A DNA stretch of 64,000 bases from Verrucomicrobiia bacterium (GTDB taxonomy: Bacteria > Verrucomicrobiota > Verrucomicrobiia > Verrucomicrobiales > DEV007), in NCBI GenBank assembly GCA_020439995.1, contig JAGROY010000140.1, forward strand, positions 1 to 64,000, given 5' to 3'. How positions within the stretch are numbered: the stretch's first letter is position 1; each line of letters begins with the position of its first letter. The notes under the pieces are model-generated. The model worked only from the letters and a program-made list of their open reading frames with translations, was not told where the DNA came from and ran no database searches. Below, piece after piece: positions 1 through 64,000 of this stretch. A program made the translations under genes and the position numbers.

Positions 1-1
1 C

Positions 2-337
2 AATGCCAGCATCGTGCAGGCGAAGCTGGACGACTTCGGCGTCTATTCCATCGCTCTGACTGAGGAGCAAATCAATGAGGTCAAGGACAATGGCCTCGGT
101 GGAGGAAGCGGCGTTCCCTTCCAGATCATCGCGGTGAAGCGCGTTAGCCCAACCAATGCGGAAGTGACCTGGCAGTCGAAGGAAGGACGCTCGTATACGA
201 TGGAGCATACCGTCGATCTTACGGAGTGGATCGAAGCAAGCGATGGCCTTGAATCTGGCGGAGATACCACCACTTTCGTGGATGAAACGCTGACCCCAGA
301 ATCGGCTGTGCGCTACTACCGGGTGACGGAAGAATAG
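2..337 (+). CDS. LamG-like jellyroll protein, C-terminal part (5' truncated)
   Basis: The reading frame is open from the first bases of the window, so the start lies upstream. The first residues (AKLDDFGVYSIALTEEQI) match the closing strand of a concanavalin A-like LamG/jellyroll domain, which usually binds carbohydrate in secreted proteins. After a glycine-rich linker (GGGSG) comes a module of about 70 residues containing VTWQSKEGRSY and ending in YYRV. Similar C-terminal modules occur at the ends of exported verrucomicrobial proteins. No catalytic domain is visible in this piece. The protein is probably extracellular, but its substrate cannot be told from this fragment. Confidence 0.7.
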   Translation, partial: NASIVQAKLDDFGVYSIALTEEQINEVKDNGLGGGSGVPFQIIAVKRVSPTNAEVTWQSKEGRSYTMEHTVDLTEWIEASDGLESGGDTTTFVDETLTPESAVRYYRVTEE

Positions 338-380
338 GGCAGGTTTCACAAGCTGAGGTCACCTACTTAAAACCTAAGCG

Positions 381-415
381 GCGCCGCTGGAATTATTCCA
401 GCGGCGCTTCTCTGT
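381..415 (+). terminator. Probable intrinsic terminator after the LamG-like gene
   Basis: A perfect 12-bp stem (381-392 with 396-407) closes a TTA loop and is followed by a pyrimidine-rich stretch (ttctctgtct). It lies 43 nt after the stop of the first gene. The T-run is interrupted, so termination strength is uncertain. Confidence 0.6.
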
Positions 416-536
416 CTGCTGTCATCATTCGATTCGCGTTTCCCAGTCGGAGAGCTTTTTCGTCTCCAGTCTGCTAGCCATTTTGCCCATTTGTGTTGAT
501 CTTTGTCTGCGAGAAGGCAAGAGAGAATAGCCACAG

Positions 537-1445
537 ATGAGCGAGGAGCAGTTGCCGTGTAGATCGAGTGAAGTTTCGTTTCCTTGTTCAGGAGTCGGAT
601 GTGCTCGGACGCGGTTTGCTCCAAGCCCCAGCGGATTGCTGCATCTGGGCCATGCCTATTCTGCGCTGATAGCCTGGGATGCTGCCGGCAGGAATCGCGA
701 GCAATTCATTCTGCGAATCGAAGACATCGATTCGACGCGTTGCAAAGTAGAATTCGAAGATGCGATCTACGAAGACCTGAACTGGCTGGGCATGGAGTGG
801 TGTCTGCCAGTGATGCGTCAATCGGAGCGACTGGACGCCTACGCCGCTGGTCTGCAAAAGCTACAGTCCCTCGACGTCGTCTATCCTTGTTTCTGCACTC
901 GGCGCGAGATTCAGGAGGAAATCGCGCGCTCGGCCAATGCCCCACACGGACCGGACGGCGCACTTTATCCAGGGATCTGCCGTGCGCTGGCAAAAGCCGA
1001 GCGCAATGCACGCCTGCAGTCCGGCGAGCCTCACGCATGGCGCCTCGATTCTTCCGCCGCTATCTCCTGCACTGGCCCGTTGCAATGGACTGACCAAAGC
1101 CGCGGCTCTATCGACGTCGACCCCGCACTCTTTGGCGATGTGGTCATCGCTCGCAAAGACATCGGCACCAGCTATCACCTGGCCGTGGTGATCGATGATG
1201 CCGCGCAGTCGATTGAACTCATCACCCGCGGCGAAGATCTTTTCCACGCCACCCACGTCCACCGCATTCTCCAGGAACTTCTCGGACTGCCGGTGCCCAA
1301 GTGGAACCATCACGCTCTGATCGCCGATGAAAATGGCGAACGCCTGGCAAAGCGCAACGATGCACGTGCAGTGCGCGCTTACCGCGATGCCGGTATGCCG
1401 CCAGAGCAAGTGGTGCAACTTGCAAAAGGGTCGCCAACGAGCTGA
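537..1445 (+). CDS. gluQ: Glutamyl-Q tRNA(Asp) synthetase
   Basis: A class I GluRS paralogue that lacks the anticodon-binding domain. The family attaches glutamate to the queuosine at position 34 of tRNA(Asp). The HIGH-like signature is SGLLHLGH (residues 32-39), followed by the IEDID motif. The zinc site is visible as CFC and a YPGIC box further on. The KMSKS-equivalent is the degenerate ERLAKRND, which is typical of GluQ. The length of 302 aa fits the family. About 22 residues precede the conserved core, so the true start may be a little further in. A small ORF and pgeF follow on the same strand. Confidence 0.92.
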   Translation: MSEEQLPCRSSEVSFPCSGVGCARTRFAPSPSGLLHLGHAYSALIAWDAAGRNREQFILRIEDIDSTRCKVEFEDAIYEDLNWLGMEWCLPVMRQSERLDAYAAGLQKLQSLDVVYPCFCTRREIQEEIARSANAPHGPDGALYPGICRALAKAERNARLQSGEPHAWRLDSSAAISCTGPLQWTDQSRGSIDVDPALFGDVVIARKDIGTSYHLAVVIDDAAQSIELITRGEDLFHATHVHRILQELLGLPVPKWNHHALIADENGERLAKRNDARAVRAYRDAGMPPEQVVQLAKGSPTS

Positions 1446-1469
1446 CGCCAATGGTATCCAGAGGCCGCA

Positions 1470-1628
1470 ATGCCGCCGAAGATAACGAAATCCGAAGTAG
1501 CAGTCGATGTGGCTGGTGCGGTTAGGGATCAACTAAGGCCGTCACTGGAATCGGCTCGGGAGGAAGATTCGATGGACATCGCGATGAACGCGTCATTAGG
1601 GTACCGTGACATCCCTTTCGAACGATGA
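1470..1628 (+). CDS. Small 52-aa ORF translationally coupled to pgeF
   Basis: An ATG at 1470, preceded by a weak purine stretch (agagg), opens a 53-codon frame. Its TGA overlaps the ATG of the next gene in an ATGA arrangement. The product starts MPPKITKSEVAVDVAG, is highly charged, and contains an acidic SAREEDSMD segment. It has no membrane segment or signal peptide. I recognise no family. The ATGA coupling, and the way it fills the gap between gluQ and pgeF, argue for a real small gene. A chance ORF remains possible. Confidence 0.5.
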   Translation: MPPKITKSEVAVDVAGAVRDQLRPSLESAREEDSMDIAMNASLGYRDIPFER

Positions 1629-2308
1629 ATGCCTCTGTCCCTCCTTTTGAAACTTTCCCAGCCCTGAGTTCTGCAACGCCATGGGCGCGGCACGCATTTG
1701 TGCAACGGGTGCCGAAGGTGGTGGTGGATGTCGAGCGGGCGGAGGCTATGGAGCGGTTGCAGTCCGCGCACCTCGCAGCGGCGGAGGCGCTTGGATTTTC
1801 CAGCGATGCATTGTGGACGGCGGAGCAGGTGCACGGGAGAGAAGTTGCCCTGGTGCCGGATCCTTCGATTGATGGGCGAGTGATCGCCGGTGCGGATGGA
1901 CTGATCACTCGGACGCCTGGCTGTCTGCTGGGGATCTACGTCGCGGATTGTGGGCCTATTTATGTGGCGGACATCCAGAGCCGTGCCATTGCAGTTCTCC
2001 ATTCCGGTCGGGTTGGGACGGAGCTCAATATTCTGGCGAACTGCGTCGAACGCATGAAGCGCGAGTTTTCGACCCGAGTGGCTGATCTCGTGGTGCAGCT
2101 GGGGCCGTGCATTCGCCCCCCGGCGTATGAGGTGGACTTTGCCGCGCAGATCCTCGGGCAGGCCCGGGAGCTGGCCATTCCTGAAGAGCAGATTTTCGAC
2201 TGCGGCTCGTGCACGGCACAGGGGCTGGACAAATACTATTCCTACCGTCTCGAGAAGGGAAAAACCGGGAGAATGCTGGCGCTTTTCGGGATCCCTGCGG
2301 GAAAGTGA
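1625..2308 (+). CDS. pgeF: YfiH/PgeF-family multicopper-like peptidoglycan editing protein
   Basis: A cytoplasmic YfiH-family protein of 227 aa. Members have been described both as polyphenol oxidases and as enzymes that hydrolyse misincorporated L-Ser from peptidoglycan precursors. Family marks are EQVHG near residue 66, GADGLIT, YVADCGP (metal-binding Cys), AVLHSGRVG (metal-binding His) and LGPCIRPPAYEV. The usual HaGWrG tract reads HSGRVG here, so the Trp is lost but the His is kept. The start codon overlaps the stop of the upstream small ORF. ymdB follows after 62 nt. Confidence 0.85.
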   Translation: MNASVPPFETFPALSSATPWARHAFVQRVPKVVVDVERAEAMERLQSAHLAAAEALGFSSDALWTAEQVHGREVALVPDPSIDGRVIAGADGLITRTPGCLLGIYVADCGPIYVADIQSRAIAVLHSGRVGTELNILANCVERMKREFSTRVADLVVQLGPCIRPPAYEVDFAAQILGQARELAIPEEQIFDCGSCTAQGLDKYYSYRLEKGKTGRMLALFGIPAGK

Positions 2309-2370
2309 GCGGGAATCCTGGTTCCCAATTACTGGTGGACAATCATCTGGTGGGCCAGTAACAAACTTTT

Positions 2371-3279
2371 GTGGCTAATCCCAGCGTTCCCAATCCATCT
2401 GACGGCTCAGCGAGCCGGTTTCGTATCCTTTTTCTTGGCGATGTGGTCGGGGAGCCGGGGAGGAAGGCTGTGCTGTTCGCGCTCCGGCGCTTGAAGGAAG
2501 AGCTGTCGATCGATTTTGTGATCATCAATGGTGAGAACTCCGCCGGCGGTCGCGGCATCACTCCGCGCATTAGCATTGGCCTGCTGCGGGCAGGGGCAGC
2601 CGTCGTCACCACCGGTGATCACGTCTGGGATCAGAATGAAATTGTCGACTACATCGGCACTGAACCGCGCCTGTTGCGTCCGCTCAACTATCCGACTGGA
2701 GCGCCAGGGCAGGGATCGATTGTTCTTGAATCGGCGAAGACCAAGGTGGCGGTGGTCAATGTTCAGGGCCGCACTTTCATGAACAACGCTCTGGAGAATC
2801 CCTTCACGGCGATGGAAAAGGAAGTCGCCCGGTTGCGCGAGGAGACGCCGGTGATCTTCGTCGATATGCATGCGGAGACTACCAGTGAGAAAATTGCAAT
2901 GGGTCGCATGCTGGATGGCAAGGTATCCGCTGTGATCGGGACGCATACCCACGTGCAGACCGCAGACGAGCAGGTCTTTCCCGGCGGCACTGCGTTCCTT
3001 TGTGATGCAGGAATGTGTGGCCCGACTGAGTCAATCCTTGGCCGCACGATCGATCCCATCGTCAATCGCTTTCGCAGCAATATGCCCCAGCGCTTTCCCG
3101 TCGCACGAGGTGATGTCCGGTTGTGTGGAGCCTGTATTGAGATCGATCCTGCCACTGGCAAGGCGACTCATATCGAGCGGGTGTCCAGACTGGTCACCTG
3201 CGACAATGGTGAATGGAAAATGGAAGGCCAGCCACTGCGGTACGCTGGTGCCGAGGACGCCAACGAGGAAGAAGAATAG
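2371..3279 (+). CDS. ymdB: YmdB-family metallophosphoesterase
   Basis: A calcineurin-like metallophosphoesterase of the TIGR00282/YmdB family. Studied members hydrolyse cyclic nucleotides and influence multicellular behaviour. Metal-binding motifs in order are GDVVGEPGR, INGENSAGGRGIT, TTGDHVWDQ, HAETTSEK and GTHTHVQTAD, all intact. The usual TGGNHxWD reads TGDHVWDQ. Translation starts at GTG. At 302 aa it is somewhat longer than the usual 260-280 aa because of short tails. No signal peptide is seen, so it is cytoplasmic. A membrane protein gene begins 8 nt downstream, which suggests co-transcription. Confidence 0.9.
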   Translation: MANPSVPNPSDGSASRFRILFLGDVVGEPGRKAVLFALRRLKEELSIDFVIINGENSAGGRGITPRISIGLLRAGAAVVTTGDHVWDQNEIVDYIGTEPRLLRPLNYPTGAPGQGSIVLESAKTKVAVVNVQGRTFMNNALENPFTAMEKEVARLREETPVIFVDMHAETTSEKIAMGRMLDGKVSAVIGTHTHVQTADEQVFPGGTAFLCDAGMCGPTESILGRTIDPIVNRFRSNMPQRFPVARGDVRLCGACIEIDPATGKATHIERVSRLVTCDNGEWKMEGQPLRYAGAEDANEEEE

Positions 3280-3287
3280 CCAGCCAT

Positions 3288-3851
3288 ATGAGCCTGCAAA
3301 AATCCATCCTTCAAGGAGCGCTGCGATTCGCGGTGGTAAGCCTGATCGGCTACTCGCTCTGGGCGTGGTCGAACATGGGCACTGCGTTGCTCTACTCATC
3401 CATTGCCGTGGTATTTGTGGCTCTGTCAGGGGCAGCCTTGCGACCGCTGGGTGGTTCGGCGCGAACGCTGGCTCACTTTTACGGCGTGTTCGCCGCAGCG
3501 TTCATTTCCTATGCGGCGCTCTGGTGTGTGGGTTGGTTTGTGATCAAGGGGCACACTGGTGAGATCATTGGTTCGGCCTGCGGTCTGGCAGTCTGCGGGT
3601 GGATTCTGTTGAGGCTGGTGGGAGCGGAAAGTCAAACGCGGCACTTCCTGTCCGCCTGGGCCGTTCTGTTTTTGTTTCACACGTTGGGGTATACCGTCGG
3701 CGGCTGGGGCTACTACCATGGCTCGTCCAGTGGTGCCATTCCGCATGAGATGGCGCGACTGATCTGGGGGCTGGGACACGGACTAGGCTTTGGAGCCGGG
3801 CTGGGCTACGTGCTTTTTCACTGCCGCAGCGCTGGTCAAGGCGAAGCGTAG
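3288..3851 (+). CDS. Integral membrane protein of unknown function
   Basis: The product is 187 aa with about five hydrophobic helices, glycine- and aromatic-rich near the C-terminus (YTVGGWGYYHG, GLGHGLGFGAGLGY). I chose the ATG at 3288 (MSLQKSILQG), 8 nt after ymdB, because an upstream extension in this frame would run inside ymdB. No catalytic motif or known family is recognised. The last 16 nt overlap the convergent sulfatase gene. Confidence 0.7.
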   Translation: MSLQKSILQGALRFAVVSLIGYSLWAWSNMGTALLYSSIAVVFVALSGAALRPLGGSARTLAHFYGVFAAAFISYAALWCVGWFVIKGHTGEIIGSACGLAVCGWILLRLVGAESQTRHFLSAWAVLFLFHTLGYTVGGWGYYHGSSSGAIPHEMARLIWGLGHGLGFGAGLGYVLFHCRSAGQGEA

Positions 3852-5257
3852 TCTTTTCCATTCAGGCTACCCACCACCGATTTCAACCAGGGAGTCATCG
3901 CAGTCTGCATTTGTTTCACACGCTCTGGTTGTTCGGCGATCAGTGATTTGGATTCAAGGGGGTCCGTCTCAAGATTGTAAAGTTCCCAGATCACACCCGG
4001 CGCATCTTTCTTTACATTCTCGATGCGGTGCAGCTTCCATGGCCAGTCGAGCCAGGCGGCATGCCCGGGGAATGTTTCGTCGGAGTATTGTCTGGCGATG
4101 ACTCCGGCATCCAGTCGCAGTCGCTCCTTGTCGTCGAGTTCGGTGCCTGCTGCCTGGGAATCGAGCAGTTCCTTCATCCATTTCGCGCTCGGCACGCTGC
4201 GGCCACCTGCCTTGAAATCCCAGAACCCGATCGAAGCCGGACGATGCTTCACCTTGCCGTCGAGAATGTCGGCAATGCTGATGCCATCCCGCACGTGAGC
4301 CGTCCGCGGCTCCACTCCTGCCAGTTCCAGAACCGTGGGGAAAATGTCAGACGTCACGCAGGGGGTATCGATCATCTGTGCAGACTTGAAGCGTGCCGGC
4401 CATTCCAGAATCGCGGGCACGCGCAGGCCGCCTTCGTAGATGCTGCCCTTCTTCATGCGGCCGCCGGATGACTCAGGCATCAGGCCGCCGTTGTCGCTGC
4501 AGTACCAATAGATCGTATCATCCCGCAGGCCGAGTTCCGCGATGCCCGCGCGCAGTTTGCCGAGTGCTCGATCCATTCCAGTAATCTCACCGTAAAAGTT
4601 TGCCTTCTTGGTGGGTGTGTCAGGGTACTGTGCCAGATCTTCCGGGGCGGCAACGTGAGGAAGGTGCGGTGATCCGAACCATACTACTGCGAACGCTGGC
4701 GAGTCCTTCGTGGCGTTGCGTTTCAGAAAGTCCAGTGCAGCAGTCGCCGTGACATCCGAGCTTTCGCCAATCATTTGCTCAGCTTTGCCATTTCGGCTCA
4801 GGATGGGATCGTTCTCAAAAAAATTGGGAGCCGAAAGCCACTCGTCAAACCCGCATGCCCCCGGATGCACAGGGCTGGCCGTTTGCACGGATCCCAGATG
4901 CCACTTGCCAAAGTGCCCCGTCCTGTATCCGGCAGCGTGCAGGACTTCGGCCAGCGTATCTTCCTGCGGGCGAATGGGGTAGCCCCATTTGAATGTGCCC
5001 ATACGATTCGGATGGCGACCGGTGAGCACGCTGGCGCGCGTGGGCGAACACACCGGTGCCGCTGCGTAGAAGTGGTCGAAGCGGATTGCTTCAGCAGCAA
5101 ATTGGTCAAAATGGGGCGTCTTGAGATCGGGATGTCCGTTGTAAGCCATGTCGCCCCAGCCCTGATCGTCGGCCATCACGAGGACGATGTTGGGCCGGGC
5201 GGTCACGATCGCGGTCGAGAGGATCAGGGCGCCTAGAATCGAGAAGATACGTATCAT
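3836..5257 (-). CDS. Secreted sulfatase (type I, formylglycine-dependent)
   Basis: The product is 473 aa with an N-terminal signal peptide (hydrophobic core IFSILGALILSTAIV), so it is exported. The alkaline-phosphatase fold is recognised by PNIVLVMADDQGWGD, which supplies metal-binding Asp residues, and by the sulfatase signature CSPTRASVLTGRHP. Within CxPxR the Cys at residue 70 is the one converted to formylglycine. GKWHLG and YWYCSDNGG supply further active-site residues. Such enzymes remove sulfate esters from polysaccharides or small molecules; the substrate cannot be told here. It is convergent with the upstream membrane protein gene (16-nt overlap). No sulfatase-maturing enzyme is in the window. 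Confidence 0.92.
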   Translation of the reverse strand: MIRIFSILGALILSTAIVTARPNIVLVMADDQGWGDMAYNGHPDLKTPHFDQFAAEAIRFDHFYAAAPVCSPTRASVLTGRHPNRMGTFKWGYPIRPQEDTLAEVLHAAGYRTGHFGKWHLGSVQTASPVHPGACGFDEWLSAPNFFENDPILSRNGKAEQMIGESSDVTATAALDFLKRNATKDSPAFAVVWFGSPHLPHVAAPEDLAQYPDTPTKKANFYGEITGMDRALGKLRAGIAELGLRDDTIYWYCSDNGGLMPESSGGRMKKGSIYEGGLRVPAILEWPARFKSAQMIDTPCVTSDIFPTVLELAGVEPRTAHVRDGISIADILDGKVKHRPASIGFWDFKAGGRSVPSAKWMKELLDSQAAGTELDDKERLRLDAGVIARQYSDETFPGHAAWLDWPWKLHRIENVKKDAPGVIWELYNLETDPLESKSLIAEQPERVKQMQTAMTPWLKSVVGSLNGKDYASP

Positions 5258-5345
5258 CTCCGGCAGACTAGCCTGGCGACAGTTGCTTTGTCACTCCCGC
5301 ATCTGCCCTTGCAAAGGGGCGGCTTTCCGGGCACTCTGCGCGACG

Positions 5346-6401
5346 ATGTTTCGGAAATTTAAAGCACTTTTGGATCTTGGGCGTGTTTCCAACCTGCCTA
5401 CCGTGTGGAGCAATTGCCTCGCCGCTTGGGTATTGGCCGGGGCGGGATTCTCAGCTTCTGAAAGCATGCGATTCAATGAACTTGAAGGGATCCTGGGGAA
5501 ACTGGCGCATCTGTTCACTCTGCCATTGCTGTGCATCCCCGCTGCTGCGGCGTCCTTGCTCTACTTCGGCGGCACGGCGTTGAATGACGCCTTTGATGCC
5601 GAATACGACCGTGAGCACCGCCCGGAGAGGCCCATCCCATCTGGTGTGCTGAGCCTTCGGATGGTCTGGATAGTAGGGCTTGGAGCCTTGCTGGTGGGGG
5701 CCGGGATTTTTCTCTACATAGGAGTCACCGCAGGGGATGTCATCTTGTCGGCGCTGGCCATCGGGCTGGTGGCGCTCATCTTGATCTACGACTGGATGCA
5801 CAAAAAGTCTGTCTGGGCAGCGGTGCCGATGGGCGGGTGCCGACTGCTGCTCTATCTAGTGGTGGCTTTCGCGGCGATGCAGGTCTCCTACATCTTCACC
5901 CTGTCTGGGCCGCAGTCCTTCGATGAAATGGCTGCCCAAGGTCTGAAGGCAGCCTCCTTGACCACGCAGCAGCTTGTGTCTGTCATCGCGGTGGGGACAT
6001 CACTCTTTATCTACATCGTCGTGCTGACTTTAACGGCCAGGGCGGAGTCGGGGACGGAGTCACTGAAGTTGCCGGGCGCGATGACACTGCTGCTTTACCT
6101 CCCGGCCATCGTGTGTACCGCGCTGGTGTTTTTGAACGGCGCAAAAGAGCCTCAAATTCTCGCGACACTGGTCGCTGCCACGATATTTGTCGTGTGGACA
6201 AAGAGTGCGATCACCGTGCTGCGCAATCAGCTACGGGATCGCAGCCGGGTAGGAATCGCCGTCGGGCGGCTTTTGGCGGGAATCTGTTTGATCGATGCCA
6301 TGGCAGCCGCCGCAGCTTCTACGAGCATTGTGCCGATGCTGGCCTGCGTCGGTTTCTTCGTCCTAGCGCTGTTCCTCCAGCGCTATGTGAGCAGCACCTG
6401 A
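5346..6401 (+). CDS. UbiA-superfamily prenyltransferase (EboC-like variant)
   Basis: The product is 351 aa with about eight to nine hydrophobic helices. The first Asp-rich motif is intact: N80-D81-xx-D84-xxx-D88, followed by RPERPIPSG. The second Asp-rich motif of UbiA/MenA enzymes is replaced by YDWMHKK, followed by MGGCR. This combination resembles EboC-type UbiA proteins rather than 4-hydroxybenzoate transferases, but no other ebo genes are nearby. I chose the ATG at 5346 because the protein then opens with the usual LGRVSNLPTVWSN segment; the frame extends upstream without homology. The substrate is unknown. Confidence 0.8.
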   Translation: MFRKFKALLDLGRVSNLPTVWSNCLAAWVLAGAGFSASESMRFNELEGILGKLAHLFTLPLLCIPAAAASLLYFGGTALNDAFDAEYDREHRPERPIPSGVLSLRMVWIVGLGALLVGAGIFLYIGVTAGDVILSALAIGLVALILIYDWMHKKSVWAAVPMGGCRLLLYLVVAFAAMQVSYIFTLSGPQSFDEMAAQGLKAASLTTQQLVSVIAVGTSLFIYIVVLTLTARAESGTESLKLPGAMTLLLYLPAIVCTALVFLNGAKEPQILATLVAATIFVVWTKSAITVLRNQLRDRSRVGIAVGRLLAGICLIDAMAAAAASTSIVPMLACVGFFVLALFLQRYVSST

Positions 6402-6484
6402 CACGGAAGCGGAGCTGTTTCCAGAATGCGCAAGTCTGGAAAAACGCGCTTACTATTAAAGAATGATGACGTAATCTGGCAGGA

Positions 6485-7783
6485 ATGCAGTTTTTTACCC
6501 GCGCGCTTCTGCCTTTAGGTGTCCTTCTCCTTGGCTGGATCGGTTACTCCGTCCTGTCCAAAGAGAAGGAAGAGAAGCTGCGTCCCGAGCCGGAGCCAAG
6601 GATCATCAAGACGCGGGTCGTGAAGCTGGAACGGAAGGATTTCCAGACGGTAATCCAGACCAACGGAGTGGTACGTGCGCATCACGAGGCATCGCTTTCG
6701 GCCCAGGTTTCGGGCAAAGTCAAAACGGTGGCTCCGGAGCTTGAGGACGGTGCCTTTTTTCGTGAGGGCGACGTGCTGCTGATCCTTGATGACGCCGATT
6801 TTGCCGGTGCAGTGGTGACGGCTGAGGCGCAGCTGGCCCGGGCAAAGGCAGCCTATGCCCAGGAGGAAGCAAAAGCTAAACAGGCACGGCTGAACTGGGA
6901 AGATCTGGGATATGATGAGGAGCCCAATGAGCTGGTGCTACGATTACCGCAATTGCGTGAGGCCGATGCTAACGTCAAGGCGGCGAATGCCACGCTGGAT
7001 GGTGCTCGACGTGACCTGGAGCGTACCACGGTCCGGGCACCGTTCGATGGCCGTGTCCTTGAGTTGTCGGTTGCGATCGGGCAGAATATTTCTCCGGGCA
7101 CCAGCGTTGCCACTATTTTTAAGACGGATTTCGTCGAAGTGCGCCTTCCGATTCCCGCGCGTCAGCTGGCATTCCTGACATTGCCTGAAAGTGCCGAGCA
7201 ACCTCCGGTTGATGTCAGATTTTTCGATGCCCTGAATGAAGAATCGACGGCGGTCTGGAATGGGCAGATCGTCGGTACGGAGGGCGCGCTGGACGTCGAA
7301 TCACGTGAGCTTTTCGCGATCGCCAGAGTGATGGATCCTTTCTCTCTGGGGCAGAATGCTGGCAACGATTTGCCGCCGCTGCGCATTGGCCAGCCGGTGC
7401 GTGCAGAGATCGATGGTGCCGTGCTCGAAGACGTGTTTGTGGTGCCCCGCGACGCTGTGCGGAAGCTCAATCGGATCTACCTCGTGAAGGAACCTGAATT
7501 GAAATTGCAGCGGCGCGAGATCGAATCGATCTGGGCGGACGAGAAGTATTTGATTGTGCGGGATGATTCGATTCCCGATGGCGCGCTCGTTGCTACGAGT
7601 AAGATGGTGTATTCGCCGAACGCATCCAAGGTGGAAATCCTGCCGGACAATGTTGACCTGGCCGACCCGGATTTGAATGCCGATGATGCGGCCGCGACTC
7701 CGGTGGGGGCGAAATCGACCGGGACAGGCGCAGTAAAGGCGAGCGCTTCCACATCCGTTTCCTCGCAGGATAAAAGTGCATGA
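6485..7783 (+). CDS. RND efflux periplasmic adaptor (HlyD/MFP family)
   Basis: The product is 432 aa: a membrane anchor (residues 5-24), a split biotinyl-lipoyl-like half-motif (LSAQVSGKVKTV with FREGDVLLILD), an alpha-helical hairpin rich in Ala/Lys/Glu, then RTTVRAPFDGRVLELSVAIGQ and beta-barrel domains. It bridges the inner-membrane pump to an outer-membrane channel. Its TGA overlaps the ATG of the permease gene (ATGA), so the two are translationally coupled. No TolC-type gene is adjacent. The C-terminal tail of about 40 residues is low in complexity (Ala/Ser/Thr-rich). The substrate is unknown. Confidence 0.9.
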   Translation: MQFFTRALLPLGVLLLGWIGYSVLSKEKEEKLRPEPEPRIIKTRVVKLERKDFQTVIQTNGVVRAHHEASLSAQVSGKVKTVAPELEDGAFFREGDVLLILDDADFAGAVVTAEAQLARAKAAYAQEEAKAKQARLNWEDLGYDEEPNELVLRLPQLREADANVKAANATLDGARRDLERTTVRAPFDGRVLELSVAIGQNISPGTSVATIFKTDFVEVRLPIPARQLAFLTLPESAEQPPVDVRFFDALNEESTAVWNGQIVGTEGALDVESRELFAIARVMDPFSLGQNAGNDLPPLRIGQPVRAEIDGAVLEDVFVVPRDAVRKLNRIYLVKEPELKLQRREIESIWADEKYLIVRDDSIPDGALVATSKMVYSPNASKVEILPDNVDLADPDLNADDAAATPVGAKSTGTGAVKASASTSVSSQDKSA

Positions 7784-10700
7784 TCCGCTGGTTCGCCCGT
7801 AATGATATTGCTGCGAACTTCCTTCTGGTGGGGGTTCTTTTGGCCGGTGTCATCACCGCGTTTTACAAGGTACCGCTGCAGGTGGACCCTGACTGGCAGT
7901 TCAACGATATTTTCATCCGCATGAATTATCGCGGCGCGACTGCGAAAGACGTTGAGCGCGATATTCTGATTCCAATTGAGGAGGCGATCAAAGACCTGCC
8001 GGGCATTGCCGAGGTGCATTCTGAGGGCTCAAGTGGTCGTGCAAGCCTTTATGTTGAGGCAAAGGACGGGGTGAACATGCGTGAGCTAATGGAGGAGCTG
8101 AAGGGCAGGATCGACGGCATCACCACCTTTCCTGCCGAAGCCGAGCGTCCGCGGGTCTACATTCCTGATTCGAATGCCTGGAAGGAAGTGATTACCGTTG
8201 CGGTGACTGGTGATCTCGAAGAGGAAGAACTCTATCGTGCGGCGCGCCGGGTTCGTGATGATCTCATTGAGCTGGACGGCATCAGCCAGGCCCAACTTCA
8301 GGGAGAACGGCCCTTTGAAATCGCCGTAGAGGCTAATCAGGAATCGCTGCGTTCGTACGGATTGGGTTTTCAGGATCTTACGAATGCTATTCGGCAGTTT
8401 TCGGTCGATCTGCCCGCTGGCTCGATTGAGAGCAGTAGTGGAAACCTGACGGTACGAGCTAAGGGCCAAGCGTTCACCAAGGAGGAATTTGAAAACATCC
8501 CACTGCGTGCGTCGGACGGTGCCGACGTTAGACTCGGAGAGATTGCTCACGTTAAAGACGGGTTTGATGAGGAGAAGCGCCTCGTTCGCTTCAATGGAGA
8601 GCCTGCTTTGATGGTCGAAGTGATGCGGCACGACAACGAAAGCGCGATCGTGGTGTCCGAGCGGGTGCATGAGTACGTGGATACCGCAGCCACACGATTT
8701 CCGCCCGGCATTCGACTCTACGCCTGGGACGATGAATCGATCTCTATTCGCGGTCGCTTGACCACTCTAACAAAATCGATGCTTCAGGGGTGCGTTCTGG
8801 TATTTCTCCTGCTTGGACTCTTCCTCCGTCCTATGTTTGCGTTCTGGGTTGTGATCGGTATTCCGTTCAGCTTTGCGGGCGGAATCCTGTTCATGCCGGT
8901 GTTCGACATCACGGCCAATCTGATGAGCGTCTTTGGTTTTATCATCGTGCTTGGGTTGGTCGTCGACGATGCCATCGTTACCGGTGAGAACATCTTTTCG
9001 AAAATGAAGTCCGGGATGGATCCTCTGGAGGCATCCATCACCGGAACGAAGGAAGTAGCCGTTCCGGTTACTTTCGGAGTGCTAACCACGATCGTGGCAT
9101 TCATCCCGCTGCTTTATTTTGAAGGACGCTGGGCGACCTACGCCCGGCAGATTCCTCCAGTGGTGGCACCAGTGCTTCTTTTTTCGCTTATCGAGTCGAA
9201 GTTGATTCTTCCGTCCCACCTGAAGCACATCAAGACCGGGCGCACTCGCTTTAACTTTTTTTCACGTTTCCAAAAGCGGATTGCTGACGGCCTGGAGCTT
9301 TGTATTGAGCGGTTCTATAACCCGTCGCTGGCTTTTTCAATCAAGCACCGTTACACAGTTGCTGCTGTTTTTGCCTCCATGGCACTGCTCATGTATGGCT
9401 ACTGCAAGGGCGGAAATATGGGATTCGTTTCGACACCCACGGTCGATATGCTGCGCATCACGGCATCGGTGGATCTTCCCAACGGAACGCCCCTGGAGCG
9501 AACTGACATCTACGTCAGGCGGATCACGGATGCAGTCGAGACGCTTCGTGCTGAATTTATGGACGGTGACACAGGCCAGTCGCTGATCCGCAACGTCTAC
9601 ACCGAAACTGGCGATCGTGGCTGGTCGAGCAATACAGTGGACGAGACCAGGGGCGATGTGTCGATCGAGATTATGCCGCCCAGCCAGCGCTCAGAGCCCG
9701 GGCCAAAGAACAGTGTGATTGCGAATCGGTGGAAGGAAATTGTGGGAGATATTCCTGAGGCCTTTTCGTTTAGCGTGCGCGGCGAACGTCGTGGCGAGAG
9801 AGGTGATCGGGACGAGGAGCCGATCGAACTCGAGCTTCGCGGGGAGGACTCACCATTGAAGGTCGAGATCGCCCATGACATTGTGGATATACTCGAGGGA
9901 TATGACGGCATCAGTGACGCATTTACCCGTGTGGGCGACGGTGAGGATGAGCTGGAGCTGTCACTGAAACCACGGGCGGCTGAGTTGAAGATTACGCAGC
10001 AGGCGCTGGCCCAGCAGGTGCGGCAGGCCTTCTACGGGCAGGAAGCGCAGAGGGTGCAGCGCGGCCGTGATGATATTCGTGTGATGGTGAGGCTGACGCG
10101 GGACGAACGTGAATCGCTGCATACCCTGGACACCCTGAAGATCCGCACTCCCGACGGGGCGATGGTCGCATTGTCCACGATCGCCGATGTAAAAATGGTG
10201 AAAGCACCGGGGCGGGTGGAACGGAAAGATGGCGCGGAGGTGATCGAAATTTTTGCCGTTCCAGAGGACGAGGAAGTCGATATCGTTGGAATTGCGGAAT
10301 CCGCCTATGCTCAAATTCAGAAAGAGGTCAACCGAGGCGAGAACCTGTCCTTTCGCTTCACCGGTTATATCGCTGAGCATGAGGCATCGAAGAAACGGAC
10401 ACTGGTGGGCGGTATTGCGTTGATGTTCGCGCTTTATGCGTTGCTCGCGATTCCTTTCAAGTCTCTGGTGCAGCCCATTTTTGTCCTGTTGGCGGTGCCG
10501 TTTGGAATCATCGGGGCATTATTGGGACACATCGTGATGGACATCGTGCCGTCTTACCTGTCCGTGTTCGGAATGCTGGCGCTGGCGGGCGTTGTGGTGA
10601 ACGATTCGCTCGTGATGGTCGACTACGTCAACTGCCGCCGAGCGGAGGGCGAGTCGCTCAAGGATGCGATTCTTGCCGCAGGCGGGGCGCGTTTTCGTCC

Positions 10701-10962
10701 GATCATGCTCACTTCGCTCACCACTTTTGCGGGATTGATGCCGCTCATTTTCGAGCGCTCGATCCAGGCCCAGTTCTTGATTCCAATGGCGGTATCGCTC
10801 GGTTTCGGAATCCTTTTTGCTACAGTGATTACCCTCTACCTGATACCAGGTGCCTACATGATCAGCGATGATGTGGGGCGGTGGCTGAAGCGGGCGACGG
10901 GCTGGTACCTGCGACCATTCCGCAGCACGGAAGGTGAAGAGAACGGCAGCGAGCGGGTCTAG
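7780..10962 (+). CDS. RND-family efflux permease (AcrB-like)
   Basis: The product is 1060 aa, the normal length for a hydrophobe/amphiphile-efflux RND pump. The first helix is followed by the porter loop. The proton-relay helix 4 carries GLVVDDAIVTGEN with the paired aspartates, and helices 10-12 carry LAGVVVNDSLVMVDYVN and a LTTFAGLMPL stretch. It sits in the inner membrane and would use proton influx to expel substrates through the coupled adaptor. The central loop has an unusually charged RGERRGERGDRDEEP tract (near residue 670). Substrate range cannot be inferred. Confidence 0.93.
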   Translation: MIRWFARNDIAANFLLVGVLLAGVITAFYKVPLQVDPDWQFNDIFIRMNYRGATAKDVERDILIPIEEAIKDLPGIAEVHSEGSSGRASLYVEAKDGVNMRELMEELKGRIDGITTFPAEAERPRVYIPDSNAWKEVITVAVTGDLEEEELYRAARRVRDDLIELDGISQAQLQGERPFEIAVEANQESLRSYGLGFQDLTNAIRQFSVDLPAGSIESSSGNLTVRAKGQAFTKEEFENIPLRASDGADVRLGEIAHVKDGFDEEKRLVRFNGEPALMVEVMRHDNESAIVVSERVHEYVDTAATRFPPGIRLYAWDDESISIRGRLTTLTKSMLQGCVLVFLLLGLFLRPMFAFWVVIGIPFSFAGGILFMPVFDITANLMSVFGFIIVLGLVVDDAIVTGENIFSKMKSGMDPLEASITGTKEVAVPVTFGVLTTIVAFIPLLYFEGRWATYARQIPPVVAPVLLFSLIESKLILPSHLKHIKTGRTRFNFFSRFQKRIADGLELCIERFYNPSLAFSIKHRYTVAAVFASMALLMYGYCKGGNMGFVSTPTVDMLRITASVDLPNGTPLERTDIYVRRITDAVETLRAEFMDGDTGQSLIRNVYTETGDRGWSSNTVDETRGDVSIEIMPPSQRSEPGPKNSVIANRWKEIVGDIPEAFSFSVRGERRGERGDRDEEPIELELRGEDSPLKVEIAHDIVDILEGYDGISDAFTRVGDGEDELELSLKPRAAELKITQQALAQQVRQAFYGQEAQRVQRGRDDIRVMVRLTRDERESLHTLDTLKIRTPDGAMVALSTIADVKMVKAPGRVERKDGAEVIEIFAVPEDEEVDIVGIAESAYAQIQKEVNRGENLSFRFTGYIAEHEASKKRTLVGGIALMFALYALLAIPFKSLVQPIFVLLAVPFGIIGALLGHIVMDIVPSYLSVFGMLALAGVVVNDSLVMVDYVNCRRAEGESLKDAILAAGGARFRPIMLTSLTTFAGLMPLIFERSIQAQFLIPMAVSLGFGILFATVITLYLIPGAYMISDDVGRWLKRATGWYLRPFRSTEGEENGSERV

Positions 10963-11049
10963 CGCTGCAGGCATCGTTTTTTCGGAATTGCTCACTTCGG
11001 CGGATTCGGGTTTAGTGCGTGGGACGCGACTGAACATTGAACCACTACA

Positions 11050-13503
11050 TTGCTGCTTGTGAGCGACCGATATCAAATCAAAGCCAAAATTGGGGAAGGC
11101 GGCACGGGTGCCGTGTGGGTTGCTCTCGACCGTGAGACGAAACGCGATGTGGCACTCAAGCGCTTGAAGGCGCGAGATGCTGTGGATGCCAGTGGCAAAA
11201 AGCAGGACACGGATGACTTGATTCGTGAGGGGCGGGCGCTTTCATCTCTGCAACATCCCAACATTGTCACCTTGTTGGATGTGGGGAGTGATGAGGATGG
11301 CGTGTTCCTGGTGATGGAGCTGTTGCGAGGCAAGACGCTAGATGCCGCAGTGGAAAAGGACGGGCCGCTGTCGGTGGAAGATTTTGAGGAATTGGCAAAG
11401 CAGACGCTGGCCGGTCTGATCGCGGCGCAGGATCGCGGGCTGGTGCACCGTGACCTGAAGCCTGGAAACATCATGATTCACCGGCCACCGGGCGGGAATC
11501 TGCAGTGCAAGATTCTGGACTTCGGACTGGCAAAATTTAGTAGTGGGGCATCGCTGCAGACAGAAGATCAGGAATCGGGGATTTATGGTTCCGTGCACTT
11601 TATGGCACCTGAACAGTTCGAGCGGAAACCGCTGGACGGGCGCACGGATCTCTACGCGCTCGGTTGCATTTTTTACTTTGCCCTGACTGGTTGCTATCCC
11701 TTTGCAGGTGACACGAATGCTGAAGTGATGGCGAGCCATCTGCAACATTCAGTCACCCGTATCCGCGAGGTGCGTCCGGATATTCCTGAGTGGCTTGGCG
11801 ACTGGGTGATGTGGTTTTTGAACAGGCAGGCCCAGCACCGGCCAGCATCGGCACAAGTGGGGCTGAGCCATTTTCTGGAGTGTGCGGCCGATGAGGCAGA
11901 CGCCAATGCCGTTCCGCCGCCGCCCCCGCCAGTGCCTGTTACTGAGGCACCGTTGGCACCTCCACCGCCGCCTCCACCGGCACCCATTGCTGAACCGGTC
12001 GTCCATCATCGTCGTCATGGCCGGACGAAATCACCGATGGCGCTGCTGGCGATCTTGATGCTGTCGGCGACGGTTGTCGGTCTGGGAATCTGGGGATATG
12101 CGATCTACAGCAAGCAGCGTGCAGAGAACCGGGAGATCGAGATTTTCAACAAGCTGACACTGCCGGGCAACGACCATCCTGTGGGGGATGCGGAGGCTGT
12201 CGCCATTATCGCAAAGATGATGCAAACCCGTGGAGGTAATACGGCCGAGCACGGCGTGGCGTGTCTTGAAAAACTGACCGGGCCCGGGGTCGAGAACGCG
12301 ATCGTCGCCCAGATTGGTGAAACGCAGGCTGATACGCGCGTCAAATTCATCGAAGTCGCCGTGGCGCGCAAACTGAAGGGGACGGCCGGGCAGCTTGTGT
12401 CCGCAGCGAAAAGCAGCGTGACGAAGGTGCGCGAGGCGGCGCTGACCGGACTGGCAGAGATTGCTGCACCGGACGATCTTGATGCGCTGATCGGCATGAT
12501 CGGCGACAATGCGGGTGCTGCTCGCAATCGGCAGCTGCTTACCGAGGCGATCTATTCGGCATCGAGCAGAGCTGAGGGATCTCAGGGCTCAGTGCGTTTG
12601 ATTGCGGCACTGTCAAAAATCACGGGCGGCAACGAGCGTGGTTTCCTGCTTAAAGTGCTTGGACGCCTGGGCGGTGATGAAGCGTTGTCGACGTTGGAGA
12701 AGGAGTTGCGGAGCGACGACAAGAATGCTCAGCGCTCAGCGGTGCTCGGGTTGAGCGCCTGGCCGAACGGGAAGGCGGCCGCGCCGTTGTCCAATTATGT
12801 GTTGCGCACTCAGCCGGGAGATCTGCGGGACGCCGCACTGCTGGGATGGGTGCAAGTGATCGGCCGCTCGGGTGACATTCCGGGTGAGGAGAAGGTAAAG
12901 CAGCTCATGGAGGCAGCAAAGTTGATCACGGGATCAAGTGTGAAGAAGGCCTTGTTCCAGCAGTTGTCCAAGATTCCTGATGAGGCGGCGCTTCAGTTTC
13001 TGGAAGAGCTGTATACCAAAGGCGATGAGGCAAATGATGCGGAAGCTGCGCGCTATGCGGAGCAGGCGGAACGGCAACTGTCCGATCTTCTGCCTCGCGT
13101 GATCGACATTACGGAAGAGGAGGTGCTGCTGGACGCGGAGAAGGCGCTGATCGCCGGACAGGGGCCCTTTTTTAACCGAATCGAGAACACGGTGCAAAAC
13201 TGGAACAACCCGGCCGCCTGGGTGCTATGGCATGTGCGTATCGCTGAGCCGGGGCCATACCTGCTCGATGTGATCCAGGCTCAGGATCTCGATGTGAAGA
13301 ATACCTTTGAGGTCACCTTTGGCGGCAGCGTGCTCTTGTGTGATGTGAAGAAGACGCCTTCGCGCGAGGAATTTGAGAACGTTGAAGCCGGAATCGTGGA
13401 CATCACTCAGCCCGGCCTCTACGAGATCATCATTAAGCCGAAGAAGATCGAGGGCGAATCGCTCATGGTGTTGCGCGGCATTTCATTGCTGCGAAATCCG
13501 TGA
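11050..13503 (+). CDS. Transmembrane Ser/Thr protein kinase with HEAT-like repeats
   Basis: The product is 817 aa. Kinase domain residues 7-275 are complete: glycine loop GEGGTGAVW, Lys37, Glu60, HRDLKPGN with Asp135, DFG at 157-159 and APEQ at 186-189. A proline-rich linker (289-312) leads to one membrane helix (about 330-353). The extracytoplasmic part has alpha-helical repeats that look like HEAT repeats (LTGLAEIAAPDDLDALIGMI, LGRLGGDEALSTLEKEL), then a beta-rich C-terminal module resembling DUF5077/carbohydrate-binding folds. The start is TTG at 11050, or GTG at 11059. It probably senses an envelope or surface ligand. VOC and glycosyltransferase genes follow on the same strand. Confidence 0.88.
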   Translation: MLLVSDRYQIKAKIGEGGTGAVWVALDRETKRDVALKRLKARDAVDASGKKQDTDDLIREGRALSSLQHPNIVTLLDVGSDEDGVFLVMELLRGKTLDAAVEKDGPLSVEDFEELAKQTLAGLIAAQDRGLVHRDLKPGNIMIHRPPGGNLQCKILDFGLAKFSSGASLQTEDQESGIYGSVHFMAPEQFERKPLDGRTDLYALGCIFYFALTGCYPFAGDTNAEVMASHLQHSVTRIREVRPDIPEWLGDWVMWFLNRQAQHRPASAQVGLSHFLECAADEADANAVPPPPPPVPVTEAPLAPPPPPPPAPIAEPVVHHRRHGRTKSPMALLAILMLSATVVGLGIWGYAIYSKQRAENREIEIFNKLTLPGNDHPVGDAEAVAIIAKMMQTRGGNTAEHGVACLEKLTGPGVENAIVAQIGETQADTRVKFIEVAVARKLKGTAGQLVSAAKSSVTKVREAALTGLAEIAAPDDLDALIGMIGDNAGAARNRQLLTEAIYSASSRAEGSQGSVRLIAALSKITGGNERGFLLKVLGRLGGDEALSTLEKELRSDDKNAQRSAVLGLSAWPNGKAAAPLSNYVLRTQPGDLRDAALLGWVQVIGRSGDIPGEEKVKQLMEAAKLITGSSVKKALFQQLSKIPDEAALQFLEELYTKGDEANDAEAARYAEQAERQLSDLLPRVIDITEEEVLLDAEKALIAGQGPFFNRIENTVQNWNNPAAWVLWHVRIAEPGPYLLDVIQAQDLDVKNTFEVTFGGSVLLCDVKKTPSREEFENVEAGIVDITQPGLYEIIIKPKKIEGESLMVLRGISLLRNP

Positions 13504-13579
13504 TCGCGCGGGGTCTGATCGTTTCGGTCAGCTGGCGATTCTGCTTCATTTTTCCTATCAAACAGGGGACAGTCCGGCC

Positions 13580-14029
13580 ATGACAGATTCTACCACGATC
13601 GGAAACTCGGCTACTGGCGGTGGCGGCCTGCTGAAAGCCCGGACTTTTGACCACATCACGCTTGTGGTGGCGGATCTCGATGCAAGCCGTGCCTTCTATG
13701 TCGATCTCATTGGCATGGAAGAAGTTCCTCGCCCGGATTTCGGGTTTCCCGGGTTGTGGTTTCAATTGGGAACGGCGCAGATCCATTTAAACATTGCCAG
13801 TGAGGCCGCCGGACGTCCAGGCCAGGGAGACATGGGAGCAAAGAGCCCGCCGCAGGGCGTGCACTTCGCTTTCTCCGTCGATGACTGCGATGTGGCGGTG
13901 CAGCAGTTCATGGATCAGGGATTCGCGATTGAGGCCGGTCCAAGATCCAGGCCGGATGGCGCGCGCCAGGCCTACGTTCGCGACCCGGATGGCTATCTGG
14001 TGGAAGTCACTTCGCCTGCTCCTGTGTAG
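13580..14029 (+). CDS. VOC-superfamily (glyoxalase/dioxygenase-like) protein
   Basis: The product is 149 aa with two beta-alpha-beta-beta-beta units. The first opens with FDHITLVVADLDASRAFYVDLIGM and the second with GVHFAFSVDDCDVAVQQF. It ends in YVRDPDGYLVEVT, whose Glu is the usual second-module metal ligand; the His in FDHIT is the first. Members are metal-dependent enzymes (glyoxalases, dioxygenases, epimerases) or resistance proteins, and the reaction cannot be assigned. I chose the ATG at 13580. A longer frame starts inside the kinase gene. The glycosyltransferase gene begins 6 nt downstream. Confidence 0.83.
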   Translation: MTDSTTIGNSATGGGGLLKARTFDHITLVVADLDASRAFYVDLIGMEEVPRPDFGFPGLWFQLGTAQIHLNIASEAAGRPGQGDMGAKSPPQGVHFAFSVDDCDVAVQQFMDQGFAIEAGPRSRPDGARQAYVRDPDGYLVEVTSPAPV

Positions 14030-14035
14030 ATTTCG

Positions 14036-15271
14036 ATGGCTGCCGCGCTCGACTCCATCTTGAACCCTGACCTTCGTTCCACGCCTGATCCGGCGTGTTT
14101 GCCGCAGTCTCTGCTCTACGCTACCAGCGCCCGACTTGGCGGCACCGGGCTGGATACCACCTCGCTGCATGGGGCTACTGCAGCCGAGGAATGCGGGGTT
14201 CTGGCAAAGGTTCTGTGCTATGGAAACAACCAGAAGCGGATTCCAAGTTTGAAGGTGCGCAGCCTGGCTGCCCATCCCGTCAGGCTGCTATCGTTCCTTG
14301 AGAGCCAGAAATACTATGGTGCGAAGAAGCGCTATGTGGCCTGGCAGGCGGCACGGGAGCTTGAGTCCGGCCGGTTCGACTGCTTTCACGGCTGGTCAGA
14401 GGATTGTCTGCGGGCGCTTTTTGTCGCGAGGCAGCGCGGGATCCCGACAGTGCTCGATATCCCTACGTGGCATCGCAACAAGGGCAGGGACAAGTCCTTC
14501 GAAACCAAGAGCGAGAGGGAGGCGCGGACGCGCAAAGGCTGGCGGGCAAAGATCGGGCAACTGCCGTCGAGCAGGCAGCGAACCATGTTGGAATACGATC
14601 TTGCAGATGTGATCCTGGTTGCCAGTGAGCGTGCGGCAGAGACGTTTCTCGATGCCGGCATCGATCCTCGACGGCTGGCCTATGTCGCGCGTGGGGTCGA
14701 TGTGGAACATTATCAGCCAGCGACTGCGCCTGACCATTTTCGGCTGCTCTTTGTGGGTGCGTTGATCAAGCGAAAGGGGGTCCATCTCCTGCTGGAAGCC
14801 TGGAAGAAGCTGGCGCTTCGCAATGCCGAGCTGGTTCTGGTGGGCCAGGTGCACGATGAGGTGAAGGATGCACTGCGCGACTGCAAGACGGATTCCGTGA
14901 CTCTGGCGGGGTTCTCATCGAATGTGCGTCAGCATTTTATGCAGGCCAGCGCGTTCGTTTTTCCATCGGAATGCGAGGGCAGTGCCAAGGTTTGCTACGA
15001 GGCAGCTGCCTGTGCACTGCCTCAAATCACCACGCGTGAGGCAGGGGATGTGGTGGTCCACAAGAGCAATGGTCTACTCATCCCACCCAACGATGCCAAT
15101 GCGCTGGCTGAGGCCATTCAGTATTTCTACGATCATCCTGAGCAATTGCCCGCGATGGGGCAGGCTGGCCGCGACCGAGTGAAGCAGCAATTCACGTGGC
15201 AGCACTACTACAGGCGCGTCGGACACGCATACGCCCATGCGACCGGGCGTGCAGCAGGCGCGTTAGGTTAG
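14036..15271 (+). CDS. Glycosyltransferase family 4 protein
   Basis: The product is 411 aa with a GT-B fold. The N-terminal half is variable. The C-terminal half carries the GT4 donor-binding features LLFVGALIKRKGVHLLLEAW, AELVLVGQV and the FPSECEGSAKVCYEAAACALP box with its EX7E-type glutamates, plus NGLLIPPND. It transfers a sugar from a nucleotide-sugar, probably in exopolysaccharide, lipopolysaccharide or glycolipid synthesis. It starts 6 nt after the VOC gene, and its stop overlaps the convergent LpxL-like acyltransferase by 4 nt. The acyltransferase would also fit envelope lipid synthesis. Confidence 0.88.
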   Translation: MAAALDSILNPDLRSTPDPACLPQSLLYATSARLGGTGLDTTSLHGATAAEECGVLAKVLCYGNNQKRIPSLKVRSLAAHPVRLLSFLESQKYYGAKKRYVAWQAARELESGRFDCFHGWSEDCLRALFVARQRGIPTVLDIPTWHRNKGRDKSFETKSEREARTRKGWRAKIGQLPSSRQRTMLEYDLADVILVASERAAETFLDAGIDPRRLAYVARGVDVEHYQPATAPDHFRLLFVGALIKRKGVHLLLEAWKKLALRNAELVLVGQVHDEVKDALRDCKTDSVTLAGFSSNVRQHFMQASAFVFPSECEGSAKVCYEAAACALPQITTREAGDVVVHKSNGLLIPPNDANALAEAIQYFYDHPEQLPAMGQAGRDRVKQQFTWQHYYRRVGHAYAHATGRAAGALG

Positions 15272-16260
15272 GCATCCTGGGCGGCAAGAATGCGGTCAAA
15301 TTTGCGTTTGGGGTGGGAGTAGTCGGGATATTCGCCAGCGGATGCTGTGGCTGGTGAGTAGCGCCAGTGTTTGTACATCCAGATCCACTGCTCCGGATGC
15401 TCCCTGATGTAGGGCTCGAAGGCATCCCAGCATCGTTGGGCGATTTGCCACGCAGGCGTGTCCGCGGTGAAGTGCAAAGGGGGAGTCGTGACCATTCGGT
15501 AACGACCATTCTTTAGCCGGATCACGACGACGGGCAGCACTGGCACTTTGCAGCGCACTGCCAGCACGGCGTGGAGGGTTGTGACGCAGGTTTTGAGGCC
15601 GAAACAGTCGATGACGGCAGGGGATTGCGAGAGATCCACATTCAAATCAGAGAGCAGTGCGGTGTGGCCGCCGCTCTTGAGGGCCTTGAAGAGCCGAAGC
15701 ATGGCGCGCTCCTGGGGGATAATTTGATGGCCGGTTTTCTCTCTGAGGTTTTTGAAAATCGGAGTCAGCGCGGCATTGCGGAAGTTCTGCGCGATGATCT
15801 GGATCCGTACGCCGCGTATTCCCTGGATGAGCGCGCTCCACTCAAAATTGCCAAAGTGCGGGGTGATCCATACGGCTGAGGTGGCTTCTGCGCGCTCGGT
15901 GCCTTCTGGGTCTTCGAAAACGAGATCGACGTAGTCCCGCCAGTTGTCTTGCGTCAGGTTCTGTGCCCAGAACAGATCTAGAAACGTGAACGCCATGTGC
16001 TGGTAGGATTGTCTCGCCAGCGATCGACGTTCCGCTCGAGACTTCTCAGGAAACGCGCACCGCAGGTTTTCCAGCGCCGTTTTTCTACCCTGGACGTCAG
16101 CGTAATACGCCACTGCACCCAGCCAGGAAGCCAGCCAGCCCACCGCCAGCCTGGGCAAGCGGGCTGTGGCATAGACAACTGCCTTGAGCGCCACAGCCTC
16201 GAGCACGTAGCGCGTGCGCATCAGCAGTGAGGGCGTGTGGGATGTTTGCTGTGGGATCAA
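15268..16260 (-). CDS. LpxL/HtrB-family lysophospholipid (lipid A) acyltransferase
   Basis: The product is 330 aa. Family signatures are a basic N-terminus with one membrane helix, the H-x4-E catalytic box in PHFGNFEW, and the closing PEQWIWMYKHWR motif, close to the family's PEQWxWxHxRWK. The conserved DQ segment reads SDLNVDL here. It would transfer an acyl chain to a lipid A precursor or related glycolipid at the inner face of the cytoplasmic membrane. An internal Met at residue 14 is a possible alternative start. A minus-strand hairpin terminator lies 38 nt upstream of the start. Confidence 0.87.
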   Translation of the reverse strand: MIPQQTSHTPSLLMRTRYVLEAVALKAVVYATARLPRLAVGWLASWLGAVAYYADVQGRKTALENLRCAFPEKSRAERRSLARQSYQHMAFTFLDLFWAQNLTQDNWRDYVDLVFEDPEGTERAEATSAVWITPHFGNFEWSALIQGIRGVRIQIIAQNFRNAALTPIFKNLREKTGHQIIPQERAMLRLFKALKSGGHTALLSDLNVDLSQSPAVIDCFGLKTCVTTLHAVLAVRCKVPVLPVVVIRLKNGRYRMVTTPPLHFTADTPAWQIAQRCWDAFEPYIREHPEQWIWMYKHWRYSPATASAGEYPDYSHPKRKFDRILAAQDA

Positions 16261-16289
16261 GCAGCGACTTCTAGCGGCGGTTCATGGGC

Positions 16290-16321
16290 AAAAAAAGTGC
16301 CCAGTCCCGAAGGACTGGGCA
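16290..16321 (-). terminator. Intrinsic terminator on the minus strand
   Basis: Read on the minus strand, a perfect 10-bp stem (16321-16312 with 16307-16298) with a TTCG tetraloop is followed by cac and then a run of seven T (16296-16290). It has the classic form of a rho-independent terminator. No minus-strand gene is recognised upstream of it, and the acyltransferase gene begins only 30 nt beyond it. It may end a short leader or a small RNA transcribed from 16322-16515. Confidence 0.75.
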
Positions 16322-16515
16322 ATTGGAAACATGAAACACAAACAAACAGTCACTCACAGAAGCGACTAGATGTTCTCAAACCCTGCCTTATTATTAAGGA
16401 AAGTCAACCTTTTGGCGGCAAAAAGTTGGTTTTTCTGTGCAAAGCGGCAGTGCGGGGTGAGAAATCGCGTTTTCTTGCTGGCGCACTGGATTGAACAGCG
16501 CCTTCATGGGACTGG

Positions 16516-17838
16516 TTGAGGCTCTCATCCGCCCCGCCAGCATTGAACATCCATCCAGAAACTACCGTGAGCGAAATTCAGGACACCACCCAGGCAGGCC
16601 AAAGTCAGCCCTCAAACGTGCCGACCAAGAAGAAGCGTGTGAACGTTCGCACCCCGGACGTGATGGTAAAGGTGCAGGCGGAAGTCGAGCAGCACTACCG
16701 CAGCAACATTGTTGAGAAGCTGAGAGCTCGCGGGGTCATCACCATCGGCAATACAACCCTGCGTCTGGCGCAACAGTTTGGCTTTTGCTACGGCGTTGAA
16801 CGGGCCATCGATTTGGCTTACGCAGCGCGTCGTGTGTTCGAAGATCGGAACATCTACCTCATTGGAGAGATTATCCATAATCCTGAGGTCAACCGGCAAC
16901 TCAAAGAGATGAACATCAAGAATCTCATCGGCCCAGATCGCGATGCCTCTGTTGATGATCTGACGGAAGACGATGTAGTCATCGTGCCAGCCTTCGGAGC
17001 GATGACTGAGATGATGGACGCGATCAAGGAACGCGGCGTTACCATCATCGATACTACGTGTGGTGACGTCATGAGTGTGTGGCGTCGCGTGAAGAGCTAC
17101 GCAAAGGAAGGACTCACTTCGATCATTCACGGCAAGAGTGAACATGAGGAGACACTCGCAACATCATCGAGAGCAATCGGCGTGAGTGGCAGTGGTCACT
17201 ACCTTGTGATTTTGACCCTTGAGGACACCGATTACGTCTGTGAATACATCAGGAATGGCGGTGACAAATCAGATTTTTTAAAACGCTTCGAAGGAGCGTA
17301 TTCACCTGGCTTCGATCCTGACATTCACCTCGATCAACTGGGCGTTGCCAACCAGACAACGATGCTCAAATCGGAGACCGAAGAACTGCAGCGACGACTC
17401 GCTCAAGCCATCAAAGATCGCGATGGAGATGAGGTTGGTGAAAAAAAATTCAAATTTTTTGATACCATTTGCGGGGCTACTCAAGAGCGGCAGGACGCCC
17501 TGTTTGAGATGCTCCGCCACCCCATGGACATGCTCCTTGTAGTGGGTGGATACAACAGCTCAAACACCGGTCATCTGGTGGAGATTGGAGAGCGATCACT
17601 GCCATCGTTTTTCATTCGCACCGCCAGTTGTCTGGAGACGCTCGATCAGATCCTGCACTTCGATTTGCATTCGCAGGAAGAGAAGCGCAGCTACGTCGAG
17701 AAGTTCAAAAGCGAAGAGCATGTAACGATCGGCATCACTGCCGGAGCATCGTGCCCTAACAATCTGATAGAGGATACGATCGTGCGAGTGTTCGAGCTCA
17801 GAGGGATCTCGATGGAACAGATTCTCGGGAGCGAGTAA
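16516..17838 (+). CDS. ispH: 4-hydroxy-3-methylbut-2-enyl diphosphate reductase
   Basis: The last step of the MEP isoprenoid pathway, yielding IPP and DMAPP with a 4Fe-4S cluster. The three cluster cysteines lie in FGFCYGVERA, DTTCGDVMS and DTICGATQERQDA. The usual GASAPE box reads GASCPNNLIED. The 440-aa length is of the long type, with an N-terminal extension of about 85 residues before FGFCYG. Translation may begin at ATG 16516, or at GTG 16567, which would give MSEIQDTTQAG; neither has a strong ribosome site. It appears to be a single-gene unit. Confidence 0.93.
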   Translation: MRLSSAPPALNIHPETTVSEIQDTTQAGQSQPSNVPTKKKRVNVRTPDVMVKVQAEVEQHYRSNIVEKLRARGVITIGNTTLRLAQQFGFCYGVERAIDLAYAARRVFEDRNIYLIGEIIHNPEVNRQLKEMNIKNLIGPDRDASVDDLTEDDVVIVPAFGAMTEMMDAIKERGVTIIDTTCGDVMSVWRRVKSYAKEGLTSIIHGKSEHEETLATSSRAIGVSGSGHYLVILTLEDTDYVCEYIRNGGDKSDFLKRFEGAYSPGFDPDIHLDQLGVANQTTMLKSETEELQRRLAQAIKDRDGDEVGEKKFKFFDTICGATQERQDALFEMLRHPMDMLLVVGGYNSSNTGHLVEIGERSLPSFFIRTASCLETLDQILHFDLHSQEEKRSYVEKFKSEEHVTIGITAGASCPNNLIEDTIVRVFELRGISMEQILGSE

Positions 17839-18856
17839 GCCCTTTATTTATAGAGGTTTGATCATTTCGCTTTTGTTAATCACTGCGGTGGAGGTGGTTA
17901 TTTTGTGGCAGTGTAAGTTTTTAAGTGAAGCTTGAGCGCAGTGCGGATGTCAGGGCTCTCAGTGAATGTTCCAGGGAGACTAACATTGTGACACAGCTTG
18001 CGCAGACGATCTGCTGTAGTAGGGCTCGTGGTCGATTGGCTGGCAGCTGTGGGCAGTTCAGAGCAGGGCCTGAAAGGTCGATGTTTAGACTGATCGAGGC
18101 CGGGTGGATAACCGTTGCGGCTGGCCGTTGCGGTGCATGTTTTTGACTAGCCGATGATGCCGGATTTCGACGGATGTCATCGTCTCCAAAACGAATCGAA
18201 CGGTGCTCATCAACAGTGCGATCACACTGCATCGTTTGCTCTCCATCGATGCCCGAGCAAAGAGAACCTGCTCGCAAAAGCTTGCAAATGGTGATAGAAT
18301 TTGCGTCTCTTAAATGAGCGATTCGCCAATGTGAGGATTAAGCCAACCGCACCGGTGCATCGACTCCCCAAATCAACTCAACAATCAATGCAATCGAACC
18401 GCACACCAGCTGACTGTCCAGACAATGAAAGTCTGAATGCACTGAACGCGTTAATTTTAAAAATCGAGCACAGCCTTCATCACTCGATCCCGATACATTT
18501 GCTTTTGTAAAACTTTGTATTTGTTAATGATTCGACTTGACGCTAGCGATCGGTGAGAGTTAAGCATTCGCAAATTTGATCGGCACCTTGCCTCTGAAAA
18601 ATTTTATTCAACCAATGAAGAGCCGCAGTGCAGCACACTCTCCGTTGAAGAATGAACGAACAAGCCACTCGCAACGTAAGCCTGGATCGACCACGAAACG
18701 TCCAACGCATCTGACGTTCAGTCGAAGGAGTTTTCCGACCACTTGTTGATCCAATCCAGCCTCTCACTCCAGCGACACCTTTCAAGATTTCAGGAGGCAG
18801 TAATCGAACTGTTCTTCAGAAAACCAAAACGCCGGCCTCTCTACGAAGGAGGCGCG
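17839..18856. other. Roughly 1-kb stretch without a recognisable gene
   Basis: No open frame here resembles a protein. A weak hairpin just after ispH (17841-17856) may terminate it. Further small hairpins are at 18152-18182 (6-bp outer stem) and 18254-18274 (6-bp stem, 9-nt loop). The second half (18300-18800) is richer in A/T and could hold the promoter and a long leader for the histone H1-like gene. I could not fit tmRNA, RNase P RNA or SRP RNA to it. An unrecognised small RNA is possible. Confidence 0.5.
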
Positions 18857-19147
18857 GTGAAGCAAAACCAAAAGAAAGCCGTGAAGAAGAAAGCCACCAA
18901 AAAAGCAGCTGCAAAGAAGGCCCCGGCCAAGAAAGCAGCATCGAAGAAAGTAGCAGCCAAGAAGGCCGCCAAGAAAGTAGCTAAGAAAGCTACGAAGAAG
19001 GCAGCCACCAAGAAGGCAGCTACGAAGAAAGCTGCTACCAAAAAAGTAGCGAAGAAGGCAGCTAAGAAGAAGGCAGCCGCTCCAAAAAAAGCCGTCAAAA
19101 AGGCAGCCAAGAAAAAGGCAGCCAAGAAAACGGCCAAGAAGAAGTAG
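18857..19147 (+). CDS. Histone H1-like Lys/Ala-rich nucleoid protein
   Basis: The product is 96 aa, almost entirely Lys and Ala in AAKK/ATKKAA repeats with a few Pro, Thr and Val. It resembles the C-terminal tail of eukaryotic histone H1 and bacterial Hc1/AlgP-like proteins, so it should bind DNA non-specifically. I chose the GTG at 18857 because a strong ribosome site (gaaggagg, 18845-18852) lies just before it. The frame is open 38 codons further upstream, to 18743, with unrelated composition. The stop is followed by a strong terminator. Confidence 0.82.
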   Translation: MKQNQKKAVKKKATKKAAAKKAPAKKAASKKVAAKKAAKKVAKKATKKAATKKAATKKAATKKVAKKAAKKKAAAPKKAVKKAAKKKAAKKTAKKK

Positions 19148-19183
19148 TCAGCTTCTGATTACAGATTCAATCTTAACAAAAAG

Positions 19184-19214
19184 CCCGGAAGGTTGCGGCC
19201 TTCCGGGTTTTTTT
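19184..19214 (+). terminator. Intrinsic terminator of the histone H1-like gene
   Basis: A perfect 9-bp GC-rich stem (19184-19192 with 19199-19207), a 6-nt loop (ttgcgg) and a run of seven T. It lies 37 nt after the stop codon. Confidence 0.92.
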
Positions 19215-19342
19215 GCGATCGGATAGGAGATGAATCGAGACGAGGCATGTTGTTGCAGGCTTGTGAATGTTCTCACTCTCCCGACAAAAAGGGTTGCAGA
19301 GATCCCGCATCTCGCCAACAATTCCTGAGTTCCAGAGATTAA

Positions 19343-19414
19343 GCGCGGTTAGCTCAGGGGTAGAGCATCACCTTGACATGGTGGGGGTCATAGGTTCAAA
19401 TCCTATACCGCGCA
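19343..19414 (+). tRNA. tRNA-Val (GAC anticodon)
   Basis: A complete cloverleaf: 7-bp acceptor stem (19343-19349 with 19407-19413) plus discriminator A; D stem 19352-19355 with 19363-19366; anticodon stem 19368-19372 with 19380-19384; anticodon loop TTGACAT with GAC at 19375-19377; T stem 19390-19394 with 19402-19406 around loop TTCAAAT. CCA is not encoded. Decayed defence genes begin about 180 bp downstream, which fits a tRNA-adjacent island site. Confidence 0.96.
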
Positions 19415-19593
19415 TTCTTTATCAAAGAGTTGTGAATTTTGAAGGGGGCTGAGGTATGCTGGGGTGTATACTTTAGGGTGTTTTGGAAGCTTCACGGTAT
19501 CCGCGCAAGTAGTTCTCGTTGGCAGCAAGGTCAGCGGCCTTCTTCTTTCCGTGGAGTTGGACGCAATCCAAGTAGAGCTTCTCTTGGCTACGG
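19415..19593. other. Spacer between tRNA-Val and the defence remnants
   Basis: No gene is recognised. A minus-strand frame reading LYLDCVQLHGKKKAADLA and ending near 19473 looks protein-like, but I cannot place it in a family. It may be a scrap of another mobile gene. No clear direct repeat of the tRNA 3' end was found in the next 1.5 kb. Confidence 0.35.
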
Positions 19594-20080
19594 TTGCTTG
19601 CCGAATCTGAAGTCGTCCCTCCAAAGCAGCTTGCCGACCTTTCCGGCGAAGCCAACCAACTCGTCGCGATACTCACAACCATCGTGTGGCACTGGGACGA
19701 AGTCTGCGCTCTGAATCAACACATCGTTCGAGTCGTTCCACTCTACGCCGACAAGGGGGAACTTTACTGGGCGTTGATGACAGTCACCGCCCACCTCGAA
19801 GATCAAGCTCACGGAATCATTGGGATGGTTCACATCACCAAGACAGACCTTGGGGCGATCAACATTCCGGCGCCCTCACCGCCGAACAAACCGCCATCGC
19901 TGCCTTCCTCGACCGGGAGACGGCGAAGACCGATGGGCTGGTGGCGGAGCGGCGGCTGATGGAACTGCTGAAAGAAAACGGCAGGCCGTCACCTCCCACG
20001 CCGTCACCGAAGGCCTCAACCCCGACGCCTCCATGAAGCCTTCCGGTATCGAATGGCTCGGCCGCGTGCCGGAGAAAGCT
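19594..20080 (+). pseudogene. hsdS: Type I restriction specificity subunit remnant (hsdS)
   Basis: Three reading frames together spell the C-terminal half of an HsdS protein. Frame one gives LNQHIVRVVPL, then [20 protein letters not shown], the end of the second target-recognition domain. Frame two gives [26 protein letters not shown], the conserved helix region. Frame three gives [16 protein letters not shown] and [13 protein letters not shown], the C-terminal conserved tail. Frameshifts lie near 19875 and at the A-run 19971-19979, where AAAGAAAACGG replaces an expected AAAGAAAAACGG. The N-terminal half is missing, so it cannot be functional. No intact hsdM is in the window. Confidence 0.85.
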
Positions 20081-20191
20081 GAGACGGCGCTGAATGACGC
20101 ACGAACGCTGATGGGCGGTGAAGATGGGCTGCTAACCCGGCTCGACAGCAGCCTTGCAACGATGAAGAGATTGGGAAATGAGAACAATTAA
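20078..20191 (+). pseudogene. Short C-terminal tail of an unidentified protein, possibly PtuA-like ATPase
   Basis: Directly after the HsdS tail (WLGRVPE) the frame continues with [20 protein letters not shown] and [14 protein letters not shown] and stops at 20191. It overlaps the ATG of the HNH gene by 14 nt. These residues are not HsdS-like. The overlap is what one expects between an upstream ATPase gene and its HNH partner in Septu-type or retron-linked pairs. The sequence is too short to confirm that identity, so this is an inference from position. Confidence 0.45.
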
Positions 20192-20640
20192 AAAGCAGAA
20201 GGCACCCGCAGAGTTGGATGCTTGGAGGGAGCATCGGCGGATGAAGGATAATCCCGCTCTCAATCCATTTGAATATGGTGCGATGCGGAGGTCGAAAGAG
20301 GTTCTCGCGGCGGTCGAAGATGGCTTGTTGGTCGAGCAGGGCGGCATCTGCGCCTATACGGGGCGAAGGATCACCCGCCGTGACTCTTTCGGTTACCAAG
20401 CAAGGTTCCACATCGAGCATCTGAAGCCTCAGAAACATTTCAAGCAGGGTGAGGATACTGATTACGAGAATTTGACGGAGTACGGAGCTGTGAAGAAGGG
20501 CCATTCACTACAGGATCTCCGTCGTCTCAGTCTGGAACTGGAAGCAGAAGAGCGTGCCTTAGATGATGGCGAGGATGTGACTCTGGATCCGTTCTGTTTT
20601 GCCATTCGTCAGGCTGTCGAGCAGCGGATAATGAGGAATG
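20178..20640 (+). pseudogene. PtuB-like HNH nuclease (TIGR02646 type), probably decayed
   Basis: It begins [16 protein letters not shown], followed by LLVEQGGICAYTGRRIT, FHIEHLKPQKHF and DYENL, the order found in PtuB/TIGR02646 HNH proteins of Septu and retron defence systems. Two signs of decay are visible. CAYT replaces the usual CAYC, and the NLxxAC...YGA..KG stretch is collapsed to YENLTEYGAVKKG, losing about a dozen residues and a conserved Cys. The C-terminal ERALDD...LDPFCFAIRQAVEQRI part is recognisable. Downstream the frame runs into hsdR-derived sequence and ends at 20771. Confidence 0.7.
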
Positions 20641-20659
20641 GTATCGAGATGCTCGGCCT

Positions 20660-20932
20660 GAAGAGACCGCTCAAGCTGGCGGCGTACAAGCCGGCGCTAG
20701 GCTTACCAATGAGAACAGCATCGACATCGTCCTTTTCCTCAACGGCATTCCGGTGGCAACGGGGGAGCTGAAGACCGACTTCACGCGGAGCATCGGCGAC
20801 GCGAATAACCAGTATCGGTTTGACCGGCAGCTGACTTTTCCCAGCGGTGCGCTGGTGCATTTCGCTGTGAGCAAAGGCGAAGTGTGGGTGGTGACAGGAC
20901 CTTCAGGCGAAAACACGGTGCTCCTGCCCTGA
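20660..20932 (+). pseudogene. hsdR: Type I restriction endonuclease subunit fragment (hsdR)
   Basis: The piece AAYKPALG (one frame) and, after a shift near 20700, NENSIDIVLFLNGIPVATGELKT followed by NNQYRFDRQ, GALVHFAVSKGEVWVVT and TVLLP matches the N-terminal nuclease region of HsdR. NSIDIVLF-NGIPVATxELK is the PD-(D/E)xK core of these enzymes. A TGA stops it at 20932 where the usual FLPFN would follow. The motor domains are absent, so it is a remnant, presumably from the same type I locus as the hsdS piece. Confidence 0.82.
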
Positions 20933-21027
20933 ATTTGGTAACGGAGGTGTCAGTAGTGCTACATTTCGCATTTACACCATGATTATAGATACTATATTTA
21001 CCATAATAAATGTAATGTGGTATCTGC

Positions 21028-22938
21028 ATGATTTGTCGCTTTCCAACGTCCATAGTATCAGGAGTATGTAGTGCTCTAGGCGTCTGTACTCTCCCATTTG
21101 CCAGCTTTGGAGCTGATCCATTGGTGGAGTATTCGATTGGGAACCCTTCGGCAGAGGAGCAGTACATTGTCGAGCTGGTCAACCGGACGAGAATGAATCC
21201 GGCGAACGAGGGGAAGATTTTGAGGGCATCTACGGATCCTGATCTTTTGACGGCGTATTCGACGCGGAATGTTGATCTTGCGATGTTTGAGGCGGAAATG
21301 GCAGCATTTTCGCCGGTTCCACCGCTGGCAGTGAACGGGAGACTGAGTGAGGGAAGTCTGGCGCACACGACTGATATGTTGAATAATGCCTTTCAGGGGC
21401 ATGCGGGATCGGATGGTTCCAGTGCGGGCGATCGCATTTCGAGGGCGGGTTATAACTGGGGACGTTGGAGTGAAAACGTGTATTCCTACGCGCTATCGCC
21501 GTTGCACCTGCATGCTGGCTTCGTTGTGGACTGGGGCGTAGGGCCGGGAGGGATGCAGGATCCTCGCGCACACCGTGTGGGTATCATGGGGCCAGAAGTC
21601 CGAGAAATTGGGATCAGCAGGCTGGTGGGTACCAACGGTGATGTTGGTCCGGAGATCGTGGAGCAGGTGCTGGCTACTGAGCAGGGGAGTTCAACGTTTA
21701 TTACGGGCGTCGCCTACTACGATACGAACGGCGACGGTGAATACAGCATCGGTGAGGGAATCGGAGGGGCCAGGGTGACGTCGTCGGTGTCTGGGCACTT
21801 TTCTGTAACTCCGGATGCTGGTGGGTATGCGCTGCCAGTCGCGGAGGCTGGGCGCAGTTTGGTTCGTTTTGAAGTCGAAGACCGGACGCTGGCCGAGGTC
21901 AGTGCGGTAGCCAGTGTGACTGAGAATATCAAAGTCGATGCCCGATTGGACTACGTGCCGCCGGCGATCACTGGCCCAGAGGTTGCTTCTCTCAACCAGC
22001 CGAACATCTATGCGTTCACTAAGGTGGTGGGTGCCGATGAGTATGATGTCAAGATTTCGGGAATGGACTCATCTGCATGGAGCGAGGGGGCCGAGAGCGG
22101 AACGCTGGGGCGCATTCTTGATGGAACGACCAGTGACTACAGCCTGTCATCGACTACTTATGCGAGCAGTGGCAGCCGATCGTTTTACCTGACGTTTCCG
22201 GCCGAATTTGAGGATCAGTCGTTTGAACTGGACCGTGAGTTGCTAATCTCGAGTGCCAGCAAGTTCGAGTTTGATTGCCGGTTCCGCTGGGTGACCGAGC
22301 GGACGAAACTGTATGCGGAAATTTCGACTGATGAAGGTGCCTCATGGACAGCGTTCTGGGAGCGTGCAGGCACCGGAACGAGTGGGGATACCGCATTCTC
22401 CCACTATGCTCTGCCCCTCAGTGACTACGCGGGAACGAGTGCGCGCTTCCGTTTCCGTTTCAGGCACCACAATAACGCTTACATTGGTACGGAGAACTAT
22501 CTGGGTGTTTATCTGGACAATGTGACCGTATCGCAGAGCACAGAGATTACGGCCGCAACACTGACCACCATTGCTGGTTCTGCTGAGGGTTTCGCTCTCC
22601 AGCCGGAGAAGGCTGGCACTTACCGCATGACGGTGCGGCCTAGAGTTCCCGCGCCACTCCCCTGGGGAGATTCGGCCGTTATCGAGGCCCGTTCGCTACC
22701 GACTGTCGTCATCGAGGAGACGAAACCGCAGGGCAACGATGTTACGGTGACCTTTCTGGTTGAGAATGGACTGTTTTCAACGATGGCGCTGGAGGGCTCG
22801 TCCCGTGCTGATCGAGGATGGAGCAAAGATCCCACGGCCACTCTGACCAGCCTCGGGGGTGGACGCTATCGTTTCCAGACTACCAATTCTACAAAAGGCA
22901 TCCACCAGTTCTACCGTGTGACGGGAACGGTCGACTGA
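21028..22938 (+). CDS. Secreted CAP-domain (SCP/PR1-like) protein
   Basis: The product is 636 aa with a signal peptide. Residues about 40-215 form a CAP domain: EEQYIVELVNRTRMNPANEG, then SLAHTTDMLNNAFQGHAG (His of the family cavity), GRWSENVYSY, and a later DPRAHRVGIM. Next comes a Ca-binding-like segment (YYDTNGDGEYSIGEGIGG) with a carboxypeptidase-regulatory-like fold. A jellyroll-like beta domain follows (RSFYLTFPAEFEDQSFELDR to GVYLDNVTV), and the C-terminal module ends in HQFYRVTG, as in other exported proteins of this genome. It is extracellular and its function is unknown. Confidence 0.82.
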   Translation: MICRFPTSIVSGVCSALGVCTLPFASFGADPLVEYSIGNPSAEEQYIVELVNRTRMNPANEGKILRASTDPDLLTAYSTRNVDLAMFEAEMAAFSPVPPLAVNGRLSEGSLAHTTDMLNNAFQGHAGSDGSSAGDRISRAGYNWGRWSENVYSYALSPLHLHAGFVVDWGVGPGGMQDPRAHRVGIMGPEVREIGISRLVGTNGDVGPEIVEQVLATEQGSSTFITGVAYYDTNGDGEYSIGEGIGGARVTSSVSGHFSVTPDAGGYALPVAEAGRSLVRFEVEDRTLAEVSAVASVTENIKVDARLDYVPPAITGPEVASLNQPNIYAFTKVVGADEYDVKISGMDSSAWSEGAESGTLGRILDGTTSDYSLSSTTYASSGSRSFYLTFPAEFEDQSFELDRELLISSASKFEFDCRFRWVTERTKLYAEISTDEGASWTAFWERAGTGTSGDTAFSHYALPLSDYAGTSARFRFRFRHHNNAYIGTENYLGVYLDNVTVSQSTEITAATLTTIAGSAEGFALQPEKAGTYRMTVRPRVPAPLPWGDSAVIEARSLPTVVIEETKPQGNDVTVTFLVENGLFSTMALEGSSRADRGWSKDPTATLTSLGGGRYRFQTTNSTKGIHQFYRVTGTVD

Positions 22939-22974
22939 TTTTTATCGAACGATTGGTTTGTATTTTCTGGAGCT

Positions 22975-23001
22975 CCCGGACACAGCTACTGTGTGTCCGG
23001 G
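22975..23001 (+). promoter_or_regulatory. Hairpin covering the methyltransferase start codon
   Basis: A perfect 10-bp stem (22975-22984 with 22992-23001) closes a 7-nt loop. The GTG at 22993, the only plausible start of the next gene, lies in the 3' arm. There is no T-run after it. It could end the CAP-domain transcript or limit translation of the methyltransferase gene. Confidence 0.5.
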
Positions 23002-23832
23002 CAATCCAGGAACTATTACGATGCCTTCGATGCGGTATATCGCGAGAGCTGGGGGCCTTTTCTCCACCACGGCTGGTTTGACGGTGGACACGGAACCAGG
23101 CGTCCTGCAGTGGCGTTGCAGCGGTATCAAGATGAGATCGTTGCCAGGCTCAGGCTGGTAGAAGGGGGGCAGCAAGCTCTTTGTGACGTTGGCTGTGGCT
23201 ACGGTGCCTTCGCCGCAGAGCTGGTCAGGCGGAACCTCGTAGCGGAGGCAGTAGCGATCACTGATTCGCGCGCGCAAGTGGACCACGCCCGGCGCATCCT
23301 TCCCAGGCTTGAGGGGTTCCGTATGGAGGAGAGTGACTGGCTGGACAACCAGCTGCCCGCTCACTCATATGACCGAGTGATCGCCATCGAGAGCCTCTAC
23401 CACTTTGAAGGTGCCGACAAAGCGACCGCCATAGCCGAAATTTCCCGTGTGCTTTCGCAGGGCGGTCTGGCGGCGGTGGCGTTGTGGCTGCGGCGGGACC
23501 GTTCGTTTTTGTCGTCCGCAGTTGATCGGGGAATGTCTGTGTGGGGTGGGCGGTTCGGATCACTGGCCACCGGGGCCGACTATTGCCAGTGGTTCGCTGA
23601 GCACGATCTCGATGTGGCAGTCTTCGATGACGTGACACGCTTTGTGATGCCCACCATTCCAAGTCTGCTCTTCAGCGTGCTTTCGGCGCTGTGGACGGAG
23701 CCGGCTGCATTTTCCCGAATATCCCGATCACCCGTATCCGCTATCCGTGCGGGGGTGGCGCTGGCATTTACCTGGCTTGGGTATTCGTCCGGTCACTTGC
23801 GCTACGCGATTGTTGAGCTGAGGAAGCGGTAG
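22993..23832 (+). CDS. Class I SAM-dependent methyltransferase
   Basis: The product is 279 aa with a Rossmann-fold methyltransferase core. Motif I is LCDVGCGYGAFAAEL (SAM-binding), followed by a motif resembling VAITDSRAQVDHAR, and a central YDRVIAIESLYHF. The N-terminal YYDAFDAVYRESWGPFLHHG resembles the region seen in tocopherol, glycine/sarcosine and related small-molecule methyltransferases, so a lipid or small-molecule acceptor is likely but not assigned. The start is GTG inside a hairpin; no better upstream start is in frame. It is convergent with the next gene, 12 nt away. Confidence 0.83.
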   Translation: MSGQSRNYYDAFDAVYRESWGPFLHHGWFDGGHGTRRPAVALQRYQDEIVARLRLVEGGQQALCDVGCGYGAFAAELVRRNLVAEAVAITDSRAQVDHARRILPRLEGFRMEESDWLDNQLPAHSYDRVIAIESLYHFEGADKATAIAEISRVLSQGGLAAVALWLRRDRSFLSSAVDRGMSVWGGRFGSLATGADYCQWFAEHDLDVAVFDDVTRFVMPTIPSLLFSVLSALWTEPAAFSRISRSPVSAIRAGVALAFTWLGYSSGHLRYAIVELRKR

Positions 23833-23844
23833 AAGCCTGCGCCA

Positions 23845-26800
23845 TCAGTCGCGGCGGACTTTGTTGCGGATCGACTCTGGTACCTCCTTCCACAGCGGCC
23901 CCAGCGCTTCTCGCAGTTGCTCTTGATCTACGGCTTTCAACGCAGTGTCTTTCCCAAGGTCGTTGATCACAAGTTCAGCGTCAAAGATCAGGTCGGAACT
24001 CGCTGGGTCGTACTGGTGCACGGCGATCGCCAGAGTGTTCTCGCCAGGAAGCAGGCGTTCAGTGGCGAAGGGGCCGGGGAAATAGCGGCTCTCATCGGCT
24101 CCTGATGTTTTCTCCAGCGCCCGTGTGGCAGGTGTGAGGTTGCCAGCTGGTAGATTGTCCCTGCGTACCTCTTCGCCATTGAGGTAAACGACTGCCGCAT
24201 CGTCGCGCAGGATACTGAAGGCGATCCGCTGCACCGTTTCGTTTTCACGAAGGAAGAATCTGGTGCGGAAGTAGGTCACAATGGGCTTCGACTGACGACG
24301 GCCGCCGAAGTCCACTGAAGTGCGGACTTTGGTGGATCCATAGCCAAGTGGAGCTGGGCCGCTCAGCCAGGATTCGTCGCTGGCGGATGGCTTCATCCAT
24401 CCGTCAGCCTGGGGAGCATTCGTGTATCTCCAGGAGTGCCCTTTGTGGATCAGCGAAACGATGCCGCCCGGCTTCCCCAGAGCCACATGCATGGAATTGA
24501 AATCCGTCAGCGCGCTGTCGAGCCGTCCTCCTGTAGAGCCTTTATCTTCGCGCTCCAGTTGCTGCAAAGTCTGCGCTGCCAGGAAGCCGAACGCCCATGC
24601 CTGCAAGTCGTTGCCGGATGCCTGCGCTTTGAGCCGGAGTGCCCGGAATACCGCAGCGGCGCTGAGGCGGCCCTGTGTCGAGTCCGGCTGAAGCTTGAGC
24701 CCGTTGGCAGCGAATTGCAGCATCTCCACCGCGTCGCGTTTTTCTGAAAGTGTCAGGATCCGCAGCTCTTTGAGCGTATTTTGGAATGCCACATTCTCGC
24801 TCTTGTCGAGCCGCTTCGCATCCAGTGTCTTCAGCGCTGCCAACGCTTCGGCAAAGCGTCCGTGGCGCTCGAGGAGATTTGCTTTTGCCAGGAAAGCCTT
24901 GGTGTACTGGCTGTTCTTTGCCGCAGGAGCGGCTTCGATCGCCACATCCCAACTGGCAAGCGCTGCGTCGATCTGGCCCGATCTTTCCTGAATGCCTGCC
25001 AGCTCTTCCGCCGCGTATCCGCTGCGCGGGGTCGTAGCGATCAATTCTGGCCCAATCCGGCAGAGCAACTGATCCGTGGCAATGTTCGCTGATAGCAGGT
25101 CTTTGAATAACCGCTTCTGACTGGAGAAAGACTGATCGCACATCGCCCGGTAGACCAAGCTGTCGTTGATGCCCCGCGTTGCCGCCTCCTGTTCCGCAGT
25201 AGAAAGGTTGCGATCGTTCGCAGCGCTACGCAGCAGGGAATCGAACCATTTCAAAAATCCGTCGTGGCCGCTAAGCAAGTCGTCGCGCAGGGCGGTGTCG
25301 AGTTCTGTCCAGGCCGTTTCGAATGCGGCGGCCTCGCCATCGAGCGCGTGATAGATGAGTGCCAGTGCGGCAAAACGCCCAGTGAACTGCCCGTTCAGTT
25401 GGGTCAGCTCAGGACGGGCCAGGAGTGCGAGGAAGGCCGTGAGGTTTTCCTTGCGGAGTGGGGTTGCCCATTTCGCTGACTCATCGTCGAACGCCTGGTG
25501 CACACTGGACATCAGCGCGCCCACGGTCATCGCTACATCAAACGACCGTGGTGGTGAAGGCAAGGCATCCAGAAAGGAGATGAGCGCACCGGGGCCCTGG
25601 TTGAGAGATTGTCCCAGCCAGGTCGCGACGATGCGGCGCTTGCCGTCGCCTCCTGGCCTGGCGAACTCTTGCGGCTGGATGCTTGCACCCGCCCGCGCAT
25701 AGGCCTGTACCAGAGATTCGGTCACGTCGGGTTCTTCGGTGAACCAGCGCAGAGCCGCCATCTCGATCTCAGGAGCTGATCCAAAGTCGAGCGCCTGATA
25801 TTCTTCCGCCAGTTCGGTGAGGCGCCGCTCGCGCTCCCTGAAGGTTTGCGAATCGTTGGTTCCCGAAAGTGGTTGATCTGGAAGCGCTGCAACGGTGACG
25901 CGCAACAGCCAGCGAAGTCGCGCATCGTCGATCTGGGCAATGACCAGCGGCAGCCTCACGTTCGCGAGATCCTCGTCGTAGACATACTTTGAAATGTTGG
26001 GGCTGGCGGTGCGAAGGTCGAACAGCGGGGCGAACTCGACGAAGTAGTCGGCGGCAATCGCGGGCTCCGCGTAATGGAGCACCGTCAGCAGCCACCGGAG
26101 GTCGGCGCTGGTCACGGGCACCGCAGTGAGCTGCTTCAGTGCATCGTTGTTGCCCGATTGAACGCAGAGATCGATCAGTTCGCTCAGTAGCGCACTTGCC
26201 ACCAGATTCGGTCTGGAAGCCGGGGTGGCGGAAAAATCGTCTTGCAGCCGGGTGGCCCAGGCTGTCGCGACCGTGCCGAATGCACCAGCGAACTCTGGTT
26301 CGGTCGCGTGTATTCCCGCGTGGCTGAGCAGCGCCCTTGCGTGTGCCGGAAGGACAGCGCCCTCCTTCATGCCAGCCTCCATCGCACCCCATCCAGCCAC
26401 GTGCACGGGCAGTGGGAGCAAGTCACCCCATTCGTTGAGAACGGTTTCAGCGATCAGCAGCCGGGCCATGGCTGGCAGTTCGGGAGAGGCAATGCGCTCC
26501 AGGAAGTAGTCTGCGTGGCTAGCTCCGGCCGTGGCATCATCGCTGAGGCGCGCCAGTCCCATCTGGCCAGCGATCAGCATTTCGCGTGCGAGCGCAGTGC
26601 GTTTTGGGCTGGTAGACAGGGTCGCCTCTCGCCGTAGAGCGTCCAGCAGTTCCTTGAACTCATCTTCGCTGCTGGCCATGCGCTGAAAGAACGTGTGGTA
26701 GCCTGGCATCGCGGTCACAATGTTTTCCTCGGATAGGTCTGCCTCCAGCTGATCCAGCGCTGACTTGATTGCATCCGTCGCAGGCGAGGACAGTTCTCCA

Positions 26801-27336
26801 TTTGTGATCGACGAAATAAGGAACCCGACCCGATAGCGATCCACGAACACTCCTTCACCGGCAATCACTCGTAAGGCGCTGAGCGCAAAATCAGCATGTT
26901 TCAGTCCGGGTTGCGTTTCCAGCCCCGCTCCGCCGATCATCAACTGATTGTTCAGGTATCCAGCTACCGTGATCCTCTCATTGAACTGGATGCCCCACTC
27001 GCGCGACGCTTCGGCTGCATGAATCAATGCAATCGCTTTCTGGAAAACGTTCATTGCCTCGGCTGCGGACCCCTTTGTAATCAACTCCGTCAGAACTTCG
27101 TCAGTCTCACTCAAGAACTGCAGAGGATTGAGCCCCAGAGCGCGGAATTGCTCTGCTTCCAGAATGTGTCGGGCGCGTTCCTCGACGGTGACTGCCACCT
27201 CTGCCGGGAACTCTTCGACCGGCTCCGGCGCGGCGTCTTGCCCGCTTCCGCTGCCCGTCAAACCGACCAACACTAGAAAACAAAGCGTTAACCGCCTGAT
27301 ACAGAATTGAATATCGTACCTTGGCTGAATCCTCAT
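23845..27336 (-). CDS. Large secreted repeat protein with C-terminal galactose-binding-like domain
   Basis: The product is about 1163 aa. I chose the ATG at 27336 because it places a signal peptide (RRLTLCFLVLVGLTGSGSG) at the N-terminus; the frame is open 35 codons further upstream. Most of the protein is alpha-helical and Ala/Leu-rich, with TPR-like segments near residues 770-860 (SGQIDAALASWDVAIEAAP, HGRFAEALAALKTL). The last 200 residues form a beta-sandwich with SGPAPLGYG, TYFRTRFFL, DDAAVVYLNGEEVRRDNLP and GENTLAIAVHQYDPASSDL, a module common in Planctomycetes/Verrucomicrobia. No catalytic site is recognised. Confidence 0.75.
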   Translation of the reverse strand: MRIQPRYDIQFCIRRLTLCFLVLVGLTGSGSGQDAAPEPVEEFPAEVAVTVEERARHILEAEQFRALGLNPLQFLSETDEVLTELITKGSAAEAMNVFQKAIALIHAAEASREWGIQFNERITVAGYLNNQLMIGGAGLETQPGLKHADFALSALRVIAGEGVFVDRYRVGFLISSITNGELSSPATDAIKSALDQLEADLSEENIVTAMPGYHTFFQRMASSEDEFKELLDALRREATLSTSPKRTALAREMLIAGQMGLARLSDDATAGASHADYFLERIASPELPAMARLLIAETVLNEWGDLLPLPVHVAGWGAMEAGMKEGAVLPAHARALLSHAGIHATEPEFAGAFGTVATAWATRLQDDFSATPASRPNLVASALLSELIDLCVQSGNNDALKQLTAVPVTSADLRWLLTVLHYAEPAIAADYFVEFAPLFDLRTASPNISKYVYDEDLANVRLPLVIAQIDDARLRWLLRVTVAALPDQPLSGTNDSQTFRERERRLTELAEEYQALDFGSAPEIEMAALRWFTEEPDVTESLVQAYARAGASIQPQEFARPGGDGKRRIVATWLGQSLNQGPGALISFLDALPSPPRSFDVAMTVGALMSSVHQAFDDESAKWATPLRKENLTAFLALLARPELTQLNGQFTGRFAALALIYHALDGEAAAFETAWTELDTALRDDLLSGHDGFLKWFDSLLRSAANDRNLSTAEQEAATRGINDSLVYRAMCDQSFSSQKRLFKDLLSANIATDQLLCRIGPELIATTPRSGYAAEELAGIQERSGQIDAALASWDVAIEAAPAAKNSQYTKAFLAKANLLERHGRFAEALAALKTLDAKRLDKSENVAFQNTLKELRILTLSEKRDAVEMLQFAANGLKLQPDSTQGRLSAAAVFRALRLKAQASGNDLQAWAFGFLAAQTLQQLEREDKGSTGGRLDSALTDFNSMHVALGKPGGIVSLIHKGHSWRYTNAPQADGWMKPSASDESWLSGPAPLGYGSTKVRTSVDFGGRRQSKPIVTYFRTRFFLRENETVQRIAFSILRDDAAVVYLNGEEVRRDNLPAGNLTPATRALEKTSGADESRYFPGPFATERLLPGENTLAIAVHQYDPASSDLIFDAELVINDLGKDTALKAVDQEQLREALGPLWKEVPESIRNKVRRD

Positions 27337-27860
27337 CGTCGCACGGGTTGCTGCTCTCACGGTCGGAAGCATAACTCGATCTCGGCGGGATTCCAAGCTC
27401 TCCCATACATGCCAGCGAAAATTGGACGTCATGTTCGACAAGTATTACCCCGGTAATTTCTCCGGCCTTGATACTCGTGATGCAACTGCGAGAAATTGAA
27501 GCGAAACCCGATTTTGCAGTCAATCACGCACACCCCTTCATGCCTACCAATCGTGAGGGAAGTCCAACGGGCTCTTCCGCTCCTTACCCGTCCGGGAGGG
27601 AACGGTTTGCACGTAGATCATCGTCGTTCGCACATCGCTGTGTTCCCAGGCGATCTACCGCCTCCCGGCGGTGAATTCCAAAGACAACTCGGTACCTGCG
27701 CTAGGTTGGGTGCGGAAAGAGTGCGGTAATCAATTGATTTGGAGAATATCAGATAACTTCAAGGAGCTTTTTGGTCAGGGGGACGCGTCTGGTGTTGAAA
27801 AACGCTGTCGAGACCGATGCACTCCAGATCGTTGTTGCAATGAAGCCGCGCCTGTTGGTG
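27337..27860. other. Gap holding a recombinase scrap, otherwise unassigned
   Basis: About 520 bp separate two minus-strand genes. Apart from the 108-bp tyrosine-recombinase remnant, I see no gene, RNA or strong terminator. It looks like the residue of an old mobile-element insertion. Confidence 0.45.
27544..27651 (-). pseudogene. Tyrosine recombinase (integrase) C-terminal scrap
   Basis: The minus-strand frame reads WEHSDVRTTMIYVQT, then KSPLDFPHDW and a stop. This matches the last motif of phage/integron integrases, (L)GHSDVxTTMIYTHV...SPLD. It contains the catalytic His and the nucleophile Tyr. Upstream the frame breaks at a stop 6 nt before the Trp codon, and no further recombinase residues are seen. 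Only about 35 codons survive, so it is a remnant. Confidence 0.72.
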
Positions 27861-30188
27861 TCAGTTCGATGCTGCTGACTGTTTCAAAGCATCTCTTACG
27901 ACACCCTGTGTGACTATCGTCGGAAACTCAATAATTGGGCCGTTCGGGGGGACGATCAGATTGTAAGGGATTCCGCTCGAGCCGAAGGCGAAGAGGGCCT
28001 CGTCATAAAGAGCATTGGAATTGGTCATATCTGCCAGCATCATCACTACTCCATTACTGCGGAGCTCTTCTTTCAACTGATCAGAACCTGCGGATTCGAA
28101 GACAACTGTCTCGTTTGTTTTGCATTGCAGTCACCAGTCGGCGGTGAAGTCAATGAATACTGTCCTGCCTTTCTTCCGGTGTTCCACCAGACGTTCGAGG
28201 GTGAGCGGCTCCCATTTCATTCCGTGGGAGTCAATCATTCCGCTGGAGTCCAGGGTAGCCACAGACATTGAACCGTTGTCGATCGAATGTTTCACCGCAT
28301 AAACACTTCCAGTGAATGCCAGCAGCAGTGTGATGCGGGCCGCCCAGCGTGTTCCCACTTTCTTGAAGGGCGTTCCAAATCGCCCGTAGATCCACAGTCC
28401 AAAGGCCAGGCTAAGCATCCCAACTAACAGACCCACGATACCGCTGACGCCCACCTGCTTTCCAAAGACCCAAACCAGCCAGACAACTGTCGCCAGCATG
28501 GGGAACGCCATGAATTGTTTAAAAGTCTCCATCCACGCTCCCGGCCTGGGGAGCTTTTGAATGAGTGCGGGAAAGAAGCTGAGCACGATGTAAGGAGAGG
28601 CGAGTCCCAGCCCTAACACTGTAAAAATCAGCAGCGTCTGTGCTGCCGACTGATTGAACGCAAAACTGATCGCGGGTGCCATGAATGGCCCAGTGCATGG
28701 TGAGGCGATCAGCACCGTCAGCAATCCTGAGAAAAACGAGCCCGACAGTCCCTTCTTGTTTTGCAGTTGGCCACCAGCCGTAGTGAGCGATGCGCCAAAT
28801 TCAAACAGACCAGCGAGACTTAATCCAAAGGCGAAGATCACGGCGATCATTGCGGCCACAAACCACGGCTGTCGCAATTGCTCACCCCACACGACATTTC
28901 CACCGGTCGAAAATTTGACGAGCAACAGAACGATCACCAGCGACCACATACTGAGCAATACCCCGGCTCCGAACGCCAGGCCATGCATCTTGATTCGCTT
29001 GCTGTCTTCCCCTGCCTGGCTCACGAAGCCCATGATTTTGATTCCGAGCACTGGAAAAACGCAGGGCATCAGATTCAGAATCAATCCACCCAGAAAGGCG
29101 AATCCAAGGATAGGCAGAAGGGTTTCCTTCTTTTCCTCCTTCGTCCCAAGGGGGGTCATCCCCCAGCTGATGACTTCGTCCAGTGCTGCTTTCTCAGCGG
29201 GTGTCATTGCCGTCGGAACGGCGGAAGGACTCGCTTTTGCACTGGCAGGTTGTTCAGCTTCGCCGACCCCGGCACCATCTGCATCAGGAATGGATGCCGC
29301 CACAGCCATCTCTCCACCTTCAGGTAATGTCACGGAAACGACCGTGCCATCCGATCCCCAGCCATTCTCAGCGTAAGCGAATCCTTTGAGTCCGGTCACG
29401 GCACCAGCGTCCTCTTCCTTTTCAAAAGTGGCCACATAGCTGTCGCCCTGCTTTTCTGCGGCTGCGGACGGTTCCACAAGTACTCCTTTGGCTAGATGAT
29501 AGACGTGCACTTTGCCTTCTTTCATCTCGCCAGATGGTGTGATCTTTACCTGAACGGACTTACCTTGATCCTCGATCGCTATATCGATCAAATCGGAATC
29601 AGCGGGTTGCTGCGCCCTTACTTTGTCGAACGCTGCCTTCAGTGCTGCGTCAGGGGTTGGAGCTTCTGAAACGACGGGAAGCTTAAGCTCGCCATTGTAG
29701 CTGCCTGGAGTGCAGATCTCGTCGCACTGCAGCCAGTTGGCCTTCAGTCCGATAGAGATATTTCCTCCCACTGCTACATTGTCAGCGACGGCGATGTCGG
29801 TAAGTAGATAGGCCGTGCCGCCGTAAACATTGCTGGTGCCGATCTCATCTTTCTTCGGCTCCGGCACTGGCCACTGGATGGGGCCAGCGGTGAGGCCTTC
29901 GGGCAGCGTCCAGTTGAGCTGAGTTGGTCGGCCAGTTCCGGGATTTTCCCAGTAGGTGTGCCAGGGGCCGCTGTGCACCATTTTCAGCGCGACCGTAAAA
30001 GTGGTTCCCGGCTGCACCGCCGAAACTTCGCTCACCAGCTCAGCGGCCACTTCTTCGCCCGGAGGCGTGGCTGCCGCGAATGGGTCGTTTACAAAGTTAG
30101 GGCCCTGTGCGTCCGAGCGATCGGGCGAGAACAGAACAAACGTGCACATCAACAGTGCGATGGAGCGGGCAACAGAAGGCATCAGCAT
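27861..30188 (-). CDS. dsbD: DsbD-family thiol:disulfide interchange protein, probable selenoprotein (UGA at 28131-28133)
   Basis: The frame is continuous over 776 codons apart from one TGA (28133-28131). Domains in order: signal peptide; DsbD-alpha-like domain with WHTYWENPGTG and WLQCDEICTPG; eight-helix transporter with the redox cysteines in NLMPCVFPVLGIK and ASPCTGPFMAP; C-terminal thioredoxin domain with VFIDFTADW, then the TGA, then LQCK, NETVVFESAG and GIPYNLIVPPNG. Homologues have Cys where the TGA stands (W-C-x-x-C-K), so the motif becomes U686-x-x-C689. The protein would pass electrons from the cytoplasm to periplasmic proteins. A SECIS-like hairpin follows the TGA. The alternative is a single-base Cys-to-stop mutation (TGC or TGT to TGA). 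Confidence 0.78.
28097..28113 (-). promoter_or_regulatory. Candidate bacterial SECIS hairpin
   Basis: Starting 18 nt after the UGA, the minus strand reads CGAGACAGTTGTCTTCG. It folds into a 6-bp stem (CGA-GAC with GTC-TCG), with one bulged U on the 3' side and the loop AGUU. The loop GU lies 25-26 nt from the UGA. Bacterial SECIS elements usually place a small hairpin with a G in the first loop positions at a comparable distance, and the E. coli fdhF element also has a bulged U. Confidence 0.55.
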
Positions 30189-30246
30189 TTCATTACAATA
30201 TGGATTGTGTGGAAGAGCCTCGGAGGAGGACTTCTATTCCAGAAAT

Positions 30247-30525
30247 TTACGGCTGGGAAGGTGAACTATCACTGAATGAAGGGCTCTTTCTGTGCTGGCC
30301 ATCAAAGATGATCGACTTTCCCTTCTCCAGTGTGAACTTCAGTGGGCCTAGTCCCGTCCCTTTGTGGCTTCCATCACAGAACGGGAGTGCCTCCGAGCTG
30401 CCGCAGGTGCACCACCAGTAGTCGCCAGCTTCGAGATTGAGGGTTTGGGGCTGTTTTTCATCATTTTCGGGATCTTCCATCTTGCCATTGTCGCGGGAAT
30501 TGGTGCTCTCGTCAAAGTAAAGCAA
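30247..30525 (-). CDS. CDGSH-type iron-sulfur protein
   Basis: The motif WWCTCGSSEALPFCDGSH fits C-x-C-x2-S-x3-P-x-C-D-G-S-H exactly, giving three Cys and one His ligands for a 2Fe-2S cluster as in mitoNEET-like proteins. The frame is 92 aa. The Met at residue 16 (MEDPENDEK, start at 30480) gives a more typical small CDGSH protein. No signal peptide is seen. It is divergent from the dynamin-like GTPase gene, with 68 nt between them. It may act in redox or Fe-S handling, like the DsbD-family neighbour, but no direct link is shown. Confidence 0.87.
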   Translation of the reverse strand: MLYFDESTNSRDNGKMEDPENDEKQPQTLNLEAGDYWWCTCGSSEALPFCDGSHKGTGLGPLKFTLEKGKSIIFDGQHRKSPSFSDSSPSQP

Positions 30526-30593
30526 CCTCCTGATCGTTCAATGGCAACGTCTGATCTTGCACAAACCGGGTGAACGAATAGGTTGCCCGGGTT

Positions 30594-33314
30594 GTGACAG
30601 ACCACGCAAACATACCCACAGCGCCAGACACTACATCGTTACTCGAATCGCTGACGCAACTGAGAGCGCTGGTATCGGGGGGAGGCAATGGAAAAGCCTT
30701 CGGCGTGGACGAGGGAGGTGCCTGTCATGAACGGTTTCTCGAACTCCGCCGCCTGGAGCGGAGCCTGAACCAGTACTTGTCACGCACCGGGCAGCAGTTG
30801 ACCTATGTGGGATTGTTAGGGCACTTCTCAGCGGGTAAATCCAGTACCATCAATGCGCTGCTCGAAGGTGCAGGTGAACGTGCCACTGGTCAGCATCCCA
30901 CCGATCGTGCGGTAACACTCATCACCCATCCGCAGAATGCGCAGGACTTGATCGGAATGCATCGCAGGGGCGAGGTCGAAGTCGGGGCCGCCCTGCAGGA
31001 GCATGACCTCCTGCGGGACGTCGTTCTAGTCGACACCCCGGGATCGGGCGATCCGCTGATCGTCGAGGAGATGGTTCGCGACTTTCTGCCCATCTGCGAT
31101 CACCTCGTCTACGTTTTCTCCGCCGCAGTCCCGCTGGACACCACCGATCTCCCGATACTGCAAAAGGCGCACAGTGAACTGCCGTTCATTCCGATGCAGT
31201 TCGTCGTCACCCGTGCCGACGAATTTAGGAAGGATCACCTCGCACCACTTACCGATTCCAACTTCGATCATCAAGCTGCGGATCACTTTGTCGGCGAATT
31301 CATCTCTCGACTGGAGGCCGCCGTGCCGGGCATGGAAGCGCAGCGCAGCGACTTCATCATCATCGACAATCGATCAGCCTTCCGGCTGGAGCGTCTGCGC
31401 CATGGGCTCGGCGCAATCAAGGTGACACCCGGGAAATCCAGAATACTCCACGCGCACAAGCTGCGCTACTTTGCCACGAGTGCCTCGCTCATTCACCAGC
31501 AGTTTATCGAGCAGCTTCAGGGAACTCTGGGCGCGCAGGAAGCACTGTTGAAAGCGGCGAAAGAAAACCATGCCCGCTACCAGAAAACAGTGGCGATGGG
31601 GCACAGCCGCCTCACTGAGAGCTGGCGGTTGCAGCTCCAGCAGTTCGAAACTCTGCAAAGTAGCTACAGGGATGAAATGGTCTCCCTTGCTTTTCGGCAG
31701 CAGATTCCGGAAAAGCTGGCGGATCTCCCGAAATCCAGCGCGGCGATCAGCGCTGCAATGGATGCAGCAAGGGCTTCCGCTACCGAAACGGCGGGCGCAT
31801 TAAGCTCCCAAATCGAAGCGTGCAGGCGGAAGGAATTTGAAACTACGCGGTGTCAGTTGATCGAAGAGATCACGAACGTCGCCGATCCAGAAGTGGTCAC
31901 GTTGACCATGGCAAGGCCTGGCGGCGTTCTGGAAGATGAGGCGTCTATTCAGCAATATTTTGTCCCGAGCGGTGAGTTGGAGGCTACACTACAATCGCTA
32001 CCCACCGTGTTCGCCTCCGAGCTGACGCGCCTGCACAAAGAAGCAGCCGGAAAATCCGAGGCACTCGGACGTTGGCTCGAACCAGGAAAGCTGTGCGAGG
32101 TGTCAACCGAACTGCTCGACACGTCAAAGCAACAGCTGGCGGCTATGCTCGACACCTTCCTTGAGTCTGTCGATGTCTACAAAGCTGCTGTGCTTTCGCT
32201 CAATGCCAGGGAACTGGCTGAGCGGGCCGGGGTGGTTCGTGCCATCGAGGCACTGGAAAAAGTGGAGATCCCGGCCGAGCGCCGTGACACCTGGCTTCGG
32301 AATGTGGTTGAGCGCATCTTCCCTGATCGGGCGATACAGGAGAAGGCTGCGCAGTCAGGCATCGCCGAGTTACGAGACGCCCTGGCATTCATACAGAAAA
32401 ACTTCACAACATGTGACATTGTGCCGGCTGCGGGTGACAGCGTTGCTGACTCAACAGCCGCTGAGGATTCGATCAGCGAGCTGCGTGAGGTGGCGCAATC
32501 AGCAGCACTTACTTTCCAGCGACGTGCCCATAAGGTATTCCAGGCGATCGGCGAATCCAAGGATGCCTCGCTTGCAGGGGATCAGAAGACATTGGAAGAA
32601 ACCGTCGCCCGTCTGCGCGAAGACAGAAAGCGCATCAGCAGGACGTTCGCCATCAGTGGTGCAGTCGCCGGGCTGATCCTGTTCATCCTGGCCAGTCTCG
32701 TGCTGCCAATTTTTCAGTCCTTCTCGGTCACTTCCGCCGGTATTGGCATCGTTCTGATCGGAGCAGGAGTCTTCGGCGGCACCCAGCTGGCGGACAAGTT
32801 CGACCGATCGCGCGCCGCACTGAAGGACTGCTGCAACGATTACCGGGAGAGGGCAAGGGCGACTCTGCTGGAGGCGCTTGCAGACGTCGAATGCCCAGAC
32901 AGCGAACCAACGTCGGCACACAAGGCCGAAATCTCAAACATCCTTCAGGCACACTGGAGCTCGCAAGTGAATCAAATCGTAGCCGCGAGCGTTGATCAAC
33001 ACCATTCCGAATACGAGAAATTGCGAGCCACCCGCGAGGAAATGGATCGCATTCGCAAGGATGCCCTGACATTGGGACAAAAGTTTTACCAGCACAATGC
33101 CAGCTGCTACAAGGATGTCGACGGCAATCTCGATCAACTGGCCGCAGTATCGGCAGAGATCAAAGAAGATGCGATTCTGCCGTCCTTTCGCCTGTTCGAA
33201 GACCGGACAGAAGAACTGTCCAATTTGCTTGCTGCTGTCCGCAGCATTCATTTTGAAGTCCCGACCGTCTCGGCCAATGCGCCGGCATCGGCAGCGACTG
33301 CGGCAGCGCGCTGA
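30594..33314 (+). CDS. Bacterial dynamin-like GTPase
   Basis: The product is 906 aa. GTPase motifs: G1 GHFSAGKSS (76-84), a G2 Thr in HPTDRAVT, G3 DTPG (147-150), and G4 TRAD (206-209) in place of TKxD. A long coiled-coil region follows (about 280-680). Two adjacent membrane helices, about 685-705 and 713-732 (SGAVAGLILFILASLVL and IGIVLIGAGVFGG), form the paddle-like membrane insertion of bacterial dynamin-like proteins. It should remodel or protect the cytoplasmic membrane. The start is GTG. The 3' end overlaps the convergent HTTM gene by 67 nt. A second dynamin partner is not present. Confidence 0.87.
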   Translation: MTDHANIPTAPDTTSLLESLTQLRALVSGGGNGKAFGVDEGGACHERFLELRRLERSLNQYLSRTGQQLTYVGLLGHFSAGKSSTINALLEGAGERATGQHPTDRAVTLITHPQNAQDLIGMHRRGEVEVGAALQEHDLLRDVVLVDTPGSGDPLIVEEMVRDFLPICDHLVYVFSAAVPLDTTDLPILQKAHSELPFIPMQFVVTRADEFRKDHLAPLTDSNFDHQAADHFVGEFISRLEAAVPGMEAQRSDFIIIDNRSAFRLERLRHGLGAIKVTPGKSRILHAHKLRYFATSASLIHQQFIEQLQGTLGAQEALLKAAKENHARYQKTVAMGHSRLTESWRLQLQQFETLQSSYRDEMVSLAFRQQIPEKLADLPKSSAAISAAMDAARASATETAGALSSQIEACRRKEFETTRCQLIEEITNVADPEVVTLTMARPGGVLEDEASIQQYFVPSGELEATLQSLPTVFASELTRLHKEAAGKSEALGRWLEPGKLCEVSTELLDTSKQQLAAMLDTFLESVDVYKAAVLSLNARELAERAGVVRAIEALEKVEIPAERRDTWLRNVVERIFPDRAIQEKAAQSGIAELRDALAFIQKNFTTCDIVPAAGDSVADSTAAEDSISELREVAQSAALTFQRRAHKVFQAIGESKDASLAGDQKTLEETVARLREDRKRISRTFAISGAVAGLILFILASLVLPIFQSFSVTSAGIGIVLIGAGVFGGTQLADKFDRSRAALKDCCNDYRERARATLLEALADVECPDSEPTSAHKAEISNILQAHWSSQVNQIVAASVDQHHSEYEKLRATREEMDRIRKDALTLGQKFYQHNASCYKDVDGNLDQLAAVSAEIKEDAILPSFRLFEDRTEELSNLLAAVRSIHFEVPTVSANAPASAATAAAR

Positions 33315-34159
33315 TGCTTCCCCAGCTTCGGTAGCCATTCCCTTCGCCATGTGAACACATGCACGACGAGCATGCCGACAGTGAGATCGGCGAAGTCGAT
33401 GAGTACGAGTATTCCAAGATGCATGGCCACCATCGCTGCCCAGGCAAATCCTCGGGTAGGACGAATGAGGGCGAGAGGTAGAAAGAGAATCTCCAGGAGC
33501 AGTGCTCCCCAGCTGAGGAGGTTCGTGACTAAGTCAGGCAGCATGAGGAAGCACTGGCGAGCCCAGTTGTCCCGGGCCAGCGGATTTTGCATCACATCCC
33601 GCAGTGCAGAACCATCGATCCAGCTGGGGCTGCTCAATTTAGCAATACCACTGAAAGTATACCCTGCCGCGAGCAGAATCCACACAGTCCACCATGCAAT
33701 CGCAGGGAATTGCCAGTCGGGATCAGGCGGCTTGCCTGTCACGTATGATTCGCCTCGCGGTATTCCGGCACAGATCAGCAGCAACAAGCCCACGTAAGGG
33801 ATGCTGGGATTGAGGATCAAGTTGTTCCGCGCGAACAACCATGCCCACACCAACCACGCGGCGCTGCACCAAATTACCCGACTTCGCCCGGAGATGACTC
33901 CCAGCGCGGCAACACATCCGCCAAACACGCACAGCCAGGCTATTCTTCCGTCCTGCGCTGTCCAAAGGGGATTTGGCAGAATATGTGGGATCAAGTTGCT
34001 TTCTGGAGAAGGAAGAATTCCCTGCCCTCCGAAGATTTCGCCAGCCCATGGCAGGAGTTGCACGAAGTGGATGAGTAGGTAGAGCCCTAACACTATTCTA
34101 AAAATCGCGAACTGACCGGCAGAGACGGGGACGGTTGATTCGAGAATGGTTCTTTTCAT
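33248..34159 (-). CDS. HTTM-domain (gamma-carboxylase-like) membrane protein
   Basis: The product is 303 aa with about eight hydrophobic helices. The opening GQFAIFRIVLGLYLLIHF and the later YTFSGIAKLSSPSWIDGSAL, with MHLGILVLIDF, match bacterial HTTM proteins related to vitamin K-dependent gamma-carboxylase. The substrate of the bacterial proteins is mostly unknown. Its start codon overlaps the stop of the upstream lipoprotein gene (ATGA). The last 22 codons lie antisense to the end of the dynamin-like gene and are low in complexity (Ala-rich), so the natural end may differ from the ancestral one. Confidence 0.78.
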   Translation of the reverse strand: MKRTILESTVPVSAGQFAIFRIVLGLYLLIHFVQLLPWAGEIFGGQGILPSPESNLIPHILPNPLWTAQDGRIAWLCVFGGCVAALGVISGRSRVIWCSAAWLVWAWLFARNNLILNPSIPYVGLLLLICAGIPRGESYVTGKPPDPDWQFPAIAWWTVWILLAAGYTFSGIAKLSSPSWIDGSALRDVMQNPLARDNWARQCFLMLPDLVTNLLSWGALLLEILFLPLALIRPTRGFAWAAMVAMHLGILVLIDFADLTVGMLVVHVFTWRREWLPKLGKHQRAAAVAADAGALAETVGTSK

Positions 34160-34683
34160 AGCCCAGGAGTGATGGGTGGAGGCTCAACTGTGGATGAGGC
34201 AGGAAACTCCCACGCGTTCGTTTCGCTGTCTGTCTCGGCCCTGATGATCAGTTTAAGATCGACCGCCTCCACAGGAATTCCGAGTTCTCTGCGCAGGTCA
34301 CCTTGCGGTCGCAATCCGAAGTGGAGGATCTCATTCACTAACCCGCGCGGCAGGCAGGGAGCGTAGGACAAGGCGGCACCGTATACATTCCTTCGATTAT
34401 AGGGGCCGCGCAGGAGGTGACCGGTTTTCGGATCAAAGGGCAACACGTTACGGGCTCCATTGACCGTGTAAACCAGCGAGAATTGCGAGCTGAATGTTTC
34501 GAGCATTGCTCCCTGCCCATCCTGAATCTCAGCCACGCAGAAGACTTTGGGACTGGGACTGATTACACTGGCCGCGCCGATGCCTCTAAGCATCTTCGAT
34601 CCCGTCATGTAGCCCGTCATCTGCGTGCAGCCGACAATGAAAAGGATCGATGCGAAGATGTTTGATCGAGTGATGGGTGTCAT
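34156..34683 (-). CDS. Putative lipoprotein of unknown function
   Basis: The product is 175 aa. A short hydrophobic leader ends in the lipobox FIVGC (Cys19). The mature part has no recognised domain; features include VLPFDPKTGHLLRGPYNRRNVYG and a Pro-rich C-terminus. It sits between the sterol-desaturase-like and HTTM genes and overlaps each by 4 nt (ATGA), so the three should be made together. DUF-type homologues may exist, but I do not recognise one. Confidence 0.7.
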   Translation of the reverse strand: MTPITRSNIFASILFIVGCTQMTGYMTGSKMLRGIGAASVISPSPKVFCVAEIQDGQGAMLETFSSQFSLVYTVNGARNVLPFDPKTGHLLRGPYNRRNVYGAALSYAPCLPRGLVNEILHFGLRPQGDLRRELGIPVEAVDLKLIIRAETDSETNAWEFPASSTVEPPPITPGL

Positions 34684-35552
34684 TGTTGTTCAGCGAGGGG
34701 GGAAGTTGCCCGGCTCGTTTGATCAGCAATGCGTTGATGCCTGCTACATGCCCACCGCTTGGAGCAGCCGATACACGTTGGAAGGAACCGCAGTGGCTGC
34801 GATCCTTCAGCTTCAGCTTTTATCACATTGCGAAACGTGAGCATGTCCTCAATGCGATCTTCCTGTGATGCCGTAAAGCCGCACTCCTCAGGTGCCGTTA
34901 TGGGATTCTCATAGGTTCCAAACACCATGTCCCAGATAGGCAGGTCGCTGTAATTGTTCGTGTGGTAGTCCTTTTCATGATGCACCCGATGCGACTCGGG
35001 TCTCTGGAAGAAGTATCCGAACCATCGTGGCGTCCGTATGTTCCAGTGGTAAAAGAATTCCGAAACGGCGGTGAGCGCGGTGATGAGGCTGGCGGACTCA
35101 GGCGAACAACCGAGCAATGGATAGGCGATTGCAGCACTGATGACGGAGTTGACGAAGATTTCGACAGGATGCTTGTAGAACGACATCACGATCTCTATCC
35201 GGCGGGGCGAATGATGAAGTTGATGGCACAACCTCCAGAAAAATGCAGATTCGTGGCGTGCTCGATGCCAGAAGTAGTAAATGAACGTGACGACAATGTA
35301 GCCGACGATCGATGCTGGAACGAAGCTTAAGTGGTCACTGATATGCAGCAATGATACGCCCTGCATCCACCGATCCCAGGTTAGCCCTGCCACGACTACA
35401 ATCGCTAGCTGGATGGCGTTCACCACGGCAACGCGAGCCCACCAGTTGCGAACTACAGGCTGTTCTGAAGCCGGCCAAAGTCTCTCGACTATGAACATTC
35501 CGGTGCCAATGGATGCTATGAGGAAAAATACCATGGACAGAGTGTGGGTCAT
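34680..35552 (-). CDS. Fatty acid hydroxylase / sterol desaturase family protein
   Basis: The product is 290 aa, a di-iron membrane enzyme. Helices 1-4 are followed by the His clusters WHRARH, HQLHHSP and HRVHHEKDYH, the eight-histidine pattern of the family. The last two boxes are spaced by the PRWFGYFFQRPESHRVHH segment common in bacterial members. It would hydroxylate or desaturate an acyl chain or polycyclic lipid using O2. It is the first gene of a tightly overlapping trio. It is divergent from a YiiX-like lipoprotein gene. Confidence 0.88.
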   Translation of the reverse strand: MTHTLSMVFFLIASIGTGMFIVERLWPASEQPVVRNWWARVAVVNAIQLAIVVVAGLTWDRWMQGVSLLHISDHLSFVPASIVGYIVVTFIYYFWHRARHESAFFWRLCHQLHHSPRRIEIVMSFYKHPVEIFVNSVISAAIAYPLLGCSPESASLITALTAVSEFFYHWNIRTPRWFGYFFQRPESHRVHHEKDYHTNNYSDLPIWDMVFGTYENPITAPEECGFTASQEDRIEDMLTFRNVIKAEAEGSQPLRFLPTCIGCSKRWACSRHQRIADQTSRATSPLAEQQ

Positions 35553-35614
35553 TCGGCTGTGGCTGCATAATTGATAGTAAAAAACAAAACATTGTTGTGA
35601 TTGATGATCTACAC

Positions 35615-35643
35615 AATCGATAGAAAGTGATAGAATATCGATT
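35615..35643. promoter_or_regulatory. Inverted repeat between divergent genes, possible operator
   Basis: Perfect 8-bp arms AATCGATA (35615-35622) and TATCGATT (35636-35643) are separated by 13 bp. They lie in an AT-rich 126-bp region between the divergent starts at 35552 and 35679. They could bind a dimeric regulator; no cognate regulator is adjacent. Confidence 0.35.
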
Positions 35644-35678
35644 ATTACAGGTTCGACGGTCGCGCTAAGCTCGCGGCA

Positions 35679-36449
35679 ATGAAAATCAAAACAAAACCAA
35701 TTGTTCGATTACTGTTGCTGATTGCTCTCGGCCACACTGCCATCAGCTGCACTTCCACGAGGCGTCCCCACGGTGGACGCTTTCCCTTTAGTTTGATGGA
35801 GAGCGCTCCCCGTCCTGAACGGATTTTCATCCACTCAAAGGAAACGCTCTCCGCGCCAATGAAGGAGGTCGCCTTCTATGCGCCGGAGGATGACGCGTCG
35901 TTCGATTCTATTCAACTCGAGACCGGTGATGTCATTGGTTTTGTGATGAGCCACCGGGAGGCTGGCGCATATCTGCGACGGGCAAAGTGGCAAAAGGTGC
36001 CATACGAAATCTTCCGCTTTGGGCACGTCGCCCTCGTTACTCCAGAGCGCACGCTGCTGAGCGTCTGCATGGGGGAACCTGTGACTGCTCATCTCACCCT
36101 GGATTCCCTCCGCAGCCAATCGTGGTTCGTCTTTCGACCACCCGCAGGAGCTGTGCACCCCGGTCGGTTGGCAGAATTCGTCACCCGGGTCACGGAGAAG
36201 GCATCCTCGAAAAAGGCCTATGATCTCACGGCTGCGTCCGGCCTGTGGAATGCCAACCCGTTCCCTGAATCACTAGAGGAAATGTCCAGCAAGTATACCT
36301 GTTCAACATTGATTATCGCAGCGCTGAACTACTCCGGCTACAGAGTCGATGCTGTTCACCGGGGCGGCGTGCTCGATATTGTGACGCCTCGCCAAGTGAT
36401 CGACAGCTATGGCATAGTGGTCAGGCTTAGCGAACAGGCGCCGTGGTGA
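35679..36449 (+). CDS. YiiX/C92-like permuted papain-fold lipoprotein
   Basis: The product is 256 aa. The leader ends in the lipobox HTAISC (Cys24), so it is a lipoprotein. The core follows the circularly permuted NlpC/P60 (YaeF/YiiX) order: LETGDVIGF, then FGHVALVTPE with the catalytic His, and much later SKYTCSTLIIAAL with the catalytic Cys. Members are thought to be amidases or peptidases acting on cell-wall or lipid-linked substrates. It is divergent from the sterol-desaturase-like operon. Confidence 0.75.
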   Translation: MKIKTKPIVRLLLLIALGHTAISCTSTRRPHGGRFPFSLMESAPRPERIFIHSKETLSAPMKEVAFYAPEDDASFDSIQLETGDVIGFVMSHREAGAYLRRAKWQKVPYEIFRFGHVALVTPERTLLSVCMGEPVTAHLTLDSLRSQSWFVFRPPAGAVHPGRLAEFVTRVTEKASSKKAYDLTAASGLWNANPFPESLEEMSSKYTCSTLIIAALNYSGYRVDAVHRGGVLDIVTPRQVIDSYGIVVRLSEQAPW

Positions 36450-36534
36450 ATGATATTTCGCAATTCCACGGAGGCTTCAACGTGCCCAGCTTGCAACATT
36501 GACAAACGGATACGAACATTGCCAGCATTTGACG

Positions 36535-39102
36535 ATGATTTCCGTTCCGTGCAAGAATGTTGGGTGTGTAAGAATCGGTGGGCTCCTTCCTTTAATGCTC
36601 CTTGTTTTGAAGATCATCTGTTCCGGGCAGGAAATTGGGGAAACCCCTCTCGTGAACCGGGGGCCCTATATTCAAATGACTACACCACGATCGGCAGTGA
36701 TCGTTTGGCGCACCAGTCGTCCCATTACCCCATGGATTGCCATCCGCAACTCACCAAATTCAGCAACGGCACAGACGATCGTCCAGGCGGATCAGATCGT
36801 CATTCGTGTGTCCAGCGACGTTTCTGCCCCACCTGCTGTGGCCAGGCTTGTTGGTGCCCCCGAGCAGACCTATCAATATGAAGCTCATGTTTCGGGGCTT
36901 GCCCCTGATACTGTATATTTTTACATGATCCTGGACCTGCTCGATCTGGTCGCAGGAGGGGATTCACAGCACTGGTTTCGAACGGCACCGGCGAGTCACT
37001 CAAGCAGGCCTCAGCGGTTTTGGTTCGCCGGGGACACAGGTGATGGCACGCCAGCTCAATTCGCCGGTTACCGGGGGCTCTATCACTTTCTTGAGAATGA
37101 GCCCAGTGCTGAACAACGGGCTCTCGATGGCTACATCCACCTTGGAGACATGGCCTACGGTACGATGGGGCAGGGCCGGGGCGGCACCGACGCCAATTTC
37201 TCGGATAATTTCTTCGGCGTATATGGTGACCTGATGAAACATACGGTGACCTGGACGACGATGGGTAACCACGAGGCCTATGAATCGGATGGGGTGACTG
37301 CCTCCGGCCCTTACTACGATGCATTTGTTCTCCCGGCGCAGGGCGAAGCTGGAGGTATTCCGTCGGGTACGGAGGCGTACTATTCGTTTGATGTGGGTGA
37401 TGTCCACTTTGTTTGCCTGGAGAGCAATGATCAGGATCGCACTCCCGATGGAATCATGGCCCAATGGCTGAAATCGGATCTCGAACAAACGAACGCCCGG
37501 TGGCTGGTGGCCTTCTGGCACCATCCCCCCTATACAAAAGGCTCTTACGACAGCGACAACACTGAGTTCAATCCCGACATGGAGGAGCTACGCATGCACA
37601 TCATGCCAATCCTGGAATCTGCTGGTGTTGATCTGGTGCTTTGCGGTCACTCGCATGCCTACGAAAGATCCATGCTGATCGACAGCGCTTACACGACGCC
37701 TACCACCGCAGTGGAAACCGTGCTGGACGACGGTGACGGTGCCCCCGGGGGAGATGGGGCCTACCGAAAGAACGCAGGCCTTGCGCCTAACAATGGCACC
37801 GTTGCAATTGTCGCCGGACATGGCAGAGGGGCGGAACCCCGCCTGCATTCGTACGGCATCATGGACATTATGCATAAGACGCTTCCTGTAACGGGATCAG
37901 TTCTGGTTGACTTCGACTCGGACACGCTGACGGGGCGCATGCTGGATGAATTTGGAGCGGTGCGTGACTCCTTTACGATTTCAAAATTGCACAAAGTTGA
38001 ACCCGCGTCCATTACACACCCGTGGTCACCCACTGGCGGCCCTAAAATCAAAATAACGAGTGTTTCTGGCGGGAGCGAAGTTGCCATTGATCCGGGCATT
38101 TCGGCTCCGGATGCCGAGATCCGCTACACACTGGACAACTCCGCTCCGGACAGAGATTCGCTGGCGTACACTGCTCCGTTCTTTCTCAGTGGAGAACGTG
38201 CCCATGTCGTAAGCGCAGCAACGATATGGCGGGACGGCGGGCGAATAAGCCCGGCGACTTCCAGAAATATTCTCCTTGCTGCCCTGCCCCCTTTTCGGGT
38301 AGAGCCTTTCGCCACTCAAATCGGTTCGACCGCAGACATATTTGAGGAACTCACCGAGGGCTTTAGTGCATTACGTGAGAGTCTGTTCTTAGGCGAAGGG
38401 CAGCTGACCGCCTTGCGTTTTTCCGAATTTCCGCTCCCTCCAGGTGCGACAATTCTTCACTCCTATCTAAGATTCACGGTGGGTGTTGAGGATGATAGGT
38501 TCGTTGAATTCAATATAGCGGCCGAAAAATCGCTTGATGCCGCAGCCGGAACGAACGGCCCTCCCTCGATTTCGGCCCGTCCTCTAACGGATGCTATGGT
38601 GAAATGGTCGCCTCCAGCCTGGACATGGATCTATGATCCGCATGGTGCCAGCACGCCCGATCTCTCCTCTATTCTGCAGGAAGTTGTAGACCAGCCGGAC
38701 TGGGAAGCTGGCAATGCAATTGCCTTTATCATCACTGGACGCGGAACCAGAGAAGCGGCTCGGACACCGTCACCCGAACTCGTGGTGCAATACGATTCTC
38801 GTTCTGTCGTTGAGCTTGCGACCAGCACAGCGATGTTGGAAGCACGCCTCGCGGATTTTGAAAACACACCTGTTGTCGAGTTGAGTTATCGAGCATTTAC
38901 GCCAGGCGGCATTGATCACTTTGACTACATTCTTGAGGTGAGTGCTACACTTTCTGGTGGTTGGGAACGGATTCACGTTTCACTTCCTGTTGATACCGTG
39001 CAGGAACTAGGCAGTATGTGGAAAAAGGTCACTGCCCGTATTCCCCTGTCCCAAATCGACTCCTCAAATCGCTATTTCAGGCTGCATCTTCTTCAACGTT
39101 GA
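36535..39102 (+). CDS. Secreted purple-acid-phosphatase-like metallophosphoesterase
   Basis: The product is 855 aa with an N-terminal hydrophobic leader (LLPLMLLVLKIICSG). A fibronectin-like domain (RGPYIQMTTPRSAVIVWRTS) precedes the metallophosphoesterase core: FAGDTGDG, HLGDMAYG, GNHEAY, WHHPPYTKG and GHSHAYERS supply the two-metal site, as in purple acid phosphatases. The C-terminal third holds a chitobiase-like segment (YTLDNSAPD) and a beta-rich domain. I chose the ATG at 36535; a TTG at 36499 lies upstream in frame. It probably cleaves phosphate esters outside the cell. Confidence 0.85.
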   Translation: MISVPCKNVGCVRIGGLLPLMLLVLKIICSGQEIGETPLVNRGPYIQMTTPRSAVIVWRTSRPITPWIAIRNSPNSATAQTIVQADQIVIRVSSDVSAPPAVARLVGAPEQTYQYEAHVSGLAPDTVYFYMILDLLDLVAGGDSQHWFRTAPASHSSRPQRFWFAGDTGDGTPAQFAGYRGLYHFLENEPSAEQRALDGYIHLGDMAYGTMGQGRGGTDANFSDNFFGVYGDLMKHTVTWTTMGNHEAYESDGVTASGPYYDAFVLPAQGEAGGIPSGTEAYYSFDVGDVHFVCLESNDQDRTPDGIMAQWLKSDLEQTNARWLVAFWHHPPYTKGSYDSDNTEFNPDMEELRMHIMPILESAGVDLVLCGHSHAYERSMLIDSAYTTPTTAVETVLDDGDGAPGGDGAYRKNAGLAPNNGTVAIVAGHGRGAEPRLHSYGIMDIMHKTLPVTGSVLVDFDSDTLTGRMLDEFGAVRDSFTISKLHKVEPASITHPWSPTGGPKIKITSVSGGSEVAIDPGISAPDAEIRYTLDNSAPDRDSLAYTAPFFLSGERAHVVSAATIWRDGGRISPATSRNILLAALPPFRVEPFATQIGSTADIFEELTEGFSALRESLFLGEGQLTALRFSEFPLPPGATILHSYLRFTVGVEDDRFVEFNIAAEKSLDAAAGTNGPPSISARPLTDAMVKWSPPAWTWIYDPHGASTPDLSSILQEVVDQPDWEAGNAIAFIITGRGTREAARTPSPELVVQYDSRSVVELATSTAMLEARLADFENTPVVELSYRAFTPGGIDHFDYILEVSATLSGGWERIHVSLPVDTVQELGSMWKKVTARIPLSQIDSSNRYFRLHLLQR

Positions 39103-39131
39103 TCGCCATCGGATCGAACCTGACGCGGCAG

Positions 39132-39596
39132 CTACTTTTCTCCACTTCCCTCTGTGTCAGCAGGAGTTGGTTCAGCGGGTTCCGTTACTCTGACTTCGCG
39201 TTCGGGTTTGCCTGCGTATTGATAGGCCATCACGTCCTCCTCGATCTTGACGCTTTCTTTGCGCATGATTTTTCCTTTGGGAAGGAAGAACGGACTGTCG
39301 GTCTCGGTAACTTCGATGACTACGTGCGTCTCCTCCTCCACACGCCAGGTGCCCTTGAACCGGATGCTCGATTGTGTTCCGAACAAACTGATCTTCATCT
39401 CACAGGCATAGGCACCGCCTTCCTCAAATTTGGCAACTGACTCAATGTCGGCTCCTGCCTGCTTTCCCTTGTAGCTCCACTTGCCAAGAATGTCTTTTTC
39501 GAGTCCAGCACGCGCCGAGGGGAGCGGTATCAGCAAGAGGCATGCGACAGCGAGCACGGCGAGGGGCACGGGCGGTGGAAACGTCGATCTGGACAT
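39132..39596 (-). CDS. Small exported protein of unknown function
   Basis: The product is 154 aa. I chose the ATG at 39596 because it gives a clear signal peptide (PVPLAVLAVACLLLIPLPSARA). The mature part begins LEKDILGKWSYKG, followed by beta-strands (ISLFGTQSSIRFKGTWRVEEE), suggesting a small lipocalin-like or barrel-like fold. The tail is Pro/Glu-rich. The open frame upstream of the Met has no similar character. Function unknown. Confidence 0.65.
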   Translation of the reverse strand: MSRSTFPPPVPLAVLAVACLLLIPLPSARAGLEKDILGKWSYKGKQAGADIESVAKFEEGGAYACEMKISLFGTQSSIRFKGTWRVEEETHVVIEVTETDSPFFLPKGKIMRKESVKIEEDVMAYQYAGKPEREVRVTEPAEPTPADTEGSGEK

Positions 39597-39648
39597 GAAG
39601 CAACCATACCGCTGATCAATCCAGCGTAAATGGGGATTATTCGGCGCG

Positions 39649-40173
39649 CTACGAGCCAGGTGGACGGTAGAAGCAGGCTGAGTTTGTGTGGTTGTAGCCC
39701 TGATCGTCACGCCAGACCGAAAACAACCACTCCTCTCCTACTTGAGGCAAAACAGAGCTATTGCGGGTGCTGATGGTGACTTCGGTGTCGCTCCTATCAA
39801 GATTCCCCTTCGTCCCTGCCATCAGGCGCGCCTTCCCCAGTTTGACGGAGAGCAGTTCGCGCCGACTGCCTGATCGTGGATTGCTGGTGATGCACTCGTC
39901 GATTTTACCATACCAAATGGCGACTGGGGCCGCCTGTCCTTTGCTTGTGCCTGAGGCCTGCAGGCGTACCAACTCCTTCGTGTCGCGGTACCAACCAGCT
40001 ACCACCGGGTCTTCCGAAAAGCGGCGATCGGCTTGTACTTGCCGATTCACTCCCTCAAAATAGCAGATTCCAAGAACTACGGCAATCAGAGCCAAGGCTC
40101 CCGCTCCCACTTTCAGCCACAATGGGTTGAGAGTGAATGGTTCAGGAGCTTGTTTCGATTTTCTCGCTGCCAT
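39649..40173 (-). CDS. Membrane-anchored protein of unknown function
   Basis: The product is 174 aa. A basic N-terminus (MAARKSKQ) precedes one membrane helix (WLKVGAGALALIAVVLGICYF). The rest is probably periplasmic, with no motif I recognise. The C-terminus GYNHTNSACFYRPPGS has a lone Cys. It lies upstream of the small exported protein on the same strand (52-nt gap), so the two may be co-transcribed. Confidence 0.65.
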   Translation of the reverse strand: MAARKSKQAPEPFTLNPLWLKVGAGALALIAVVLGICYFEGVNRQVQADRRFSEDPVVAGWYRDTKELVRLQASGTSKGQAAPVAIWYGKIDECITSNPRSGSRRELLSVKLGKARLMAGTKGNLDRSDTEVTISTRNSSVLPQVGEEWLFSVWRDDQGYNHTNSACFYRPPGS

Positions 40174-40427
40174 ATTGAATGCTGTTGCCTTGGGATTGGA
40201 CTGTCAGGGCGCACATTCTATTTTAAACTCCTCAAAAAGCAAGAAATCTGAATATTATGATTTGTTTAGAAGTTGCATTGACTTTGATGCGAGAAGCTCT
40301 ATTCCTGATCCGTGAACGTTCGTGCTCGTTTTGAAAGTAGAATCTTGAGAATCGCACCGAATAGTCACTTCGGAACTTGCCAACTGCTGTATAAAGTGGC
40401 TACCTATTGCTGATAACCAGTCTGTCC

Positions 40428-40934
40428 ATGAAGGTTCTTATTCTGATTCTCGGATTAATGTGCACCGCCACCAGCGGATTGGCAAACGTGTCGCCACAGC
40501 AGTTCCATCGGCTTTACCAGCCGCAGCTGTCATCTCTGGGCAAGTTGGAGGTCACGGGAAAGTGGCACGAGATTCCTTCTGCTCAAGTCGCCCATCCCCG
40601 AACCTGGGTAGCTCCCTTTCTTCAATCGGGTTCTGAACTCGTCCCCAAGTGCAGCCTTACCTCATCTGCTGGGATAGAGGTGACATCTGTCATGGGGATC
40701 GTGAATCCGTTGATTACGATTCACGTTGCTGACAAGCATTCGCTTGGATCCAGTCTGCCTCGTGTAGCAGTTCTTCAGAGCCTCATTGAATGCATCCAGC
40801 TGAATATGAAAGATGGGGCGTTTATCAATGTGAAGGTTTCGGTAGCGGAGGGAGTTCCGGCTGAGCAGTTTGCCTTGTTCGAAGGTTCTTACACGACCTT
40901 GAAGACCAGAGGCAGAGATCTGTCGGCGAGTTGA
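40428..40934 (+). CDS. Small exported protein of unknown function
   Basis: The product is 168 aa from the ATG at 40428. It has a signal peptide (VLILILGLMCTATSGLA), a conserved-looking PQQFHRLYQPQLSSLGKLEV segment and two Cys. No family is recognised. The 250 bp upstream hold no other gene. It is convergent with the AraC regulator. Confidence 0.62.
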   Translation: MKVLILILGLMCTATSGLANVSPQQFHRLYQPQLSSLGKLEVTGKWHEIPSAQVAHPRTWVAPFLQSGSELVPKCSLTSSAGIEVTSVMGIVNPLITIHVADKHSLGSSLPRVAVLQSLIECIQLNMKDGAFINVKVSVAEGVPAEQFALFEGSYTTLKTRGRDLSAS

Positions 40935-40979
40935 CGGGTGTTTTTCGAGCTTGTTCCTTGCAAACCGGGACTCTGCCAT

Positions 40980-41870
40980 TCACCGGCCGGTTGTGGCTGA
41001 ATAGCTGCATTTGCGAAAATCCCGGGGGCTGAGTCCACTATTTCTTTTAAAGGCGCGCGACAGCGAGAATGGAGAATCGTAGCCGACTTGATCCGCGATT
41101 TGTTCCAGCGAATAGTCGGTGCGGCGCAGCAGTTCTTTGGTCCTTCCGATACGCAGCCGGGTGAGGATCTCCTGTGGAGTGAGGCCGTACTGGCTGGATA
41201 CGATGCGGCGAAACTGGGCGCTGGACAGTCCCATGCGTCGCGCCATTTCCTCTACACTCCAGTTGTTCGAGATGTTGCCGTTGATCGTCTCCCAAAGGCC
41301 ATCCAACTGCGCTCTCACCAGCCCTTGTTCGGGGTGAGCGAGAGATTCGATTTCACGATCCAGGCAGTGACGAATGATCTCGGCGTAGGCCCGTGATGTC
41401 TTGCGCGATGTCGCAGTATTCATGAGTGATTCCTTAATGAACCACGTCATCGCCGACTCCAACTGCAATGCATAGGTCGAGTGACCGAGTGTGGGTTTAT
41501 CGTAGGGAATGGTGCCACTTGCGTGTGCGGCATCGAGATGGAAAAACAGGATCCTCCAGTTGTCGCGGGCGCGGTAGTGTTGCGGGGTTCCTGCGGGAGA
41601 AATCCACAGATCGCCTGGTTGCAGCGGGTGCGGGGATTGGATGCCCCCACTCAGATCTTCACCTTCCCCAGCCAGGGTGAAAATCACCACGTGAAAGCCG
41701 GGAGTAGAGCGGATGATTTCGTAGGGCTGGACGACGTCGCTAATGCCTGAGAAATTGACCCCGCGTGACGTCAGGGGCTCAGCATAAGATTCCTCGAGCG
41801 GCAGGAATCGCTCCTTGCACTCGCGTGGTATCGTGCACGAATCGGTTATGTTTTTGGGAGAAATGGCCAT
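40980..41870 (-). CDS. AraC-family transcriptional regulator
   Basis: The product is 296 aa. The N-terminal half is a cupin-like ligand domain (FTLAGEGEDLSGG, LQPGDLWISPAGTPQHY). The C-terminal 100 residues form the double helix-turn-helix of AraC proteins: SVEEMARRMGLSSAQFRRIVSSQ, then LEQIADQVGYDSPFSLSRAFKRNSGLSPRDFR. It is divergent from the DUF1549/DUF1501 pair with only 68 bp between starts, so it probably controls that pair in response to a small ligand. The ligand is not evident. Confidence 0.87.
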   Translation of the reverse strand: MAISPKNITDSCTIPRECKERFLPLEESYAEPLTSRGVNFSGISDVVQPYEIIRSTPGFHVVIFTLAGEGEDLSGGIQSPHPLQPGDLWISPAGTPQHYRARDNWRILFFHLDAAHASGTIPYDKPTLGHSTYALQLESAMTWFIKESLMNTATSRKTSRAYAEIIRHCLDREIESLAHPEQGLVRAQLDGLWETINGNISNNWSVEEMARRMGLSSAQFRRIVSSQYGLTPQEILTRLRIGRTKELLRRTDYSLEQIADQVGYDSPFSLSRAFKRNSGLSPRDFRKCSYSATTGR

Positions 41871-41938
41871 GGAAAATGGGACGTGATACGATACTGTCTG
41901 TTAGATTCAGGTATATACGAAGCGTTCCTAATTCCGCA

Positions 41939-44900
41939 ATGAAGCATTCCCTCCAACGGTTCTCCAGCCTCCGGTTCTTCTGTGTTTTCCGGGCGTCTTT
42001 GGTTCTATCAGCAGCGGCAATTCCGTGTGCGAACGGCGAGGTCGTTCACCCTGAGTTCTCTACTGAGCAGGTCGCTTTTTTTGAGAGCAATGTCAGGCCG
42101 TTACTGGATGCAAACTGCGTCCGTTGTCATGGCGGCAAAGGTTCCAATGGCGAAGTGAAAGTGCGCTCTGGCTTGCAGATGATCAGTCGCAAGGGAATTC
42201 TTCTCGGTGGCGATCACGGCTCAGCATTTGATGCAGCCAATCCCGGTGCAAGCCTGCTGCTGGAAATGGTGTCCTACAAAGATGAGCACCACGAGATGCC
42301 GCCGACGGGAAAGCTTGAGCCAGCGGAACTTGCAGTGCTTGAGCAGTGGGTCGAGATGGGGATGCCGTGGACTGCAGACGACATTGATCTGCTCGTCGAG
42401 GTGCCGCACGAAGACTCAGACAATACCACCATCAACGACAAAACCCGGGCGTTCTGGTCGAACAAACCGGTCGTGAAGCCAGAGCCGCCAAAGGTCGATG
42501 ATCCCGAATGGCAGAAGCATCCCGTCGACGCTTTTATCTATGCACAGCTCGCCGAGAGAGGACTAAAGCCAAACGGCAAGGCGTCGAAGGAGACATTGAT
42601 TCGCAGGGCCTACTACAATCTCACCGGATTGCCGCCCACTCCGGAAGCGGTGAGCGCTTTCGTAAACGATTCCTCGCCGGACGCCTGGCCAAAACTGGTG
42701 GATTCACTGCTGGATTCGCCCCATTACGGTGAGCACTGGGCGCGGCACTGGCTGGATGTGGTGCGCTATGCGGAATCGAACGGATTCGAACGTGACTCAA
42801 CCAAGGAGCACATCTGGCGCTACAGGGACTATGTCGTGAGTGCCTTCAACTCGGATAAGCCGTACGATCAGTTCATCAAGGAGCAGCTTGCCGGGGATGA
42901 ACTTGAGAATCCAACACCGGAATCGATCATTGCAACGGGTTATCACCGGCTGATGCAGTGGGACGACGAGCCCGCGGATCGCGAGCAGCACGTTTACGAT
43001 GTTCTCGATGATAATGTCAGAGTCACCAGTGAAGGGATGCTGGCGATGACTCTCGGCTGTGCCCGCTGTCATGACCACAAGGGAGATCCCATCTCCCAGA
43101 AAGACTACTACAACTTCATGGCGTTCTTCAAGGGGGTAACGCAGCATTCAAATAGAGATTCCATTCAGGCGGTTGACCTTCCTGCCGAAGACGAAATCGT
43201 AGAGGCCAGGATCCGAGCGAGAGAGGATGAACTGAACAACTTGAGGAAAACTGCTGAGCGGTTGCGTTCGGAAATTCGCGAGGAATTCATAAAGGCGGAT
43301 CCAAGTTTGAAGGATCAGCTGTCGGGGGAATTGGACGCCGTTCTGGTATCAGATGCGCGCGGGCCTGGGCAGATCTGGCGCTACACGACTGCGCGTCCTG
43401 CCGATGACTGGTCAGCTGTCGGTTTCCGGCCACAGAGCGACTGGAAATCGGGCAAGGTGGGGATCGGCAGCGGAGTGAAAGACCGATCGATCTCCACGAA
43501 ACTGGACTTTGACGAGCTGTGGATGCAGACGACCTTCTCGCTGACGGAAGTGCCCGGCAGGTTGCAGCTTTCGGCTGCCCATTCGGGTGCGGTCGAGGTT
43601 TATCTTAATGGACAGTTGATCAAAAAGTTGAGCGGCCGTTCAGCGGAATATCAAACGGAGTCGTTGGGTAAGGAGGCTCTCGGTGCGTTGCAAACGGGGC
43701 GCAACGTGGTGTCAGTGCATATTAAGAATGCGGCCGACAATCCTTACATTGATCTAGGCTTACGCGTGTCGGAGAGCGAAGCCCGGCTTGCTGAGTTGAT
43801 CGACCAGCGCGGAGAAGATCTGCCGAACTCGAATAGGATCCGGCGACTGAATGGCACTCTTGAGCGATTGGAGCAGTTGAGCGCTGAGCCCATTCCTACG
43901 GGAGTGATGGCAATGACGGTGCAGGAGCGTGGTTCGGATCCCGGTGATCTCTTTGTCCACATTCGCGGAAGCGTGCACGCTCCAGGTGACAAGGTTGCGC
44001 CTGGGGTGCCCCAGATCCTTGATGAAGGAAAGGTGATCGAAGTGCCGACGCCGCCGGAGGGCGCAAAGACCAGTGGACGTCGACGCATTCTTGCTGACTG
44101 GATCGCTCAGCCGGACAATCGCCGTACATCCAGAGTGATGATGAATCGCCTGTGGCAGCATCATTTTGGCCGCGGAATCTGCGCGACTCCCAGCGACTTC
44201 GGATACCTCGGCGAACTGCCCACGCATCCAGAGCTGCTCGACTGGCTCGCGCGCACATTCACGGACAAGGGTTGGAAGATCAAAGAAATGCAGCGCATCG
44301 TGATGAATTCGCTGACGTATCAGATGGCATCGACCGGTAATCCTGCTGCACTGGAGAAAGATCCGGCGAACCAACTTTTCTGGAAGTTCCCGATGCGTCG
44401 ACTTACTGCCGAGGAACTGCGCGACTCCATGATCGCCGTGACAGGAAAACTGAACGAGAAGGTGGGGGGCAAGAGTTTCTTTCCCGTGCTCGATGAGGAG
44501 GTGCTGGCGACCTCGTCGACCAAGGATGGCAAGTGGGCATCATCGCCTGCCGATGAGCTCGAGCGCCGCAGTATCTACATTCATATCAAGCGATCGCTCA
44601 AGCCGCCGGAGCTGGAGACGTTTGACTTTGCCGATACCGACAGCCCGTGCGCCGCTCGCTTTGTCACCACCGTTCCCACTCAGGCACTGGCGATGCTCAA
44701 CAGCCGCAATGTGAATGATCAGGCGGAAAAACTCGCCGACCGACTGCGTGAGGAAGTGAAGGACGGAGTCGAGGCGCAAGTGCGGCGAGCTCTGGAATTG
44801 ACCCTTACCCGTACCATTGATGACGCCGAGGTGACTCGCGGATTGCAGTTGATTGATGAGTTGCAGAACAAACACTCGCTGAGCGCGGACGACGCATTCG

Positions 44901-44953
44901 AGCGCTTCTGTCTCGTCGCCTTGAATTTGAACGAATTTGTTTACCTAGACTAG
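41939..44953 (+). CDS. PSCyt1/DUF1549/DUF1553 exported cytochrome-like protein
   Basis: The product is 1004 aa with a signal peptide (start at 41939; the frame is open upstream). The N-terminal planctomycete cytochrome domain has a CxxCH heme site at residues 60-64 (CVRCH). DUF1549 follows (LIRRAYYNLTGLPPTPEAV, HYGEHWARHWLDVVRYAES), with a second CxxCH at 374-378 (CARCHDHKGDP). A galactose-binding-like insert (LEVY... type, near residue 545) precedes DUF1553 (RRILADWIAQPDN, MMNRLWQHHFGRGI). These families are very common in PVC bacteria; function is not firmly established but polysaccharide use is suspected. The paired DUF1501 gene follows after 21 nt. Confidence 0.9.
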   Translation: MKHSLQRFSSLRFFCVFRASLVLSAAAIPCANGEVVHPEFSTEQVAFFESNVRPLLDANCVRCHGGKGSNGEVKVRSGLQMISRKGILLGGDHGSAFDAANPGASLLLEMVSYKDEHHEMPPTGKLEPAELAVLEQWVEMGMPWTADDIDLLVEVPHEDSDNTTINDKTRAFWSNKPVVKPEPPKVDDPEWQKHPVDAFIYAQLAERGLKPNGKASKETLIRRAYYNLTGLPPTPEAVSAFVNDSSPDAWPKLVDSLLDSPHYGEHWARHWLDVVRYAESNGFERDSTKEHIWRYRDYVVSAFNSDKPYDQFIKEQLAGDELENPTPESIIATGYHRLMQWDDEPADREQHVYDVLDDNVRVTSEGMLAMTLGCARCHDHKGDPISQKDYYNFMAFFKGVTQHSNRDSIQAVDLPAEDEIVEARIRAREDELNNLRKTAERLRSEIREEFIKADPSLKDQLSGELDAVLVSDARGPGQIWRYTTARPADDWSAVGFRPQSDWKSGKVGIGSGVKDRSISTKLDFDELWMQTTFSLTEVPGRLQLSAAHSGAVEVYLNGQLIKKLSGRSAEYQTESLGKEALGALQTGRNVVSVHIKNAADNPYIDLGLRVSESEARLAELIDQRGEDLPNSNRIRRLNGTLERLEQLSAEPIPTGVMAMTVQERGSDPGDLFVHIRGSVHAPGDKVAPGVPQILDEGKVIEVPTPPEGAKTSGRRRILADWIAQPDNRRTSRVMMNRLWQHHFGRGICATPSDFGYLGELPTHPELLDWLARTFTDKGWKIKEMQRIVMNSLTYQMASTGNPAALEKDPANQLFWKFPMRRLTAEELRDSMIAVTGKLNEKVGGKSFFPVLDEEVLATSSTKDGKWASSPADELERRSIYIHIKRSLKPPELETFDFADTDSPCAARFVTTVPTQALAMLNSRNVNDQAEKLADRLREEVKDGVEAQVRRALELTLTRTIDDAEVTRGLQLIDELQNKHSLSADDAFERFCLVALNLNEFVYLD

Positions 44954-44974
44954 AATACCCAGCCCGCAAACACC

Positions 44975-46450
44975 ATGAGTAGCACACGCAAACACACGCC
45001 GGACTTCTGTGGCCGCACGCGCAGGGATTTTCTTCACACTGCCGCAGGTGGTTTCGCATCAGTGGCACTCACCGGGATGCTCTCACAGAGCGATTTTTTC
45101 TCCGGTAGCGCCCAGGCCGCAGGAATCTCCAATCCGCTCGCGCCACGATCGCCGATGGGGTCGATTGGTTCCTTCGGAAAGGCGAAGAGCGTTATCTTCC
45201 TCTTCATGTACGGCGGCCCCAGCCACATGGATACTTTCGACTACAAGCCCGCGCTGTATCCGCTCGACGGCAAGACGATTCCGATCAAAACCTTCGGTCG
45301 CGGCGGTAAGAAAAACGAAGGTCGCGTAGTTGGTCCCAAATACGCGTTCAAGCAATACGGCCAGTGCGGTAAGCACGTGTCGGAGTTGTTCCCTAACGTT
45401 GCCACATGCGTGGACGACATCGCGTTTCTGCATTCGATGACTGCGGATTCGCCGATTCACGGTTCCGCCATGCTCATGATGAATGCAGGATCGGTCATCA
45501 GCGGCAAGCCATCGCTGGGATCATGGGTGAACTACGGGCTTGGCACCGTAAATGAAAACCTGCCCGGCTATGTGGTGATGCTCGATCAATCCGGCGGGCC
45601 GATCAGCGGCGCAAAGAACTGGACGTCCGGATACATGCCGGCCAGCTACGCGGGCACCGTGTTCCGTTCCAAAGGCGATCCCATTCTGAACCTGAAGCAC
45701 GTCAATGGTATGAGCGCCGGAGAGCAACGGTCGCTCCTGGATTGTCTGCACGACATGAATGAAGGGCACCTCAAAACCCGGTTCGATAACTCGAACCTGG
45801 CCGCACGCATTTCCAGTTACGAGTTGGCCTACAAGATGCAGGCCACCGCGCCAGAAGCGATCGACGTCGCCAGCGAGCCTGAACATGTGAAGAGCCTCTA
45901 CGGTATGGACAACGGCCGTACCGAAGACTTTGGCCGCAAGTGCCTGCTGGCCCGTCGTCTGGTTGAGCGCGGAGTACGCTTCATTCAGATCTACTCAGGC
46001 GGTGCCCACAATGACGCCAACTGGGATGCACACGGCGATCTCAAAGCCAATCACGACAAGCACGCCGGCGACACCGACAAGCCCATCGCCGGCCTGCTCA
46101 AAGATCTCAAACAGCGCGGGATGCTCGACGAAACACTCGTCGTCTGGGGCGGCGAATTCGGACGCCAGCCCACCGCCGAATACGCCCAAGGCACCGGACG
46201 CGATCACAACGCCTACGGCTTCACGATGTGGATGGCCGGCGGCGGCATCAAAGGTGGCGTCAGCCACGGAGAGACCGACGAACTCGGTGCCGCCGCAGTC
46301 AAAGACCGCCTCCATGTTCGGAACCTCCACGCCACCATTCTGCACCAACTCGGCCTCGATCCTAACAATCTCGCCTACTTCTACAACGGCCTCGATCAGA
46401 AGCTCGTCGGCGTAGAGGGCGCGGACCCGATCTATCCGATCATCGCGTAG
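44975..46450 (+). CDS. DUF1501 exported protein (sulfatase-like fold)
   Basis: The product is 491 aa with a Tat signal (GRTRRDFLHTAAGGFASVAL). The core is DUF1501: SVIFLFMYGGPSHMDTFDYKP, HVSELFPNVA, LVVWGGEFGRQP, GRDHNAYGFTMWMAGGGIKGG and HLRNLHATIL-type ends, distantly related to the sulfatase/alkaline phosphatase fold. It is almost always encoded next to a DUF1549/DUF1553 partner, as here. It is periplasmic or outer-membrane associated. The role is unproven. Confidence 0.9.
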   Translation: MSSTRKHTPDFCGRTRRDFLHTAAGGFASVALTGMLSQSDFFSGSAQAAGISNPLAPRSPMGSIGSFGKAKSVIFLFMYGGPSHMDTFDYKPALYPLDGKTIPIKTFGRGGKKNEGRVVGPKYAFKQYGQCGKHVSELFPNVATCVDDIAFLHSMTADSPIHGSAMLMMNAGSVISGKPSLGSWVNYGLGTVNENLPGYVVMLDQSGGPISGAKNWTSGYMPASYAGTVFRSKGDPILNLKHVNGMSAGEQRSLLDCLHDMNEGHLKTRFDNSNLAARISSYELAYKMQATAPEAIDVASEPEHVKSLYGMDNGRTEDFGRKCLLARRLVERGVRFIQIYSGGAHNDANWDAHGDLKANHDKHAGDTDKPIAGLLKDLKQRGMLDETLVVWGGEFGRQPTAEYAQGTGRDHNAYGFTMWMAGGGIKGGVSHGETDELGAAAVKDRLHVRNLHATILHQLGLDPNNLAYFYNGLDQKLVGVEGADPIYPIIA

Positions 46451-46611
46451 CCGGATTTCTGCAATCGCGCCAGGCATTCTCTTTCCAATCCGTGCCATCA
46501 GCGAAATCTGCGAATCCATTTCCAGCAGGCGCAGATTTCTGAACGGCCGTTGAGATTTGAGATGATTTTTTTCAGAAAGGAGTCTTTCGCGCTTCGCGTT
46601 TCCTTCCATCT

Positions 46612-47030
46612 TCAAAGCCCACACATTTCCACGATCTCGCGTGGACTGTGAATCGGGATCAAGGCACCCCTGAACCCGGCGGGATCACGTATCACGCTCG
46701 CATCAACGTGGACCGTCCGGCCAGCAGCAGCGGCAACGCCATCTTCGAAATAGTCCAGCGTCGAGCCCAAGGCATCCTCGATCACGGTGTCCGGTTCACT
46801 GCGGCAATCGTTAGCCCGTGGCAAACGTCCGCGATCGGAGCGCGGGCTTGGCCGCTTTCCCCGGTTGCTTTGCGGATGATGTAAAAGAGACCCATGACGG
46901 CAGAGGCACTGAGGAACCCTGTCATTTCACCCCGTTCACACGCATCGTAAACCTTTGCACTGTCCGCGGCGAACGGCTCGCGCGTCAACCGCACATCCAG
47001 CAGCACGTTGGTATCCAACAGCACTGTCAT
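46612..47030 (-). pseudogene. PIN-domain toxin (VapC-like), frameshifted
   Basis: The first frame reads MTVLLDTNVLLDV, SASAVMGLFYIIRKATG and GLTIAAVNRT, then stops at 46782. A second frame continues without loss: VIEDALGSTLDYFEDGVAAAAG, HVDASVIRDPAGFRGAL and SPREIVEMCG. Together they make a complete PIN ribonuclease of about 138 aa. The break lies at a GTGT at 46787-46790, consistent with a two-base duplication. The catalytic acidic residues of both halves are present. The toxin is probably inactive, unless the shift is a sequencing error or is bypassed. Confidence 0.78.
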
Positions 47031-47209
47031 CCAATGTGTTTGTTTTCCAGATGCCGCTTATACGCCTCCAGGTCGACATCGCGGTCACCAAGAACCCCGA
47101 GCAGTCTCATCGTCCGCTCCCCCAGCACCGGCCTGTCGCCGCCTTCCCCACTCACAGACGGGCCTGATTCACGCGACGCCTTCAGTGATTGGAACATCAC
47201 CTGCTTCAA
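47027..47209 (-). CDS. Small antitoxin partner of the PIN toxin
   Basis: The product is 60 aa and ends RLLGVLGDRDVDLEAYKRHLENKHIG. Its stop overlaps the ATG of the PIN gene (ATGA), the usual antitoxin-toxin order and coupling. The N-terminus (MKQVMFQSLKASRESG) is short, and MFQSLK at residue 5 is an alternative start. No DNA-binding fold is obvious, so the family is not assigned. It may survive as a lone antitoxin. Confidence 0.55.
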   Translation of the reverse strand: MKQVMFQSLKASRESGPSVSGEGGDRPVLGERTMRLLGVLGDRDVDLEAYKRHLENKHIG

Positions 47210-47273
47210 GAGCCGGACTTACGTAATCGAAGATGACCTGAACGAACGAAAAATAGGGGAGGTGCATCATACA

Positions 47274-48698
<1,425 letters not shown>

Positions 48699-48711
48699 GG
48701 TCGTTGTTACT

Positions 48712-50898
48712 CTAGTCGATGAATTGAAAGCGGCTGGTGGAAAACAGGGCATGGCAGGCAGTCGACCACGCGCGCAGGCTGGCGTTGTCGTCGCCTTCGC
48801 TCGCCAGGCGGGATTCAGTTTTTGCCACAAAGTCGAGCAGCTCTGTTCTCTCTGCATCATCGGGGTTGAGCCCTAGGATCTGGCGGAACATGTGATCGAT
48901 CCGTGATTCGCTGGTCTCTGGGGAGGCGAGCAGTTGCTTCGCGGTAGCCTCGGCGGCGTTCATGACCATGTCGTCGTTCAGGAGAAACAGGCCTTGTGTT
49001 GCAGCGGTGATGTTGGGCCGTGCGCCAGTAGTCGCGTGCGGATTGGCAAAGTTGAACACTTCGAACAACTCCGGCAAGTCATTGCGAATGACGGGAAGGT
49101 AAACGCTGCGGTTCGGAAAGTCGGTACGGCGTCGCACCTCATTCTTACCGACTGCCGTCGCCTGATCTCCCAGATACGAAACCGAGGATCCCATAGGTGA
49201 AAGATCCAGCTGTCCGGCTGCCATAAGCATCGCGTCGCGCAGCGCCTCAGGATCCAGGCGGCGGCGGTGCGCTCTCCACATGAGACGATTGTCAGGGTCG
49301 ATTTCGTGCGCAGCAGCATCGTATTCGCTGCTCAGGGCGAAGCTGCGGCTCAGCGCAATTTCGCGCACCAAGGCTTTGATCGACCAGCCGGAATCGATCA
49401 GTGTTTTCGCGAGGTGATCGAGCAATTCCGGATGACTCGGCAGCTCACCGGTTCTGCCGAAGTTGTCGACGGTGCGGACAATTCCCACTCCTATCATGTG
49501 GTGCCAGATGCGATTTGCCAGCACCCTGGCCGTTAGCCTGCCTGCACCATGCTCGACATCCGTAAGCCATTGCCCCAGCTCCAGTCGACCGCTTTTGCCG
49601 TCCGGAATCTTGATCTCGTTGTTCGTGCTGATCACTTGCAGAAAGCCACGCGGCACCTTTTCGCCCAGTTGATTGAACTGCCCGGCTTTGCGGATCGACT
49701 CGTCGGCAGGCTTGTCCACGTCGCTGGGGATCATCGCCCGCGGCGGAATCGGGGGCGCCTGGGCAATCGCTGCATCGAGTTCTGCGATCAGCTGGTTCTG
49801 CGAAGCGATGCGTTGCTCAGATGGCTGAGTCGCGTCCTTCGCCCCATCGGAAAGTGCGTCCGCATTTTTTTCTACCAGGTTTTTGAGCCCTTCTGCGTCG
49901 TCCTTTTTGAGAAACTCCAGAGCGGACTTCGCTCGCTCCGCTTTCTTCCTGGCTTGCGGCAGCTCCCGCCAGTATCTCTCATACTCAGAGTCCAGCGCAT
50001 CGCCGTCCTGTCCCAGTCCCACGAGGCGCTCCATCACCCGCTGCTCCCCGAGCATATAGCGCCGCTCCATGACTTGTGTGGATGTTAGAATTCCAGCCAG
50101 TGCGTAGTAGTCGGCAGTGGGAACAGGTTCGAATTTATGATCGTGGCATTTGGCGCAGCCGAGTGTAAGTCCAAGCAATGACCGGCCAATGGTGTCGATC
50201 TGTTCATCGGCCACTTCCATACGCTGGTTGTTCGCATCATTGCCCAGCAGCACCTTTGGGCCGATCACCATGAATCCGGCGGCAATGCGCTGGCGGTCAC
50301 GTTGCTCGATGGAATCATAAGGCAACGCGTCCCCAGCGATCTGCTCCAGCACAAAACGATCGAACGGAACGTCCGCATTCACTGCGTCAATCACCCAGTT
50401 CCGGTAGCGCCATGCCTCACGGAAAAGGAAGTTTTCGTCCAGCCCATTCGAGTCCGCATAGCGGGCCAGATCCAGCCAATGCCGTCCCCAGCGCTCGCCG
50501 AACCGGGGCGAACCAAGCAGTTGATCAACCACTTGTTCCAGCGCATCTGGATGTTGATTTTCAACGAACGCCTGTGTCTGTTCAGCTGTCGGGGGCAAGC
50601 CAACGAGTTGAAAGTAGACCCTGCGGATCAATTCCTTGCGGCCTGCGTCCGGCACTGATTTCACCCCCTCCTGCTTGAGTCTGGCTGCGATGAAATCGTC
50701 GATCCGCGACTGCGACCAGTCGGCTACTGGAGTTTCCGTTAGATCTGCAAATGGTTGAAACGCCCAGTGGCTCCTGCCTGCAACTGGATCCGATGGAGGC
50801 GCATCCGCAGCGTCGCCCTTTGAGATGAAAATCATCGCCGACACAACGAGCGTCGCGAAACGCATTGTCATAGAATCTGTTGAGAGAGACGAACGCAT
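48712..50898 (-). CDS. DUF1549/DUF1553 exported protein (second copy, no N-terminal heme domain)
   Basis: The product is 728 aa. Met10 (start at 50871) gives a better signal peptide (MRFATLVVSAMIFISKGDA). DUF1549 has LIRRVYFQLVGLPPTAEQT, RFGERWGRHWLDLARYADSNG and one CxxCH in LGCAKCHDHKFEP. A coiled, charged linker precedes DUF1553 (LTARVLANRIWHHMIGVGI, RRRLDPEALRDAM). Unlike the copy at 41939 it lacks the N-terminal cytochrome domain and the galactose-binding-like insert. It is the first gene of the pair with the DUF1501 gene at 47274. Confidence 0.9.
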   Translation of the reverse strand: MRSSLSTDSMTMRFATLVVSAMIFISKGDAADAPPSDPVAGRSHWAFQPFADLTETPVADWSQSRIDDFIAARLKQEGVKSVPDAGRKELIRRVYFQLVGLPPTAEQTQAFVENQHPDALEQVVDQLLGSPRFGERWGRHWLDLARYADSNGLDENFLFREAWRYRNWVIDAVNADVPFDRFVLEQIAGDALPYDSIEQRDRQRIAAGFMVIGPKVLLGNDANNQRMEVADEQIDTIGRSLLGLTLGCAKCHDHKFEPVPTADYYALAGILTSTQVMERRYMLGEQRVMERLVGLGQDGDALDSEYERYWRELPQARKKAERAKSALEFLKKDDAEGLKNLVEKNADALSDGAKDATQPSEQRIASQNQLIAELDAAIAQAPPIPPRAMIPSDVDKPADESIRKAGQFNQLGEKVPRGFLQVISTNNEIKIPDGKSGRLELGQWLTDVEHGAGRLTARVLANRIWHHMIGVGIVRTVDNFGRTGELPSHPELLDHLAKTLIDSGWSIKALVREIALSRSFALSSEYDAAAHEIDPDNRLMWRAHRRRLDPEALRDAMLMAAGQLDLSPMGSSVSYLGDQATAVGKNEVRRRTDFPNRSVYLPVIRNDLPELFEVFNFANPHATTGARPNITAATQGLFLLNDDMVMNAAEATAKQLLASPETSESRIDHMFRQILGLNPDDAERTELLDFVAKTESRLASEGDDNASLRAWSTACHALFSTSRFQFID

Positions 50899-50960
50899 GA
50901 GTTGTGTTGAAGATAATCCGTCGGGTTGCCTGCCACAATCGGATAATGATCACTGGCGCA

Positions 50961-51791
50961 TCAGCCTTCGGGATCAAGCAATCTGAGAAGCCGTTCCCGG
51001 CACTCGCCCAATCCCTTGTAGTGCGCCATTTCGTCTGGCATCGTGGCCAATGCCCGGTGTAGTCGCTGTGTGGCTCCAGCGTCTTGTATCACGGTCAGCA
51101 GCGGCATGATCTGCAATCGAATCCCGAACAGAATTCCTTTGGAAACAGGAAGCGCCACGAGCGACTGCCATTCAATGCGGAGCCAGACATCGCCCGCCAC
51201 CACTTCATCGTGAAGGCGAGGCGGGCTGAGTGCCGGATGAAGGTTGAGATCAGACGCTGCCGCAAGTCCCCAGTTGGTTCGCTCCCATGAGATGCCTGGT
51301 TTGATTCGGTTCAGGAAGCCATTGATCTGCCTGCCGAGATCCGCATTCAAGTTCGGCACAGGCGAATGGATGGAATCCATCGATTTGCCCAATTTTTCCT
51401 CTAGACTCCAGTGCGAAGGAAAGCACACACAACCGCCGAGTAATCGAGGCAATCCGGCGTCGGTAGATTTCATCAGGAGAAAGTCCGGCTCCCAATGCGC
51501 ACCTAGAAGCTGGCAGCGCATCATTGGATCGCGCTCCTTTGAAATCCGGTCAATGGTCTCCCCGTCGATGCCGCCAACGTCGTTTGCGAGACTCGTCGCT
51601 TCATCGAGCATCGCCTCGCACCCGGCCGACATGGCGGCATAGCGACTCGGTTGCTCAGCAATCCAGCGCGATCTCTGTCCAATCAGTTCCGCATGGTCAT
51701 TGGTCGCGCCATAGTATCCCGAAAGCGTTCCTTTGGAAAAGCGCATCGAATGCCTGAAGTCTTCGTCGGGAAGGAGAGGGGAAAGGTTCAT
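50961..51791 (-). CDS. DUF3445 protein (heme-dependent oxidative N-demethylase alpha-like)
   Basis: The product is 276 aa from the ATG at 51791; the frame is open further upstream but crosses the divergent gene start and a repeat. Recognisable stretches are GGCVCFPSHWSLEEKLGKSM, IHSPVPNLN, ERTNWGL and RIEWQSLVALPVSKGILFGI, which match the heme-binding alpha subunit of the oxidative N-demethylase family (DUF3445). Such enzymes demethylate dimethylamine or related compounds with O2. The other subunits of that complex are not encoded nearby, so it acts alone or with distant partners. Confidence 0.75.
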   Translation of the reverse strand: MNLSPLLPDEDFRHSMRFSKGTLSGYYGATNDHAELIGQRSRWIAEQPSRYAAMSAGCEAMLDEATSLANDVGGIDGETIDRISKERDPMMRCQLLGAHWEPDFLLMKSTDAGLPRLLGGCVCFPSHWSLEEKLGKSMDSIHSPVPNLNADLGRQINGFLNRIKPGISWERTNWGLAAASDLNLHPALSPPRLHDEVVAGDVWLRIEWQSLVALPVSKGILFGIRLQIMPLLTVIQDAGATQRLHRALATMPDEMAHYKGLGECRERLLRLLDPEG

Positions 51792-51794
51792 CGA

Positions 51795-51863
51795 GAAAGT
51801 TAGTTTGCGCTTTAGCTCAACATTCCCATGCCATAAGATCGAGCTAAAGCTCGGACTACTTTC
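51795..51863. repeat. Palindromic repeat, copy 1
   Basis: A 69-bp unit bounded by gaaagt and ctactttc, holding a GAGCTAAAGCTC hairpin. The last 29 bp (51837-51865) match copy 2 at 52984-53012 with one mismatch. It sits between the divergent starts of the DUF3445 and GH17-like genes. Confidence 0.7.
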
Positions 51864-51900
51864 TGTTGATTCCGGTCGCGAAGCAGGCGAATCATTCATC

Positions 51901-52908
51901 ATGGTATCTCGACTGATCCTGAGCATCCTCATGTTTGTTACTCCGCTGGCTCGTGCTGAGGACGCATTTGAGCGTCGGCCGCTCATCTTTCCCAAAGATG
52001 GATTTGGACTATGTTACGGGCCGTATCGGGCGGGGCAGCAACCGGGAGGTGCTGCACCATCGCGTGCGCAACTACGCGAAGATGTTCGAATCCTGAGTAA
52101 GCACTGCGAGATGATTCGCGTTTATGGAGCGGGTCACTTTGCTGGCGACCTTCTCGACATCATCAAGGAAGAGAAGAGTTCGCTGAAAGTGCTGCTGGGC
52201 GGATGGTTAAATCAGGAGGCGATCTATGATCAGGAAGGGAAACTGGTAAAAACGCATGAGGGTGTCCGTGAGAAGAATGCGATGGAACTGGCAACATTGA
52301 TCGCACTCGCCGATGCTCATCGCGAGTCGGTTGTAGCCGTTCTCGTTGGGAATGAAACCCAGGTGGAATGGAGCGACCATCGCATACATCCGAAGACGTT
52401 GATCGGCCACATTCGCGATGTGCGGTCGCAGGTGGCAGTGCCGGTGACAACAGGCGATGACTTTAATTTCTGGAACAAAGACCGCAGCCGGGAAGTCGCA
52501 GCAGAAGTCGACTTCATCACCATTCATCTCTACGCGTTGTGGAATGGTGCGCTGATGGATGTGGCGTTGGACTGGACGAAAAGCGAGTATCAGTCGGCGA
52601 AGAATTTCCACCCGCAGATCCCAGTCGTTGTCGGAGAATCTGGATGGGCAACCAGCAAAGCGGATACCGGTCTTCAAGGACGCCTGATGAAAGAGAAGGC
52701 AGGGCCGGAGCAACAGGTGAAGTTTCTTGAGCAACTGTTTCCGTGGCTCAAGGCGGAGCATGTTCCGGTGTTCTACTTCTCGGCATTCGATGAGCCGTGG
52801 AAAAGTGGCGAGGATACCGCCGGAGCGGAAGGTCACTGGGGCCTGTTCAAGGAGGATCGAACTTCCAAGGCAGCAGCGGTGCGATTGTTAGAGCTGCGGT
52901 CTGAGTGA
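51901..52908 (+). CDS. Secreted GH17-like glycosidase
   Basis: The product is 335 aa with a signal peptide (LILSILMFVTPLARA). It has a TIM-barrel of clan GH-A: GFGLCYGPYRAG, MIRVYG, the acid/base Glu152 in VLVGNETQVEW, ITIHLYALWN, and the nucleophile Glu246 in VVVGESGWAT. The VGNE/GESGW pair is typical of GH17 beta-1,3-glucanases and related transglycosylases. The end has YFSAFDEPWKSGE and EGHWGLF. It would act on beta-glucans outside the cytoplasm. Specificity is not certain. The next genes are the BlaI/M56 pair. Confidence 0.83.
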   Translation: MVSRLILSILMFVTPLARAEDAFERRPLIFPKDGFGLCYGPYRAGQQPGGAAPSRAQLREDVRILSKHCEMIRVYGAGHFAGDLLDIIKEEKSSLKVLLGGWLNQEAIYDQEGKLVKTHEGVREKNAMELATLIALADAHRESVVAVLVGNETQVEWSDHRIHPKTLIGHIRDVRSQVAVPVTTGDDFNFWNKDRSREVAAEVDFITIHLYALWNGALMDVALDWTKSEYQSAKNFHPQIPVVVGESGWATSKADTGLQGRLMKEKAGPEQQVKFLEQLFPWLKAEHVPVFYFSAFDEPWKSGEDTAGAEGHWGLFKEDRTSKAAAVRLLELRSE

Positions 52909-52945
52909 TCTCCGCTGAGTGGAATCGAACCGAGGGGAGCCCCCT

Positions 52946-53010
52946 GAAAGTAGCTTGAGCTTCGGCTCAAGCCCGGAGCGCAGGATCGAGCGAAAGCTCG
53001 GACTACTTTC
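52946..53010. repeat. Palindromic repeat, copy 2
   Basis: A 65-bp unit with 8-bp terminal inverted repeats (gaaagtag and ctactttc) and two tetraloop hairpins: TTGAGC-TTCG-GCTCAA and CGAGC-GAAA-GCTCG. It is related to copy 1 at 51795. It lies between the GH17-like stop and the blaI promoter. Confidence 0.75.
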
Positions 53011-53014
53011 TGCA

Positions 53015-53038
53015 TTTCTTCTGTTTAAATAGAAGAAA
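53015..53038 (+). promoter_or_regulatory. Operator 1 for the BlaI-family repressor (candidate)
   Basis: A 24-bp palindrome with a single mismatched pair: TTTCTTCT-g-TTTAAA-t-AGAAGAAA. Its 18-bp core is identical to operator 2. It lies just upstream of the -35 box. Confidence 0.72.
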
Positions 53039-53042
53039 TGTA

Positions 53043-53070
53043 TTGACGGGGACTGGTAAAGCGATAGATA
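53043..53070 (+). promoter_or_regulatory. Promoter of the blaI-M56 operon
   Basis: -35 TTGACG (53043-53048), 16-bp spacer, -10 TAGATA (53065-53070). It lies between the two palindromes; the predicted start falls within operator 2, so a bound repressor would block it. Confidence 0.65.
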
Positions 53071-53088
53071 CTTCTGTTTAAATAGAAG
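53071..53088 (+). promoter_or_regulatory. Operator 2 for the BlaI-family repressor (candidate)
   Basis: An 18-bp palindrome CTTCTGTTTAAATAGAAG, identical to the core of operator 1. Centres are 53 bp apart, close to five helical turns, so both sites face the same side of the DNA. Confidence 0.72.
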
Positions 53089-53104
53089 AGCGAGAGATCG
53101 AACC

Positions 53105-53515
53105 ATGCCGCGTGAAGTATCGAAATATCCTACGGAGCTTGAGCTTCAGATTCTGAAAATACTGTGGGAGAGCGGGCCACTGCCGGTGCGCGATGTGCGA
53201 CAGGCACTGGCCGAGCGGGAGAAGAAGCGGTTGGCTCATACGTCAGTGGTCACAACGCTCAACAACATGGTGGCGAAGAAGTATCTGAAGCGGAAAGCGC
53301 AGGGCAATGCCTACATTTTTGAAGCGAAAGTGCACCGTGATGAAGTGTCGAAGGGAATGGTGGGAGATCTGGTGAAGCGTGTATTCGACGGGTCGGCGTC
53401 TGCATTGATGCTCAATCTGCTCGCGGATGAGGAATTTTCGGAAGCAGAGCGGGAAGAGCTTAGCCAGTTGATTTACACTTATCGCCAGCAACAACAACCG
53501 GGGGAGAAGAAATGA
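53105..53515 (+). CDS. blaI: BlaI/MecI/CopY-family transcriptional repressor
   Basis: The product is 136 aa with a winged helix typical of BlaI: PTELELQILKILWESGPLPVRDVRQAL, TSVVTTLNNMVAKKYLKRK, and a C-terminal dimerisation helix region (LMLNLLADEEFSEAEREELSQLI). The family is inactivated by cleavage when a membrane M56 sensor fires. Its stop overlaps the start of that sensor gene (ATGA). Two identical palindromes around its promoter point to autoregulation. The inducer is unknown; a beta-lactam role is not implied. Confidence 0.92.
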   Translation: MPREVSKYPTELELQILKILWESGPLPVRDVRQALAEREKKRLAHTSVVTTLNNMVAKKYLKRKAQGNAYIFEAKVHRDEVSKGMVGDLVKRVFDGSASALMLNLLADEEFSEAEREELSQLIYTYRQQQQPGEKK

Positions 53516-56298
53516 ATTCTGTCACATCAGCAGCCTTCGAAGACTGGGCAATTCTTCTATCCAAGGCATTGCTGCATTCCCTGTGGCAAGGAGCCATTAT
53601 CGTGATTCTGGTGGCGGTCTTTGCGAGATGGGTCGCATCGTCTGCAGCGCTGCGCAGCTTCATTTATCTGGCGGGTATGACGGGCATTGTGGTCAGTTTT
53701 CTTTTGAGCTGTTTCCTTCTGTATCAGCCTTCCACTACGATTTCCAGCGTCATCGAGAATGGCAGGGGAGGAGCTGATCTGGCTCCCCGTCCTGCAGCAA
53801 ATGCGCGTGCAGAGAGTGTTGCTGAATCTCCAACCATGTTCTCAAAGGAGAAATCGATGGCGGGGCATGCGATCGGGACATCATCACCAGATCGCTGGGG
53901 GGGTATTGCCCGGGTTACTGCGGGTTCCTATTTGCTGGGCGTGCTGGTGATGGCGTCACGGCTGGTTTGCGGAGTAGTTGGGTCACGCCGTCTGCGGTCG
54001 AAAGCTCAGAGGATTGAAGAGAAGAGCGTCCTGCAGATGGTTGACCGGTTGAGCGATGCCATCATGCTTCGCATGTCGCCAGTCATCGCGTTTTCCTCTG
54101 AGGTAGTGACGCCGGCAGTTGTTGGAGTGCTGAAGCCTGTGATCCTGCTGCCAGTTGGCATGTTGAGCGGTATGCCTCCCGCACAGGTCGAAGCGGTCAT
54201 TGCTCATGAGTTGGCGCATCTTCGCCGCTTGGATCAGCTTGGCCTCCTAGTTCAGCGACTGGTCGAGACCGTGGCCTTTTATCATCCGGCGGTGTGGTGG
54301 CTCAGCAGGAAACTCGCCGATGTCCGTGAAGAGAGTTGCGACGACATCGTGTTGTCTTGTGGTTGCGACCGGGCTGACTATGCCGAATCGCTCCTCACCA
54401 TGAACCAATGGGACCAAAGCGCAATGACCAGTCACCACGTACCCTTGGCGCTTGGTGTCGCTGGTCGCAAACAGCTGCTCAGAAAGCGGCTTCTTCGAAT
54501 TCTCGGTGTAGCGCCAGAACCTGCGCGCCGTCGCCGTTTTTCCTGTGATGGCGGGCTGCTTGGGGCGTTGGTGATTTTCCTGATTTGTGGATTTGCTAGT
54601 GTGCCGTTTCTGGTGAAGGCGCAGGAGGAGGCGAGTGAGAAGAAGGATGAGAAAGGAGGGGCTCCTCAGGTTCGCATTCCCGGGCTTCACCCTGTCGAAA
54701 GAGAAGTGATTGAAAAAATTGAGCGGCTGGTAGCAAAATCTCAAGCGCTCGCCAAGACTGAGTATGATCAGGGGAGCAAGGGCTCGGAGCGTCCGGCTTC
54801 GGTCGAGTTGTTGTACGAGGCGATTGAGTTGCTCGAAAAATACTGTATCGAAAGCTCTCATCCCGAACTGATGCGTCTTCATCGATCGGTGAACCTGCTT
54901 GCCGGGAGACCTGGACATGCCGAGGAGTTTCAGGCGTGGATGGTGCCTTCGCAGCATCTTCGAATTGCAAGTGAACTGGCCGAAAAGGGACAATGGAAGG
55001 CAGCAAAGACTGAGTACCTCAAGGCCTTTTCTACTTGTCCTGAAAGGGCCGATTGGTGGGACTATGGATACCTTCAGGTGCTCGCGGAACTTCACCAATT
55101 CGACGAAGCCGTGGAAGTTGTACGATCCCGTGAGATAGAGGGCTCCAGGAGAAATAGATCCTCGTTCCCATGGGGGACTATAGACGACTACCCTGCTGTG
55201 CCTGTTCCGTTGTCCAATTATTCATCGGGTTCATCATTCACCGGATCGCGCATCCTATCCGGCGAGGTGACCCTGTCTATCACGGTCGGCGAAGATGGCA
55301 GGGCATCGCTGAATGATGCTGTCAGTCTCATCGATGGAATTCCGTTTTTTCCTGAAACGATCGAGAGAATGGTTTCCCGCTGGCGGTTTGCTCCAAGGCG
55401 GGAAAATGGTATCGCCGTTGAAACCGGGCTTGAAACACCTTTCTGGTACAAGACCAGCCTGCCGTCGGTAGCGTTTGAAGTGGATGATACGCTAAAGATT
55501 GAGGACGTGGAACGGGCAGTTTCCAAGAACGTTACAACTTACGGGGGAGGCAACGCTTACATTGAAGTGAATTCAGACGCGAGCTATGCGATGGCCCTTC
55601 GCGTGTTCAGAACCTGCGTGAAAAATGGGTTAAAAGTTACCAAAGTACTTGAGAAACATCGATCGAAGGTGCGGGTTCCTGCACCGCCCCCGCCCCCTCC
55701 AGAGATTGATGTTACCGGCAGTAGCGAACTCCTTCTCAACGGTAAGCCTGCGGCTCTGTATGAGGTAGTGGAAGCCATTCAGAAGTATGAGGCGGAGTAT
55801 CCCGACACCGTCCAGCTATCAGTCCACACTGCAGCCAACGTTGGTTTCGTCGGCGAAGTCACTGCGGCATGTGAACAGGTTTCGGTGAGGCCCCTATTGG
55901 TGAAACTTTTCAGTCGTTATGTCGTCCATATTGAACCAGGTGGGGATGAAGAGATCTCCGACGATGGAAAAACGATGCTTGTGTCTCGCCCCGATCGGGA
56001 CGGACTGCCATTGCTCGCGGCTTCGAGTTTGAGACCCGATGTCGGAGACCAGGCGAATCAACCATTTGCGATGGCAGTGCTGTCCGAAGGATCGGTCTCT
56101 CTGGATGGTCAAAGTGTTTCGTTTGATGAGATTTCCAATTGGAGATCGCTGTCAGGGAATCTCACTGGCACCAAACCGGGTGCTGTCCGATTGCTGTTGA
56201 AGCCGGACGCTACGTTCGGCTACGCGCTCGACGCATTCGAAGCCTGTCAGCGTGGGGGCGATGCAGACATTTCGGTTTCGATTCTTGGAGCGCCCTGA
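53512..56298 (+). CDS. M56 (BlaR1-like) membrane metallopeptidase with TonB-like and ExbD-like modules
   Basis: The product is 928 aa. N-terminal helices (residues 10-75 and about 140-160) lead to the zinc protease site HELAH (232-236), with a third ligand in REESCDD (Glu273 or 274). A helix near residue 350 crosses the membrane. The periplasmic part holds a helical TPR-like region (LLYEAIELLEKYC, ASELAEKGQWKAAKTEYLKA), a TonB C-terminal-like segment (GEVTLSITVGEDG, MVSRWRFAPRREN) and three ExbD-like units near 645-700, 735-790 and 860-928. There is no penicillin-binding sensor domain, so the signal is probably different. It acts on the BlaI partner. Confidence 0.85.
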   Translation: MNSVTSAAFEDWAILLSKALLHSLWQGAIIVILVAVFARWVASSAALRSFIYLAGMTGIVVSFLLSCFLLYQPSTTISSVIENGRGGADLAPRPAANARAESVAESPTMFSKEKSMAGHAIGTSSPDRWGGIARVTAGSYLLGVLVMASRLVCGVVGSRRLRSKAQRIEEKSVLQMVDRLSDAIMLRMSPVIAFSSEVVTPAVVGVLKPVILLPVGMLSGMPPAQVEAVIAHELAHLRRLDQLGLLVQRLVETVAFYHPAVWWLSRKLADVREESCDDIVLSCGCDRADYAESLLTMNQWDQSAMTSHHVPLALGVAGRKQLLRKRLLRILGVAPEPARRRRFSCDGGLLGALVIFLICGFASVPFLVKAQEEASEKKDEKGGAPQVRIPGLHPVEREVIEKIERLVAKSQALAKTEYDQGSKGSERPASVELLYEAIELLEKYCIESSHPELMRLHRSVNLLAGRPGHAEEFQAWMVPSQHLRIASELAEKGQWKAAKTEYLKAFSTCPERADWWDYGYLQVLAELHQFDEAVEVVRSREIEGSRRNRSSFPWGTIDDYPAVPVPLSNYSSGSSFTGSRILSGEVTLSITVGEDGRASLNDAVSLIDGIPFFPETIERMVSRWRFAPRRENGIAVETGLETPFWYKTSLPSVAFEVDDTLKIEDVERAVSKNVTTYGGGNAYIEVNSDASYAMALRVFRTCVKNGLKVTKVLEKHRSKVRVPAPPPPPPEIDVTGSSELLLNGKPAALYEVVEAIQKYEAEYPDTVQLSVHTAANVGFVGEVTAACEQVSVRPLLVKLFSRYVVHIEPGGDEEISDDGKTMLVSRPDRDGLPLLAASSLRPDVGDQANQPFAMAVLSEGSVSLDGQSVSFDEISNWRSLSGNLTGTKPGAVRLLLKPDATFGYALDAFEACQRGGDADISVSILGAP

Positions 56299-56420
56299 GA
56301 TTCGATCGTGTTGTGCTTTTTCTGGAGTGCGGCCGACTTGACGGCGCTTTTTTGCCGGACGAACCGCACTCGGACAGAAAAGATTGACGCGGCAGATCCC
56401 GTCTTAGAGGTGCCTTCGAC

Positions 56421-56942
56421 TTATGCGAGCGACTTCACTGCTTCTGCCAGTGAAGTTGCTAATGCTTCGTCTGTAATCCCTTCGTCATCGGAGAAGTTGT
56501 CTTGAAACGACGGCAGACTGAAGGTTCCTCGTAGGTCTGCCCCCATGCGGGGGAAGATTGCCTTTGCGTTTTCCAGGACGGAAGCACCACCTCGGGCACC
56601 GGGTGAGGTGGCGAGCAGCAGCATGGGTTTGTTCGACCAGAGGGCATACTCGAGTCGGGACGCCCAGTCGTAGAGGTTCTTGAACGCGGCGCTGTAGGAT
56701 CCGTTGTGTTCGGCGAGCGAAACGATGATGGCGTCGTGGGCCTGGATCGCTTCCAGGAAGGCCTTTGCATCGGCAGGGACGCCGTTCGCGGTTTCTTCGT
56801 CGGAGCTGTAAATTGGCAGAGTGTAGTCTCGCAGGTCAAGGTGTGTCACTTCGGCATCGGGGACGAGTCCGGCTGCGTGGCTGGCGAGTTTACTGTTGAT
56901 GGATGTGGAGCTGGTAGATGCTCCAAATGCAAGGATCTTCAT
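56421..56942 (-). CDS. NADPH-dependent FMN reductase-family protein
   Basis: The product is 173 aa with a flavodoxin-like fold. FGASTSSTSINSKLA is the FMN phosphate loop, and LAEHNGSYSAAFKNLYDWASR and LLATSPGARGG complete the flavin site. It should reduce flavin or quinone-like substrates with NAD(P)H. It is the last of three minus-strand genes (pirin, DoxX, reductase), a set often seen in responses to electrophiles or quinones. The LysR regulator is divergent upstream of the set. Confidence 0.88.
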   Translation of the reverse strand: MKILAFGASTSSTSINSKLASHAAGLVPDAEVTHLDLRDYTLPIYSSDEETANGVPADAKAFLEAIQAHDAIIVSLAEHNGSYSAAFKNLYDWASRLEYALWSNKPMLLLATSPGARGGASVLENAKAIFPRMGADLRGTFSLPSFQDNFSDDEGITDEALATSLAEAVKSLA

Positions 56943-56977
56943 GTGTTGGAATGGTAGAATCTGTGAATGTTAGAAAA

Positions 56978-57367
56978 CTAGTTCAAGAGGCCGAGGAATT
57001 GCTTGCGACCACACCAGAGCAGGTAGGCGGAAAGCACGGAAACAAGAATCACTGGCGGCTGCATCAGGCCCGCTCCCTTGGTCAGGAAGATGTTGAAGGC
57101 GAGAATGTTGATGACAACAGGGCCGAGTGCGAGCAGGCCGAAGTTGCGTGTCTTTGGTATTGCAACGAGCACACCGCCTGCGATCTCGATCACTTTGACA
57201 AAGGTCAGGTAGCCGGTGGGCGCTATGGCCCCGAAGAACAGAGCTGGTGGCGAACCTTCCGGTGGTGGATCACCCATTGGAATGAAGTTGAAGAAATGGT
57301 TCAATCCAAAGACGACAAATGCGAGACCCAGTAGTCCGCCTGCGATATGGGGTGCTTTCTCTTTCAT
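56978..57367 (-). CDS. DoxX-like membrane protein
   Basis: The product is 129 aa with four membrane helices. I chose the ATG at 57367 (MKEKAPHIAGGLLGLAFVVFGLNHFFNF); the frame is open upstream without similar character. The GLNHFFNFIP segment and the VKVIEIAGGVLVAIP helix fit the DoxX/SURF4-like family. It sits between the pirin and FMN reductase genes. It probably works with them in redox or quinone stress, but its activity is unknown. Confidence 0.8.
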   Translation of the reverse strand: MKEKAPHIAGGLLGLAFVVFGLNHFFNFIPMGDPPPEGSPPALFFGAIAPTGYLTFVKVIEIAGGVLVAIPKTRNFGLLALGPVVINILAFNIFLTKGAGLMQPPVILVSVLSAYLLWCGRKQFLGLLN

Positions 57368-57395
57368 GGTGGTAATCTGATGTGGGGAAAGAAGT

Positions 57396-58127
57396 TCAAG
57401 CGAGGCGGAACAGGAGGAATTTGCTCTCGGCAGCTGCGACGATGGTAAGGTCGTCGGTGAAGTTCTCAACGGCAATTCCGTCCCCTGTGCTCAAGTCCTC
57501 ACCGAACGCGGAAACATTACCTTCGATGACCTGGAGCCAGGCATGTGGTGCAGATTCATCACCCGCCAGTTTAAGCGTGGCACCGGCATCGGCTTTGCCG
57601 AAGTAGATCTCGGCCTGTTGACGAATGGCGGTCGAGCCGTCACGTCCATCTGGCGAGAATAGCAGCGTCAGCGTGTTGGCTTTTGCCTCATCGCCCAGCG
57701 GCTTTTCAGCATAACGCGGCGCGCCCCCCGGTTGCTCGGGGTGCAGCCAGATCTGGTAAAGGTGCGTCTGGTTCTTGTCGGAAGGGTTGAACTCGCTGTG
57801 CGTCACGCCCGAGCCCGCGCTCATGTACTGCAGGTCGCCGGCCTTGATGATCGAGCCATTGCCCATGCTGTCCTTGTGCGCCAGTTCGCCCTCGATGACG
57901 TAGGTGAAAATCTCCATGTCCTGGTGCGGATGCGCAGGGAAGCCGCCGCCGGGCTCGATGGTATCGTTATTCATCACCCGCAGCGACTTGAATCCCATGT
58001 GATCGGGATCAAAGTAGTTGGCGAACGAAAACGTGAACCGGGCATGGAGCCAGCCGTGTTCGGCAGTGCCGCGCTCGGCGGCGCGACGGATGGAGATCGT
58101 GGTCTTGGAATCGGTGTTCATTTGCAT
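57396..58127 (-). CDS. Pirin-family bicupin protein
   Basis: The product is 243 aa. The N-terminal cupin has the pirin metal ligands in HPHQDMEI (His66, His68), with His110 and Glu112 in GVTHSEF. The segment FNPSDKNQTHLYQIWLHPEQ is characteristic. Bacterial pirins can act as quercetin dioxygenases. It is the first gene of a three-gene unit with DoxX and the FMN reductase. Just upstream lies a 70-bp copy of the lysR start region, which suggests pirin and lysR were once directly divergent. Confidence 0.9.
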   Translation of the reverse strand: MQMNTDSKTTISIRRAAERGTAEHGWLHARFTFSFANYFDPDHMGFKSLRVMNNDTIEPGGGFPAHPHQDMEIFTYVIEGELAHKDSMGNGSIIKAGDLQYMSAGSGVTHSEFNPSDKNQTHLYQIWLHPEQPGGAPRYAEKPLGDEAKANTLTLLFSPDGRDGSTAIRQQAEIYFGKADAGATLKLAGDESAPHAWLQVIEGNVSAFGEDLSTGDGIAVENFTDDLTIVAAAESKFLLFRLA

Positions 58128-58152
58128 GGTTCATCTCTACGCCGTGCAAGGG

Positions 58153-58222
58153 CGATTCCTAATACCTTGTTCTTTGGGCTGCTATGCCTTTTAGGTATGG
58201 CGATGGAACTGCGACACCTGCG
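58153..58222 (+). repeat. Duplicated lysR promoter and start region (copy 1, truncated)
   Basis: 70 bp, 66 of which are identical to 59402-59471. It includes the lysR start and its first codons (MELRHLR), after which the frame reads PSC and stops. It is the stub left where another segment begins. Confidence 0.85.
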
Positions 58223-58225
58223 CCC

Positions 58226-58758
58226 CAGTTGCTAACTGGGGTGTTCAAAAAGCGGGAATTGGTTCCTGCGAATTTTCAGACCTGCATCAGGGAGATGTCG
58301 GACCGTGCCAGGCGCTTCTTCGCACAACGTGAATGTAAATTCTTGGGCTGAAGCGGGTAAATCAGAGTCTTCGGGCTGAAAGCTCGACCGCACAAAGCAC
58401 AGGGCTTCAGCCCTGTGTTTACCGATTTCAAGTTCCTGCGGCCTGTAAGGTCGCCCGTTGCGCATGGTTCGCGAGACTTGGGAGGAAAAGATCAAGTCGC
58501 AGTATGTGAGTCGAGAGATCAGAGCTCAGTTTGTGTGTAGCTCCACATAAACTGAGCTCTGGAGATAGAGGCGCGTAGTGACTTTCAGGTCCCTGGCGAC
58601 CTTACAGGCCGCGTTGCGTGTGAATCAAGAACACAGGGCTGAAGCCCTGTGCTTTGCGCGATCGGGCATTCAGCCCGAATGTCCAAACCGGAGGCGTCAA
58701 CTCTCGGGAACGCTTGGGCCAGTTGTTGTGATCTTTTAAACACTCCAATTGCTAACTG
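58226..58758. mobile_element. MITE-like inverted-repeat element (about 530 bp)
   Basis: Imperfect terminal inverted repeats of about 26 bp (58226-58252 and 58733-58758) enclose a second long imperfect inverted repeat with arms of about 86 bp (58370-58455 and 58595-58679). The arms contain a perfect 18-bp match (58438-58455 with 58595-58612) and two mirrored CACAGGGC hairpins (58398-58417, 58632-58651). In the centre is a 17-bp hairpin (58520-58560). No transposase is encoded, so it would be non-autonomous. No exact target-site duplication was identified. Confidence 0.65.
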
Positions 58759-58823
58759 CTCTTGCTAGGTTAAACCGCTGAACTATTTGAAAATAATGTG
58801 TTGCGGACTGCGTCTATAGAGGA

Positions 58824-59351
58824 ATGGCATACATCAAGAATCGGCAGATCCGCAAATCGATTGAGTTTGGAGCCCCCTTGGCGTTTCACTTCTTCACGGT
58901 ATTGGCAGAGTCAATTTACTATATCGGTCTTGCGGCCTCGATAGACATGGACTACTCCGCCAGGAATGTTTCGCAGGCTGCAGTGCTTGAACGCGCGCTG
59001 GGTCGAAGTCTGGTCTCGGTGCTGCATGAAGGACATACGCGTCAGTATCTCTGGTTCATCCCATTTGCAGCACTTTCCGGGCTCTGTATTCAGCTCTTGC
59101 GCACAAAGCAGCAGTCGCAGTGGATTCGAGCAGTCGTTTTTCTTGTGCCCCCGATCATTCTCGGACCGATCATCCTGCCGCTCGCATTTTGCCTGCCTTG
59201 GTTTCTGGTAGCGCCTTTGGATGGTGAAACGCTGGCGGAGAATTGGCCAGTCGCCTCGGCAGCAGGTGCGTGGACACTCGCTGCTGGCATCCTGTTGACC
59301 ATCAGGATCAATGGCTGGCCGATGTCCGATCGTCCGATGTATGAGGATTGA
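58824..59351 (+). CDS. Membrane protein of unknown function in an inserted segment
   Basis: The product is 175 aa with about four helices (FHFFTVLAESIYYIGLA, YLWFIPFAALSGLCIQLL, AVVFLVPPIILGPIILPLAF, AAGAWTLAAGILLTI). No family is recognised. It lies between the two copies of the lysR start region, downstream of the inverted-repeat element. It therefore probably arrived with the insertion. Confidence 0.6.
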   Translation: MAYIKNRQIRKSIEFGAPLAFHFFTVLAESIYYIGLAASIDMDYSARNVSQAAVLERALGRSLVSVLHEGHTRQYLWFIPFAALSGLCIQLLRTKQQSQWIRAVVFLVPPIILGPIILPLAFCLPWFLVAPLDGETLAENWPVASAAGAWTLAAGILLTIRINGWPMSDRPMYED

Positions 59352-59401
59352 TCGTTGTGATCCACTCTCATCAGAGTGAAGAGGTATAAACCGTTCAAGA
59401 C

Positions 59402-59471
59402 CGATTCCTAATACCTTGTTCTTTGGGTTGCTATGCCTATTAGTTATGGTGATGGAACTGCGACACCTGCG
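59402..59471 (+). repeat. lysR promoter and start region (copy 2, intact)
   Basis: Matches 58153-58222 at 66 of 70 positions and leads into the full lysR gene. Confidence 0.85.
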
Positions 59472-60339
59472 TTACTTTGTGATGGCTGCTGCCGAGCGAA
59501 ACATCAGCCGTGCGGCCGCGCGGCTGAATATTTCGCAACCGGCAGTATCCCGGCAAATTCGTGATCTTGAGGAAGAACTGGGGGTCACACTATTCGAGCG
59601 CGAAACCGACGGGCTGCACCTGACCGATGCCGGACAGACTGCGCTGGCGCATGCCCAGGGGCTGTTGCGCCGGGCGACTGATCTGGAGCTGGCCATGGAG
59701 GCATTCAAACAGCCGACGAAACAGGCGCTGCGGGTCGGTTTTATCGCCACCGCGTTGCCGGGGTTCCTGGCGGCATCACTGCGCGTTTTCAACCGCAATC
59801 ACGACAACGTCTGCACCCAGATTCGCGAGATGTCGCCGCTCGATCAGGAAAAAGCGCTGCGGGCAGGCGAGATCGATATTGCATTGTTAGGAACTCCCTG
59901 CCCTCAACTGAAGAAGGAATTTCGCACGGAGATCATTTTGAAAACACCGATGGCCATCGTATTGCCCGATGACCACTTGCTGGCGTTGCGCAAATCGATC
60001 GATCTTGCGGAGCTTGCTGATGAACCCTTTGTGACCCTGCACGAAAAGCACTTTCCCGGTCGCCCGGCGCTGCTCGCCGATCTCTGTGGGCGCGCTGGAT
60101 TCACGGCGAATGTTCGTTTGAAAGCGGACGGGCTGCAGGAGTTGCTTGGCCTTGTCGGTGGTGGAGCGGGTGTCGGCGTGTTGCCTGCGGATGTCAGCCA
60201 GCTGCCGCATCCAGGAGTGGTTTTTGTGAAAATGCGCAGCCCACGTTTGAATTTGATGTCTTCTGCGGTGTGGCGAAAGGATCGGGAGTCTGCCGAATTA
60301 TTGGAACTCGTTGAGTTGTTAAAATCATCAGCCGCTTAG
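59452..60339 (+). CDS. LysR-family transcriptional regulator
   Basis: The product is 295 aa. The N-terminal winged helix (MELRHLRYFVMAAAERNISRAAARLNISQPAVSRQIRDLEEELG, shown here in parts: LRHLRYFVMAAAE and SQPAVSRQIRDLE) is classic LysR. The rest is a periplasmic-binding-like ligand domain (KQALRVGFIATALPGF, GEIDIALLG, LVGGGAGVGVLP). ATG 59452 is preferred; ATG 59446 is also in frame. By position and by the duplicated upstream region it probably regulates the pirin-DoxX-reductase genes. Confidence 0.9.
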   Translation: MELRHLRYFVMAAAERNISRAAARLNISQPAVSRQIRDLEEELGVTLFERETDGLHLTDAGQTALAHAQGLLRRATDLELAMEAFKQPTKQALRVGFIATALPGFLAASLRVFNRNHDNVCTQIREMSPLDQEKALRAGEIDIALLGTPCPQLKKEFRTEIILKTPMAIVLPDDHLLALRKSIDLAELADEPFVTLHEKHFPGRPALLADLCGRAGFTANVRLKADGLQELLGLVGGGAGVGVLPADVSQLPHPGVVFVKMRSPRLNLMSSAVWRKDRESAELLELVELLKSSAA

Positions 60340-60393
60340 CCGCAGGTTACGGTTTGGCTAGACCTTGATGAAAATTCACGGCATTAGTGCGAC

Positions 60394-61137
60394 ATGCTTT
60401 CATCCCGGGACCAGAGTGGCCAGTCGCGATTTCCCCAGACCCGGTGGAGTCTGGTGGTGGGAGCGCAGGGTGATGTCGAGCATTCGCCACCCGCCCGGCT
60501 GGCGCTGCACGAGTTGTGCGGGCTCTACTGGCGGCCGCTCTATTCGTTCATTCGGCGCTCGGGTTATCAGAAGGAAGATGCGGAAGATCTGACCCAGGAA
60601 TTTCTGGCCCAGGTGATCCATAAGCGGCAACTGGAAAGGGCTGAACAGGACAAGGGCAAGCTGCGGTCGTTTTTGCTGGCCTATTTGAAGCACTTTCTGG
60701 CGGACGAGCGCAAGGCCGCCCGCGCCCAGAAGCGTGGAGGTGATCGTGAGAAAGTGTCGATCGACCATGAGGACGCCGAGTCGCGTTATCAGGCGGAGAT
60801 TGCTGATGCGGCCACGCCCGATGTGTTGTTTGAAAAAGCCTGGGCGCTGACCCTGTTGGAACTCGTCCTGTCCAAGCTTGAGGTTGACTATCGCAAGGAT
60901 GGAAAGGGTGAATTGTTCACGGCGCTGAAGTCGACATTGCAGTGGGCAGGCGATGAATCGACCATGGCCACGATCGCGAGCAGGTTGGGAATGCAGGAAG
61001 GCGCGGTCAAAGTGGCAGCCTATCGATTGCGCCAGCGCTATCGTCAGGCGCTGCGGCAGGAAGTGACATTTACGCTCGCCGATGGCGAACAAGTGGATGA
61101 AGAGATGCGCTACCTGTTTCAAGTGTTGAGCGGATGA
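60394..61137 (+). CDS. ECF-type RNA polymerase sigma factor (planctomycete/verrucomicrobia type)
   Basis: The product is 247 aa. Sigma region 2 reads LCGLYWRPLYSFIRRSGYQKEDAEDLTQEFL (parts: LYWRPLYSFIRRSG, EDAEDLTQEF). Region 4 has MATIASRLGMQEGAVKVAAYRLRQRYRQAL. The opening FPQTRWSLVVGAQG is typical of the long ECF group that is abundant in these bacteria. No anti-sigma gene is adjacent; the C-terminal tail (TLADGEQVDEEMRYLF) is an extension. It is convergent with the large secreted protein. Confidence 0.85.
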   Translation: MLSSRDQSGQSRFPQTRWSLVVGAQGDVEHSPPARLALHELCGLYWRPLYSFIRRSGYQKEDAEDLTQEFLAQVIHKRQLERAEQDKGKLRSFLLAYLKHFLADERKAARAQKRGGDREKVSIDHEDAESRYQAEIADAATPDVLFEKAWALTLLELVLSKLEVDYRKDGKGELFTALKSTLQWAGDESTMATIASRLGMQEGAVKVAAYRLRQRYRQALRQEVTFTLADGEQVDEEMRYLFQVLSG

Positions 61138-61142
61138 TGCGA

Positions 61143-64000
61143 TCAGTCGGTTTCCGACAGAGGGAAACAGATGCTCTTGCTCCAGTTCTCAATTTCTTCG
61201 TTATCATCCGTATTGAGGAGGCAGGCCTGCACGAGAGGACTTTCGCTGCTTACTTCGATGCGGCACCCGACTCCGGTAAACACGCGATTGAATGTGAACT
61301 CGGGTGGATTGCCGGCATCGTAGGACATGGATACTCGATCACTGAAGAAGCTGAGAGGCGCCGGATTTTCCACGCCCAGGCGACCGGACAGTGAACCCGA
61401 GATCCCGTCTTCGTTGCTTACATCGAAGGCGAATTTCATTGCCCCAAGATAGAGTTCATTGCGTGCCCGCAGTTTCACCGTGGAGGAGGAAGTCGTGCGC
61501 GTCCATTCGAAGTAGTTGTCCTCATCTTTCGATCGTGAAGCGAAACCGAACCCTTCAAAGTTGAACGAAGGAATGGCGGTTCTGAAGGCGAAGTTGGCAG
61601 TGCTCAGAGGATCAGGGTTCACGCCGATGGTATTGCTCGGCCACCTCACCGGACTGGAGCTGCTGTTGATGAAGACAGCGGGGAAATCCACTTCGAGCAG
61701 TGCCTGGAATGGATTCATGGTCAGCGTCGCGCGCTCGTTGTTGCCAGTGGTCGACTGCGGCCGGATCGTCACCGGACCAGCGGTGATGCCTGCGGATGGC
61801 AGGTCTGCATTGAAGTTGAACGTCCCCGTCGAATCGATCACCGCATCCGAAATGACATCCTGTGAGGCATCGCCATTGCGGAAGAATTCAAGGTGAAGAT
61901 TGTCAGCAGCGAGACCGAAAGTTGTTCCGTTGAAACTCGGCTGAATCGCCGTGTCCTGCCCGCCGTGGATGCGCACCAGCAGCAGATCTGCGAGCTGAGT
62001 CCGTGTCTGGAAATCATCGAGCGCGCCAAGCGTTGCCAGCCGTGGATCGAAGACAAATTCGAATGGCCGGTTGATGATCCACTGGCTGGGATTCGTCGGG
62101 TTGGCCAATGCGCGCACTGAGCCATCGACGCTGAGAAGAAGGTTCGTTTCGTTACCGATCGCCACGTTCAAACTGACCTCACCGGGCCCAAGCGCAAGGA
62201 CACCGGGAGCAAGCGATAGCTCGTCCAGCGTGGCGAAGCGGAACCCGGCAGTCCGCTTGGATTCGTTGAGATCTACCGCAATGTCGAGCTGGCTGGGTGG
62301 CAATGCTGACCGGTCGAGCACCTGCACTCCCGGAGTCAATGCCGACAGAGAGAATAGTCCGGCCGAATCAATATCGAAGCTCCAGGATCCTGGAGTAATC
62401 TCTAGCATCTCTTTGCTGCGGAAGGGAGGCAGGATCGGTGCCTGGTTTGGAGCAAGCACGCGCACGGTCGAGCTAGTCAGGCTGCCGTAAGCACGGTCGA
62501 GGCTGAGGAAGAGTGAGCCTTCCACTGCAAAGTCGGAGCCACTCGCATCCCCCATCCAAGGTGTGGTCAACTTCGCCTCGGTGATGCGCACCCACGGGCC
62601 AAAGGAAACGTCCGGAGGAATCTCGAACCGGCACGGATTCGCCACGATGATACTGGGATCAGCGACCGTCGGACCCGCAACCGGGCTGGTCGCGAATTCC
62701 GCGACAAATGCGCTGGCGCTATCGCCTGCCGTAAACTGGATGATGTTGCTGTCGCCGGGACGCCAGCGCTGGAATTCCCAGTGCATCCCGTTCTTGTCCA
62801 ATGATTGTACCGATGTTAGATCCACTGCCTGCCCGCGCGGCAACTGCGAACGAACATTTGTGGGAGCACCCTCCACTACGGTGAAAGCAGTCGCTTCTTC
62901 GAAAATTTCGAATGCACCCGAGTAGCTCGATGTATCTGGATACTCGATCAGGAACTGCATGCCTGGCGGTTCACTGCGCACGACAACCACTTCAGGTTCG
63001 GCTACCACTTCCACCACGATCTCGACCGTTGCCACACCATTGCGCGCATCTGACGTAACTTCTACCAGCGCGCGATAGATGCCAGGTTCGGCAGCTGTGA
63101 ATTCGACATCCACGATCGATCGATCGCCCACCGATAGGGTCTGTTCACCATCCAGGCGTGTGCTCCAGAGCGATCCATCATCGGGATGGCGCACCTCGAT
63201 GCTGTGAATGCTTGCATCGGTCTGGCCGATATTCGTGATTTCGAACGGCACCCGAACGGCATCAATGACACCACCCGTATCGATTGTTGCCGGCATCTTC
63301 AGATAACCCAGAGGCGAGAACCGCGGCTGCCGAAAGTCTGCGCGCGCGATGTTGTTCAGTCTATCAATTGCCTTATCGCTGGAAGTGAATGTCAAGTTTG
63401 CCCCGACTGCGCCGCTGTTGTTCCTCTCGACAGTAACGGTGAACGTCTGGGAGTCCCCGGGGAGCACAGTTTGATCATCCTTCGGATCCACCGCGAACTC
63501 CGAGTTGTCGGAGCCGATGCCAACCTGGCCCGAATCAATGCCCTCGTTGGAAACGATCACTTCACCCACGAGGCGCTCACCGACACCGATATTGCCGAAG
63601 TCGAGGCTCTCGTCGCTGTTCACGACCAGAATCGGTCCGCTGACAGGATCATTGAGACGATGGAAAACGTCACCGCTGCGAGATACCGCCCAGACCTCAT
63701 CGCCCGGAGAAGTGGTTCCCTGGCCGACGACCGTAACGCCGCGCAGATCCGACGATGTGAGCGCGTCTTCCGCGGTCCAGTTGCTTCCGGTGGCATCCCC
63801 TCGCAGCACAGTGCCATCGTCGCCAACCGCAAAGAAGCGATCCGGCTCACCTCTCACCACATCATGCAGGTCGCTGGTGTTTCTCGAATCACGCACCTGC
63901 CACGAGACGCCACGGTCTACCGAGCGCAAGATGGTTCCGTTGTCGCCGACAATGATGTAGTTAGACGTGCTCTCTGGATTCGCTGCGATCCCGCGAAGAG
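61143..64000 (-). CDS. Very large secreted protein with BNR/Ycf48-like and anchor modules (5' truncated)
   Basis: The frame is open to the right edge, so the N-terminus is outside the window; at least 950 residues are visible. The upstream end has Ycf48/BNR-type repeat text (IIVGDNGTILRSVDRGVSW, FAVGDDGTVLRG), suggesting a beta-propeller. A choice-of-anchor/HYDIN-like domain follows (LDFGNIGVGERLVGEVIVSN). The rest is beta-rich, with further Ig-like segments (IYRALVEVTSDARNGVATVE) and a C-terminal region ending in PLSETD. No enzyme motif is seen. It is likely a surface or extracellular protein. Confidence 0.75.
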   Translation of the reverse strand, partial: LRGIAANPESTSNYIIVGDNGTILRSVDRGVSWQVRDSRNTSDLHDVVRGEPDRFFAVGDDGTVLRGDATGSNWTAEDALTSSDLRGVTVVGQGTTSPGDEVWAVSRSGDVFHRLNDPVSGPILVVNSDESLDFGNIGVGERLVGEVIVSNEGIDSGQVGIGSDNSEFAVDPKDDQTVLPGDSQTFTVTVERNNSGAVGANLTFTSSDKAIDRLNNIARADFRQPRFSPLGYLKMPATIDTGGVIDAVRVPFEITNIGQTDASIHSIEVRHPDDGSLWSTRLDGEQTLSVGDRSIVDVEFTAAEPGIYRALVEVTSDARNGVATVEIVVEVVAEPEVVVVRSEPPGMQFLIEYPDTSSYSGAFEIFEEATAFTVVEGAPTNVRSQLPRGQAVDLTSVQSLDKNGMHWEFQRWRPGDSNIIQFTAGDSASAFVAEFATSPVAGPTVADPSIIVANPCRFEIPPDVSFGPWVRITEAKLTTPWMGDASGSDFAVEGSLFLSLDRAYGSLTSSTVRVLAPNQAPILPPFRSKEMLEITPGSWSFDIDSAGLFSLSALTPGVQVLDRSALPPSQLDIAVDLNESKRTAGFRFATLDELSLAPGVLALGPGEVSLNVAIGNETNLLLSVDGSVRALANPTNPSQWIINRPFEFVFDPRLATLGALDDFQTRTQLADLLLVRIHGGQDTAIQPSFNGTTFGLAADNLHLEFFRNGDASQDVISDAVIDSTGTFNFNADLPSAGITAGPVTIRPQSTTGNNERATLTMNPFQALLEVDFPAVFINSSSSPVRWPSNTIGVNPDPLSTANFAFRTAIPSFNFEGFGFASRSKDEDNYFEWTRTTSSSTVKLRARNELYLGAMKFAFDVSNEDGISGSLSGRLGVENPAPLSFFSDRVSMSYDAGNPPEFTFNRVFTGVGCRIEVSSESPLVQACLLNTDDNEEIENWSKSICFPLSETD

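Follow-up and report, generated by a model that had tools for sequence, protein, structure and literature searches.

Replacement of the attacking cysteine of a thioredoxin fold by selenocysteine (Sec), which gives a UxxC motif, is a well-established kind of event. The domain cd02953, which we take to be the gamma domain of DsbD, is a case in point. In the GOS selenoproteome, a family designated 'Trx-like 2 (Thiol disulfide interchange protein), cd02953, UxxC' comprises 22 Sec sequences (Zhang and Gladyshev 2008, PMC2398784). If cd02953 is what we presume, the substitution had already been seen in 2008 at the level of the domain. These sequences have Sec at the first cysteine of UxxC, as is predicted for the DsbD described here, the GOS entries being metagenomic fragments classified by domain and set beside our protein by description rather than by sequence.

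The DsbD protein of E. coli (1uc7, 2fwe) shares the three-domain plan and the membrane cysteine pair with our protein, and the WCxxCK of its gamma domain corresponds to WUxxCK, with cysteine where our protein is predicted to have Sec. The cysteines of the alpha domain are spaced CxxxxxC in E. coli DsbD, whereas those of our protein are spaced CxxxC.

The gene lies in the window, the whole stretch of 64,000 nucleotides that was analysed, and its features are collected in Table 1. Translated, the gene has 775 codons before its terminal TGA, and its frame is interrupted just once, by a TGA in the context ...FIDFTADW-stop-LQCKTNETVVF.... The first-pass annotation had placed both the gene and this TGA correctly, the gene being on the minus strand. 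It was also right that no second stop interrupts the frame, that DsbD sequence stands on both sides of the TGA (DsbD_N and DsbD_TM before it and Thioredoxin_7 across it in Pfam), and that the TGA replaces the first redox cysteine of CxxC, since residue 686 aligns to the first cysteine of DsbD-gamma. All three Pfam matches exceeded their gathering scores, and the Thioredoxin_7 match in the read-through protein ran through the TGA without a break. A phmmer search of the PDB returned DsbD chains only (1uc7, 2fwe, 4ip6 and others), and in the alignment to the gamma structures residue 686 corresponds to the first cysteine of DWCxxCK. DsbD_N, DsbD_TM and a C-terminal thioredoxin domain, the three-domain plan of DsbD, were found in a single chain, with redox pairs in all three domains as taken from the sequence: C155/C159 (the candidate pair of the alpha domain, in WLQCDEIC), C376/C498 and U686/C689. 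By these alignments the predicted fold of the protein is fixed by homology. The score against NCBIfam NF001419 (PRK00293, protein-disulfide reductase DsbD) was 113.5 bits, under the cut-off of 330, and we therefore assign the protein to the DsbD family by its domains and not to the PRK00293 subfamily. The N-terminus (MLMPSVARSIALLMCTFVLF...AQG), judged by eye, resembles a signal peptide.

Table 1. Features of the predicted Sec-containing DsbD gene in the window.
Feature	Position	Strand	Detail or basis
Putative Sec-containing DsbD gene, 775 residues	27861..30188	(-)	ATG at 30188; terminal TGA 27863-27861
In-frame TGA, codon 686, predicted Sec U686 of W-U-x-x-C	28131..28133	(-)	Translation, homologue comparison
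DsbD_N, alpha-like periplasmic domain, residues 54-164	29697..30029	(-)	Pfam PF11412, 58.6 bits
DsbD_TM, beta/membrane domain, residues 361-572, with C376 and C498	28473..29108	(-)	PF02683, 60.7 bits
Thioredoxin_7, gamma/C-terminal periplasmic domain, residues 665-748	27945..28196	(-)	PF13899, 39.8 bits; DsbD-gamma structures
Resolving cysteine C689 of UxxC	28122..28124	(-)	Cys in 47/47 Sec forms
SECIS-like hairpin: stem of 6 bp with one bulged U, AGUU in the apical loop, -4.7 kcal/mol	28097..28113	(-)	CGAGACAGUUGUCUUCG folding

We read this as a functional selenoprotein gene in which UGA 686 would be decoded as Sec by means of tRNA-Sec, SelB and a SECIS element, and we put the probability of this reading at about 0.96. 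On the comparisons given below, the apparent mid-gene stop is a predicted coding signal, common to dozens of related Verrucomicrobiales.

Forty-seven distinct sequences, the window included, from many assemblies, have TGA at the equivalent of codon 686 (the Sec forms), and the 110 other homologues have TGC (86) or TGT (24) and no further codon at the position. With 47 TGA against 110 TGC or TGT at the same codon, the TGA is not there by chance, and its presence in independent genomes makes sequencing error implausible. The relay cysteines are kept in the Sec forms: C376 in 46 of 47 (one gap), C498 and C689 in all 47. A DsbD with exactly one TGA was found in 11 of 37 related genomes, counting the genome of the window (G000), which is a draft assembly of 8.83 Mb in 490 contigs, 91.7% complete. 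Sec forms are known from Verrucomicrobiales, where the named members are MAGs (L059, L080, L096, L118, L128), and in a sample of 388 genomes from the phylum the 33 additional homologues that were examined as sequences were all Cys forms. Homologues with one TGA outside the order (G693, G466, G613, G438, G460, G555, G678) have Cys at the codon and were rejected as Sec forms; their TGA is taken as terminal because the sole stop seen in realigned matches (L246) is close to the C-terminus of its match. An extra TAG in G286 is a terminal stop, not an internal one. One genome, G163, has one Sec-DsbD and two Cys-DsbD copies (L189, L190, L163). In the 91.7% of G000 that is assembled, no second full DsbD was found and one match reached E < 1e-20, so the relay may need selenium in this organism, an argument limited by the missing part of the genome.

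Coding constraint was tested in relatives, the window gene being without a close relative that carries the region past the UGA. In close Sec-form pairs, the dN/dS of the sequence past the UGA and the hairpin was 0.03-0.18 in most computable cases, and that of the 200 codons before the UGA was similar. The exceptions after the UGA were distant pairs, L031/L034 with 0.34 and window/L030 with 0.36, the synonymous sites of the latter pair being near-saturated. By these values, selection past the UGA is strongly purifying in close Sec-form pairs. They bear on a regulated stop, by which the gene would mainly make a gamma-less alpha-beta DsbD, with the full-length Sec protein as a minor, selenium-dependent product. 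UGA recoding always competes with termination, which is a point for such a stop, and the truncation would leave the alpha and beta domains intact. However, the downstream domain is selected about as strongly as the upstream part, which means that the full-length form matters, and in E. coli DsbD the relay is expected to fail without gamma, which also counts against it. We consider a regulated stop of this kind quite improbable.

The selenoprotein reading calls for decoding machinery, and selA, selB, selC and selD, the genes that the first-pass annotation had proposed looking for, are all found in G000, spread over four contigs. The tRNA-Sec gene (selC, on C32) scored 62.8 bits, the gathering score being 47, and has the anticodon TCA according to ARAGORN; selA (C45, 483.1 bits), selB (C85, 283.5 bits) and selD (C192, 263.4 bits) are above their curated cut-offs. 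The selD frame (L025 277-2538, G000:C192) has 753 residues, with an FAD/NADH dehydrogenase-like N-terminal half and a SelD part that contains a CxxC, and from its sequence looks like the Ndh-SelD fusion type, which is given as common in marine samples (PMC2398784). Among related genomes, selA is present in 45 of 50 with Sec forms versus 23 of 64 with Cys forms; four of the five Sec-form genomes without selA have selB, and the fifth (G229) is 54% complete. This association is not independent evidence, since it follows the phylogeny, and a phylogeny-aware look at it had too few independent contrasts and low power.

Across the Sec forms a hairpin lies 19-36 nt past the UGA, with GU at its apex. 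The hairpin of the window by itself is modestly unusual (z -1.26 against dinucleotide shuffles; rank 0.02 among synonymous recodings). We compared a fixed 24-nt segment, +19 to +42 after the UGA, with synonymous recodings that used each gene's own codon use. The mean folding energy in the 47 Sec forms was -5.8 kcal/mol versus -2.3 for the recodings, with 57% of the sequences in the best 5%, whereas in the 110 Cys forms it was -1.9 versus -1.7 kcal/mol, with 3% in the best 5%. The hairpin of the Sec forms is thus far more stable than synonymous recodings, and it is absent in Cys forms. Folding of the 48 nt past the UGA gave a mean z of -0.9 and is uninformative, since pairings over this longer stretch mask the local hairpin.

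Three registers of the hairpin recur: GAGAAG-CGUGU-CUUCUC; GAAGC-GGUCA-GCUUC and bulged variants, the window among them; and GAACA-GUU-UGUUC. They overlie different peptides (NEKRVFS, NEAVSF and NEQFVLH) and nearly all have GU in the apical loop, so that the clade shows a SECIS-like element held while the overlying protein changes. Over the 28 gap-free rows that follow the first register, 95.4% of cells are paired. Two compensatory exchanges were seen, C27-G33 to G27-C33 (20 and 8 sequences) and U21-A39 to C21-G39 (18 and 5 sequences). In nearly all rows column 33 falls on the third position of a codon for Val (GUG/GUC), and the 21-39 exchange is, from the alignment, synonymous on both sides (AAU/AAC for Asn, UCA/UCG for Ser). 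The covariation score was 0.312 versus 0.183 in shuffles, none of 500 shuffles scored as high, and slid controls gave at most 0.086. The stems of the Sec forms L172, L177 and L184 contain mismatches. L047 (G004) and L167 (G154), which belong to the same genus and have the UGA at the same codon, have no hairpin at the usual position; their SECIS may be elsewhere or of another type. With these two excepted, the Sec forms have what is expected of a bacterial selenoprotein SECIS, a hairpin shortly past the UGA whose apical loop contains G.

The hairpin also bears on the possibility of readthrough without selenium, in which a suppressor tRNA, a near-cognate one or a reassigned one would insert an ordinary residue (Trp or Cys) at the UGA. 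An open frame beyond the UGA, taken alone, fits any readthrough. However, the terminal codon of the gene is itself TGA, so UGA still terminates and is not globally reassigned; TGC and TGT are the only alternatives to TGA at the codon; the covarying hairpin accompanies the UGA and is missing where the codon is one for Cys; and the Sec genes are present in the genome. We give selenium-free readthrough very little credence. Least credible is a true stop, in a pseudogene or through an assembly error, for although the assembly is a draft in 490 contigs, the TGA is common to 47 distinct sequences from many assemblies, no further stop or frameshift occurs, the relay cysteines are kept, and dN/dS past the TGA is low in close pairs.

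Taken together, the Sec genes, the homologues, the hairpin and the downstream selection strongly support the call of a probable selenoprotein made in the first-pass annotation. The homologues, which it had suggested aligning at this codon, have Cys or UGA there and nothing else, and the scattered inactivating changes that it had named as evidence to the contrary were not seen, the gene being otherwise intact with its other relay cysteines kept. Its premise that Sec for a catalytic Cys is an established pattern in thioredoxin folds agrees with the known UxxC selenoproteins. The SECIS-like hairpin, absent from that annotation, was found in the follow-up and covaries.

We removed the Sec column and built a quick maximum-likelihood tree of 124 rows, in which all 47 Sec forms fell into one clade of 50 rows (SH-aLRT 96). 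The three other rows of the clade are Cys forms, L032, L054 and L156, and they are without the hairpin (-2.1, -1.1 and 0.0 kcal/mol, respectively). The genome of L054 (G025) has neither selA nor selB, that of L156 (G244) has selA and no selB over the cut-off, and that of L032 (G032) has both. When Opitutae and further Cys forms serve as the outgroup, the tree is read most simply as one putative gain of Sec and about three reversions to Cys, the placement of L054 and L032 being less sure because of their long branches. This natural series, together with the mixed copies in G163, could be used to learn what selenium buys a periplasmic electron relay.

As to the genes around the Sec-DsbD, a gene for a CDGSH iron-sulfur protein (window 30247-30525, minus strand) lies 58 bp upstream, on the strand of the DsbD gene. 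The Sec-DsbD of G010 (L255) also has a CDGSH gene nearby, and that of G011 (L267) has a frame homologous to it in its vicinity. The surroundings of 16 Sec-form loci showed nothing conserved with the window beyond a CDGSH-type frame in two of them. Immediately downstream of the DsbD gene is an open frame of 1,198 residues with no Pfam match (window 23845-27441, minus strand). In L253, a SecA gene of 1,040 residues by Pfam (2143-5265) lies on the same strand just upstream of the Sec-DsbD, and one Sec-DsbD subclade has this gene or a homologue upstream (counterparts in L254, L256, L257 and L267).

The recoded codon, the machinery, the covarying hairpin and the downstream constraint are the computed part of the explanation. 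In the mechanism that we propose, SelB and tRNA-Sec would be recruited by the apical-GU hairpin that starts about 20 nt past the UGA. The protein, going by what is known of DsbD, would be exported and span the inner membrane. By analogy with the E. coli protein, the membrane pair C376/C498 would hand electrons to U686-C689 of the gamma domain in the periplasm, from where they would move on to the alpha pair C155/C159, the presumed reductant of substrates with disulfides in the periplasm or among secreted proteins. The nucleophilic attack would be made by U686, which would form a selenylsulfide with C689 in each cycle. Where Sec insertion fails, as might happen in a shortage of selenium, translation would end at residue 685; the product would then have no catalytic gamma core, and the relay would be expected to fail. 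Gene finders that take UGA as a stop would likewise call these genes truncated at residue 685, with the catalytic domain lost.

A text search of PMC2398784 found no mention of Verrucomicrobia or DsbD, and the available text of that paper does not describe the full-length architecture, the single origin or the reversions. The available text of a 2026 inventory of prokaryotic selenoproteins (PMC13188914) contains no three-domain Sec-DsbD. The closest entry in that inventory, which is nevertheless different, is TsoB (NF045694), a rhodanese/DsbD fusion-like selenoprotein; its profile aligns to residues 355-745 of our protein, which scored 128.1 bits against the TsoB cut-off of 805 bits. The same text lists TsoB as rhodanese form 5, with the motif UxxxxU and two Sec, and also lists a PF13098 thiol:disulfide interchange protein with UxxC (PMC13188914). 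The latter, from Geobacter and Syntrophus, is likewise a UxxC thioredoxin-fold selenoprotein, but it is filed under Thioredoxin_2, whereas our protein combines Thioredoxin_7 with DsbD_N and DsbD_TM. The open-access literature searched seems to contain no description of the clade, of its origin in one gain, of the returns to Cys or of the SECIS in several registers. We think it likely that this is a clade-wide, full-length Sec-DsbD, a selenylsulfide conduit across the inner membrane that was gained once in Verrucomicrobiales and repeatedly reverted, with its SECIS in at least three coding registers, and that it is absent from current inventories. It is fair to regard the full-length Sec-DsbD as new, and the replacement of Cys by Sec in UxxC folds as already known.
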